From: Opisthorchis felineus
Lineage: Eukaryota; Platyhelminthes; Trematoda; Opisthorchiida; Opisthorchiidae
Reading direction: 5' to 3'
NCBI GenBank assembly: GCA_004794785.1
Contig: SJOL01004195.1
Span: 1-64,000, forward strand
Length of the DNA stretch: 64,000 nt
The translations under genes and the position numbers were made by a program. The notes beneath the pieces are model-generated. The model ran no database searches, had not been told where the DNA came from, and was given only the letters and a program-made list of their open reading frames with translations. Positions 1 to 64,000 of this stretch are shown piece after piece (position 1 is the first letter of the stretch; the number at the start of each line of letters is the position of its first letter).

Positions 1-2587
1 TCCCCGGTTGCCTGAAAGCTTCCAGCGAGTGTGCGATTTCATGGTGAGCGGCATAGAACTGCTAACCGAATGGTTGCGTGGTCGATTCTATCAATGTCAG
101 CTTGATGAATGGTGATGAGAATGGAAGTCCGGTTACGGCTGGGGTTCGCGGGTTCCAAACGCCGTTTTACCAATCCTTCGTGGTAAGTCTAACAAATCAC
201 GATACCTGTTCGTTTCAGTTCGACCAAGTCACATTTCGTCCCACAAGAACTACATTATCTTCCATCCTCAAATCAGCCCCCGTTTCGCTGAGCACACCAG
301 TTTAGTACACATAGCGAACTCCAAGTTGTTTGTTTCATGAAAGTACACAAGCCTTTATCACGTGGACACGTTCAACTTGACGGTATGTCAGTCAGGCCTT
401 TGTCAAACTGGATTCTGCCTTGTACTCTTGGGAATAGTGTTTGGTGCTTCGAGTTGGTGGCGGCTCTGCTTGATGCCTTTTGACATTTTGCTCCTTCATT
501 CTCTTCTTCCGGTGATTGTATGCAGAGCGTGAACAATATGTGCATATTTGAGCAGGACGCTTTTCCAGACCGATCGATTTGCCTCGCATGTAGACGAGGT
601 CTTGGAAACTACGGTGTTTCAGATATTACCGGATCATATTTGAAAATACCTAAGTTCATTGCATTGTCTGCAACTTCTATGTATTGATGATTTATTTATA
701 CCAGCGTATTTCACAGGTCAACTAATACCTCAGATTTGGAAAACAGTGCATAATGAAGTAAAATATCGCAACTTGGCGGTAGATGTATGTCGCCTCAAAC
801 GGACGAAATTTCCCGACAATTCTACAGCTATAATAATTTGTGGAACTTTCCACAGCCCAAAGTATGCTCGCAGATGCAAGATATGCAGGAGGAACACTCC
901 TGTATCTAAATTTTGTCTCGTACCTTCTGCTCCAGTAGTCGCATGCCAAATCGTGTGTACTCGTACCTCGAGAAGTTTTGTTCCGAGTAATCATCGTGGT
1001 ACAAACATTCAATGATATCCGATAACTCGTACGAGTCTTGAAGAACGTAAGGCTTGCAGATGATAATGATCTAAAGATGACCTAAGCCTGTTGGTCGAGT
1101 TTTCTGGTACACAGCCCGTCGTACCCGTCGTATTTAGGTCGTGTTTGCTGGCAGCATTGTTTTTCATTACAAATGGCGAAAAATAGAAAGCTTTCTGTAG
1201 CCGGCCCCGGGGAGTTGTCAAATAATTTGAGGCCAGGTTCTTACACAGAGTCCAGTAAACACATGGCCACCGGTAGTCGAATGAACCGCGTCATCAAAGG
1301 GGAGATCTCAGGAGGTCAGCTGTTCGTGTTAACCGAACACCACGTCGATTAGACGGATGTCACATGTGGGCTACAGATTAAACAAAGGCACGTCATGATT
1401 GGTCAGAATGCCAGCCATTCTGAATCTAGCATCTATAGCTCGGCGCTTCTAGCCTCGTCACGAAATCTCTAGCGCGACGTTGTGGAACATTCTGTGATGA
1501 TCCCATAAATACAGGTGTAATGAGCCTCTTTTCTCCATAAGGGGCTGTCCCAGGCTAGAGTGCCTTTCGATGTACCATAGTTGGCGGAGCAGGAAGCGAA
1601 CTACCGACATAGAAGTCAAACCACCGTTTGCAGTACACCACACGATATAAATAAGCGCTTTCGTGGCTGCATGTAAACGAGCAGTCTACATGAAAGGCAG
1701 ATAGAATAAAGATCCTAGGCTCACCGTTGCGCAGAGCCAATCCTTTGGTTATCGACTTATTATTTTATTGTTTAAGATAACAGTCAAATGTCTATTTGGG
1801 CGCGGTGGGTTGAACGTCGTTCTGATGTTACAGTGAAAGAAGCGTTGTGGAATCGAGCGCCCACAAGCCGTTTTTATTTCCTCATTCTTAATCTTTCGCC
1901 CTGATTAACTGTTGCTTGGTCGTATGTGGTTTTCAAATTCAATGCTTTCTTTTTTGGCAGAAAAGGTTTGTCTGGAGAAGATTTCGCTATCCAAAAAATT
2001 GATCAGCTCCCTATACGATACATTCCAACATTATACAAAACTGATGACTGAAATCCTGAACAACCTTATGGTTGTGTAGACAAACTGTTTGTTGATGCTG
2101 AAATTGTTCCGCTTCTTGTCTGCGTCATGTTTGAACTCCTCGTTCTGTTGAATTTTCTGCTTCAACAGGCATGCTTCCTACTGTTTGACGCAGAATTCGT
2201 TATCAACTACTAACCTTTCCCCTATCTGACACTTGAATTTCGTTTGCTCTCCTTTACTTTTATCTACTTCCCAAGAGGTCATGCGCATGAACAAATACGA
2301 AAGCCTTCACTAGAGCTCTCAGTTTTATCTTTCAAATGGAACCTGGTAGTGGAGCTGAAACGAAGCTCGTGCACAGGTTGTCGACCATATGCATTGAATA
2401 AATGGTAGCCATAGTGTCCACACTGTGCTCCGTATTTGTGGCATTCGCGACAAAAATATGAAACGTTCGAAAGTTGCGGACGCTAAGTGTGAAAATGTAA
2501 TCCCTTTGCAAACATTGCAGACCTCCTAAACATCTTGACACACCTATCAGAAATTATGAAAACCACTTCTAACCGGTTGTGCACAAC
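1..2587. other. Anonymous non-coding stretch
   Basis: No gene, RNA or repeat was recognised. The longest frames reach about 118 codons (659-1015) and have an open antisense frame of similar length. They show no recognisable domain or biased composition, so they look like chance frames for DNA of this base composition. Confidence 0.5.
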
Positions 2588-2740
2588 CAGCGACCCATCG
2601 CTGCTCCCCACCACGCTCCCTAACAACGCACTGATGACGTCGCCACGATTGGTAATGAAACATTTGCAATCAAATCACCCAGCTCATCGAACAAACGAAT
2701 GACCATCTAAGCTACCTGAGCTACCAACATTCTCCTCTAT
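2588..2740 (-). repeat. SINE-like repeat, family A, copy 1
   Basis: About 150 bp that matches copies at 20077-20224 (same strand) and 48689-48822 (opposite strand) along nearly the whole length. Shared blocks on the plus strand include GCACTGATG, a run around ATTGGTAATGAAAC, and the end block CTACCTGAGCTACCAACAT. Read on the minus strand the element begins with TTGGTAGCTCAGGTAG, which resembles a tRNA A box (RNA polymerase III promoter). No clear B box was found, so the tRNA origin is an inference. No target duplication was identified. Confidence 0.7.
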
Positions 2741-3632
2741 TTCAAAACTGCTAGAAGCTCCGAAAATGTCCACAAAGGCCAGTTCATAGCCCTTTGTGTT
2801 CAAGTGGATGAGCATTGGACACATACTCAGAATGTTCCAGTTATTAAATGGGGATTTAGTTCACAAAACCATTATCGCTAACGGAAATAAACTAGTATGT
2901 AATGCTGGCACCCAGTTTTATAAGCGCGTGAAAAATACTAATCGTAATACTAATGGCAGTAAACAATAATAGTAGAGAGTGGAAATGGTAACAAGGGGTG
3001 AACACTTACAGTCGAAATTCCCCACGTCTTTGGGAGCAACTATTAAGATCAATTTGTTTGCACCTACAAACGTCAATGGAGTGATAACATCTCTGCATCA
3101 TGTAGGCGAAACACGCCGCTACGTGACTCTGGAAAATTCTTTTTCAAACTTACCCAAAATAAACCTATCGCACGGGAACCGTATACGAGCTGTGTGGTCA
3201 GGAGATGATGGCATGCTCGCCGCTGAGAGCGCTACGTGCCAGGAAATGAAGTATTAGCTGGAGGTTGTTGCGGAGTTTGCAGCATTCATATTATTTTATC
3301 GTTTATTTTTAAAGAGCACGGTCACAGACATAGAAAGTAAATGTAAGCGATGGATGTGGAAGGGTTACAGGAGAATAATAAACAAAAACAGAGGAGCATC
3401 TCATTCGAAGTCATGCCACCAACAGTTCCAGTCAGACTAGATGAATCTCAACGTATGTAAGAATGTTTGATATGGAAACACGCGTGTAAAGACCAACAAC
3501 CGGGGAAAAGACAGACAATACTGAATGCTCTTCAAGGCGCGGTAAGCGCTAGCACAGTCAAGAATCGCACATCAGGCACAAAGTGTCCGTCATACTGGGT
3601 CTGGTGTGAGAGTCAAAGACAAGAATGCACGC
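2741..3632. other. Anonymous stretch 3' of the R2-like element
   Basis: No gene is recognised. Because the R2-like frame ends at 3633 on the minus strand, its 3' untranslated region should lie in the right-hand part of this stretch. I could not find a poly(A) or simple-repeat tail that would fix the 3' end. Confidence 0.4.
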
Positions 3633-6600
3633 TCAACGCCATGTACCACGCATAAAAGTGTTGTAAGTACGAAGAGAGCCCACAATGTCAGGCAAACGCA
3701 AGTCACTGACTGTGACCTTAGTAAGTCCAGTCCAATATCAGCCTTGACGGACTGAGGAAAACAGATCCCTCGATAAGAAATGATCATCGGTTGGTGGACC
3801 AAAAAGTCGACATCACAACCGGTTACACGTAGGGCTGAGATTATGGCGAGGTAATATTCATCAACACCCTACTTCTGCTTCTTCTCATTCCACACAGTTA
3901 CTCCGCGCCCATCTGAGACTATGCTGACGTCTATCACAGTTGTTCGGCGCTCCCCAATTGCAATTAGGCCAGGCTTGATGAAAGACGTCGAAGTAGGTGC
4001 TCTCAATTCCTCAAATATGGTGTATCGCAGGCGACGGAAACGTTTCGCGAGTTCTCTTGCAACCCGATTATGACGAGCACATCTTGCATCATGCGTGATC
4101 TAGCAGGACTGCAAAATATGCACCAAACTCTCCGGTTGGCCAGTTTCCACGACATAAGATCATCTGGCCACCATGACCATGCCGAGCGCTTCTAACTCTC
4201 GTCCTGAGCAGCTTGAATCGGAGCTGGATACCGCGGATAAATATCCGAGGAAACACTAGTTCTGGAAATACGAGCCATCGATTCGAAAGGGCAGAAGCGA
4301 CCAACTCTCGTAAACCGCGACCCTCAACGGTGTTGTGCAGATTATCAACCCAAGCAGCCACCAGCTCTTCCTTGGTGTTTACGCATGCACCATGGACTCG
4401 GATCGGAAGGCTGAAATCCCGAACAATCTTGCCAAATGCGGAATCGTTGACTACATTGCGTAGTACTCGGCACTGGGTAGAAAAGAGCTTTTCCATACGC
4501 GCTCTCCGCTGCATCGGGATTGTTGCACTCAGACTTGGGATACCAAGTCCCCCATGTTGTTTACCGGCGTGGATGTAGCTGATCGGGGTGTCTTTCGGTA
4601 GACGTAGCCAGCCACGAATAGATTGCCTGATGTAGTTGTCCAACCTTTTGAGCGTGTTTCGGTGGACTTGGCCGAGCACGAGCGAATATGTCAGCCTCGG
4701 TATCAGGTAGTTCCTCGTGATCTCCATTCTTTGATGCGGCTTCAACGGGGCACGCGTCACCTCATCGAGCAGTTTGAGCAGATGCTGTCGGTGGTTGAAG
4801 ACCCCTTTCCCCTTGAATGTAAAGGGAATGCCCAAATATGTTACGGTGTCTGTCGGACCCAGAGGAGTGATGAGTTCCTCGGCGAAGCAAAATGGTTCGA
4901 CTGAGACTGCTATCGCCCGATGTTTCCTGTCCCCACAAATCACCATCGCTTTCGTCTTTCGGGCGTTTATCTTCATACCAGCTCTTCCCAACTCGACCGC
5001 AGCAGCTTCAAGCTTCTCTTTAAGGCGAGCCTGACTTTCTGCACACACGACCCAGTCGTCAGCGAAGGCAAAACCATCTACTAGGGTGTCATGGAACTGA
5101 TATCCCAGTTGCGGCATCGACAATCCAAGAACCTCATCCATTGCCATGATGAACAATAATGGGGAGAGTGGATCTCCTTGCCTCACACCTCTGTGGCAGT
5201 GAAACTCGGAATTGGGGAAAACTGCTACAGCATTCTCATAGGACTGTGCGATGTATCGAACTAGAGGTGACGGTGCTCCAAACGCCTTGGCAGATCTGAC
5301 GATTGTGTCATGCGAAACCGAATCAAACGCTTTCGAGATATCAACAAACGCCAAGCTGAGGTTAGAAGCAGTCGCTGAAGAGTGACGAAGCAGGGCATGT
5401 TACAGCAACGTAGCTTTCAAACAACCGTCTCGATGTAGAAATGAAAAATGGAGTGAGGGCAGTTGCAATCTACGACTCCAGCGATCTGCGAGCACGTTAT
5501 GAAATCATCGGACAAGAATGGGTGGCACGGAGATGGGTCTCAGTTGGTCCGCTGAAGTCGGATTTGGGACCTTTGGAACTAGAGTAATACTAGCACGACA
5601 CAGATGTGGAGAACAATCCCCGGATAATAAGAGTAAGTTGAAACACCCAGCGAGCGCGTTAGCATCGAGCCGGTGGAGCATCTTGGGCGTTAGCTCGTCC
5701 AGACCTGGGGACGAATTGCCCATAACACGGGTTGTACGGCCGACTTTCTCTCCTGTAATTGGCTCGATCAAACTCCAATCGGATGGTAGTACTACGCGAC
5801 TTGGCCGGCTATCCACGTGTTTTGGAGCTGAGAGCACCTGTTTCCAAGAGTGCTCGGCGTCCGGAGGTAGGCCGCAGTTACTTGTGTATAGATCCTTCCA
5901 TGACTCATCGAACACAGCAGACGCTGCATCTTTCCGTCTTTGTGGTATATGATTTGGATGGCGGCGTAATTGGCTCGGCAGATCTGCTTTCGGTTGACCT
6001 GCACCCGATTGGCTAGCTGACGACAGCGTCGGGATACCGTTTTCCAGGTGTGTGGAAATGTCTTGGAGGCGTGGAGGTCCGGAAGTGGCAAGACTTGCTC
6101 CGGTGTCATGATTGAAGAATACAACCCTCGGGCAAATGCCAGAAGGTCAACACTGGCAAACAAACTGTCAGCATGGGATTCCAAGATTGACATGGCGCAA
6201 TCCACGGTTTGTTTAAATTTAGACTGTATAGTCATCGGCTTCTGACGAGTAGGCCGCTATTTGACCGTTGGTTTGGTCAGGGCCACCAGCTGATGATTCT
6301 TCCTGTTGTGCTTCCCAGTTAAGCACCCGTAACCTGGTTTTAATGCTGGTAGCCGATCAACCAGGAAAATACTGCTCTAATCTCGTGAACAGCGCGGTTT
6401 GCGTGTCACAAGACGGGTATAAATTGCTATCCAGGCGCAAGAGCGATTGTGACTCTTGCTGGGACCAGCGGGCTTCGGAATACTTCACTCGGCCAAGCTT
6501 ATTTGCATTATGCTGGGTGGGGTGTACGTGCCGGCGATGTTGACTCAGGCCATGTTCGTACCAACACTTTCATTGTTGTGAACTCGATGGTGGGCTACCA

Positions 6601-6765
6601 AGCCAGCTTTCGATTTGCAACTTAACACTTAACTCACCCAGATTGACGTCCGGGCTAGCCAGTCGGCGCCACGAGGAGAGAGTTCGGAGCACCGACTATC
6701 GTTTGAGCCTTCCTACTCCTGTCCTGACGCAATTATGACGATGTAGTTTTGCCAGCCGATGGCAT
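3633..6765 (-). pseudogene. R2-like non-LTR retrotransposon polyprotein, near full length, inactive
   Basis: Reading the minus strand downwards: a possible start (MPSAGKTT) at 6765; half of a C2H2 zinc finger (HGLSQHRRHVHP) near 6557; a Myb-like stretch (ARWSQQESQSLL) near 6475 followed by LEQYFPG and SIKTRLRVLNW; reverse transcriptase with LRPISVPPILVR (near 5515), DISKAFDSVSHD, RQGDPLSPLL, FADD (residues 97-100 of the 4089-5354 frame) and YLGIPF; then a knuckle remnant with HILQSC and RCARHN, and an endonuclease segment ending VIDVSIVSD. The final frame closes with SLRTYNTFMRGTWR and a stop at 3635-3633. This domain order is that of the R2-type elements with a restriction-like endonuclease. 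The frame is dead: in-frame stops between 5354 and 5505, frameshifts near 5950, 4110 and 3690, stops in the N-terminal part, a lost cysteine, and KPG where the family has the catalytic PD. The flanks are not 28S rDNA, so it is not at the classical R2 site. The exact N-terminus is uncertain. Confidence 0.9.
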
Positions 6766-7374
6766 CCAGTCATCTGCAAGCCGCATCAAGTGAGACGCAG
6801 CCAACAAATGCCTCACACCAGTCAAACTAGCTATGGCCATTTTCATTTCGCGTCACCACTTCATAATCCACCTTCCACAGTCTTTCCCAACAAGGGAGTA
6901 GAGCTAAAGACGGTCGATCTACATCCTCAAGTGTCTTATAATGATTTCAAATGGATATGAGAAGACATAAGAGCCCGAGGAAAGTTTCTGAATACATGAA
7001 AGTTATCCCAGAATGGAGAAGCTTACGTACCCATGCGTAAAGTAGTGTGATCAAACCATGATCTTTGAGATCTGCAATTCTGCCTGAGTATTCAATCATG
7101 GGCGTATCATAGCTCCCTGAATGACAAGCAATGCCGTCACGAAATGGTGACCACTTAGTTATCTTTACTAAGGATATCCGAGGTTATATCAAAGGATATA
7201 TCAAGGATATATCAAGAATATATCAAGACCGAAAATAATCCAGCTTGGTGGTCTACCGGGATGTGGATGCTGAGGTTCAAAATACGGACATCCCGGGCTC
7301 CATAAATGAACGTAAGAAAACGGCGTTTGCAGCAGAAGAATCAAATGAGCTTTTGGCTGGAGGCAACAGGCTGC
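6766..7374. other. Anonymous stretch with an 11-bp tandem repeat
   Basis: No gene is recognised. It probably includes the 5' flank of the R2-like element. The only structure seen is the short tandem repeat at 7182-7226. Confidence 0.4.
7182..7226. repeat. 11-bp tandem repeat (AAGGATATATC)
   Basis: Three to four imperfect units of AAGGATATATC (one starts AAAGG, one has AAGAA) follow a diverged unit that begins near 7170. It is AT-rich and of no known function. Confidence 0.75.
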
Positions 7375-7515
7375 CATCATAAACTGGGTTAAAACGAGTC
7401 TCCTGTCAAACCCACCTTCGTGTGCAAATGAGAGTGGTTGTCAAAACCAAATAAGCTGTTCTTTCTGGGGGTGTGTTAGCGGTTAATTTGGACCCAGGTT
7501 CAACAGATCTTCAGC
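7375..7515 (+). repeat. Family B (hammerhead repeat) fragment
   Basis: Matches the part of family B upstream of the ribozyme, given in ribozyme-sense orientation: AAACTGGGTT, GAGTCTCCTGTCAAA and GTGCAAATGAGAGTG correspond in order to the blocks seen in the copies at 25305, 41726 and 54275. A looser match continues through ATTTGGACCCAGGTTCAA. The ribozyme core itself is not present. Confidence 0.6.
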
Positions 7516-9364
7516 TTGAATCATTGAAAATTCCAAACTGCCCGATTTTCTTTCAGGACGTCCTTACCTCAATTTTCTCTACGGTCATCAACCCGCTCCA
7601 ACATGTTGTTCTAATTGCCTTCACAGCATGGCGCCTATGAAAAAAAATCAAAATCAAACCCAGCATGCCGGATTTTGGATGTAATCCTGATTAAAAAGGG
7701 TCGATGCAATACTTAGCTTTTGGGGAAAAACCTAGCACAAACAATCTATCCGAGCAGGTTGTTTTCCGATTACTCATTCGAAGGTGCAGAGATATGAGAC
7801 AAAATTGTCATATGAAAACCAGGGATACAGCAGTAGATAACTTTACAGTTTAGCAGATAAATTATTAGACTAGCGAATGAAGCAGACCCTAAGTCTACCT
7901 TTCCTTTGGCTAACTCGCAGATTTTAGATAATTTGCGGGTTAAAAGTTGCCCTAATATTACTACATTCTAACAATCTTATATACAGAGAAGTCACATACC
8001 ACTAGGTACAGCGAAGTTAAACTGGAATTCATCGTCCCTTAATACTGAGCCGTTATTTGACACCCAGCAGATTTCTCGGTTTCACGCGTTTAGCGAAGAT
8101 CTGATTGGGCTGACATCAACATTAGACCTCTTAGAGGTCGAATTTTTTTCGGACAGAAGATTTTTGAGGTCACCCGAGAAACAGTCTCTTCCAGTTGAAT
8201 TATCGAGTAAGTTAAACAACAAAGTGCGAGAGGAGTTAATCATTCGACAAGGGAAATAATGGCTCCAGTGTCGATTCCGCGCAGCCGGTCAGTCGAATTA
8301 TCATTTAGAGGGTGTTTTCAGAGTGGCAACGGCAAGATTACTATTCGTTGAAAACTCCATGTTCAGAGTGGCACTTACAGAATAAATGTTTTTATTCACC
8401 TTGTTGTCCTGTAAAAACGGTTTGTTCTGACAATGCTCCAGTGATGCTCACTAAGTAAACTCCTAGCTCGTTGTCTTGCCAACGAGAAGGTTTTGTTATC
8501 CTAAAGGAATATGAATTCATCTAAGTTGGCCGAAGGGTAGTAAGCGCAAACTGGCCATCAAGTTGCATAGAGACGTCAGAGTTGTCAGATCAAAGGCTGA
8601 TGATTAATGATCGATATCCTGGTGATTAAATGCAGGTAGGCCTCTGAACATACACTTAGACTACCGCTAACTCTGTATGGTAGAACTAAGCGTGAAGCCT
8701 ACATAAACGCAGGCACAGGGAGTATACGAAAGGAATCGTTTGCATTTTCGGATCATGCATGTCCGGCAATTGTTCCGCGGTTTTCTTCGTGAATTAACAT
8801 GGTGTGGGTTAACTGCGACAGAGTCACATTCTGTAGAAGCATGTGACCTGGACGGTCCAGAAACAGGGCTGGACATTCTATACTTTTGTTGTTAGCAAAT
8901 GGTCCTAAGGATATCTCCACGCGATTTTATAAACAGAAAAACTGCTAAAGTCTTTACTGGCAGCTACTTTGCGTGCACCTGTTTGACATCCCTGGTTTGT
9001 ACAAACCTAGCCAACCAGACACTATACATTGTCCAATATCTTTCAGATGATGAACGTTGAAAGTATTGCTACCAAACGGGGTGACCAGAAAACATTCAGA
9101 CTGAACAAACCATGAGCGAGGAAGACGCGCGAGGCAAATTCCCCGAAAACCTAATGGGGTTAGTACATAACTGTTCTAACATTGTTCCTAATGGAACTGC
9201 GCTGGAATTTTTTATCGTTATGGCCAAAACTCTGCTGTCCATGTGATAGAGGTGACTGATTAGCGACTGAAGTACAGTCTGAGAACCTATCTGATTATAC
9301 TAGCGATTTGGTTCAAACCTCACCAGTCAAAGTAGACCGCCGCTGATACTGTCCGGTCAGCTGC
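7516..9364. other. Anonymous non-coding stretch
   Basis: No gene or recognisable repeat. The only frames are short and without recognisable content. The right end may include an unrecognised 5' part of the adjacent Penelope-like element. Confidence 0.4.
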
Positions 9365-9591
9365 AACTACCAGTACGGTCACGCTAATATGGCTCACAGA
9401 AGTCAAACTGAAACGCATCTAAGTGCACTAAGAAGGACGAACGGCATAGTGCTAACAAAACTTGACAAAGGTTTAGGTATAATATTTATGAACACATATT
9501 ACTACCTCAAAAAGATGATGCAAATCTCGAAGGACACTTCGAAGTTTAACAGCGAGAAACAGTTGGCAGTTTCCGTTGTTGAACGATGAGT

Positions 9592-9740
9592 GGTGATAAG
9601 TCGTGCCTATGTGAGAGCTAATCACACTGCTAATCAGCCCCTCATGGCCAAATGTATAATTGTTCAACCAGTGGCCGGAAGGTTGCGGGCTCGAACCTCT
9701 GAGTTTCGTGCGATCCACCCTACTGATGAATCCCAACAAG
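9592..9740 (+). repeat. Short insertion inside the Penelope-like element (family C)
   Basis: The PLE frame is continuous in meaning up to KQLAVSVVER (about 9589) and resumes with KQLKNCLKRL at about 9745. The roughly 150 bp between do not fit the protein. The insertion is flanked by GATGA at 9584-9588 and at 9741-9745, a possible short target duplication. It contains GGCCGGAAGGTTGCGGGCTC followed by GAACC; GGGCTCGAACC read on the minus strand is a tRNA B-box-like GGTTCGAGCCC. Similar text (GGGCCGGCAGGTTACAGGGC then TCGAAC) occurs near 33538. It ends in a hammerhead-like core described separately. Confidence 0.5.
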
Positions 9741-9752
9741 GATGAAACAGTT
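9723..9752 (+). ncRNA. Hammerhead-like core at the edge of the insertion
   Basis: The sequence holds CTGATGA, then a 4-bp stem ATCC/GGAT closed by the loop CAACAA, then GAAA and a very short ACAGTT segment that could form a minimal stem III with the site GTT. All core bases of a type I hammerhead are present. No convincing stem I pairing was found between the bases before CTGATGA and those after GTT, and the right half may be original PLE coding sequence, so the match could be partly fortuitous. Confidence 0.45.
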
Positions 9753-12700
9753 GAAAAACTGTTTGAAGCGCCTGAGGAAACACTTAATTTTTGGAGTCAT
9801 ATTCCAACTTCTCAAGCCTGCGGGCACCATTACACCGCAACTTTAAGGTCTGTCTAAGGTTCATAAGAAGGATATCCCATTGGGACTTATTCAAAATGTC
9901 ACGCAACTACCCTGTTGTTGGTGAAAATTTTAGAACCGTACGCCAACCTTTATGCCGTGACACCTCTGAGTTGGTGGAGCTAATAAAGATATTGATGTTA
10001 GTTCCAAATTTATGTGCTCTTTTGACGCAACCTCAATTTTTACCAACGTACTAGTCAATAAGACCATAAATTTGATATGTGATTACAATGACTCATCAGA
10101 TTTGACATTCCCAGTCTTCACCGTCTCCTTGAAGGAGCTACTTTTGCGCTGTACATTTAACGTGCAATTCAAGTTTAATTCCCCAATTTACCGACAAATC
10201 GACGAAGACGCCATGGGCTCTCCTCTTTGTCCCCTGTAGAGGAACATTTTTATGCGTAAAGTGGAGCGTGATCGACTGAATTGGGAGATTAGACGTACGT
10301 AGTTGACGGTAAGTAGTTGATATTTTATGCTAGCATCAAACAACCCCGAAATAAATGCTGTTCTGATGAACTTCAACCAACCGTATGCCTCCATTCTGTC
10401 CACTTTTGATACGGAAATTAACGACGCGTTAAATTAGGCAGGATGTCAACGGGTTCAATTCGGAGACCAGTTTACAGAATCCCCACTTAGATGGGACAAT
10501 ACACAAACTCCCAAAGTTTTGTGCAGCTGAGGCAAAAACAAACCCTGATTTACTTTCTGACGAACCGAGCGAGGTGAAGTTGCTCTGGGGACATACTGGA
10601 TCCTGAACTGAATCACATTACTAACGTTCTCAGAGCCAACAGTTGTCCAGAGAGGTCTATACCCCCAGAATATGTCCGAACGTCCTCTTCAACCGTCTGT
10701 CACGACCACTGTAAGGACGCCAATCTTCTTGAGCTTATCCCATGAAGCGATCTATTGACAGAAGCAGTCAATCGCCGTTTTTGGCAATCCTTGCAGCGCA
10801 GTTTCCGGTTGGAACTCTCGGTTTACAACCAACACTTTGCTTAACTTAAACCTCAAAGACGATCTGCCAGTCCTCACCCAGAATATGGTTGTGTATCCTT
10901 TCTCCTGCTTTTTTCTCTGTAACGGGTTGGGCGCATGACACGGCAACTTGTTGAGAGAATACGTGAGTATCTCTCTCGCCGGGACATAACTAAGCACAAA
11001 CGTTCAGTCAAAGGCTTAATGGCGTTGCACATATTTGACACCGGTCCCATGATCAACCCAATGAGTCTTTTCACATCATCTACTGGGGAGTATCGGTCCA
11101 ACGACGTCGCTTGACTAAAGCCGAGGCGGTCGCAATGCGTTTGCGAAATCCGGTACCATGCTGTGAAAAACTATTCCTACGCGTCCGCCTTGATCATGTG
11201 ACACGAATCGATCGACTCAGTTTCTCAGCTGCCCTCTAGGTCGCTTCACAGTACACAATTAGATACGACGTCGGGTTGGCTGAAAACCAATCGTCCGTGT
11301 TTGCGCGTTTTCTAATTTAGTAAACAACAATAACTGCTTATTTCACTATTTACTCTTATTTTACTCAAGAGAATCTAGAAAACATTAATGCTCGTCACTG
11401 TTTTCTTGTTGAAACTATGGGGATACTCAAGTAAGCGGGTAAAACTCTCGTGATAATTTTCTTCTGTCGGAGTTTACATATGCAACCCAATTAATTGATT
11501 AATCCAGGCAGTGCTATTTTGAACAGGAAATCAAATGGAACTTTTGTTCTAAAACACATAATTAGAGACGTCTTTCATTAAAGGTAATCACGTATGCAAA
11601 CGAAGCGGTCTGTTGCACTGTGGTCTTTTGTAATCAGTGATGCGAGAGAGAGACTTCTGTAACTCCACTCTGGAAGTAGGATAACTTAGGAGCGAATTTC
11701 AGGTGCATGGTCTTACGGAGGTAGAAAAGAACCGGTGAAAATACATTTTGGATCTCAGTGGTCAAGCGAACGTCATTTCGAAGGATATGTTTGAAGTATG
11801 AGTGTTTCGAATCGACCGGGAGCGGAGTGGTGCAAGTGGCCTCAGTGATGTTCCACAAAGCACGAATTCTTCACGTGGCGCCAGCTGAATGCAGGCCGAT
11901 AACTGTTATCCTCAAGTAAACTGCTAAAATCGGAAATAAGTAACTAAAGCCGAGCAATGTTGATCAGACTCATTCCTTCCTGTTCTGATATTATCAGGTG
12001 TTGCAGCAGGTGCCTGTGTCGTGAGGCACTAAAAAAAGTAACTACATGTCATGTCTTCTGAACAAAAATGAGGTAAACTATAGTTTTAGTGCCAAAATAC
12101 TTGCGAAAACAATCATTTTACCATTATGGTTAGAGGGAGAGGATACGTATATTGAGGTGGCTTGAGTAGATGCCATCCGACATCTAGGTGCGCGAGCTGA
12201 TCCAGTAAGTTAGAAGGGTAGGGGGTGCTTCTCTGAAGTCCGAGGAGCAGGTATGTAAATCGGACAACTCGGCAAATGTTCCATCTGCAATTGTGCAAAT
12301 GCTGTTGATTAGAAACCATTCGTTATCCGTTTCCAGATGTTATCAATGTTTTTTTTCAGAAATGAGGGAGGCAACGTTCAGGAGGTATAAAACTGCCGAA
12401 ATCGAAGCTTTCACGTAGAATATCATAGGCGAGTTTGGCTATGTGAGGAATATTGGAAAGGAGAGAATAGTTTAAGAAACGTCAAATCAAGCGGATTAAC
12501 TAACACGGATTTAGGCAAAACACAGTGGGCCTACGCAAAGATCAAACCGAACCAAAGCACTCGATGCAAACCGTGACGCTGGTCCTTAGATTTCGACCAA
12601 CCGCTTCTACAGAACCGATGGAGTGGCTCACGTTATGTCTGGAATACCACTGTATTATGTTTTGGCGCGAAGCACCCGATATTCTCTAGCAATCTATTCA

Positions 12701-13030
12701 AACTGTTTGCGTTTACATTTCAGTCAAATGTTACCTGTTCACTATCGGGACTGAACTGGTCGCTGGCTTCTTTTTGGTGAACGTTGGTGTCATTTTCGTC
12801 ATTTTCGAAACATTCTGAACGGATTTTCGACAGAAATATAGAATTTCCAGTTCCAAGAAATGTGTTTCTCTATCCGCATGCTGCCTGAACCAACTCCGAT
12901 GTTTTGTTTGGGTCATACCCCAAGGAAGAGCTATTTTTGATCACCTGGCTCAGTTGAACCGCTGCCCTTACGTCGGCGGGCGACAACAGAGTGATCCCCG
13001 CTCTGCCAGTCACCCACAAATCCGAAGTAT

Positions 13031-13031
13031 N
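13031..13031. other. Undetermined base (N)
   Basis: A single N in otherwise complete sequence, indicating an unresolved base in the assembly. Confidence 0.99.
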
Positions 13032-13461
13032 AAAGATTCAGCTTGCCAAACACAACGAAAGAAGGAAAACATTTGGAACACGGCTTTCCTGTGGTGCCAT
13101 AAAATCTGGTTCGAAATTACGGTCTCGCCGTTTGCGACATTTTCGAAGCAACTTTACATACGAAAGCATGGCGCTGCAGACCAATGTCTAGAATTTTTCG
13201 TTGGTGTCTATTACATACTTTGCTTGTTGGTACCTTAGTCCAATAGATGAAGGCCTTAAATGAGAAGTTGTGCAGCATTGTAGTGGCATACGCAATCACA
13301 TCTTACCACAACCCTCATTACTAATGTAATGCAATTCAGAAGAATTTGTGTGGGTGCGATAGTTCGACAGATAAACACAGTGGTCTACATGAAGGCAGAA
13401 ACAAAATCGGCATTATCCTATGTGGATTTCACTTAGTTCCAACGTCTTTTCTCATGATTTA

Positions 13462-13569
13462 TTTGAAATAAATCAAAGTCGAAAACCTGGAGTAAAACCA
13501 CGGGCTAATTCCAACCGAGGACGCCATAAATAATGCAATATTACTGAGTACTCTTTGATTTATTTCAAA
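13462..13569. repeat. 17-bp perfect inverted repeat
   Basis: TTTGAAATAAATCAAAG at 13462-13478 is exactly complementary to CTTTGATTTATTTCAAA at 13553-13569, with a 74-bp spacer. The arms are AT-rich. The unit could be a small foldback element or chance; no flanking duplication was found. Confidence 0.7.
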
Positions 13570-14275
13570 ACGACACGATCTGACTATCAGTAACCACCAA
13601 TCGCATTGCCCAGTGCTGTCTGTTTGCGTAATATCGAAATCCCAGCTTTCGAGAAGAGTACCCTCTGTGGCTGTTTCCTCCAAGGAACCCACCCTCCAGT
13701 TCCTAGCGTTTTTATCGCTAACTATGATTCAAAATGTATTCGGCGTGCAACTGTAATTTTCTCATCCTGCTATCCGAAGAAACAAACTGGTTACTTCTGC
13801 AGAAAATCTATGGCCTGAACCAGCACGTGATAGCCAAAAGGTAAATTATCGAAAAACGATTGCGTTTATCCGATTATCTATTCACCTTTGTTGTTTGTTT
13901 GTTTAGTAGTGTACCGCAAAGAAGGCTTACCTACATACGTACGGTATGGGAGACTAGTATAACAGAGAAGCAACGCTCGACTTTAATGAAGTGAGGGTAG
14001 AAAATATACGTGTTTTACGACCTTAGAATACAAACCACCTCGGTAGTTGTCAAAAAAGCCAACAGAGCTAAATAGCCAGGTGACGCACCCGCTTCAACGC
14101 GTCGGGCAGTGTATTCACACGTGTACTACAGGTCGGTTTGTCAGAGGTGGAGTGGTGAAGCGAGTTGACGTAACATCAGTGATGTTAAGATGGCAAGGTT
14201 GATTTGCAGGATATTAAAGTACAGTTAAAGTGCAAATTCAAAGTTATGTCGTTGCTCAAGCTTCGACAAACAATA

Positions 14276-14400
14276 CTACTACATACACCATATTATGCAC
14301 TGTACCACACTATACGTTACTATGCTATACCCACACCATACTATACTATACACTGCCACACACCCTATACTGTACACTCTGTGCCATACAAACTTCATAC
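14276..14400. repeat. Degenerate ACTATAC/ACCATAC tract
   Basis: An imperfect low-complexity tract made of recurring CACTATAC, CATACTATAC and ACACCATAC-like pieces, probably a decayed mini- or microsatellite. Confidence 0.6.
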
Positions 14401-15081
14401 CACTAGTGAGCGATTTCCGGTGGAATCGCTCATGAGCTTATTTTAAACGGATTACCGTCGGATCTCTACACAAAGTGACAGAAGAAATTCACACACATAC
14501 AACCGGCGACTGATGATAAACAACTGTGATAGATCACTATCATAAAAAGTAACGATACCCAAGATGGGACAGTCCACCATGCATGCAAACAGACCTATTC
14601 AAGATGAGTATAACGACTGTTCGGTGGTGAGTAGCACTCATCCAAATCCAAAGCAGGTTTCTAATTCTAACGAAGTTACGTGTGTCAACGACACAAGTGT
14701 CTCAAACTGAGTGTGCTAATTCTCTGATCAAACGGAAGCTTATCGTTCACCCATGCAAAGGGATCTATTCACGATCCTCACGTCCATTGACGTGTTAGAG
14801 GAGTAGTGGGCACAGTTCACAGCAAAAATCCGCAGTCCATAGGAAAATTCTGAGATTGGAATACTCAGTAGTCTCCAGAAAGCTGATTACACAACCCCGG
14901 CAGTGTTTCGGCTGTCGGGTAGAAACATGGGAGAAGACTCTAATTCTCGGTTGAATGAGATACAAGATACTATGTATGTAGCTTCGGCAATAAAAAAATA
15001 GACAGATAAATCTAGATGAAAAGGATGACAGATGGCCTCAGTAGACGGCGATTGGTGTTGTCTTACTCGGAAAACTTGTAT

Positions 15082-15083
<2 letters not shown>

Positions 15084-15125
<42 letters not shown>
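15084..15125. repeat. (AT)n microsatellite
   Basis: About 21 uninterrupted AT dinucleotides. Frames crossing it read as alternating Tyr-Ile and are not genes. Confidence 0.98.
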
Positions 15126-15127
<2 letters not shown>

Positions 15128-17854
15128 GTACGCCTGCACAAAGAACTTTGGTGAGGATCATTTGGCGACTTCTCCTTGTTTGTTGTCTTGCGTGTCACTC
15201 ACACATTTTGAAGTGAGAATATCAGGCTGGAATAAACCTTGTGTCCCGCCTAAACCTAGCTATGTATATATCGTCTTTCAACATATATTGCAAATTGTTG
15301 GTAGTGTCTTTCATTCCATCATATGTAGAATGCTTTGCCTTGGTCGTTGGCACCAACTGACCATGTCGAAGATGATGCTTTTCCTACTACTCATCAATAT
15401 TCAAGTATTGAGTGCATAGTTTTGGTGATGCGATTTTATCAAGTTCCAAGCGAAGACTCAACCTAAAGGCAATGAGAAGCTTGTTTTTTGACTGAAAGGA
15501 GAATTCCTGAACTATTTTTGGATGTTTTATCGTAATTGTCAAGTAGCGTTGTTTTTTGTCAGGAAAAATACAGGAGCTTTGTTTACACAAACACACTGTC
15601 AGGTAAAATCAGGTGATTTCTGAAATATTAGAAGTAATTTGGTTTTCGATGTTCCTCTTACACAAGAGCATCTGCCTCTTGTGTGTCATCAGCAAAACCT
15701 GGCGGTAAGGAAACCATTGCCAGGTTATTAATAGAGCTGTCAGCAGTACCAGTCAAGAATCAGTGTCGATTATCTGAAGTAACAAAAGGTGGGTGTTTCT
15801 ACTGAACAGATGCACTGTAAATGTGAGCGACTTTGTTCGGTCCCATGCAGTCCTGATCAACAGAAGTACCATAGTTTTATCAAAAGTCATAGTAAGACGA
15901 TTTAGTTGCTGATAATCACAGACTGATCAATAGGACCAAAATACAGATCACCATGTGGTCACCTACAACACTGCTTGCCAGAACGGTGCAGTGAATCTCC
16001 ACGTTTGTGTTTTGACCTATATTATTTATAGACTAAGCCAGTGCAGTTGCCAATCAAATGAAATTTGGGCGACAGGATGGGTGATGGCTTAGTTACAAAA
16101 ATCAACCAACCAGGTGAAACCAACCTTCAGAAGCGACCGGTGCTAGTTTCGTTTCCAGAAATGTACTTTTGTTCACCTATTCATGTGTCCTTTCTGCAAT
16201 TCAAACCTGTAAAGCGTAAAATGAATTTAAAATGCAAAGAAAACCTAATGTAATACTTTATTTAGCCAATGCAACTTAGTTCATAATACAGGGTTGGAAC
16301 GAAAAAAATTACCCTCTCCACCGTCAGAAGTCTCAATAACTCTGAGCGACTGCACCAGGCGAAGTTCGATCAAATCCGTTTCATCGATGGTCGGCCTGTC
16401 ACGGTTCATCAAATGCTAAGGACTGGGTCAGGATAGTTGCAAATTGGAATTAGGAGTTGACCAGTATATCTCCCATTCCACTGGTTTTGGACTGGTGCAA
16501 AACCGAATTCCTTCAGTTCTCCCCTATTTTTGTGCGTCATGTTTTCTTGAAGGGTGGCAATCGTTACGTTGTCTTTCATGGAATCAGGCTTAATTTTGCT
16601 ACCCATTATTTGGGCTCACTCATCCCGTGCTGATTTAAGTTTTTGTCAGATCTCAACAAAACTCGGTATCAAAAAATGACTAAATATGCGTTCCCTCTTC
16701 CATGTGTTCGTCCTTTGTTGTCATCAATTAAGTGATCATCTTGGTGTTTTATCAATGTCCCACCACATTGTTACCACTGAAGTACCTTTGCGTGGCATCG
16801 TGTGACAGCTCCAGCTCCAAAGGGTTTAAAGTTATTATTTTTGTTTAGAAAACAAGGATAGTTATTCAGGATTTTGGACTAAATACCCGACGAGACTTCG
16901 GAGGGAGAATTGAAATGTGACTCATTGTCAGAGACAGAAATCGGGGGAAGTGTTGCAGAACCACTAACCCATTTTTCATTTTTAGTCAGACTGATATGAA
17001 AATACAAGTCTCCACCGCAGCACTGAAATCAATCACTGTATTTGCTTTCATTGATGGTTGCCGCCTGTGACAGGTTGAACTCGGACGTTTCTCTGTTTCC
17101 CTCTGTTTCACACCAAAGAAACGAAAAAGCGCATCACCCTAACAACGGTCGCTCATGAATTCTTAGACTTTCAAAAATTATGTTACATGTTGGGTGATTT
17201 ACACACTTGGTTAGTCATTGGACAGAATGCCCAAAGTTTCCGGAGGGTCCACCAGAGGAACTGTGGAGCTTTTAATTCTGCATGACCATTTACTTGCAAT
17301 GGACCCGTTTCTAAACAGTAACCTTAACGTTTAGGAAGTATTTAGAAGTAAGTTAGAAACAAGGGCACGCCACGACCACTGAATCAAAGGAGGTTGAATA
17401 CAGCTAACCTAATTTTCATCTGCTGCGATAAATCTTTGTGTTGGAAGCCTGACGGTGCTACATATATCCAGTTTTACAGGTAAACACTTCTCTAATCTTA
17501 GAATCCCCCTACATACACCGAGTATGTTGTACTCCTTTATAATGATTTCCTGCTAAGAAACCAATGGTTCGTCAAAGCATTGCCAAAACCTTTCGATTAC
17601 CGACAATTTTTAGACAGGATAAGCGACTTTTACTTTGAGGCTAGTCAGTCATATTTTGAAAATAGACTTTCAGCATTGCATGAATCTACATATTCAGCAT
17701 TGTGAATCTTTAAGGGAAATGTTCTCATCTAACCGCATTGTCTTTGCTCTGTTTTCCGAGCATTCGTGATCCGGTAGTTTTTAGAATGTTTCAATGTTCC
17801 AAAAGATTCACGACAAAATGTCAAGCAGTAGTTTAGGCAGCATTTATTTCCTAA

Positions 17855-17857
<3 letters not shown>

Positions 17858-17886
<29 letters not shown>
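17858..17886. repeat. (AT)n microsatellite
   Basis: About 14 uninterrupted AT dinucleotides. Confidence 0.97.
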
Positions 17887-17888
<2 letters not shown>

Positions 17889-20076
17889 GTCCCACGAGAT
17901 GTTTCGATGCCTGGCTCTAGCCTTTTGCCTAGAGCAGCACTCCAGAATCACGGTTGTTCCATGGAACGTACCGATCCTACTTTTCTGTGTAAAATGTTTT
18001 TTCTAGCCCTTTCAGGTACACTTTCTATGGCCGTATCCAACTGATATTTATATTTCCATCCGAGCAAATATTGACGGAACATTTTACGAGAGTTTCTTTT
18101 GGTTCGAGGAAATAGAGCTTTCAGACGGATTTGTGTCCTGTGAGCTGTTGTCTTAAGTGAACTTGATACGCTCCCAGATATTTTATCCTATATGAGGCTG
18201 ATGCGTTTGTGGCTCACCGACTGTAGATTGACTTTGAATTTTGATTGGTTAAGCAGTATCTGACCCCTTAGCCTAACACCGGACATTGCTGCAAGGCAAA
18301 GTCCACTTGCGAAACACATTCTGGCCATGCATTATCCAGTCCAACGGACATCATCTTTCTAAACCACGAGGCAGTATAATCACATATTATGACGATCTTC
18401 ACCATTGCTTTAGGGGGTCCTTACCCGATTCTGACTACAGACTACAGAGATTCCTCAACTGAACTTGATGTGAACCGTTCATCTGAGGTTGCTCGTTATG
18501 GTTAGTACCAATTACTAAGCGACAGGAAATCTTCAAATATAGGCCCCAATAACAGCGAGTTGAGGACTGACGCTGGTCATGTCACCGTATGACTTTCCTT
18601 GTACGAGAGCATTAAGTCTCTTACCATTCCGTAGACTACCGAAAATAGTTTAGGTATGACTTGTGAACTCAGATTAACTTTTGACGTGTCACAGCACTCC
18701 GTTGTTTGCATAATGGCATTGGAAGAAAAATGAGCGAACCGTATGTTGTTGACATTCAGAGATGAATGAATAAAATAGCGAAATAGAGTCTACACAAGTG
18801 TGTGTGGATTAGAATTGCATAGTGTGAAACATGGCCACTTTCAAGGTCTTCGCCTCGTTCTTTCAGCATGCACGTACTTTAGCCCATCCGTACTTGATTG
18901 AGCGGAACAGCCTGTGCACTGAAGCAAACAAACATGCGATGTGAAAAGAAAACATACAGAGGTATAGACTGTATCAGACAGGCAGGCTATTTGGAAACTG
19001 GTACCAACTTATCTATTCTTTGTTATGATTAAACAACGCAACAGCGCCTTCTAAGATGCCCGTACTTCTCATGTTCAAAGTGCGTGATCATCCTATCAAT
19101 TAATGCGGATAAGATTCTCAAGCTAAATTTGTTTCTAAATTTTTAGTGATAACCGAAGAAAATGAAAGAATGGTTCCGTGAAAAACCGATATTCCTGACT
19201 TCTTATTCACGCTTGTGTGTGTATCGCTTGGAATGGAGACTCCACGCGTCACTTGGTACAATGTTTTACTATGGGCAAATTTCCTTCAACATTAACACAG
19301 TGTGTGAGGTGATACTGTGTGGAACTGTTTGCGGTCTTTCCAGAAGCACACTACGCTGATTGATGTAGGAGAAGGTGCGTGTTGTGTGTTCTCATCAACA
19401 TAATTTCTAGCGCCGATAACACAAAGATTCCAAATCTGAGAATAGAACGGAGCGTAGATAGCTCCGCACAACTCCTGCTGACCATCGTCAGCCCTTAATC
19501 CAAACTGGCAGTTGATCCTACATCAGTTCCGGCTATTGCCTTCTATATCTCTGATAATATGTATAGACATGTGGATGGTGAATTTCATGGTAAGCGTGAG
19601 CATTGGTTTGATCCTGTTATTGATTCTGAGAGCGCGTAACGTTTGCGCAGTCTCATTTGGGCAACACAGTTAGAACAATGCCCCCGGATCTGACAACTGT
19701 GGTGAAAACCGGTACATCGAACTGGATCCAATTTATGCGCCTCTACGGGCGAAGGACCAAAATCTCAACCGGAATACTCAAGGAGAACCAAATATTGGGT
19801 TCGCAAACAAAGAAACAAGGAACTCCTTGGAGTCGGATCAATAAAGGTCGCAAGCCGGAACTCGGAAGGGGCAAAGGTTACTCCAGCATCGACCGGAGTA
19901 CGACGACAGGGGGTGCCAAGCTCAAAGGTCACATGGGCACCGACGAATGAGGACACAAGATAACGGAGCAACCAATGGAACCGCTCGACCGAACAACTAA
20001 TCGCGATCAAAGGTCAGCCCCAGCTAGCAGCACGTATATTAACACACACGCAACACTACTCAACGCACAAACACCA

Positions 20077-20224
20077 ACCCACCGCTACGCACCACTGCGC
20101 TCCCCAATAACGCACTGATGTTGTCACCTCGATTGGTGATGAAACGTTTGCAATCAAATTGCCCAGCTCAGCGAACAAGCCAACGACCATCTACGCTACC
20201 TGAGCTACCAACATTTTCCTCTAT
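20077..20224 (-). repeat. SINE-like repeat, family A, copy 2
   Basis: The best-preserved family A copy in this orientation. It contains CGCTACGCACCACTGCGCTC, AATAACGCACTGATG, GATTGGTGATGAAACG, CAGCTCAGCGAACAAGCCAA and CTACCTGAGCTACCAACATT. It agrees with 2588-2740 and with the reverse complement of 48689-48822 at most positions. On the minus strand it starts with the A-box-like GGTAGCTCAGGTAGCG. The sequence beyond its 3' end (plus-strand positions before 20077) differs from the other copies. Confidence 0.75.
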
Positions 20225-23119
20225 AGAATGGTGAAAACGTACATTGCGGCCAATTCAGTCATCTATCAGAAGTTTCTGTCTAACGTTGCTTGTACCTCGA
20301 CATACTCACAGACATCAAACAGATGGTTCTCTATACCACCGTGAATCTATCTGTCGTCACGCCTTCCAAACGCATGGCTACTAGCCTACTGTCACTGGAA
20401 TAATATATATGTTAATATCAATCCTTTGTAGTTGGAAACAGACTCTTTTGCGATTCTGAAAACACTACAGTGTGGTTACATTACCAAATGCGGTAAACAA
20501 AAGCCTACTTGGTGTTGTCAGACACGATCGTAAAGTGGCTACCGTTCTAGGTTATACATATCACATTACAGGGATGTGAATTCGCATTCAAAACCTCCAG
20601 TATACAGTGAGTTGCATACCGAATTTTTGCAAACCAATGACTTTTAATGAACCTCAAGTACACCACAGTTTTCTGACATCATTGAACTGAATGCACAGAA
20701 GACACACGCGATGTTGAAGCCTCCTTCTCACTGAGTAGTGGTTGTAATATGGGGAACGATAGAGTAGTGCAGTGAATCTAAAGAAACAAGCCGTGATCTG
20801 TAGCTATGTAAGCACTGCTAGAGAATGATGGCCAAGTTGACAGAGGGGCACAAGTGCTTGCAGATGCATCGTAGAAGTAAACCACCTCATATATCATATT
20901 CAACTGGAAAGACCGAGCAAGAGAACTTTCTATCCGGTTACGAATGTGAACAATTTCCCTGCGGGAGAAGCACAGAAAAGTACAACCCAATTCCCCGCCA
21001 AGGTCATCGCACTGCCAGTGAGTGGGGGTGGATTACGTGGAGCTCCAGAAAGGATTGCATGTCAAAAATACTGTGTTTGTGTGTGTGAATAACCCTTCAT
21101 GGATCCTTGCTGCAATACGACGAGACTAACAAAAGCCCACGGAAATTCCCCTATCGCCTTCCACTTCGCTGCAGATGACCAGGTGGATATAGCCTTTAAT
21201 TTAGTTCAGAGTTCCTCGTTTATATGCCGACATACAACTAGTAAGTTAATCATTTACATACTCAACGGTATTCAGATGGGTATAGAAACGCCCTAATAAA
21301 TCAAAACGCTCAACTAGAAGTCGACGGAATCCAATAGTTATTGTCCGACCTATTATTTAGTGAACCAAACGACGTTTGTCCTTAAATCATATGACTTGCA
21401 TGCAGAAAATCGATTGCAACCACGTGAACTGGAATTTTACGTAGTATTTTGTCGCCATTGGACATTTTTAGAATCCAGATGCCGAACATATGTGACGCAA
21501 AAAATCGATGTAAATAATAGGGAACTGAGAGTGCTTGGACATCAGTGTTAGCTGGGAAACCATTTTAAATTAACTGAACCAACTCGTCGTCCAGTTACTA
21601 CTTGGTTTTCTTTCCTTGTTGACACGTAGCGCATAATTCTAGTTACAAACGGAGGGTAACACACTTAGCTGAACTGATGAGGTTCGTATAATTAACGGTA
21701 GAAGTTCCATCAAGCCTGATTGGAACAAATACGATTACTTCTGGTTGTATAGTAACAGATTATTAAACCGCTTTGGGTCGAGCGACAGAATTCGTTTGCT
21801 AAATCTACGAAAAGTTTTCTTTGCTTTCTGGTAAGAAGAACATTTGGAGCAGCTGTTTCTACTCGACCGAATACATTTTGTGACCTGTCACAAAATCAGA
21901 GAAAGATAAAAATGGCACACGATATATAGATGAATTCACATATACACACTGGATTAGGAACGACTATGTGAAGCGTGAATTATTACTGGACCACCAGTGT
22001 TGCTTGATCACCAGCATGGTCACTGTAGTGGCTCTGTTTACTACAATGGGGGAATTATTCAGTTTGGCGAACAGTAAACACATATACAGTAAAAACATAC
22101 GCATAAATGGCAATCGAGCATAATAAACAAACGTTTTGCTCCGCTCGAGATTCCGAGGAATTTTAGGTTGAATGCAATCCAGGGAGTTGAGGAATGTGTA
22201 CAGTAACCTTTCTGGGTACTGTTTACCTGTGGACTTGGTGCGATTACTACGCTGTATATTACGTGTAATCGGTGTAGTGTCATCGGTTGCTATTCTAATT
22301 CCAGTTTATCGGTAGTTTGCACCTTATGAGACAATTGTGCTATTCGATATCAGATACAAAAATACATACCTTTCTTACTAATAGTCAAGAAGTAACCTCA
22401 TCATATGGTAAAGAAAAACACACCGCTCGTTAACCTGGACAGCTGGGAGCTAGGTTTTCATCCCGGATTTACCCATAAAACATTTCACATGGAGAAAACC
22501 AACTCAACGAAAATCACGTTCACGTAACAGCTTGCATGATCTTTCGCGGAAGTGGATTGTCCTTGACGTTTGCGTGATATCATGGATGGTTGTTCATATC
22601 CAACCGCAGTCACTCATTGCAATACGTGTTCTATCGGTCAAATACAAAAGGCCAACAGTGGGGCAAATTACCGATTAATGAGGGAAACCAGGTGTATACG
22701 CAATCTCGAGCATCCGATTGAGAAGGTGCAGTTGGATAGGCGGAGAAGTTACTGATAGTTTAACGCGGGTCAGTTTCCTTTTTATGAGTGCAGCGGAAAA
22801 TCTAAATTTGGGTAAACACGCACGCCAAGCGGTTTTGTTTATGTCCGAAAGCTATGATTAAATATATTAAAATTCCGGAAAGGCTTCTCTTTATCCAACT
22901 TAATATAGGGGGGTATAGGTGGTGTAAAAGCCTGACTGTGGCCAAGAAATACTGCGAATTAGACGTTCGTTCACATAATGCTTGCGAAGTTTTGGAGGCG
23001 GGTCGAATAAATGAAATCTAAAATGGGGCAATGTAATAAAAACGGTCATGTTCGAAGATTTTTAGCCGCCACTGAATAAACATATTCATTGGGAGATTAA
23101 ACTGCCATCCACGAGGGAC
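20225..23119. other. Anonymous non-coding stretch
   Basis: No gene, RNA or repeat recognised. Open frames are under 90 codons and carry no recognisable motif. Confidence 0.4.
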
Positions 23120-23222
23120 GCAAATGAATGTCTCGTTTGTAATATTCATCAAATTAATGCGCTGTACAGAGGCCGCCTAGTAATTCAGTTGACACGAGAT
23201 ACCACAAAATATTCATTCGACA
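23120..23222 (-). repeat. Family B fragment
   Basis: Contains, in order, TCTCGTTTGTAATATTCATC, TGTACAGAGGCCGCC and TTCAGTTGACACGAGATA. These correspond to the segment of family B between the two ends of the unit (compare 29215-29290 and 58175-58255). The ribozyme core is not included. The strand given is that of the ribozyme sense. Confidence 0.6.
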
Positions 23223-23880
23223 AAACACACCACTTATAAGTTGTGAACTGAATATGTAGTTGAACTGTTCCGGGAATTCTAATAAATCTTTGTGTGCCGT
23301 GAATACTTGGCAACCTAACTTTGCCGGTCAAACAGTTCAAGCTATTCTAAATAACAGCTCACTGTCAAACTAGGACATCGTAATTTCCATCGTCCACGGT
23401 CCAAGTACTTTAAGCGCGGAGCAACGCCCTTCTGCATCCATATCAGCTATCGGTTCACACTTCAGGTAGCCACGTATTTGAGAAATTCTTATCCTAACAA
23501 TACGCCGCAAAACGTCACGTGACTGATCAGTTTTTCTTCTTCGGGCCTGTAGAAGGATTCTCATCCAAATGTACACAGAGTGTCGCTTGACCGGTCTCTC
23601 TGAGAATTTTGTATCTAGGTAAGTACGAGATACCCCTAGTTTAGTCGGGGTTGTGACGTTCAAAACAACCAGCCATACATGTCAACAGATTTACACTGGC
23701 GGCAGAGGATCATAGTAACGGCTGTTCCTCTCAAACCCTTGCCAAGTCTGAATGTCGTACATGCATTACACGGGTTGAGAATACCGGTGGAGTTGAGTCA
23801 GAGCTCTGGGCGCAGAAGAGACACACCGAACAGCAGTTCAAATCGAGGTAATAAAAAAACTTCAGGATATATGACGCACA

Positions 23881-24317
23881 GTGAATCTGATTAGGCGACT
23901 ATTAAGAGGGGTATTGGCTCAGGCATTAAGACCTACTGAGGAATGGACTGGCACGGTGGTCAGTCATTATAAATCTAGGACTTCTGAACATAGCGTTCCA
24001 GAGGGGAAAAACGGCAGGCTCATTTTTGGTGCAACTGACGGACCCCCAGGTTGCAGGACCAGAGACTGTAGGAAATTAAGTGCAGCGATTGCATCAACGT
24101 TTACATACGATAAGCACTCAGGGAACTGCACATCGGAATTGGCGAGCATAAGAAAAGTGTGAACAAATCACTCACGAATGCGGACGAATGCCTAGCGGCA
24201 GTCAAAAACTCGGCGTTGATGGGACACGAGTTAGACTCTGGATATAGGGTAGATCTGGAGAATGTTGAAGTCTTAAGACGGGAACTGCGATTCACTCTGC
24301 GGCCGCTGACGCCCTAG
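23881..24317 (+). pseudogene. Penelope-like element C-terminus with GIY-YIG endonuclease
   Basis: From 24072 the plus strand reads EIKCSDCINVYIR, stop (24111-24113), then a 67-codon open frame to 24317: ALRELHIGIGEHKKSVN, then TNADECLAAVKNSALMGHEL, then DLENVEVLRRELRFTLR. This follows the GIY-YIG domain found at the C-terminus of Penelope-like elements (Cys-rich start, YIG replaced by YIR, R-L-x(n)-EHK, N-A-D, S-A-x(n)-H, and E in NVEVL). Such a domain nicks DNA for integration. A preceding segment in another frame (ALRPTEEW to SHYKSRT, about 23920-23990) may be the end of the reverse transcriptase thumb. The RT itself is not found upstream, so the copy is 5'-truncated and carries a stop. It differs clearly from the PLE at 9365, so it is a separate lineage. 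Confidence 0.75.
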
Positions 24318-24578
24318 GCGATGGACCCAAATCCACGTAGGTTCTCCATCACACTCTAGAAAAATCCCGTCGTCGACATCCAACACCGATCTGGCCTGAC
24401 TAAGCTGATGTTGATGTTCCCGATACGGAACTTTGAGTGACGCGTAGGTTCGACAATCCTGACTATCAAAAGGAAGAACTGGGTTCGAAATTCTACGGTA
24501 CTATTTACATAAGCGTAAGCAAATGCATACTATAAACCTCAACTGTTCACGTTCGTAGCGTCAACAAGTGTACGAGTC

Positions 24579-24950
24579 TGTCACTGACCGGCACGGTGCA
24601 GTGTCAGCGTGCGCACACCAAACAACGGCGAGCGGAATGTTAACTCAGTAGTGTGGGCTGCGGTCGTCGCTTCCGACGACAGTCTCGTGATTCTCATCGG
24701 CGGTGCGATCGCACGGAACTCATGAGAAAACAAGTCAAGGCAAACTCAGCAAGCGGGACACGAACGCGCATGGGTAAGCAGGTCAACTGCGCACTCACAC
24801 ACAGACAGAAATGCTAGAACACAGGTGTCGGAAGGGACGGCCTTTGTGGCAGAGTGGCGGTTACAGACAAGCAAAACAAGTGGAGAGTCAAAAGTACATG
24901 GGCGGAGTAAGTAAATGAATGTGGGAATTATCATGAGGTCAAGTTAGATT
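24579..24950. repeat. Family D dispersed repeat, copy 1
   Basis: About 370 bp that aligns along its length with 47523-47902 in the same orientation. Shared blocks include GGCACGGTGCAGTGTCAG (GGCACAGTGCAGTGTCAG in the other copy), GAGCGGAATGTT, CAGTCT/CTTGTGATTCT, and ATGAATGTGGGAAT near the end. Where copy 2 has a long (CA)n, this copy has the short ACTCACACACAGACAG. The minus strands of both copies hold related 62- and 74-codon frames (both contain SLVLL or SPLVLL, then VPSDTCVL or IPSNSDVL), which could be incidental. The family is not recognised. Confidence 0.75.
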
Positions 24951-25062
24951 TAATAGCTGATTGGTCCTCTTTCCGCCTTAAATTTCAACCAACCTTATAA
25001 ACTAGTTACTTGGCCTGACTAGGCTTTCGCGTCTAAGGCGAAACGTCTGGATATTAATCCGC

Positions 25063-25290
25063 CGATTGTATAGACCTAATGCACTGCTCATGAGGTTGCG
25101 GAATACTCTTCAACAGCCCACGACTAGTTTCGCCCTTCTTGGTGCTCATCAGGTAGGCGCCGTCCCCGGGTCTCCGTCAACCTGATGTTCTGCATGAACC
25201 CAAATTATACGAACTTAGCGAAATGCCGATTTGGTTTTGACGGGAGACTCACTTGGAACCCAGCTGAATATCTCTTTGATGACGTTCTTA
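25063..25290 (-). repeat. Family B copy with intact hammerhead core
   Basis: Carries the end of the unit (TGTATAGACCTAATGCACTG), the hammerhead, and the next segment through GTCCCCGGGTCTCCGTCAAC, TTGGTTTTGACGGGAGACTC and AACCCAGCTGAAT. It lies head to head with an inverted copy at 25305-25530. The strand is that of the ribozyme sense. Confidence 0.8.
25116..25158 (-). ncRNA. Type I hammerhead ribozyme, best copy
   Basis: On the minus strand: stem I strand GCCTAC (25158-25153); CTGATGA (25152-25146); stem II GCAC/GGGC around the loop CAAGAA, with one A-G mismatch; GAAA (25131-25128); a minimal self-complementary stem III ACTAGT; cleavage-site C at 25122; and stem I return strand GTGGGC (25121-25116), which pairs completely with GCCTAC counting one G-U. 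Every invariant core base is present. Predicted cleavage lies between 25122 and 25121. The one- to two-base-pair stem III is typical of hammerheads in Penelope-like elements and schistosome satellites, which are thought to act best as dimers. Activity is inferred, not shown. Confidence 0.8.
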
Positions 25291-25304
25291 AGTGATTAAT
25301 CGAA

Positions 25305-25530
25305 CATCGTACCAACCAAAACATAAGGCGGCCTGGTGCAGCACATTCAGTTGCTTGAGGACACAATAAGCAAATTATTCAGCTGGGTTGCAGGTGAGCT
25401 TCCCGTCAAAAGCAGATTGGTATACAAATAAGTGTATTGCGCTAAATCAACCGATTCTTTCCAAAACTTCTCCAAAGTAGAGTTTGGGCTCAACTTACTG
25501 TCAGACCAAGTTGACTTCCGAACCTCCTTG
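25305..25530 (+). repeat. Family B copy, inverted partner
   Basis: In the opposite orientation to 25063-25290. It reads ATCGTACCAACCAAAACAT, GGCGGCCTGGTGCAGCACAT, TTCAGCTGGGTTGCAGGTGA, CCCGTCAAAA, AAATAAGTGTATTGCGCTAA and a looser TTTGGGCTCAA then AAGTTGAC, that is, the unit from its middle to just before the ribozyme. No ribozyme core remains. Confidence 0.7.
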
Positions 25531-28203
25531 AAGCGAACAGCCACATTTTATGGACGGTGACACTCTAGAGAATTTCCATGGGATTAAACAACGAACTACA
25601 CAAAGGATGTGAACTCGGACGGACCAATATGCACACATTGATAGCTTGATTCATTTGCATCACTTGGTCGTTGGAGATACCATAAAGGCATGTTTTCTCA
25701 CATCATTTTGCACCTCATTCCCATCTATTCTTCCGCTTTTGAAAACCTCTGATAAAGGTCACCCACGGCAACTTTATTCTCGTGTGTATCACCCGGCAAC
25801 CAACATCACTGTTTTGACCCGTAATTTATGATTACAGTTTATTTGGCGTCAAAACCTTTGTATGATATTCGGATGAACCTCCCTATAGCTTAAATAGAAA
25901 ACGCTAAGTTGAGAAGAGGCGTATGCCCACTAATCTGCTGTTGATAAGATAGAGGCCTGTCGATGTGACATTTCTGGTTTTAAAATGCGTCAGCATTTCA
26001 ATTCCAGCTGCAGTATCAGATTCCATTTGTCAAGCTCGACCGCGGGCTTCTGTGTTTACTCCTTCGTATGCTTCTGCCGGGTATAGTACGCTAGTCCAGG
26101 CATTGTGCCTGGGATTCCGTAAATGGTGGTTGAGGAAAACCCAGCTCAGGCGCAGTTGTACCACAGCTTGTCATTAACAAATATTGTAATCTGTTTTACG
26201 CTCAATTCCTGGTCTCATAAGCTTGATATAACCTCAGTCCCCATAGAGAACAAATTATGTCATTCGGCGTACTTTACTCACCTACCCTCAAGCATACTAC
26301 CAGCCGTTTATTGTATACACAGTTTGCTACACCTGAGACCAAGCCGGAAGTATACATAAGACTGTCGTCCACCTTACCACGGAATGCTCCCATGCTGTTC
26401 AACCCAGTATGCATAACCGTACTTGGATGATATCAGAAAGCTTTAAAACGGATTCTACGGGAGCCCAAATCCATTTTTTCCTGTCTGCAGCATATGTATA
26501 TGGGGACTGACCCGTTCTTCTAACTGTGACTTAAACTCATTACTAAGTGTTTTTTGGTGTGAAATGAAATCACCGCTGACATATCAACACAATCTCACGG
26601 CTATTATGTTCAAACTGATGTTCATCAGGCTCACAACACAAAAATTGTTGTGAATAAAATTTCTCCCTGTTTCATACGCGTCCACAAGGAACAAACTTCA
26701 CACTGAAATAACATCAACTAACTATTATATCACTTCCATCTCCAGACTATAGTGCCATCTAGATGCATGAACCACAATATCACTCATGTCACATGTATGG
26801 TTTAACGAGTGTATTCTTTTATTCAACTAGAAGATAATCATTTCTCTATCCTTCTCCACAATCACTCAACTGAATAATCTCATTTAATACTCACGTTCTA
26901 AGCCACCTCCGGACTGGTCATCCGCTTGTTGCTCGACGTGCATCCTACTGACCCTCTTATTGTTCTTGTTACACCCCAAACCGATCGGATTTCATAGACG
27001 TTTTATCGCAGGCGCAGCTGGTCGTCAAGCATGGGAAACTGTGCACCTGGTTGTCCAACACACACCCAACAGCCTGCTCAGATCACGGATAGATATCTTT
27101 CTGAATGGACTTCCTAGTCACTCATAAGCTATAGATAATGTAAACTCGATTTGCACGAGTGTTGCTTCTAACCTTGCCAGTTTCCCCATCCTCAACTTAA
27201 AACTCTAAATTTTGACTGCCTGAGCGACGTCACACAAAACTACTTCAAATTTCAATGGGCGCAATACATGCATTTGCAAATTTAGTTATACTGCTCGTCT
27301 TCCGATTTGGAATTATACTCCAACTGTGTCCATAGTTGCGAATTGAGGTAAAAATTATTTCATTCCTCAGTTCAATTTCACATCCAACCCCAAAAACCAA
27401 CCAAGCGGCAATGCCATTATTTTCCGTTGTTTACGTACTGATCAGTCACCCACTCAAATTCTTCTAAACCCTCCATGTTTTATCCCTGTCAAAATTACCT
27501 GTAAACACTGATCACTTCAATTGTTAATTATTTCAATGAAGGAAACATGAACTTAAGTTAGAAATAATCGTTGGTTTGAAAAAAAGGCGCCTTACAAATG
27601 AAGACTAACATTGTTTGTTGTAGGGAATTCAGGGTTTTGTTATTTCCGAAGTATAGGAGAACGCCGTTTGTGCAACATATATCAGACACGACCGTCTCCA
27701 CAATCCATGTCTCTAGCAGAGATAAGGTGATCTTGAGTGGGGTGTCATCCGAATTTTGAGTTGAGACCTTTTTACTTCTGGTGTTGTGGTGCAGTAAACA
27801 TGAGCCCACGAGAAGTGTGCTTAATTTATTGTCATGCTAAAAAGTTCCTAATCAATTCACGGAAGTGGGAGGAATTAAGTATTTATTATTAGTCCGTTGT
27901 GAGTCAGCCGCATTTTTCTTTTTTAGGAAATACGAATATTCATCACCAAAGAAGTGTCTTTTTCATTCCCTATCGAGCACGACTATCATCTATTTCACTG
28001 CAATTCCTCGTCCATAATTTGATACAATAGTGATAGTCGCTCTACGCTTGGCATACTGACATTCGGCCTCAAATATATCGGAAAATCCTATGCGTCTCTC
28101 TGAATAAACCGTATGACAGTTAGTGACCTCTCACTTGTGATCTCATAAGAATCCATCCAAATTCTTGAATTTATTTGAATTACCACGTTTCTGCATGGTT
28201 TGA
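25531..28203. other. Anonymous non-coding stretch
   Basis: No gene or recognisable repeat. Open frames are short and featureless. Confidence 0.4.
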
Positions 28204-29085
28204 GATCCACGGAGACGTTCGAATCGGTTTCTCATGACACAATTTTCCGATTCGCACCATTACCCATAGTTGGATACATCGAACAGCCCAATGAGAATAC
28301 TGTAGAAGTTTCCCCATTTCCGAGTTTCACTGCAGCATAAGTGTGAGGTAGGGATATCCACTCTCCCCAATATTGTTCAGCATAGTTATGAATGAGGTTC
28401 TTGAATTTTCGATGCTGCAACTAGGATGCCAGGTCCATGATAGTGAATGGTGTTGCCCTCACTGACGACTGCGTCATTTGTGTAGAAATTCAGGCTAGCC
28501 TTAAGAAGAAGCTTCAAGCTGCTGCGGTTTATTTGGTGACAGCTGGCGTGATGGTCAACACCCGAAAGCCGAAAGTAATGGTGATTTGTGGTTACAGAAA
28601 ACATCAAGCGACCGCGGTTTTGGTGGAATCGTTTTTTCTCTGCCGAGTAGTCTGTAGTCTGTAGTCTACATACAACACTATATATTTGTGCCCTATTTAT
28701 TTTCAAGATGAAAGAAGTCCGCAACCACCGACACCCGAAGCTGTAACTGCCCGACGAGTTGACGCATGCCCCGTTGAAGCCAAGTCAATTACATGCCTGT
28801 AAACAACATAGGAGACTAGGTATCCCAAGCGTGAGTTACAACATCCCGATAGCGCAGAAAGTTAGTGTGTCTACGCAGTGCCAAGTACTACACAATGTAG
28901 TTAATGCTCTTGTATTTGGCAAGGTTGTTCGGAGTCTGAGCCTCCCGATCCAGGTCCAAGTTAAGTGTTTGAACAAGAATGTTGAATTATTCTAGCGATA
29001 TTGTTGGTAGTCGTACTCGGCGATAGAGGGTTTGTTCGATTTGGTCATATCAACTAGTTCGCGACTGCTGTGACTATTGTTCTGT
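28204..29085 (+). pseudogene. Second R2-like reverse transcriptase remnant
   Basis: This is colinear with the 3633-6765 element but on the plus strand and more decayed. In order: FESVSHDTI (28215), GYIEQPNENTVEV, then VR-stop-GYPLSPILF, NEVLEFSMLQLGCQ, a frameshift, LTDDCVICVEIQASLKKKL (LTDD replaces FADD), NTRKPKVMVICGYRKHQAT, YICALFIFK (for YLGIPFTFK), ELTHAPLKPSQ, then a deletion of about 50 codons, then LHACKQHRRLGIPSVS and STQCQVLHNVVN. A weak match (SAIEGLFDLV) runs to about 29085. The N-terminal and endonuclease parts are missing. A TAGTCTG triplication (28648-28668) sits in the region just before YICAL. Identity to the first copy is high enough to show one family but low enough to indicate age. 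Confidence 0.88.
28648..28668. repeat. TAGTCTG tandem triplication
   Basis: Three consecutive 7-bp units (the last ends TAGTCTA) inside the decayed RT, in place of coding sequence present in the other copy. Confidence 0.8.
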
Positions 29086-29194
29086 GATGTTCTTTTTCGC
29101 TCCTAGGTCCACTTTATATGCTCACCTACGAGACAAACTTCAGTGGATAGAGATGAAGTAAAATCCCGCGAGTAACATGCGTTTCTTCAAATAC

Positions 29195-29458
29195 TCGCAT
29201 TTACATATCAGTCTCTCGTTTATGATGTCCTCCAACTGGATGTGCTGCACAAAGGCCGCCTGATGTTTCAGTTGGTACGATATTTGTGATGTCGCAGTAT
29301 ATTTTCATAAAGAAAGCTACTGACGAGTTTGCTGAAAACACTCTGACAACCCACGACAGGTTTCATCCTTCTTGGGGCCTATCAAGTAGGCGCATTCCTA
29401 GACCTTATGTTCTACTTGAACTCAAGTTGGGCAGGTTTTGAGAAGTATTCTCATTTGA
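29195..29458 (-). repeat. Family B copy with decayed hammerhead
   Basis: Contains TCTCGTTTATGATGTCCTCC, AACTGGATGTGCTGCACAAA, GGCCGCCTGATGTTTCAGTT and GGTACGATATTTGTGATGTC upstream of the ribozyme position, then the ribozyme remnant and GTTCTACTTGAACTCAAG. In ribozyme sense the core reads TTGATAG for CTGATGA, with GAAA retained and stem II GCCC/GGAT. This copy places the segment found downstream in the 41455 copy upstream of the ribozyme. Confidence 0.75.
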
Positions 29459-29645
29459 AGAATATCATAAACAAGAGATTCAGCGGAGTCTCTAGTGAAA
29501 ACCAGATCGATATGCGAATAAGAGTATTTGTCTAAACCTGTCCAATTTGGGTTCAAGTAGGACACATGGTTGACGGAAACTAGGGAACTGTGTCTACCTG
29601 ATGAGTCCCAATAAGCAGTATGAGATGTTTGCACCATAGCAGACA
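29459..29645 (+). repeat. Family B copy, inverted partner
   Basis: Abuts the previous copy in opposite orientation: AATATCATAAACAAGAGATT, GTGAAAACCAGATCG, TTTGGGTTCAAGTAGGACAC, GTTGACGGAAACTAGGGAAC, then GTCTACCTGATGAGTCCCAA. The ribozyme left half (CTGATGA at 29598-29604 with stem II strand GTCC) is intact, but the GGAC-GAAA half is lost. Confidence 0.75.
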
Positions 29646-31579
29646 CGTTTAAACATAATATAAACGAAGTTGGCAGGTGGTCTTGCTTTCCAAAAGTACA
29701 TGATGAAGTTCTCACACGTTTGCCGGAGAAATGTCTTTTATCCAACGAAAAGCCAGCCTTTTGAAATTTCTGCTGATTTGATCGCTTTAAATGGGTGTAC
29801 AGTGATATCGCGGGGACTGCTTGTAAGAGGATAGTTTGGAAATAATGACGCAGGCGTGTAATGAGGGATTATTCAAAACAAAATCTGCCATCTAGTGGTA
29901 TCCTAGGATGTAAAGACTCAGTTAGAAACCAGGAGTCCGTACGCGCATTAACGTTTTAAGATGTCACAAACATCCGTTTACTGAGTTATTTCCAATCATG
30001 TTCATTTAGGCGATATAGGTGATACGTGGCCAAATTTTCCCGACAATTCTTCGAGAATGCCATCCTCCTTGACTGTAGAACTAGCCGTGGGCTTGACACT
30101 GCTCTGGGCATTCTGGCGGTGAGGAAGCTTGTTTATCGAGAAATCCGTGTAGTCTGGCGCTAATTATCCCCGCCAGAATGCCTTCATTGCGCCTGACCGG
30201 AAATGATTCCACCTGTAGTCCTGAAGCCACACTGAACCGGCCGATCTACAGTCCATCGAATGAATCTTGTTCCAGGATTTGAATATATCTCCGAAAATAT
30301 AGATATTTACTAGTTCTGGGATATGGTCGGCTTCATAATGGGCTGACAATGATTTTAGGCAATTTCTTGATTACCAGTTAGTGAATCCACTCACAAGCAA
30401 TCGTGTCGCGCTGATAGTGAAGCGCTTCAATCGAGGTTTATTGAGCAGTGATTCTCAAGGACATACTGCATGAAACCTGGTATCACGCGTCCCTAGTCAT
30501 GATATCCAATGCATAATGAAGTATAATGGTCTCAAAACCAAATCTTTGCTGTTGTTTTGCAGTTCACCGTGTCTCACTCATTGGCCAAGGCGGACAAAAG
30601 ACTTTTCGGTGTCACTTCAAACTTCTCAGAGATCTTTGTAACTGCGCACCACGAGAGGGTCACACCGATTAATGAAGTCACTCTTGTATTTCAAAGGTAG
30701 GTAACCGAAGTGACCCACAGAGCCAGTAGCGCGCCTCACATTGAAAGGACGGTCTTTCGGTGGAGGGCTCCGTCATGCTATGACCATCAGCAAGCAAACT
30801 GATGGGATCGGTAACAATTGGTGCGGTCTAACCGAAGGAATTTGAAAATTTTTTGAATAGTGGGAAAGGCATGCAAGAAATAAGCATCGAAGGTTTAATG
30901 CCTTTCATTAACACTTTTGTTATCCCTGGCACCCTACGGCAATCGGGTATTCTCCTGAAGAATGCATACATCTGCAACGGTTTTGCTGTCGAAACGCAGA
31001 TGGTTTCTGATCACTAGGTGCGCCGGGAAGTCTGGCTTAGGTGTTTTGTTATATGCCATATAGCGGGACATTTGGTGCAGCCCGGTTCGTTCAAAGCTAC
31101 CGAATTCCCTTAATTCGTCAACGGAATTGAATAAATTTAATCTGGCTGGGGGACTATAAAAATTCCTTGTTAGGCTTCCAGCGGTCGCATTTGTTAAGAT
31201 CACCCCGGCGTGTGGAATTCCAGGACTTTACCGTCAGGGATGCTTTTTGACATATGTTCAGCCGACTAATTGCCTTCCTAATGAGTTGACCTAAACTGGT
31301 TCCGGTCCTCAAAAGAATAGTAATCTCTTATTCGGTGTTGTTTGTTCAGCGCAGGAAAACCCGTCAGAATGGAAACAACCGCTGGCATCATACGTCACAT
31401 TGAACGTTCCCTGCGGTTGCTGGATCAAGGGAAAGAGGGGAAATAGGTAACAAATTTTGGGACTCAGTAGAGTGATGATGATTGTTTTCATATACTGCTG
31501 TAAACTGCATACCTCTTGTATAGTGGCTATAGCTGCCGGTATTCGTTCGCTGATGTTCTGGGAATACACAAGTGGATAC
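29646..31579. other. Anonymous non-coding stretch
   Basis: No gene or repeat recognised. Confidence 0.4.
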
Positions 31580-32670
31580 CTATCATTCGGAGACAGTAGC
31601 TGATATAACTGACACTTGAATAGGAGGGTGACGGTAGACTTTTAGTTCAGGAGATCGGGAGGAAAACTGTGGATTGAACGCAAAAGCTTGGATATCCAGG
31701 TCTCTAACCATTGGTGTCTTACCTAAGAGTAGGCATCCAGAGAGGAAACAGTGACCAACGCAGCTGAGTTTTTTGGTAATCGTCTCTATACTTGTCTGTG
31801 ACGTCAATGTGTATTATCTCCTGTCTCACCTGGAACTTCTGCGTGATTTTGGGATAAGAGATCTGCGAGCACTAATTGGTGCAGCCAATACACGTTGAAA
31901 AAAAGCTGCTCTGGTCCTCTCAATCCAGGTGAAAATATTGTCTTCAGCAAGACCACACGAACTAACAAAGCCATCCGGGTAAACGAATTCGTCTGCCCTG
32001 CTCATCCACACTTTGAAGGTGTGAAACGCATTCCAAACCGTAAAATGAAATTATTTAAATTATTTAAAACTGTCTGCATTACGATGGAATCACAACCAAG
32101 AAGAGGCATGTTGTCTGCGAAATCGGTATTTGTGAGCTACAGTCCCGCCTAATTTTCAGTCCCAAATGCATAAGAGGCTGGGAATATGTCTTCTATGATG
32201 ACGAAGTTAAGTAGAAAACGGGAACACAACAACCATGTTTGACAGCAGTGGATGTAGTGAACTCAAGCGAGAGCTCATGTGTCCACGGAATGATGCCTTT
32301 TAGTGGGCCATGAATTTGTGGTGAAAATCCCTTTTCCGTAGAATCTTCCATAGTACCTGATGATCAGCAAAGTCATAGATAGAGTTCAAGTCAAGGAAGG
32401 AGGACACTGGTTGCTGAAACCAGTGTCGTGGTTCCAGAATTTGTTGGACAGTGAATATGTTATCAGTGCATGCAGTAAAATGGCGGCAACCCGCTTGGTT
32501 TCACGAGTCTGCCCAACTATATACACAGCAAACCTTGAAAAATGACACCAGAGAGCATGTTTGAACCCACAGCTACAGGAGCAAAGTCACAATACTTTCC
32601 GTAAAGTTTTCGTAGTCTTTTTAAAAATAGGAATAACACTTGACGTGGCTCATTCTGCTGCTGCATCCTC
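31580..32670 (-). pseudogene. APE-type LINE reverse transcriptase remnant
   Basis: Reading down the minus strand, with frame changes: SSVIPIFKK (about 32630), PVAVGSNMLSGVIFQ (about 32570), QAGCRHFTACTDNIF then TVQQILE (32493-32440), FLDLNSIYDFADHQVLWKIL (about 32400), DFADNMPLL (32124-32110, where the family has an ADD box), a region with FVYPDGFVSSCGLAEDN, then IERTRAAF (31990-31915), and KKLSCVGHCFLSGC near 31765. This order (PIFKK, Q-A-G, T-D-x-IF-T, FLD-x-D-x-VLW, ADD, GL-AED and ARAAF, then R-x-GH) is that of the reverse transcriptase and following region of RTE/CR1-type LINEs. The element is dead through frameshifts, stops, the altered catalytic box and a deletion before the final part. 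The endonuclease domain was not seen upstream, so the copy is 5'-truncated. Assignment to RTE rather than CR1/Jockey is uncertain. Confidence 0.75.
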
Positions 32671-33519
32671 TTCATTCCACATAGCATCAACCTGTGTTTA
32701 TCACATGAGTAACCAGATATTCTCCACCTTCTTTTAAAGGGTCGGATAGCAACCATCCGGCGTATTCTCACTTTTAAAAGGGGCATTTTGTACCCTATGT
32801 ATTATTCTGAGGACAATCAGTTTTTAAATTCCCCTCCCTCGGACAGTTTTTCCAGAAGTCTTGCTTTTTGAGACCACCTTAACTGTCCTTCGAAGTGTCC
32901 GGTCCATCTTCCCAATTGGCGTTTCTGCAAACGAACTACTGATCTGTCTTTTTTTACTTATCGCTTCGCTAGTAGTTGCTGTCCTTTTCCCAAAACCGAA
33001 TTAGGCGATATAGAGCACTGCTGTTTTCGGTGAAAAAACGTCCTTCTTTGTCTACCAGATCTTTTAGTATATCCTCAGTCGTTCACCCATTTGGCGCTTG
33101 AGGGCTTTGTGTGCGCTGTCGTGCTCGTTGCCTGTTGGTATAGAATTCCTAGCATTACGCAGGTCTAGCGGACTGGACGTTATCCAGTGGTTATTCCATC
33201 ACGCCGGAGAAGCTAGGGAGATAGCTTTGAATGCCGTCAACAACTCCTTTTGCTTTTTACCGTGCTGCTTGCCAGCATTGTGCTAGGTCATTTTACCGAG
33301 CAGCTGAGTTACACTGAATCGGTCCTACTGCTCTATAGTAATTTTTCGAACATCATGGACTGACATATATGTTGTTGATTTGTGAAGAGCGGCGAACTGC
33401 CAGACTTGCTCGCAATATTGGGTAATGGGAACCAAGTTGTGCGCTCAAAGCAGAGCATCAGTCTTAAATTGTAACTCTCTACCAGTGTCAGATGACCACA
33501 TAATTCAGCTGGGTCCTCG
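32671..33519. other. Anonymous stretch
   Basis: Flank of the LINE remnant. A more 5' part of that element might be present but is too decayed to read. Confidence 0.35.
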
Positions 33520-33640
33520 GGTTATTTGCACTTCTGGGCCGGCAGGTTACAGGGCTCGAACGTTTATCTTGAAGTTTCGCGCTGGCTCGAAAAGCTGATA
33601 TTTAGCGCACAACTAAGAACTCGCTGCTGCTGTCAATGCG
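33520..33640 (+). repeat. Family C-like fragment
   Basis: Contains GGGCCGGCAGGTTACAGGGC then TCGAAC and AAGTTTCGCGCTGGCTCGAA, matching the insertion at 9592-9740 in order (GGCCGGAAGGTTGCGGGCTC then GAACC and GAGTTTCGTGCGATCC). A short preceding AATTCAGCTGGGTCCTCGGG resembles family B. Only two copies were found, so the boundaries are approximate. Confidence 0.45.
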
Positions 33641-35819
33641 ATGAGCATGGACTCAGAAACGATGGCCCGGATGGAACCTCAAAAAGGACTGACCATCGAC
33701 TTGGATAGCTGTGTTGATCGTCAGGATGACGTTGTCAGTGCTTTCTGGTTGACGATTGACGTTGGATAAAGTTGTATGAAAGGTATCCTTATCAGTTTCA
33801 GAACTGCAGTCGGTTGGGCATAAGCTGACACTACAAAGAGGCATCGGTTTTTTATATCGATTGACACTGGATTTGGACCGCGCAGATTTGATGGCTCAAT
33901 GTGATCCATTCCAGCAAGCTGTGTTCAGCCCTCTTACTGAATGTAACTCTCACGCGAAATTTCCTGCGACACATGAAAAAATCACATGTGCAGAGAATGA
34001 CGCATCCCCAAGGTCACCATCGGTGCCACATGTTCCGGATAGCAGGTGGGTTTGCGGAGCTCACCAAACACGGCTTAGCAGCTTACGACCAGCGGAATGG
34101 GGGAGAAAGTGATCACGACCGGAACACCGCCATTGGCTGTACAGAACGAACAAGTGAACGACCATAATTGGCCATTTAATCATCCTATATATTTACGCAG
34201 AAACTCTGCATGTTTGTCCTGACAATACAGCCGTGTCCCGGGTTCTCTGTCTTCTCCTTATCGCGTAGTCTGGCGGGCTCAAATCAGGCGTAACTAATAG
34301 ACGGCCACCCACCATACAACATTTCTTTTAGATTAACAGACACATAGGGTAAATTGCGAAAGAACTGAGTTCGTCATTTAATGGATGACCACGCTTATGT
34401 TTTGTTTGCATGTTTCGGGGACGTTCCGGAGAGTATAAGACCTGATCACACCTTATCTCTCCTAACTGGACATTGAGTGCGGACGTTGAAAGCTTTTGCG
34501 TGGAAATGATCTCGTGGATTTATCATTGTTATTTTGTTTATTGATGATGGGAAGCGAATGCATAAAGCGCATCGGTCAGAAGGTTGGCTGTCAAATGACA
34601 TGGCGACTAGTTTACACAGAGTGGGAAGGGATTGGGGAGGAACATTGGTAAACAAAGAACTATACAAGCAAATGGTACTTCCCGGTTGTCCAGGTAGAGG
34701 AAGAGGGTTTACACTAGGTACTCCACCTTCATCATTTGACTCAGAAGTCTGATCCGTCGGGCTGGCAGAATCACTAAGTCGTAGATGTCCGAATTCTGAT
34801 GCTGCATGTACATGTGGAGTTTACGGAAAGTTTTATTTGTTTTTCGACCGTATCGGATAGTTCGTCAGCCCTCCATGGCTAACAGTTGGACGAGCTGAGT
34901 TTGAGAAAGTTAGTGTCGACCTTTTCTCATCCGTTTCCCCATAAATATGATCTCCTGGAGGAGAAATTGATGCCTTCACAGTCAAATCCCAGACGAGAGT
35001 ACAACTTTACCACCAGCCCTCTCTCCGTTATTCGATTATTCGTAGTACTGGGTTTAGCTGCCCTCAGTCTGACTGCTCGTCTTTGGCTATTCTGATACAT
35101 TTTAGAACAAAATTCCGGCTAGTCTAACGCGCACAATCGTTGCAGCACTCAAACTCCACTCCGAATCTCACGCATGCGTGAGTGAAATTTTGAACATTCA
35201 GACAGGAATGATGGTTGGAACGACAATTGAGATATGGCAGCATGTTTATTTGATGTAAAATTTACTCATGAAAATGGTGAGAATCCTCCGAAAGCACACT
35301 ACCGGTTTGGTGTTTTTGAGGCCTAGTCAAAAACATCTATTTTAATATTCTGAAGGTCGCGCCTTTTCAAAATCGTGTGATTTAAAACTGGGGCGAGTGC
35401 ATTAGTGCAGACCGGATACCCAAGTGACCCGAGAATTGAGGCACTTGGAGCCCAGCAGTGGAACATCAAAACATGCGAGAAACAGTGGCCACCTGTCTAC
35501 ATCTTTCCAAGGTTATTTTTCATGGAGACACGGCTATATTCCCAAAAATCGCTGAGGCTGCAACTGCAGACATTTTATGCAACTTTTTTTACGGAGAGGA
35601 ACAACTAATTAGAAACGTTATGCTGCCTTCGTAATTGAGTATCACAATATACTTTTCTTCCCTGATTTTTATTAATCTATATTACCCCTTTTGGAACCTG
35701 CTTACCTAGTTATATACTGTTCATCATGCCCTGTTGCTTAAAACACCAGTTTTACATTTTTCTTTAGGTTTCGAATCACCGCATTGATATACGCTCCGCT
35801 CTAATGCACTCGAAGTTAG
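33641..35819. other. Anonymous non-coding stretch
   Basis: No gene or repeat recognised. Confidence 0.4.
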
Positions 35820-36036
35820 TGCGATGTCACTTGAGGCGGACTTGTGAGACATTAAATCGAAGTAGACTATCATAAACGAGAGATTCATCTGGATTCATTT
35901 GAGTTACCCGAAAAATCGGTATTAGTATTCAAATGAGTGCACTTCGAAAATTGCATTCAGTTTGGGTTCAAGTAGGCCATAAATTTGACGGAAGATCGGG
36001 GACTGCCCGATGGGCCCCAAAGAGGCCTGACAAGGT
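35820..36036 (+). repeat. Family B copy, ribozyme decayed
   Basis: Reads TTGAGGCGGACTTGTGAG, TATCATAAACGAGAGATTCA, CAAATGAGTGCA, GTTTGGGTTCAAGTAGGCCA, TTGACGGAAGATCGGGGACT, then CCCGATGGGCCCCAAAGAGG, the remains of the CTGATGA and stem II. The core is destroyed and GAAA is absent. Confidence 0.7.
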
Positions 36037-39000
36037 TCCAGCAAACTTAAGAGTTCTGCACAAACCAAGTAATGATAGATCACTAACACCCACACCGTTT
36101 TCATCGCGAGCCTCGGAAAAATAGAGTATGCTTTTTAGCTGTGAACAGCAGTCTTATTCACATCAGCACCATTTAATGGCCATTGGGTGCAGACACAATG
36201 CCGATTGTTAGGACGCAGCAAAACAAACTTTTGTGTCTGCCTTGTTCAAATCATTCGTCCGAGCTTTTTACAGCCCGCGGAAATCTGTTTTGTGGAACAT
36301 GCCTTTACTTTATGGCTATTGTATCCAATGCGCAGTAAATGGACAACAACTGAGTACTTGGCACATTGCTTCAATTTTGGAAGAGAAAATTGCAGTGTCG
36401 CCAAATTAGTGGAGAACTTAATTTACTCGACCTACAGGTTGGACGTAATTGTTACATATCTCCTCAAGATATTTTCGGTTTTACACAGATGACGAGCTGT
36501 GAATGTGATATGTCAGACTTCGAAACTTTATTCGTAATATTTTGGAATTTCCATGTCAACTCACAATAAAAGTAATGTCATACAGTCCACATATTCCTGA
36601 GTGCTGTCTTTAACCGTCTGCTGCTAAGCTACTGCTGGCAATTTCTGCTTGAAAACCCTTCGCCACTATCAGATATTTTTAGCGAATGGTCAGGTGGGTA
36701 TTTGGTGCTTAGCATTTCCTACGTGTATACGGATTTATATATATGTATAGTTATTGTTTTCTGAGGCTACCTTGCAGTTACTCATGTATGTGACTCACTG
36801 GCAATCACACTGCCGTGTCCCATTGGTCTGTTTATGATTTGTTTTAAGTTGAGGCCTTCATTTTTTTCACTGGTGGTGGTGGTCTGGCCGTTTTTGAACC
36901 GATTAGTTTTTATGAGGGTTTCTGGTTTTATTGGTCGTTTCTTTGAGTTCATTGCCCTGCTATCATTTTGCATTGTGTTGTGGTCCGACATTTTTGGGTC
37001 TAACTGTTTCCGCATATTTGATTGGTGCAACCTTCTTCGCCCTGGTAATACCTTAGGTTTACGTCAATGGCGTGGAGGAAGAAATGACGAAACCCAGAGC
37101 AAAGAAGCATAAATTTGACAGCTTTAAGATGAAAAAACTGGCAAAAAACCGAATTCTTCCAAGGGAGAAAAGTTATCAATTTGTTGACGTATATTTGATG
37201 ACCCTCTACCTAAACACTGTAGTAGATTAAAGAGAGCAAGAGTAGACATTCCAGTTTATCAAGGTGGACAAATTAGGCCCTAATTTATCCGCAAAATAGC
37301 GGTTTAAAGGTATAAACAGGTCCTACAAAACTATGGTTTGACCAAATACTGTCAGGGGAAATGAAAGACAAACATTGCAATAAGCAAGTGCACAATGGGG
37401 CAAAATAATCTTAGTGAGTTGGCTTTGCGCTGGTCTGGAATGAATGGTCCAACCCTTTTTATTACTAATTAACCTGTTAAATATGCAGGCTAGATGATAA
37501 ATAGTAGCATGAAAGACCATATAATCTAAGTGAATTGCTAAACATTTTCAGGCTGATCTAATGGAATCAACTGGTGGAATGTTGATTACCCCAGTAATGT
37601 CCAAAGTTCCTATTCTATCTCCGGTGAAATGTTGTTCGTTCCTTCTTTATGTACACCAACCCAACTTGCTTAGGGTCAAATATTAATGGTCAAAATGACT
37701 TGCGTCCCATCTTACTACATCCACACAAAGGGACCATCAAAACTAACTGTTCTAAGCTGCGCGTGCACAGCGTTCCCAAATTCTTGTTGCCCAGTCCATA
37801 TAAGTCCTCCTTCCAGTGTGGGGCTGTTACCCTTTAGGGGCCCGTAAAAACTCATGTGAATGTGCAAAGTACCCTTTCTTTCCTCTGAGTGATTTTCAAC
37901 GGAAAAGTGTTTGAGTTACCGGAAACAGCCACGCACACTAGCCCCCCCCTTTTCGTTCCAAAAGCAACTTTCAGTAAACTTAGGACAGAACGGTAGTTAC
38001 TTTTTCATGAATTTGGTGAGGTTGGTCCACATTCATGGTGGATAAAGCTGGTGAAAAGTCATAGGATTTATAAAGTTCCTGACACAACAACTTCAAACAG
38101 TAATCGTTCGGTCGTGATGCACAGTCACTTTGAAGCTAAGATGAAGCCCGAAATCCAGTTGCGGCCGGGTCTTCCAATACAGAGGAGGAACATTTTTACC
38201 ACAACTATACTAAGAATGGAGAGAATTTGATAATTGTTGGTCATTGGATATTGATTAACTTTGGAAACGAAAACAATGGAGTCAGTGAATCAAAGTTTGT
38301 GGATGAAACTGAAAAATATTTCGCATCACCGTGGACTATCTTCCAATTGGGACAATGTTTACTCATGAATTAAAACGGATTTGCCTCAACAGGTGGATAT
38401 TATTATTAACTAACATATTAATTGTCGTACCATACGAATATTTAAGTCAGGGATTTGGACATAGTGTGACATATACCCAAAAATACGTCATTCCCCCAGA
38501 ATTGCAGTTGACCATTTCAATTAGAAAACCGCAACGAGCGCATTACAAGAAACTGATTGTACAGTACTAAAAGAAAATAATGTGATATTCCAGCAAGACA
38601 ACCATCTCATCAAAAGGCGACTACCCTACCATCACATGAATCCATACGTCTGGAAAATTTGCTTGTTTGCTCTCAGTATGTCGTATGCATAACGATACAG
38701 TTTCAGTAGATCCTATGCTATTCGTACCATAGTACAAAAATACAGTACTTTCGGTAAAAAAACATTGTTTTCTGTGTCAGTGCTAGCAAATTATTGCAGA
38801 GTGACCTGATTAAGACACAGAAATCTGCCCCAAGGGGGCACTGCAATGCACTGTAAGTCACAGATGCGTAAACTCTGGGTTGGTAACAAATTTTCCCGGG
38901 CACGCTGTCAGCTGAAAAAACACAAGACTGAGAAAACGTTGGAGGTCGGGAAGTTTCGAAAAGAGAATTCAGAAGCGAATGAACGTACGTGAACTACTTT

Positions 39001-40867
39001 CAAATTTCCAACTTTTGCGCAGATCCCCTAGCGCTTCTTCAGTGCAAACTCATCGCCTTGAGCAAGGAGGCGGGCATCAATTTGTTTCAGTTACTATAAT
39101 CTGTTTAAATTGAATATGTTCACGGGTGCTCTTACAACTGTGTCACCTCAAGCGTTTGAAAAAGAATTTGCCGGTACGTCAAGCCTTTGTAGTGAGAACT
39201 GGATCAAGTGGTATCAGTTAAAGTAGCTGCAAAAATGTAGTGACGGTTTGTGTAACAAGTCGTTGCATGAAGGTCAGGAGGATTGGAGCAGAAGGGGTTT
39301 CCGAGTTGAAATGCTCCAGACAGGTTAACATGGAGAGAGAGGAAAGGTTTCGGCGGTAGTCCGGGAGTCATTCCTAGTATTCTTGCTTTAGATGATGGTG
39401 ATAGAATTTGTTTGCTTCTCATAAGATCTACTGCTCCAACAGCTTTACCAAGTTTAATTATGGTTCGGAATAGTCTCTTCTTTAGCGATATTGTGAACTA
39501 TGATGGCGGCTTGATCACTGGCTTCTATGAATAGGGTACGCAGATAACTTTATTCCGCTTCAGTTCCTCATTTCGTAACCAGAAAACAAAAAAATAGTAG
39601 TCAGTTATTTTCATCCAGTCCATAGGGCCAATGCCATGCTGGAGGTAGTGTTATTTGGATTCGAAACGAAACTTTGTCACTCTGCGTCCCACCAATTGAA
39701 AGCCGCAATTTGCGCACTGAAAGTGATTTGTTGATTATCGAAGACTCAAGAAATTAACTGTGCTCTTCGTTTTGTCTGGTTGAACCACGAATTAAAATTT
39801 CAGACCGATCTACCACAACAAATTTCAGAATCATGTTCATACATTCGCATTAAGTACCCACCCAAGATGTTCACATTTGTGTACTGTCAAGCGAAAATTC
39901 ATTCGCTGTTTTAAAAGTGTTGGCAGGTTTGCTCCTGACTGCAAGCCGCATGGTAAATCGTTACTTTTTAGTTGGTTTCCAAAGAGAAGAGCGCAAATAT
40001 TATCAACCAGTCTGAAGGCAACTTGGCTTCTTGAGCAGAGTGCTTTCGCGACACGCGTTCTGTGAAATGGTGATGTGACACGGCCCTCACCAAAGAACGG
40101 AACATTATATGCCCAGATGTGGTGGGTTTCGTTCGACTGCTGAGCGCCTCTTGTTTTTGAAAGGTGCCAGAATATCTGTAGAGTGGGTGCATACTTTGGT
40201 GGTTGAACAGGGGTCGTTGATTTGTCGGTCGAGCTCGCCGGCTGGGCACCCGATTATCATCACGCGTTTTACCGTCCATTCATTATACTGGAGGTTTACC
40301 TAACTATCACGTTCGAAATGGAGAGTCCACAAAATAGCCCGCCTATTTAGATTGCATCACTCCGCATCGGCCCGACAAGAACAGTAACCAATCGGTTTTC
40401 ATCTGATTCAGTTCTAGCAACCCATCGTAATCAAATTCACGCTTCTCCGTTCATCGCGCATCACTCTCTCACACACTCAACCATTGACGCCATTCAAAAT
40501 TAACAAAAACTACGTCAACAATTGTATAAGATCAAGTGGGCAGCAAACACATTAACCACGTTATTGTTTTCTTCAGAACTATTTCAGAATCCACGGCTAC
40601 ACTACTTCGGTCGACAGTAGACTGTGAGCCAGGCCAAAATTTCCATAAAAATTCCTGCTTCAGCCCTTTTCTCCGATATTTAAATGGTGCTAACGTAAGC
40701 TGTAAATAAATCCAGCAGTCCTCAACCTCCCATTCCCTGGATCCTAAGCACGCTTCACTCATATCTCCGTCCTGATCCTATTCCTTCGGGCTTCGGCTGG
40801 TCATCTGATGTCCTAGTGAACATAATTTTCCGGTATACACTCACTTGCAGAATAGCTTGGCACTGAT
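36037..40867. other. Anonymous non-coding stretch
   Basis: No gene or repeat that I can support. A short frame at 38584-38690 reads NVIFQQDNHL, reminiscent of a Tc1 transposase, but nothing around it confirms that. Confidence 0.4.
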
Positions 40868-41097
40868 GAGTGAGTCAGCTGAAAAGCAGTTGGATTTCTT
40901 GTTCCTGACAGTCCTTAATTGAATGTGCTGCATGAAAGCCATCTTGTGGCTCAGATGAAACGATGCTGTGGTTCAATACAACGTGTAATATCTATGGGAA
41001 CCCTGGGCAGCCCACCATCAGTTTCGCCCCTCTAGAGGCCCATGAAGTGGTCCAGTCCCCATATTTTCATCAAACGTATTTTCTACTTGAATATCAA
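40868..41097 (-). repeat. Family B copy, ribozyme decayed
   Basis: Contains TTGAATGTGCTGCATGAAAG, the ribozyme position (CAGCCCACCATCAGTTTCGC, then CCCATGAAG) and CCAGTCCCCATATTTTCATC, ATTTTCTACTTGAATATCA. In ribozyme sense the GGGC-GAAA half and the stem I strand GTGGGC survive, while CTGATGA has become TTCATGG. Confidence 0.7.
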
Positions 41098-41454
41098 ATA
41101 TGATGTATGTTACAGTTAACACTCATCTGTTACTGAAGGGCGACCATCTGTAGTTAACCTCAGTGTCTTCGTGCAGCAAATTCAGTTCAGGAAACGATCG
41201 ATTGAGAAGAAATTTTACTGAGTCTTCTGTGGAAATCAAGCTTAGCTGAAAAGCGCGAAATAAGAATGATTCATACTCGGAGACTGGGCTTATCTGGTGA
41301 GCTTCAAGTGAGGTCAAACAGGTAGCGGAAGGTCCAGTAACTCGTTGAGTTTTATTGAGCTTATCTTTGTTGCAACCTTCTCAAATTTTGCGATTCGTAA
41401 GCACAGCATCAGTTATTTAAAATTCTGTAGACGTAACACAATATTCACAAGGTT
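41098..41454. other. Short unassigned gap between family B copies
   Basis: No gene recognised. It may contain further decayed repeat sequence. Confidence 0.35.
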
Positions 41455-41725
41455 TCTTAAAATACTTCGACAGCCCAAGACGGGTTCGTCTTTCCTGAGA
41501 CTCATCAGGTAGGCGCACCTCCGAGTTTCTGTCAAAACTATGCTCAACTTGAACATAAATTGCACGAGGGAAAACGCTCATTTGCCTACCTATTTGGTTT
41601 CACGGGGGAGACTCGCCTCAATCCCGGCAGAATCGTATATTTATCATATTCTTCAGCTGAATGTGCTTCATCAGGCGGGCTCATGTTTCAGGTTTTACGA
41701 TATTTGAGGTGTTAAGCTTGGATTT
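41455..41725 (-). repeat. Family B copy with near-intact hammerhead
   Basis: Hammerhead at 41473-41514 followed by CTCCGAGTTTCTGTCAAAAC, CTCATTTGCCTACCTATTTG, GGGGGAGACTCGCC, ATATTTATCATATTCTTCAG, CTGAATGTGCTTCATCAGGC and TTTTACGATATTTGAGGTG. This copy shows the segment order ribozyme, then middle, then GATATTTG. With the reverse order in the 29195 copy it gives a unit of roughly 305 bp. It is followed by an inverted copy. Confidence 0.75.
41473..41514 (-). ncRNA. Hammerhead ribozyme, one core change
   Basis: On the minus strand: GCCTAC, CTGATGA (41508-41502), stem II GTCT/AGAC with four Watson-Crick pairs around the loop CAGGAA, then GAAC in place of GAAA, CCGTC (site GTC) and TTGGGC. The stem II sequence differs from the 25116 copy on both sides and still pairs. 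The A15.1 change to C should impair or abolish cleavage. Confidence 0.65.
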
Positions 41726-42260
41726 AGTTCAGCCTTCTTTGAAGGGCAAACTGGTATGCAAATGGGTGTATGTGTCGAACTTTCTTTAATCTGGATTCAA
41801 GCAGAAAATCGGAATCGAAATCGTTCAGCTGTATCACTCTTTTGGTGCCTAGCTGCCATGCCAACCGGAAGAAGCACGAAGGCTGGGATACTGTCAGGAT
41901 GCCCAAGCCTGGACAGGAGAATTCGAGAGGCAGAGGCCGGGTTCAAGCAAAACATAGGGTTGATTGAATCTCGGGGGCTGCGTCTATCTGATGAGCCGCA
42001 TGGAGGACGTACCGGTTGTGAGTGGCCAAAGAGTATTTTGCAGCCTCATGTGTAGGGTGTTGTGTGTATACAATGCACTACGATAAATGTATGTCATACC
42101 ACCTGGAACATGAGGTGGTCTGATGCAGCAACTTCTTTTGAAGAAAAACACCATTACCAAGAGATTCGGCTAGGATGCAGGTAAGTCTCCCGTGGAGGTT
42201 ATACTAGTGCCTAAATGAGTGTATCTATCGTATTTAAAATTCTATTTTTCTGCGCATTCG
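41726..42260 (+). repeat. Family B copy longer than one unit, with nested insertion
   Basis: In the inverted orientation relative to the previous copy. It reads CTGGTATGCAAATGGGTG, ATCTGGATTCAAGCAG, an insertion, GGGTTCAAGCA, TCGGGGGCTGCGTCTATC, CTGATGAGCCGCATGGAGGA (decayed ribozyme, GAAA changed to GTAC), ACCGGTTGTGAGTGG, GAGTATTTTGCAGCCTCATG, TATACAATGCACTACG, ACCACCTGGAACATGAGGTG, AAGAGATTCGGC, AGTCTCCCGTGGAGG and AAATGAGTGTATC. After the insertion is removed this is more than one unit, so the repeat was once at least partly tandem. Confidence 0.75.
41804..41941. repeat. 138-bp insertion flanked by 8-bp direct repeats
   Basis: The family B sequence is interrupted between two copies of TTCAAGCA (41796-41803 and 41942-41949). 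Removing the insert restores the family text TTGGGTTCAAG-x-AGAACAT. The insert starts GAAAATCGGAATCG and ends AGAGGCAGAGGCCGGG. I do not recognise it. The 8-bp duplication suggests a transposition event, but no terminal inverted repeat is evident. Confidence 0.55.
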
Positions 42261-45200
42261 GAGACAGAGCGAATGCCGTCATGTCGCTAAAAACTTCTGC
42301 TTCTCACGCATGCTAAACGGAATAAGAAGCGTCGTCGCAGGTCATGTGGTTTAATAAGGTGCAAACTTACAGAGTGGATGAAACCACCTTCATTGAGTTC
42401 CGGTGATGTATTCATAATGTGTGGAGATTGTGGAATTTCAGGCGGAATTTCGTCTCACTATTCAACCCAAGTTACCACCAAACAGCCGAGACTCATTGTA
42501 TCATTGTGTCGTCCTTATTGGGAACCAGAATCAATGGAAACCTAATAAATCACCAAGGCCATTCGAACCGGCTTCCTCCCAGCTTGTAGTTGAACATCAA
42601 ACCTCTGGTACCGGAGGCACACTTAGACAAGATATACTTCCAACCTCCCGCCGCTTCAATTTCGGAATTCACATAATACGCTTGCTTGTTGACTGTCTGC
42701 TCGAATGACGAATTTCCTGATGGATGGTTTACAAAACTCGTGAATTATTCCCTCCTCTCAACTAATTGTAGTTTGTTAGTAGAGTGAAGATACCTGAGAA
42801 TTTCGAACCAGATATCGTCATGGAAGTGAAGCCGAAAAGTGAAGCCTAGAAACGTTTTACGGTTGCTTCGTCTTTAACCGGACTAATCACCGGTATTGAG
42901 CCGAACACTGAGTTGCAGAACAGTCTGACATTAGTGACAATTTGTCACTGATAGAACACAGTTGTCTATCCATCTTGGTGACTTAAACAGATCTGAATGT
43001 TTCTGTCCAATTTATTTTTTAGCTTAACCGATATATGTGACTTCCCAACAAGAATATGAGTTTGTAAACATATCGATCTCTACATCATTTACTTAACTCT
43101 TCTATGCACTCTATTTTAAACGGAATGACAAAACTGTTATTCCAGGAGGACCAGAATTTATAGTGTACGAAAAACTTCGCATAATCTGAAGAAAGGTGAT
43201 TCTGCCGAAGAAAGTTTTTTTTTCACTTTTGATCCTGACCTCTTATATTATTTCTAGCAAATGACCATCCTTGGCTTTCTGAGGCCAATGATATGGTAGC
43301 TATGAGGTTCAATCTTTTAGTATGTAAGCAGCTAAGAAGTAAGACGAGTACGGGGTGGAGTGCCCGGGGGATCGATCACATTGGAAGTCAGGTCATCAAT
43401 ATAACATATCAAACCAGTTCTCAACACTAAAAGCCACAATGAATTGCACTGGACCCTGAAGCGGTTGCGTTCTTCTAGGTCTGGCCTCCACAAACAAAAC
43501 AGAGTATTTATTGGCCTCTTACATCTGATCGCTGCACCCGCCGCCACCAATATCTGATATCATAACCTCAAAAGAGAGCATATGAACATAAGTACAGTCA
43601 TGCAAAGCTTGTGATGCGATCTCGACCAATTATCCCCGTTTTTGCCCAGATTTATGCTGTTCCCCTGAGGGGACAAACAGCCATTTGGTTTAGCAATTTT
43701 CTTCTCACTTAGGAATCTCCGGACTTTTGAAAACTGGTTAAGATAACACAAGTACGGAAGAAAGGGCTTACGTATTTGAGTCTGTGGCCTGTAGCCCCGT
43801 TGTTCCGAAGCTGTATGAATGAGGTTGCTCTTGAGTTAAAAGAAAGGCACCCTGTAGGAGTAGCTGGCACCAATTCGTCAATCTCGTTTCATACCAACAC
43901 AACCTGCATGCGTATTTCACTCCTTCATTCCAGCAGTGGATTGAAAAGCTGATACTGAACTGTTGCTAGTGCTCAACTGCACCACAGCTACTGCATATTC
44001 TGACTTGAGTACTGATGTTTTAAGAATTTCTCCCTCCCTTCCTCTGGCTTACACCGGATGCAACGCGTTCAGGTTGGTTCATGTTTAGTTTAGCGTAAAC
44101 TACAGGCGGCATTACCTCATTAACTTGACATAACGTGACAGGTTAACACCATCCCACCACTGACTAAACTCAGCGTAAGCAGTAAGTTATTCTAACAGTG
44201 CAACGGCTAACTTGATTTCATCCATGGCACTGAGTTCACTGGCCTCAATTCCCAGAAATTGTTTGCACGGCTTTTAGTTTAGGTCATTCTCCGCACACAT
44301 TCGTTTTTAGAATTTCCTTTAGCATCTCAGACATGCCGATACAGATTCAAAATACGGTGCATTTCGGTGCTTCAGGGGAGGGGTCTGAGACACAAGATCT
44401 GAAGGTAATATCCGCTAGAGAATTGTTGATCGACCAAACTCATTTGATATTTATGTTTTCAATGCCCAGCAAATACTAATTTTGTCTGCCATTCTGACAG
44501 GTGTTTGGTCACTGAATTTGTGCTTGACGCACTTTTATGGCTTATCAGTAAGACTCCTGCAAATAAACTGTCGACATGATGTGGGTGTAAGCGGTTACGC
44601 TTTGCAGGTGTGTGTGCGTGTTTGTGTGTAGGTGTGTCGTTAGTGTTTTCGCACTCCTGTAGCACTGGTGTTGCGCGCATAACTTACAAATGGGGTCAAA
44701 TAGTTACGCGAGCTCGAGGTGTTGCTCATAACCCTCCACAGAATGTCGAATAACAAGATGATAAGGTAGGGAGAACTGATGAAAAAACAACCGCCACGTG
44801 GCATCGGACATTTCAGCTGGTCCTCAAAAGAGATAAAATTATGTAGCCCCACCAGCTGCTTTTTTTTCAGAATGCCACGTAGCTAAGGGTTAATTTCGTT
44901 CCCCCGTATGTGCTTTTACTAGTATTAACCTACACCAACTGATATTTGGGCTGTTTTGACCCGATTTTGGACTTGACATTTGACATTTTTCGGTTTCCAT
45001 CATGCTTTTTGCTGTACACGATTGGTGATGCAAGTATGAACTGCACAAAAATCGTGCAATCAGGACAGTCATAAATATTTTCACAGAAATACTGTCCGCG
45101 TTGTTCTTCTAGCCCGTTTTAACCGAAATGGAAAGTCTAGTAAGCACTGACTCGGGCTGCTTCAAGTGTACCCCGCTTTGTTTGACTCAGTCTCTATGCA

Positions 45201-47522
45201 CGTCCATTCAGTGCGCCACCTGTTTTCTCACCCACAAAGATCAATCCATAGTATTTCTATAAAGTAGTGTTTCACTTCAGCAATCATACGGCTTTGATAT
45301 TTCGTCATCAGGCAAATACACATAAATAATATGAAGCATACACAATTGTAGTAACGGTATTTCCCTCAGCTGTGTTCTCGTTCTGAGCCTCTTAAGCTAG
45401 CGTTCACGTCAAAACAACCACCAAAGGTGCGCAAGGTATATTAACGCCCAAAACGAAGTCAAGAACACTTGTACAGCGCTCCATATATATAGCGTAAGCG
45501 GCGACAACTTCCTGGAAGTTCTGAGGCCTTCTGGATGCGCCATTGGCAATCGGCACTCGGCAACATCAACAGAGACAATTGCTATACAACTGGTGAATAT
45601 TTTCGCTCAGAAAAATCGTTCCGTAAATTAGTGAGGTCTTTATGTTTAATTTTTAAGCCATTTGGAAGCAAGGATTGTTGATTCGGGTAAACAACGCGAA
45701 TTTCTGTGCTCGAGCGAGAGGGAAACTAGACGGTGTGTGGCAACAGATCACCAAGGAGACAGTGTCACGAACGAGTATAGTTCGGTGCATTGTTATAGAT
45801 GGCCGTGCTTAACATGTTGACCTTGGAAATAACGCACACTATCCAGCTGAATTGCTTTAGTAACCCCGTTTAACGACCAATCCATCATAGGCGAAGTAAA
45901 CATACTGTCATTTGTTTTTTTAATAAAAGGGTAAAGTGCTCGCTGAATTTTTCATCGTCCTTGTCTGCGGGTCTTGTTAGAGGAACGTATGATTTTGGTT
46001 TCCCTTTTTAGTCTATAGATCCTATATACTGGAGAAGTGTGGAACAAAAGTCTAGTTTACAGGTGATGCAAAAAGTAAAACAAAACGAAAATATACAAGT
46101 CTGTAATGGCAGGATGATAGCTGATGGTGTTCTCGTTATGATCACGGGCATGCAACTGGCGCTAGAACTCAATGAAGCCCTCAACGGGTATGAAATATGG
46201 TACTACCACTTTAAATGCTACAGCTGGGGTTAACCGACACTCAGGGGAAATAGGGTGATGGCTGGTACCGAACAAACAAACAGGAACTGACTCCATCATT
46301 ACTAGTGACGAAGAGAAGAGAGTCATACTCGTCTGGTTTCTATATTGTTATTCGCCTTTAGATAGCCAAACTAATGCTCCGTGACTTTGAGTTGTTGAAT
46401 TTGAGTTCTATGGAGACCATGGGGCTAGGGTATACAGGTTAGTACTCCTTAATTAAATATAGAGCAAGCTGCTGTTTTTGTGTGGGCTATGGAGGGAACA
46501 TTTTGGGTTCGGTACACTCAAAACTGATGAATTCCGTCTTAGAGTGATGCAAACATATTGGAATAAAATGCTTAGTTTTTCTGGAATTTCGGATTCATGC
46601 CCCTATTGTGGTTGCTGGGTCTTTTGTGATATTGATAGTGAAAACGATAAGCCAATTTCATTTCTTGTCCAGAGATGCGCATTTGATACTTTTGACGAAT
46701 CCCTTTGATATTTTTCGTAGTCCTTAATATCCAGAAGGTAGCAAAAAACATATCCCTTCGGTTAAAATGTCATACTGCGCCTTAGCTAAGTCCGCTGTAA
46801 TCCTGTTGACAACAAATCTCCTTCGACTCCGAAAAGCTAGCCTAATTATCCGTCAAAGCGATTTGCTGAAGAGTTGATGCGGAATAATCTCGAGGTTATT
46901 TTCCATCCTTCTGCCCGTGTTTCGTTATCTAAACGTATAACCACACGGACACAAAGGTACACTCCTCTGGGTTTTCTCCTACCCTATTAATATAAATAGG
47001 GAATAAATTCCCCAACTGCCTTCATTTTAGACGTCTCTTAAACTGTTTATAAAATACGTCGCATTACCCGACTTTTTGACTTGTTCGTCCCTCGACAAAA
47101 GGACTTTTATAGTTAACGGTTCTTCGCTTTTCTGGTGTTTCCCACATAAGAAAACCGGCTCTTTCTAAGGCATCCCCCCTGCTGGGTGTTGGGCTTTCAC
47201 CTAGTGGATGAAGGTTGAATTGTAATATCTTTTGTCATCTCAATAATACCGGTGTTCGGCAAAAAACGTTGTATGCATTACCTCGAAGTCTGCGAGCCAT
47301 TCACCCGTCCAGATCTGTAAAGCACACTGATGGCATTACTTCGTGTTCGGTTATTGATATTTTTTACGGTCTGGTCAGTGTTGAGTTGGAACTTTGGGTC
47401 ACTGGTAGGTTAGACGATCACAAACATCGAAAGAAAGAACTGAGTTCAACAGTCTACGGTACTAGTAACACAAAAGTGAGAAGAATTACACATGTTTGTG
47501 GGGTTACAAAGCATGCACGTGT
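42261..47522. other. Anonymous non-coding stretch
   Basis: About 5 kb without a recognisable gene or repeat. Open frames are under 105 codons and featureless. Confidence 0.4.
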
Positions 47523-47719
47523 GTAACTGACTGGCACAGTGCAGTGTCAGGGTCCGCATACCAGACAAGGGAGAGCGGAATGTTGGCGACAGTCTCTTCC
47601 AAGGCCAGTCTTGTGATTCTGATTGGCGCTGCGATCACACATATATCACAACAGAGCAAGTCACGTCGGGCTCAGAAAATTGGTTACGAACACGCATTGG
47701 CAAGTAGGTAAGCTGACTA

Positions 47720-47756
<37 letters not shown>

Positions 47757-47902
47757 ACATGTTAATACATCACTGTTGGACGGGATGGCGTTTGTGTCAT
47801 GGTGAATGGTGTGTACAATGAGCAAAACGAGTGAAGATCCAAAGCACATGAACGGAGTAAGCAAATGAATGTGGGGAATCATCAAAATGTCAAGGTAGAT
47901 TC
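47523..47902. repeat. Family D dispersed repeat, copy 2
   Basis: Aligns with 24579-24950 in the same orientation: GGCACAGTGCAGTGTCAG near the start, GAGCGGAATGTT, CTTGTGATTCTGATTGGCG, ACACGCATTGGCAAGTAGGT, then after the (CA)n ACGGGATGGCGTTTGTG, GAGCAAAACGAGTG and ATGAATGTGGGGAATCATCA. The main difference is the expanded (CA)n at 47724-47759. Confidence 0.75.
47724..47759. repeat. (CA)n microsatellite inside family D
   Basis: About 13 uninterrupted CA units followed by TACACACA. The corresponding place in the other family D copy has only ACTCACACACAGACAG. Confidence 0.97.
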
Positions 47903-48262
47903 AGTACTCAGTGTTTTTCGTCCGCCAAAGTACATCTACTATTTGATCCCACCCAGTTTGTCCGCATCGCAGGAACCTAAAAATCGCACACGCATTCCCT
48001 GCTACTACGTGCTTCACATAACCAGTAGGATGTCCGTTTCATACCTGAATTTCGTCTGTCTCCGTTCAGTACCCCAAAAAGCTTGAAAAATCCTTGTCCA
48101 TGAAAAAAGAAACGTTGCCTCACCAAACTATTGCATGAAATGTTGCGTATTTTGTGTATTTTGTGTGTTTCCTCTTAGCTTGTATTGGTTCTGTGTTATA
48201 CTTACTCATACGGCGTTTTTCTCCAGTCTCACACATGCATGTCACTTTTAAGAAATTCTCTT

Positions 48263-48348
48263 TTGGTTGTTGGTCTGTTCGCCGAGCTTGGCAGTTGGAT
48301 TGCATCTGCAATCCAACTGCCAAGCTCGGCGAACAGACCAACAAACAA
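48263..48348. repeat. Perfect palindrome made of two inverted family A segments
   Basis: Arms 48267-48304 and 48307-48344 (38 bp each) are exactly complementary around a 2-base centre (TC). One mismatch allows extension to 48263-48348. The right arm and the following bases (TGCAATCCAACTGCCAAG, CTCGGCGAACAGACCAAC, then CGAGCTACC to about 48372) align with the family A block TGCAATCAAATTGCCCAG, CTCAGCGAACAAGCCAAC, TGAGCTACC at 20150-20211. The structure is therefore a head-to-head pair of SINE-like pieces. Confidence 0.9.
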
Positions 48349-48688
48349 GCAGCGCACCCGAGCTACCTATATTCCAAAACATTGCCAAATTCTGTTCTGT
48401 TTGTTTACGTTTAGGGTCATTTTTGCGTAATGTCTTACTAGTTCTCGTTATTTCCACTTTGAATTCATCTAGTCGTGGTTTTGCAGTTATTTTTCGATTT
48501 CCTGATTCGAAAGGTCAGTCTCACCAACACAGATACAGTCACGATCCTCATTCAGACAGCCCTCCACTCCTAATGTTGCAATTATTTCCGTTGAATTTTT
48601 TGGCTATAAGACGCACTAACATCTTATCGCTGGCAATACCTTTTCCACTATTACATATGTACATATATATATGTAGGTATTTCTGTAG

Positions 48689-48819
48689 AGGAAGATGTTG
48701 GTAGCTCAGGTAGCGTAGATGGTCGTTGGCTTGTTCGGTGAGCTGAGCAATTTCATCACCAATCGAGGTGAAATCATCTGTGCGTTATTGGGGAGCGTAG
48801 TGGTGCGTAGCGATGGGTA

Positions 48820-48822
<3 letters not shown>
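48689..48822 (+). repeat. SINE-like repeat, family A, copy 3, with (TA)n tail
   Basis: Reads GAAGATGTTGGTAGCTCAGG, TAGCGTAGATGGTCG, TTGGCTTGTTCGGTGAGCTG, ATCACCAATCGAGGTG, TGTGCGTTATTGGGGAGCG and TGGTGCGTAGCGATGGGTA, the reverse complement of the copies at 2588 and 20077. In this sense the A-box-like GGTAGCTCAGGTAGCG is at the 5' end and a (TA)n tract begins within a few bases of the 3' end, the layout of a SINE with a simple-repeat tail. Confidence 0.75.

Positions 48823-48869
<47 letters not shown>
48823..48869. repeat. (TA)n microsatellite
   Basis: About 23 uninterrupted TA units directly after the family A copy. Confidence 0.98.
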
Positions 48870-48871
<2 letters not shown>

Positions 48872-51800
48872 CATCGTAAGACATTAAGCTATTGTATCGC
48901 TTTCAAAATATTATCATCCACTTGGTTCACTTGTTCTTTCTGTTTTCACTAGAAAACCCTGGGAAATTCGCCTCCAGATGTAGAAACCTGAGTTCACATC
49001 AACAAAAAAGTGTTCATTAATTTCATCCTCTCCAGCGTAGCCGAGTGAGTTACTATTTTCAGATATGAACTATAGATTGAATTTATAAGTATAGTTGTAA
49101 AAACAACTAGAAAGAAATGAAGATAACTTGCTGATGCTTGAGGGCAGTAACAGGAAAGATCAAAGAATCTGGGCTAATTTCAGTGCGTGGCTGCAGTATC
49201 AAAATGGCGTGGCATGCAAAATCAACCACTATGAAAACTTTCTCTGGATAAAACACTTCCTACTGACCAAAGGCACTTTACACGGTAAAGTGAACTATAC
49301 TCCTACTGATTACATGAGACATCCTAAAACGAGAAACACAGAGAAATCTCTGGCGATTTACCTAACTCACCCTTAAACGACTAGCAGAAACATGCTAGCA
49401 AATGAAGAATTCGGACTCGACTGTACGGTGAGCCTTCAGTGACGCACAAGGCAGTAATCTTTTATCGATTGATTCATTTTGATCTAGTTACATCCGTTAC
49501 CATAATTTCGACGTCAATCTCAGCCACGTGGCCGTATCAAGCGAAGCGGATTTGAGAGTTCGCAACTCTGTCGTGGAAGTTTTCACCCCAACAAATTTCG
49601 AATCCGTAGTTCTATACGGATGCCTGATGCTGGATAACAACCAGTTAGGTGCTGCTGATTGGCACTATGGTGTGCAACTGGAATAGGAAGCAACTGGTAA
49701 ATCTTTTGTCTGCTTTGTTGAAAAAAGTCAGCACGGATTCTCCTGCCTACGATAAATTACCTTGTGGGATTTTATGTATTTTGCGGCCGTAAGCAATACA
49801 ACTAGGTTAGGGCACGGCCTCAATAAATCATTCTAAGCAAATTTCCCCCGCTCTGAACCATGATATGACATTTTCAATTAGAGATCAGGAAATCTACATA
49901 CCTCTACGTTTAGGAGTGATGATCCGTCTCAACAGTCATTGATTAATTCAGATAATCATGTGGCTACTTGATAAGTCATAACAAGGATGAACGTGTTCCT
50001 ATTGCCGAGCTATTCAGGATCCAACCACACTCTTGTGTTAACCGTCAGATTCTATGGACTTCCATCAGGATAGGTGAGTAACCGTGGCGCACTTTGTGTT
50101 CCCCAGTAACCGGATGATTCTCTCGCCTGATAATGGCTAGTTAGACCAAAAAAATCACACCTAAATTCGAATTCGCCAGCTGAAGTATAGTTCGCCCTCT
50201 TGTGGTACCTAGGTAATGACCTGAAAATGTTGATCAGGGGTCGGACGGGCAATACCTCGGTTCTCACCTGATGAAAGCGAACACTTGTCTGGCTCGAATG
50301 TTCAACACCTAGCCACATCATTGAGTTAAACATCCGGCGAAGCTCTAGACCAAGCAATTATCACATTGGCCATAGGGATCAGTGATAACTGTCCGACCTG
50401 TGGAATGACCAAAATTCACACCTTAATCAATTAACTCACCGCGAAGATGGTCTCTTGCCCTTAGGTAATTTGAAATGCACAAGTGATGCAGTGAGAGATG
50501 TTTTTTTCAAATACGGAGCTTCTACTTATTTTGTTGACTTATTACAGAAGAGGAATCTGTCCCACACAGTGCTCTTGGGAAACGTTTTAACAGCGAAACG
50601 ACTGCCTACTTTTGAACACGCACTGATATAAACCTACCAATTAAGGGATCTTAATTTGCTGGGGATAACTTTTACTACTTCGATCAACAATCGGCGCATC
50701 TCACAGCTGGTAATGACTTTATTTTGAACCATAGGTAAACCCTGGGGTTTCTGCTGCTCACTCTTGTCGTAGTGCGTTGACAACTCAGTGGCGCTAATTT
50801 TTTGCTCGTAATGTTAATACGAATGACACCAGACCAAGTTAGTAACACTAGAACTTGATTACAAAACTACTTGATTTCCGAAGCGTCTCTAAAATCCACA
50901 ACAATTGACAGTGTGTTAACATACCGTTTGGAATATGTTTGGCGACAACTTTTTGCTTTAGTTACTAGGAGAGGAGCACGCACCCATCCCTATCTCCTTG
51001 AAACATCACTGACGCACATAAAATGAGTCCTCTTTCGACGACGGTGATTCCACTTGAAAGATGAATGAGCAAAATGCATACCGTAAGCCGGATGCCACAA
51101 GATACTGTGTGAAATTAACCGTTTGTGAGTGCGCGATCAAACTTGATTCCATTTGGACGGAGAAACTCGTGCGTTTATTACTGTATACATTTGCGGTGTT
51201 AGAACGGCGCGACGTGGAGAACCATTAAATCGACTGTTCTTGGCAAGAATAAACCGGATTTCTGCCATCTACCTCAACGTCATTGCAGATGGCAAAGATG
51301 AGAAAGCAATTAGTGCTGTATACAGAACTTTATACCGTAAATGTGTTGAGCTCCAGACGTCCTCAGATCGATGATACATTTGGAGAATTCCATGTTTGAC
51401 TTAGTCCCGGTAAATTCCAAATGATGCAGCGTCCTTGATAATAACAGTTCAAAATGAATGACGAGTCTACTGAAACATCCGGGTTATCGACACCCAGTTT
51501 TGTGCGGGCAGGGGGAAACGCAGTGGTTGTTCAAAGTCACCAGAGGTGAGGAAATGTTAAGTAACCCAATTAAAACTTGCGAAACGACTGTTCATCCGCA
51601 TCAAATACGGTGCGAATAAAGTGTAAAAATGTGGAGCGTTGTGTGAAGCACTGAGTTTTGCCGGATTTTGCTGGAGTAACACAGCGTTATTAAACCGAGG
51701 TTTGTTGGATGTTTCAGTCAGTGGAGGTAAACTTCAGAAGTGGAGGATTCATAATTGCGGATAAACTGAGAAGACAGACTGACAGCTACCATTGCCCGGA

Positions 51801-54058
51801 AGCCCACAGTTGCCACGTTTTTTTACCGCACCTTATTGTCTCATCTGGAACGAACTAAGTTGCAATTCCTTGCTCGTATTTGTTGAAAGGGTCGTACTAG
51901 AAAATGTTTTAAACTGTGCGGCAAACATTGTCTCATACGGACAACAAGAGATTCTCATAGACCCTCGTGATAGACAGAATAGAAAATTTGAAAGCCTAAT
52001 GGAAATTTCGTCCGCTAAGTTAAACTAATCAACGCTGAAGGATCGTGAAGCTTTTCCAGTATAAACTGGTATTTCTTAGAGGACGAATTTCCATTAATAT
52101 TATCAAACATCATACTGCCAACGAAGTTTGACATACTGTCCAAAACGTCGTCTCAGGACCTCTCCAAGTCGCTGCTTAACTGATTTTGTACCAACCGAAT
52201 CTTGTGAACTTGTCTCTGAAAAAATCAAACAAACTTGAAATACGATAAAAACTCAAACTACTGTAATAAGATGTTATAATCCGAAGATTCGACTGTTGTA
52301 GGCAGGCTTTTCCTGGAATGATTTTGCAGTCGTGCGGTGCTGCTATTTCAGACGGAACTGACCTACAGGACCTTGCAAAAAGGTCTAGGAAATTTAGTAC
52401 CAAAGATTTGAGCCGGTGGTTGGGAGTCGATCAGGAAGAGCCAAAAGTGAAGCTGGAATCAGAATTGCAAATATTATCCAGCTATGTTTCATATATGTCC
52501 ACAAATGGCCAGTCAAAGAGATTGCTGTCCAGACTATGTGTCGCCGTTTGAATCTTGTAAGCAGCAAACCAAAACCTCATTACTCAGGCGTGCCCATCAG
52601 ACCAATCGCCGATTGCGACTTCTATTCGGCGTACTAGCTTCCATACCCTTAAATTGGACCAATGAGCTCCTCCAGATTAACTTTGTAGACAAATTTAGGT
52701 ACCCCTGATTTTACTGGCAATATTACGCAACAGATGTTAAATAAGAGCCAAACGTTCCTCAGTTTGATGTGTGTTCATTTATGACAGTTTATCTGAAGTT
52801 CCACTGTGTCTGTAGGTAAATGACTGGGCAACGCTTACTCACCCTGATTCGTCGCCCACCGAAAAGGTGACTGGTATTGGGCTTCGATTAAAATATGCTT
52901 TCCCCCATTCACGCAAATGAATATTTTACTGAAAACTTAAAAGAGCAAGTGATTGATAGTTTCTGCAGCAAGCAGACCATTTGGTGGCAATGTCGACATC
53001 ACATTCGTTTGCATTTTATATGGGTGTACCAATGACCTGCTAGTTTACCATACCATTTGTCTCAGCTTCGTCCACCAAAGTGCTCGATAGGACTTTCCTA
53101 ATTATGTACCGTTTCTAAGGGATTTAGTTAACGATCAGATAGTTAAAAGCTGTGCTAAATTGCGCTTTTTTCGAACACAGTCGGAATGAATGTAGGTCAC
53201 AGATAATGTTGCCAGAATTTTTTTTGTACTCTTGTACGCCCACGCGGATTCATGTTTACAGAGTCTTTGAGAGGAGGGTCCGGTTTGCTCGACAGCACAT
53301 GTCAGGGGTCACATTCACACAACCTTCGGCTGCGATTGATTGGAGGAAACAGTTTTGGATTTTACGCATCATCGCCGCAAGGCACAATACAGAGGGATTC
53401 CTCATGCCCGACCCCAATTATGGAGGCACTGTTAACTTGACTCGCATGTAAATAGGCAAGGTTGTTCAGTATTCGGAAAAGAACATCTCTGTTGGGGACA
53501 AAGATTTTTGGAACTTTATTTTGAAGGCATTTAGAGGGAAAATAATTCGAATAAGGTGGTTAAAGTGGTGTAGAAAGAATTTACCCTAAAGGTTTCTGGA
53601 AACTTCCAGTTCTTGAAAATTTTCAATCTTCTTGTTAACTTATTATGGTTTGGGGGCAGTGTTTTTTTCTATTCTTCTCCGTTGGTGGCGACGAAGGATG
53701 CCCCAAATGACATTTTTTCTTCCAGGACTTTGATGACCGAAATTCGATGATAGAATGACTGTTGAAAGACTGGGAAATGGTGAGTTATCACGTGTTGCCT
53801 CATCTTCATCTTCAACGCCCATTTACGAAATGCAAAATTTGCCAACGAATATGGCTCTGCGCTTTTCCACTTCATATTGTCGGCTAAGCAAAGTAAACTT
53901 CAGTCAAAATGTCTTCATAGTGTAGTAGGTTAGTCTGTAAACCGTCCTCATGGGAAAATTCATTGAAGTCCTCGTTATCTAATGGGGTAAGGTAGCGAAA
54001 ATAACTTCACCTCAGCTTGTCATCCGCATTCCTTCGATTCCTCGGGAACGTTAGTACC
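48870..54058. other. Anonymous non-coding stretch
   Basis: No gene or repeat recognised. The frame at 52318-52551 (77 codons, with TDLQDLAKRSRKFSTKDL) looks a little more protein-like than most, but has no recognised domain or splice context that I can defend. Confidence 0.4.
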
Positions 54059-54274
54059 TTGTATAGACGCAACACACTGCTCATAAGGTTGCTGAAAACA
54101 CTTCGGCAGCCCACGGCCGGTTTCACCCTTCTTGGAGCCCATCAGGTGGGCGCTGTCCCCGAGTTTCTGTGAACCCCAGTTGCACAAAATTAGCGAATTG
54201 CACTCATTTGCATACGAATTTGGTTTTGACAGGAGGTTCAAGTGTAACCTAGCTGAATCTCCCGTTTATAATTT
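54059..54274 (-). repeat. Family B copy with hammerhead
   Basis: Starts TGTATAGACGCAACACAC, then the ribozyme (54109-54151), then CTGTCCCCGAGTTTCTGTGA, CACTCATTTGCATACGAATT, TTGGTTTTGACAGGAGG and CTAGCTGAATCTCCCGTTTA. It is followed immediately by an inverted partner. Confidence 0.8.
54109..54151 (-). ncRNA. Hammerhead ribozyme copy, two core changes
   Basis: On the minus strand: GCCCAC, CTGATGG (last core A changed to G), stem II GCTC/GGGT pairing with two G-U pairs around the loop CAAGAA, GAAA, CCGGCC and GTGGGC. Stem I has six Watson-Crick pairs, one of them changed relative to the 25116 copy with pairing improved. The A-to-G change and the loss of U16.1 probably inactivate it. Confidence 0.65.
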
Positions 54275-54352
54275 GATTCAGCTGGGTTCCAGGTAAGGCT
54301 CTCGTCAAAACCAAATTGGGATGCAAATGAGTTTATTTTGCATGAGTATATT
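54275..54352 (+). repeat. Family B, inverted partner
   Basis: Reads GATTCAGCTGGGTTCCAGGT, AAGGCTCTCGTCAAAACCAA, ATTGGGATGCAAATGAG. It forms an imperfect inverted repeat of about 55 bp with 54206-54259, separated by 15 bases. Confidence 0.75.
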
Positions 54353-57300
54353 GTTACAGATTGCCGTGAAGGTGACTATTGAAACGTTTACTTTCGAAAG
54401 CAGCGTGGATTTTTGTTGGTTTGAGGGGCCTATTGAACCATTTCCTCTCGCTGTTGCAAAGCAGCTTCACAGATAGCGTCGTACAGCTTTTTGCAATCGC
54501 ATGCATCTTTTACGTCTGGAAGATGATCCACACCCGTTTGCAGGTAAACTAGCATCTCTTAGGCCAGATTATCAATGACTTCTGTGCCATGGAATCGCTA
54601 GAATTACTCATCAGTGATTGTGAACTACTTCCATGAAACCCACCACAACTCCATTCGGGTTAACACACTTCACGTTTACACTCAATAACCAGTCTTTCAA
54701 AGGTTTTTTAAGCAACAATGTCGTCAAGAATCATTCGTCAGCACCAGCAACATGGAAAAAGTGGTTAACAATGTGTGCTCAGCTTGCTAATTTCAAGTGT
54801 TCCAAAAAGTCTATATGTCATGACAGAAGACAGCTGAGACAGTCTAAAGCACTGAATTGTGAAGTACACTGGAAGATATTGAGGATTTCACGAGATTCCC
54901 CAGTTAATCAGAACCGTACGTTCAATTTTTGTCGAATGTCATTCCCAAATGAAGACTACTAAACACTGCTATCTTAGAACCAACAATTTTTTCTCTCAGA
55001 AAATCCCAGGTAAACACGAGGTGGAAGCTGATTTTGAGGGTATGTTAAGCAAATAATTCAGTTATTACATTGGTCTTTTGGTGTTGTAGATACCTTTGAA
55101 GCCTAATTTCTCACTGGAGCTCCCTCACGCCTAAATATTTAAAAGCAGGAGGCGATATCATCTTGGCCAGATGAAGACTGTGGGATCATCCTTCTCCATA
55201 AACCGGAACACGCAAGGATCGGTCCCAAGTTACCTCGGACGAGACGAATTTTATCAAAATGCAAGAAAATTATTGCATGAAGAAAACATCAGCCTAAATA
55301 GGTGACTGTATGAATCGTTTACAAAAATGTCAAATCATCACCTGGATATGCAAAAATCTCAGAATGACAGGCAGGGGAATTCCACACCGGTATGAGCTAC
55401 AGGGATTCACGTAGCGAAGTGCCTGTTATGCCTCATTCTTGACATGAGCAAATATCCGTAGCATTTGGCTTTAAGGTGGCTTGAAGGAATATTCAAGCGG
55501 GTCAGGTGGTGATCCAGGAAAATTCACTCAAAACGATGTAAGCGATTGCAATCAGGTTGCATGAAATATCGCCGTCACCAAATAAGCATGTGAAGACACT
55601 GACTATATTGTCGTTCCCAGATGACTTATCCCACAGAGAACTATCTGGAAGCGAGAAAATTTCGAGTTTCAAAAAAAAATCGAACACGCTTGCTAGTCTG
55701 TTGTAAACTATTTCTAAGTGTAATTTTCTGAGAGGATGTTATCGAAAGCGTTGCTCGCTTCTGGCTTGTTTCATGGCCTTGCTTCCTCGGAGACAATTTT
55801 ATATAAATACTCGGACAGTGCTGTTTGTTAATTTCATGCATGCAATCAATCAAGAGCACTGTAACCCCCAAGGCAGAAAACTGTCTGGATTTTGAGGACT
55901 TTGCTTGCATGGGGATTTCACGTTGAGTTGATAAGCTCTGACGATATCATATAGAATGTATTGAGACTGTTTGCCTTTCTCTCAAGGAAGCTTGAACTTG
56001 TTCGGTTATATTTATCAGAATAACGAAAAAGGACATGAGACGTATTTTTTAATCCCTACGCTTATGCATACGCCTGATTTCCTTTTTTTGTGAGTGAGTT
56101 GATATCATAAACGATTCACGAGAAGCATGTGTTGTTAGGGTCATTTTTAAAACTGAAGACTGATAATTTTAGATTTCTCCAGTTGTTTCCTCCTGCTGCA
56201 TTTCCTTGAAAAATCGGTCCTACAGACAATTATAGTTATCATGAAATACTTGTGTTTTGTTGGATTGAGTTCGCTTACTGAAAGTCGCGGTTGGCGGTTG
56301 CTACCAGAGATTGTTTAATTTAAGGCATTAGGAGTCTGACCGGAAGTTTCGTAGTCCAAGCCGAAGCCTAGCTTTATATTGCTTCTCTACAGGGTCAAGC
56401 AACCTAACAGTATCTCAACCCAATTCCCAATTCGGGAGCCGACACTTTGTCGCAGCTCACCGACTGCGAACTATTAGTCAGTCGTGTCTTGTCGGCCAGA
56501 ATGCAGGTTCGTACGTAGCACTGAGCTCCTCCAGCCTGCATGATCGCATGAGATCCCAATTTACCGAACAGACGGTAGCTTGCTTCCTGTTCTGGACAAA
56601 TGGGCAACTCCGCGTTTTGGAAGAAAGCACTCTTTAGCATGTTTGTGGATAAAACGGTGAATCTCGGTTTTCGCTGCTTGTTTTCGGCTTTTCAAAGGTG
56701 TGTCAGTGCACTTAAACGGATTTCAAACAACTGTGGGTTAGTTGGCTTGTCGGTTCATCATTGTACATCAGGGCAGAATTGTCTTTGTTTGGTCTGAAGG
56801 CATGTTCACTTCCATTGAGAGGGACAGCGAAGTAAACATAACGCGGCCTCTCTCAATTTGATCCTATAATCTGCTAACGTAGCGCCAAAACCTATTGATT
56901 ATTGGGTGTAATGAAAGAGATGTCAGCGCTGCCGCCTTGGAATTCCTAGAATTATTACATACATTACATCAGCCTGCGAAACGAATTACACAAACATGAG
57001 GAACACATCGCTTTGGGGTGCTGACAAGTTCATTTCTTGTGGATTTCCCTTTCAGGCAGCTTCAAAGTGAGCTCGTCCAAAATTTACACTAGAAAGCTGC
57101 CACGGCAACTAGATCTATGTGATATCTGAAGATATTAATAACTACGCAAGCGATTTGCGGCCCATCAATTCAGTTTATCTTGCCATTTTTTCAACCCTGA
57201 ATCATAAGTACCTTGGTTCGGATTTAAGAAAAAAGGGTACAGGAAGGCCCAGCGCAGTGTAGTACGGCGGACGTCTTTAGGACAACACATATATTTGGAC

Positions 57301-58066
57301 AGATATGTCGCAATAAAGCTTAAACAGGACGTATAAAATGTCGAAATGAGACGGTCACAGGGATGCATGTAATGAGAACCAAAATTGTCAGAACAAATAA
57401 TTATCATGAAATGCCATCCACATTTACACATGCCAATCAGTGTGCAATCCGCAGAATCACAGGTCAAGCAGTCGTTTGCGGAGAAAAAATAGGTATGGTA
57501 GAGAATTCGTTTTGATTGAGGCTAAATATCTACGGTGTTTACTGGTGAGTTGAACAATATTAGCCATCACGCATTTGCAAATTTACTCGGTGTTTATAAT
57601 AATCTCCGACTGAATTCGCCTCACAAGATTTTTATTTGGCAGGATATTCGAGAGTTTGCAGTGTATTTCCTTGGCGGAACATTATTTACAACGCCAGTAA
57701 ATATGCCTCAACAGCACGCGATACCTTTCGTTCCACTTACGGCCCATGAGTTAAGCACACCACAGGAGTTTCTGTCGAACTATTGAAGAGTTTTTCGCAA
57801 CCTAGTGAACAGTGTGCTCCCTCAAGGAGACTACTGCCATCACCACTGAGACAGCTTATCCATGCTAGATTTCCCGTCTCAACTCTGATATCAGAGCCCA
57901 AGTGAAAAGTAAACTATCAAACCTAGCTGGTATCCGTATGCTTGAATCTGGAGTCATATTTTAGTCACACAGGTCGGATACATTTTACAGACTGATGAGA
58001 ATAATGATCCAAGTCATCTGCCGTTCGGCTTCAAATCGGTCACAGATTGTTAGATTTGGAATTCTT
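54353..58066. other. Anonymous non-coding stretch
   Basis: No gene or repeat recognised. Confidence 0.4.
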
Positions 58067-58257
58067 CGAGTTCCGTTAAATCCGGTCTGTTTTCGCAAAA
58101 AGCTAGCACAGGGAATAATCTCATTTGCACACTAATTTCGTTTCGACGGGAGATAACTGATACAACCTGTAGTTTATGATGATCTTCTTCAACTGGATGT
58201 GCTGCACACGACCGCTTTATGTTTCGGCTGGTACGATACACGAGATATCGCAATACA
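58067..58257 (-). repeat. Family B copy without ribozyme
   Basis: Reads TCGAGTTCCGTTAAATC, ATCTCATTTGCACAC, TTCGTTTCGACGGGAGATAA, AGTTTATGATGATCTTCTTC, AACTGGATGTGCTGCACACG and GGCTGGTACGATACACGAGA, ending TATCGCAATACACTG. Confidence 0.75.
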
Positions 58258-58322
58258 CTGTCGGAAACACAGGAACTGCGCCTACCTGAGGAGTTCCAAG
58301 AAAAGGAAAACAGTCGTGCGCC
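58258..58322 (+). repeat. Family B inverted partner with decayed hammerhead
   Basis: Reads GAAACACAGGAACTGCGCCT, ACCTGAGGAGTTCCAAGAAA and AGGAAAACAGTCGTGCGCC. The CTGANGA box is kept as CTGAGGA and the site AGTC is present, but stem II no longer pairs and GAAA has become AAAA. Confidence 0.65.
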
Positions 58323-61300
58323 ATTGAATGGTTTAAGGACACCTTATCGGGAATGGCTCACATGTAGGCAAACTAGCACGGCCTTAGAATACGTGTTGGT
58401 AATGGATACGAACTAATCAGTTTTATGAAGTAACTATTTTGACTCATTTAGTTTATCTGTGCTTCTATCTATGTACCATGAGACACGCGGGGGACAATGA
58501 ACGTTCACCCTATTTATCTGAAGTCAGTCTGCTCGGTGAGCTTCAAAAGGGGCTTGTAAACGTTTTAACACCGTGCCGTGTGAAGGGACGCTGTCAGCCG
58601 GAAAGCTATGAGTCTCCTTTTTTTGGCTGGCTAGTATTCAGAAATGCTGTGGGACTAATAGAAAAAACCTAATAGCATGTCAAATACAAGTGACCATGAG
58701 AAATATGTATGAAGATGCTCCAAAACGCACATAAGGGCAGTGTCACTGGGGGATCTCGAAAATTTATTGACTGTGTATTTTACTTTTATTAGATATCGCA
58801 TAAAGGTTTGGTGGCCACCTCGAAGGCCACAGTCACTATAAATACACATTTGTTTACAGCAATCACTGTCGTCTAACACAAACCGGTTATTATCAGTAAT
58901 TATGTTGCCTCAGCAAAGGTCAGGCGGTGGTCAATTACTAGCCAGGCGCTTGCACCGGAAAGTCAGCTCTGAAGAAACAACGAGGCTGGTACTGATTGCT
59001 TCTGGCAAGGGGTGTGATCGCTGACTCTTGTCCGCCATACTGTAGTCATTGGCAAAACATTTAATCATAACGATCAACGTGGCATCATGTCATCAAGACA
59101 AATCCAAACCCGTTAACATTTCTGTCAGAACAAACTCCAACCTCTGTACCTATTCATTTCACCACAAAAGCCTGGCTATGTGATACCATTGGATGTGTAC
59201 CCAGGGACGCACAAGCTGTTATTTTACCTACTACACATACAGGTTATGCTATTTTCTTGCCCAAAGGCACAAGATCTACCGTCCTAACATAGAGCTGAAG
59301 CATGTCGCCAAAGTAGTGGCTAACCGCTAACCCTCTGTAAGTGCCTTTACTTGCAGACGGGTCCAAGTCTAATCAAGAAATGCCCAAACTGCCACTAATT
59401 ACCACCAAATGTCCAGGGCGTATTTCATAGTCCCAACTAGGTGCTTAGCTCTGCTGACAAACAGATGGACTTCAGTAAAAAGCTTAATCTAGAAATAAAT
59501 CCGAAAAATTTATCCCGGTGTGGATTCGGATAAAAAAGAAAGAAATTTTATTGTGCGTCGGGAATTATACGTCAACCGAAACACACTCAATCTTTTTATA
59601 TTTCAGGACATATTCACCTAGCTGTTCATGAAGTAAAATTTGTAATTGCTCAGTGAGTCAGATCTGGAGGACAGACATAATTTTTTTGGCTAGAAACAAC
59701 TGTCTTAGAGCACATGCATCATGATGGAATTTGGTTGTCTCTTACTTTGAATGTGTGTTCACATATTCCAGCTATTCCATAGCTAAACCGATGAAACACA
59801 ACTTTCTCTCTGGAGAACAACCCAATAACTAGTTTTACAAAAATTCAGTGGATTTCAAAGGAGGAAAATGCTGAATAGAAAACAGTAGTATTTTCGAAAC
59901 AGTTCTCAGGAGCCCTGTGGCAGTCTGAGTTGTCCTGGAAATAGTGCTATCATATATAAGTTATTAAGCTTAGGGTAGAGAGCTTGAAAGATAGTCTTCT
60001 GAAAAACGGAACCAAGATCTGATTTTTCTAATTTTAAGGGCACGCCTTTATAGTTATCCCAAGAGATAGGTCCATCTATTTTTTAAATCAACGAAGAATG
60101 TTGCACATCGGACGACAAGGTTGCCAAACAAAGTAAACCCTGCAAACATTCAGTGGGAACTAAGTTTATTCACTTCTTTGTTTGGTGACTTTTACAAAAG
60201 TGACTTAGAAATCTTTTAAGTTACATTTCATACATTTACTACAGACTGATCTCCAGTCCTAATATGTTGTGAAAGTTGTCCTATTATGGAAATGATCTGT
60301 TTTGGAACGTTTACTGCATTTGAATTCTACTTAAATCTATCCAAGAAACGTCAAACGACAGTGAAAGTTACGTATTTTATTGGCAGTGTACCATTCCTGT
60401 TGGTTTGAACGACACCAGTGTCCGCCGTCAAGAGGCCAACTCTGACTGAATCGCCGATTAGGGATTTCTGATATCATGTAGCACAACAAAGATTCTGTTA
60501 TGTGCCTGTTGTCATTCGAATCGGGCTATGACAGCCAACCCTAGCCACGTACTGCTACAAAATACTCAGCATTTGCAGATGAATTTTTTAATCGATCTGC
60601 TTAATCAGTCGCATGCATTCAGCCAGAGCCCAACACCTATCTACACAGTTGCCGTATGCCTGTCAGTTGCAACTCCATTTACATGCCAAAATTCGCGCAT
60701 AGACTATTCAGCACTACCGGAAACCCTAGAATGCCGCTGTTCCAACAGTTTTGTTTGCTTGACGAGTGTCACACATGACGGCTTGCACTTTTAACTTACG
60801 GGCCTCAGTCTCGTGCCAAATAAATTTTCTCTTACTGAAACATTTGTTGGCTTTGTGCAGCAGTTTAAGCCGAAGAATATTATGAGTAGGGTTTTAAGTA
60901 ACTCCCCCCTCTGCTATCGTATTAAGGTGACTAAGAGTGCTAAAATGCTTGCTGGGTATGAGTGTGCACTGTAGACATTAGTTTGGTAATTTCGCCGTTC
61001 AAAATCATTGCCAAGAGTGCACGACTGATTCGTGGCAATTTGCGAAGATCCACTAGGGTTGACCTTATCTGGAATGTGTACCTTTCAGAAATAGCCTAAT
61101 AGTGCACTTTTTAAGTTGCAGATATTTGTCCGATTTCCACAATGTGTTTCCCTAACAAACGCCTGTAAAATCGCGTATTTTTTAACCTCAGGAGGAGTGC
61201 GCTTGGTTCGAGGCAACTTGTAGACCTGGTCGTCCCTAGCCAAACATATGCGCTCACTGAAATGTTTTAAAAAGTGCTTGCGGTATGTGTAGGTGCGGTG

Positions 61301-62251
61301 CATTCTTTTGAAATGCCCCGTACCCAGTATTCACTTTCCTGCACAGCAGGTTTGTGTACTGCCAAGGAGTTCCTAGAAAAGCGAAACTAGATTACAGTGC
61401 ATTCACAATTCACGTACGAAATAGCTAGAGCATCACACTGATTCACCGTATTCAGAATGACCACCCACCACTTACTGCTTATTCATTGTCAACTTTTTAT
61501 TCCACTTGTGAAACAGTGTATTTTCATATGCAACACAACGTCGTGATAAGTTTTAGTTATGCCGGGCGGCAATTACGCTGTTTGGGAGAGACAAAAATAC
61601 ACATTTCTAAAGACATCTCAGTGTCTGAAACGACCAGTTTTGAAACCGTCATCTCTGTGCAGGAGTTTGGCGATTCTTATGTGTATTTATGTCTCGTCTT
61701 AGTATAAACCAGAATTTCTTGGCAACCAAAGTCTGCAAGCGATTTATATTTTTCTATTCAAACGATGGCTTACCAAATTTTTACCCGTAGTTTTATATTA
61801 CCAGGGCTTTAGAAGGTTCACATCACCTTATTAGTATGGAAACCATCGGTCAGGAAGGAATCCCAAATTATCATCATTAGTGTCAGCTGTAAGAACCACG
61901 TACTTGTCGTACAGTGGTTGTAGCTGTCACAGTTTCGTTCACCGATGATTTGGAGAGGTGGGGTAGGTTGCTGCGCATTGGAGGCAGGAGCTGATAAACT
62001 GATGCGGTTACCGCTCATTGGCAGTCCTCTGAGGATAGTGAAAACTTTAAAGCTCCTACATCCTTCCAACTAATTCGATTAATATGATAAGGCAAGGCGC
62101 GTTTTGTTCGGTTGTACAAAAGTAGCTCCTTTATTTGCTTTCTTTTTCTGTAATCACTTCTGGCCCAATAATCTTCCAGCGGAACATACACTTTTCTTCG
62201 AGGAATCAGGCTAAACAAAGATTCTGAGATCTGTTTTACAACCCTCTACTG
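58323..62251. other. Anonymous non-coding stretch
   Basis: No gene or repeat recognised. Confidence 0.4.
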
Positions 62252-62480
62252 GCGTCATAAACGAGATATTCAGTCGAGTTTCCTGTTTACACTGAAGTAA
62301 CTCGTAAATGAACATGTTTCGTTACCAAGCGTTTGCTACATCGTTCATCGGTTGCTACATATACCTTCACTGTTCATTAGAACAAAAAATACGTCCCTGT
62401 TGAAACCTTTGCAAACTTGGGTGTTAACGGGGGAATCTCAGCTGAATCCCAGATGAATCTCACGTTTACGAGTAATGCGT
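62252..62480. repeat. Probable decayed family B fragments
   Basis: CGTCATAAACGAGATATTCA with GAGTTTCCTG and AACTCGTAAATGA (62252-62315) resembles the ribozyme-sense orientation. GGGGGAATCTCAGCTGAATC and GAATCTCACGTTTACGAG (62430-62471) resembles the opposite orientation. These matches are short and could be partly chance. Confidence 0.4.
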
Positions 62481-64000
62481 TTCATAAAGCTCTTATTTAT
62501 ATTGTCCGCACTCTATACTCTCAAACAATAAGCCGGTTTAAGGTTACTACTTCCTGTAGATTGATACATGTTTTTCTCTACATATAGTTCATTATCACAC
62601 AAGAGCTTGTCAGCTATGGACGGATCGCACATTAACTTTGCTTCTATTAAGAGGTAATCAGCTGCTGATTACCAGCTCCCTCACTTTGAAATTCATTGAA
62701 CATAGTTTCCTAATGAGCGGAAGTCACAGACTTCTATCAGCTTACCTACATTCCAGATATTTTGCGTTTGCAACCAAGCAGCCCTTAGTTGTTGAACTTG
62801 AGATTAAACGCAAAATCGGAATTAGATGAAGCTGAAAGTTGGAGTGGAATGTCGCTAGGAAACAAAATTTCACGGTTTGTAGGTTGTTAAATTATTTCTG
62901 TTTTACTAAATTATTATCGCTCTGAGTGCATTTATAATATTTCAATGCATTTACTAAAAATGGAGAAAAACGTCAGATCGAATGGCGTGCAACCATTTTG
63001 CCATAGATAGATTAATTATATTATTAATATGAGACATCACTAAGCAAATGAAGTCGGTCTACGTTGAAGTACCAAGAAGCATCTTACAATTGCTTAGTTC
63101 TTCATGAAAACTTTCAATACCAAGTGTTTCCACATGGATTTGCAACTGTGATATTCCGGCAAGTAGGACTGTAACAAGATAGGACTGCGGCCGTGTAAAT
63201 GACACACAGATAGGCAAATTTTAGCACCAGGCAACTATCAGGCATATGCTTAACATCAAGTGGCCACGAAGCGTACCGATTTTGCCACTCACAAAATTCA
63301 ACATGCGTTTTGTTAAGTTAGCAAATCAAAGACCTCGAGCTCTTTCTCTCTTGCACTATGAGCGTTTTCCGCTCCTTGGGGGTATAGAATGTACGCCAAC
63401 ACCTTTTACATACCCTTGTAAAGTACCTCAGCTGCTGTTAACTAGTTCAAGAGCTTGTCAGTTCAACACCCAAACAGTCGAAAGTAGAGTAACTTGCTGC
63501 AGTCTAAAATACGCAACCGAACAGCGCTTTAAATATCCTCGCATATATGACGGTCACTCGATATAGTCACTCAGGCAGAAACATCACGAAGCAGCAGCGC
63601 TTGGAACTAACACCATCATTACCAAATTATAAGACATTGTTTTGGTCCTTCTGGGGCGTACAATTTTCCACCAAAAGGACTGTGTGCTTCGGCTGACAAA
63701 CTTCACAGTTGTTAGTGGTTCGATCCATCCAAAATTGCTATATTATTATTGCTGTGATTATTTCCTCCGAGTTTTGGATTGAATCAAACAACATCTGGTG
63801 ACAGCTGACATAGTACGTAAAAACATACCAGACAGATAAAGAATCTCCGGTGGTTTTACGGTTTTGTTGTATTTTCTGGGGTTACTCATAGAGAGCGTTA
63901 TCGATGTTCTTTTAAATTCCTATGCTGTAGTGTTCTGGATAAAGAAATGAATATATTCTTCAAATAATATCGTTTTCAAATCGCTTTGGATTTAAGGATC
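62481..64000. other. Anonymous non-coding stretch
   Basis: No gene or repeat recognised. A 106-codon frame at 63246-63566 has no recognisable feature. Confidence 0.4.

Follow-up and report, generated by a model that had tools for sequence, protein, structure and literature searches.

A motif that keeps every invariant base of a type I hammerhead core is located on the minus strand of contig SJOL01004195.1 of Opisthorchis felineus (assembly GCA_004794785.1). The window analyzed here comprises the first 64,000 nucleotides of this contig. The motif belongs to one copy (c25) of a dispersed repeat, which is probably an old, ORF-less, pseudo-LTR-like (pLTR-like) unit of an opisthorchiid fluke (~330 bases) with a minimal hammerhead of the Penelope-like kind. 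We prefer to describe the unit as Penelope pLTR-like or Penelope-derived and do not file it as a member of Penelope.

The hammerhead motif and its predicted folding

Judging from its sequence, the c25 motif looks like a real hammerhead core of the familiar kind. The minus-strand layout proposed for it in an earlier, sequence-only reading (CTGATGA, stem II, ACTAGT, the C of the cleavage site, and GCCTAC with GTGGGC as stem I) was found in the DNA, and the position of the predicted cut agrees with the site expected from the core alignment (Table 1). Core positions of this and the sister copies (A9, G12, A13, A15.1, U16.1, H17) are labeled by the standard hammerhead numbering. As that reading had claimed for the invariant bases, c25 shows no deviation from the type I invariant core (CUGANGA, GAA, A15.1-U16.1, H17); the other five of the six aligned rows deviate. 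The core had also been called complete, which holds for the core bases and for stem I (six of six pairs, including one G-U; open-ended) but less so for stem II, where three of four facing positions pair and the third is an A that either faces G or is bulged. ACTAGT leaves no loop, which makes helix III impossible within a single c25 molecule.

Table 1. Positions of the hammerhead parts, the short frame and the copies of the repeat in the window.
Feature	Positions	Strand	Remarks
Type I hammerhead core	25116-25158	minus	every invariant base kept; expected cut 25122/25121
Stem I, 5' strand, GCCTAC	25158-25153	minus	
Core CTGATGA	25152-25146	minus	
Stem II, GCACCAAGAAGGGC	25145-25132	minus	14-nt stem-loop
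Core GAA	25131-25129	minus	
ACTAGT, self-complementary	25123-25128	minus	replaces helix III; pairing possible only with a second copy (sequence; 37 °C cofold of two 46-nt copies)
C17	25122	minus	directly before the expected cut
Stem I, 3' strand, GTGGGC	25121-25116	minus	
31-codon frame (putative)	25054-25149	minus	from ATG within CTGATGA to TAA; read by hand
Copy c25	24961-25258	minus	carries the intact motif; profile match, itself a seed
Head-to-head partner of c25	25293-25492	plus	profile matches 25293-25353 and 25388-25492; no ribozyme seen
Copy c54	54040-54247	minus	profile match; A9 to G, U16.1 to C; sub-threshold HH9 match 54096-54156
Head-to-head partner of c54	54287-54337	plus	profile match
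Copy c41a	41401-41708	minus	matches 41401-41622 and 41648-41708; one A of GAAA absent; sub-threshold HH9 match 41473-41508
Copy c41b	41930-42208	plus	GAAA broken; ribozyme region continues into start of next unit
Copy c29a	29204-29460	minus	three core bases altered; ribozyme region continues into start of next unit
Copy c29b	29479-29648	plus	similarity stops within stem II (by eye)
Copy c58	58187-58374	plus	G12 changed, one A missing
Decayed copy c40	40906-41092	minus	ribozyme remnant continues into next unit
Decayed copy c35	35893-36026	plus	ribozyme remnant
Decayed trace	41219-41315	plus	ribozyme remnant; E 0.00065

The rarity of the motif was assessed with a structured descriptor, composed after the motif had already been seen, that includes the core, stem II, the A15.1-U16.1 pair plus one more helix III pair, and a stem I of five pairs or more. 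Its sole full match on both strands of the window is c25, and two of 300 dinucleotide-shuffled windows contained at least one match (mean 0.0067). A looser stemless pattern gave six matches versus 2.4 expected, which is hardly significant (three of 100 shuffles reached six); c25 is not among them because the pattern requires at least four bases between GAAA and GTC, and c25 has three. In genome contigs, a gapped hammerhead pattern returned 11 bacterial contigs, which is close to the chance expectation (around 9), and these were rejected. Hammerhead patterns scanned in viral contigs gave 0 matches.

At the curated gathering thresholds of Rfam, no hammerhead was found in the whole window, an outcome that the sequence-only reading had named as a refutation. 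Yet at relaxed thresholds RF02275 (Hammerhead_HH9) was the best covariance-model match at c25, c54 and c41a, and all three matches fall inside copies of one repeat. Their scores (26.3, 23.7 and 23.5 bits) lie below the cut-off of 52 bits, which is a detection threshold and not a structural feature. The c25 motif, which differs from HH9 in having no helix III loop, gave 26.3 bits, with an E-value of 0.00022 on 501 bases and 0.028 on the whole window. Of the 21 relaxed Rfam matches, the remaining 18 are not hammerheads, and 15 of them lie on AT microsatellites (15 and 48.8 kb). The AT dinucleotide arrays occupy 15084-15125 and 48823-48869; the latter adjoins a dispersed repeat common to 2581-2740 and 20065-20224.

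As for the predicted folding, two 46-nt c25 molecules cofolded at 37 °C form a double hammerhead with a six-pair helix III (-28.8 kcal/mol versus -26.0 kcal/mol for two monomers). A different two-molecule fold of c25 has the lowest energy when the temperature is 25 °C, and the majority consensus of the six copies does not give the double hammerhead as its lowest two-molecule fold at either 37 or 25 °C. A tandem cis dimer of c25 favors another fold (-28.3 versus -26.1), and the lowest-energy monomer fold pairs the catalytic CUG. The majority consensus reads CCAGTC after GAAA, with an A/G tie at column 81; its core is paired when folded, so the consensus alone gives no support for an active ancestor. 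According to PMC7761336, minimal hammerheads of this build may cleave as dimers.

The repeat family and the probable decay of its ribozyme

The sequence-only reading had placed the motif in a repeat found at many places, and this was confirmed using an nhmmer profile built from eight seed copies, which gave 20 matches above the inclusion threshold in the window. As counted by hand, eight of these are the seeds, four overlap seed stretches, and eight lie wholly or mostly outside them. The length of the unit, very roughly 330 bases, was summed from pieces of different copies, no single copy showing the whole unit. In our reading of the alignment, the ribozyme region of c29a, c41b and c40 continues into sequence that opens the unit elsewhere; therefore, units can abut without an ORF.

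Opposite-strand neighbors within 300 bases, counted by hand in the profile table, are head to head in seven of nine cases (at 25, 29, 40-41, 41-42, 54, 57 and 58 kb), whereas the other two, at 41.3 and 57.9 kb, are tail to tail; the 300-base cut-off was picked afterwards, and two of the seven head-to-head cases rest on weak matches (E 0.00027 and 0.00065). The minus-strand partner of c58 is represented by profile pieces in 58104-58253 that overlap the plus-strand match, and blastn places the minus piece at 58172-58255 and the beginning of the plus piece at 58264. A program that misses arrays less than about 70% alike detected no tandem array in the window. The nearest same-strand ribozyme remnants, c40 and c41a, are approximately 480 bases apart, both are broken, and an opposite-strand piece lies between them.

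Approximately 50-90 bases upstream of the hammerhead, several copies, c54 and c41a among them, retain a ATGCAAAT-like stretch (seen as GTATGCAAATGAG and variants of it); it is possibly a promoter element and may be regarded as a candidate. A second repeat pair was observed beside c25, with 24427-24641 and 24800-24950 showing about 74-77% identity to 47388-47584 and 47748-47901.

The motif alignment included six copies (c25, c54, c41a, c41b, c29a and c58). Copies c29b, c35, c40 and the trace at 41 kb were excluded because their motif region is truncated or too degraded, and c57 was excluded since it begins after the motif. The numbers of core deviations in the aligned copies were 0 (c25), 2 (c54), 1 (c41a), 2 (c41b), 3 (c29a) and 2 (c58). 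A13 is absent in three of the six rows and A9 is replaced by G in two, and the core changes are thus not all private to one copy; all core positions except A13 are retained in at least four copies. Over the six copies, 85.0% of cells are paired at the true register versus 36.7-43.9% at six slid registers. Covariation is weak: three pairs with double changes were reached by 43 of 500 shuffles, the covariation score by 77 of 500, and the percentage paired by 205 of 500. The pairing and core-change data of these copies do not indicate selection acting on individual copies.

This pattern fits a ribozyme ancestral to the repeat family that decayed afterwards. The earlier suggestion that the whole family probably bears ribozymes can be retained for the ancestral state but not for active ribozymes, because five of the six aligned copies have lost core bases and the four extra traces, which stand outside the alignment, are either truncated or further degraded. 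The c25 copy itself is probably a relic, since there is no second ribozyme on the same strand at a distance of one unit; the next on the minus strand, that of c29a, is broken and lies about 4.2 kb away.

The short frame and the search for coding genes

The ATG within CTGATGA, whose A is located 28 nt before the expected cut in c25, opens the short frame listed in Table 1. In a Penelope-like element, the hammerhead of the pLTR would have the start of the ORF at stem II. The corresponding open stretch is longer in c54, and stops occur in c41b and c29a. Counted by codon position over five of the six rows (c58 left out), 19 of 26 columns (position 1), 14 of 24 (position 2) and 13 of 25 (position 3) were variable. 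These counts show no third-position excess and therefore lend no support to coding constraint in this frame. Protein searches with the short frame, a query length at which they are weak, found nothing at E 10 or better (five candidates) and, in a second search, nothing at E 1 or better (three candidates).

Among the 303 stop-to-stop ORFs of at least 60 aa in the window, 20 were scanned with Pfam, and neither a Penelope reverse transcriptase nor a GIY-YIG domain was found in these 20; there was one real match (RVT_1) and one DUF3270 match below the cut-off. A six-frame motif scan of the window detected no GIY-YIG and eight short YxDD-like matches, of which only the R2-type one was judged real. 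The R2-type reverse transcriptase ORF (4092-5399, minus strand, RVT_1) is closest, among the matches listed, to R2-annotated proteins of Clonorchis sinensis. In the best 120 of 664 matches, identity with these proteins was up to 97% over 27% of the query and 93% over 62%, and identity with R2-annotated proteins of Opisthorchis viverrini was up to 87% over 36%. These matches point to an opisthorchiid fluke as the probable host of the window. The stretch 28309-28788 is a decayed inverted relative of this ORF, pieces of it being 76-84% complementary to pieces of 4731-5220.

Origin of the unit and comparison with known systems

A hammerhead in a retroelement repeat is ordinary for animal genomes and is already known from Penelope-type elements. 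PMC7761336 and PMC6155905 describe minimal type I hammerheads in which the non-conserved bases of helix III are usually missing and which occur both in Penelope pseudo-LTRs and dispersed. For Penelopes of Adineta, PMC3846280 indicates that the first ORF codons belong to the pLTR and that the commonest observed inverted pLTR arrangement is head-to-head. On a Penelope origin of the fluke unit, ancestral repeat transcripts would be cut at the C before the 3' strand of stem I, and two hammerheads would pair via the self-complementary stretch, completing helix III for each other. A Penelope protein may assist the cleavage, which would yield RNAs with defined ends at the boundary of the unit. As for the Anolis element PAc, PMC11167929 reports that its hammerhead was cut only with the element's protein present, that mutation of the hammerhead had no effect on insertion in vitro, and that no reads ended at the cut; a role in mobilization is therefore unproven even in Anolis, and any such role of the fluke hammerhead would be presumptive.

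The abutment of the ribozyme region and the next unit in c29a, c41b and c40, which leaves no room for an ORF, would also suit a non-autonomous retrozyme of the Sm-alpha or non-LTR type. In such a retrozyme, short units lie in tandem, and their transcripts are cut by the hammerhead, circularized and mobilized by the enzyme of another element. In addition, no coding sequence was found for the repeat in the window, and, according to PMC7229834 and PMC8490949, platyhelminths carry retrozyme-like repeats with type I hammerheads and schistosomes carry Sm-alpha, respectively. However, the program mentioned above, within its sensitivity, detected no tandem hammerhead units in the window, and the closest same-strand remnants are broken, about 480 bases apart and interrupted by an opposite-strand piece. 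Moreover, PMC7761336 attributes a stable helix III to most type I hammerheads of invertebrates, and the loop of this helix is lacking in c25. Such a retrozyme seems a somewhat unlikely source of the repeat. We also consider, tentatively and as rather improbable, an ORF-less retrozyme-like unit with a minimal Penelope-type hammerhead that would be cut via dimers between RNAs and mobilized by a fluke Penelope enzyme. If true, such a missing link would show directly, at the sequence level, that animal retrozymes depend on Penelope elements, as has been proposed.

It is very improbable that the motif is a chance match in an unrelated repeat and the ribozyme was never functional. The score under the curated Rfam threshold, the imperfect stem II, the five broken copies of six and the weak covariation would agree with a chance match, and the state in which one A of GAAA is absent (three of six copies) could be the older one. 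They are opposed by the single match in the window versus the shuffle mean of 0.0067, by the retention of every core position but A13 (3/6) in at least four of six copies, and by the HH9 scores of two sister copies.

If the finding is confirmed, opisthorchiid flukes would join the hosts of hammerhead-bearing retroelements, and the repeat family could help test the dependence of short ribozyme repeats on Penelope enzymes. Among the open-access titles listed for Clonorchis with hammerhead and for Clonorchis or Opisthorchis with Penelope, none dealt with such a ribozyme in these flukes; Cervera and de la Pena (2014) and Lunse, Weinberg and Breaker (2017) may cover trematodes. The word "ribozyme" is absent from the available part of PMC11270206, one of the papers listed.

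By description, non-LTR retrozymes and schistosome Sm-alpha/W36 resemble the fluke repeat in being short, in carrying a type I hammerhead and in that no coding sequence was found, and Sm-alpha likewise occurs in a trematode. The fluke repeat differs from them in its minimal ribozyme and in that the window yielded no tandem array. It is unlike Penelope-like elements in that no reverse transcriptase or GIY-YIG endonuclease was found for it in the window, units of some copies abut with no ORF between them, and no named element was matched. The sequence-only reading did not recognize the family, although it named Penelope-like elements as known hammerhead carriers, and the resemblance is indeed to minimal Penelope hammerheads. 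The repeat shares with them the core, the missing helix III loop and the ATG inside CTGATGA that opens a putative frame in the repeat, and, like Penelope pLTRs, its copies are mostly arranged head to head (7/9).
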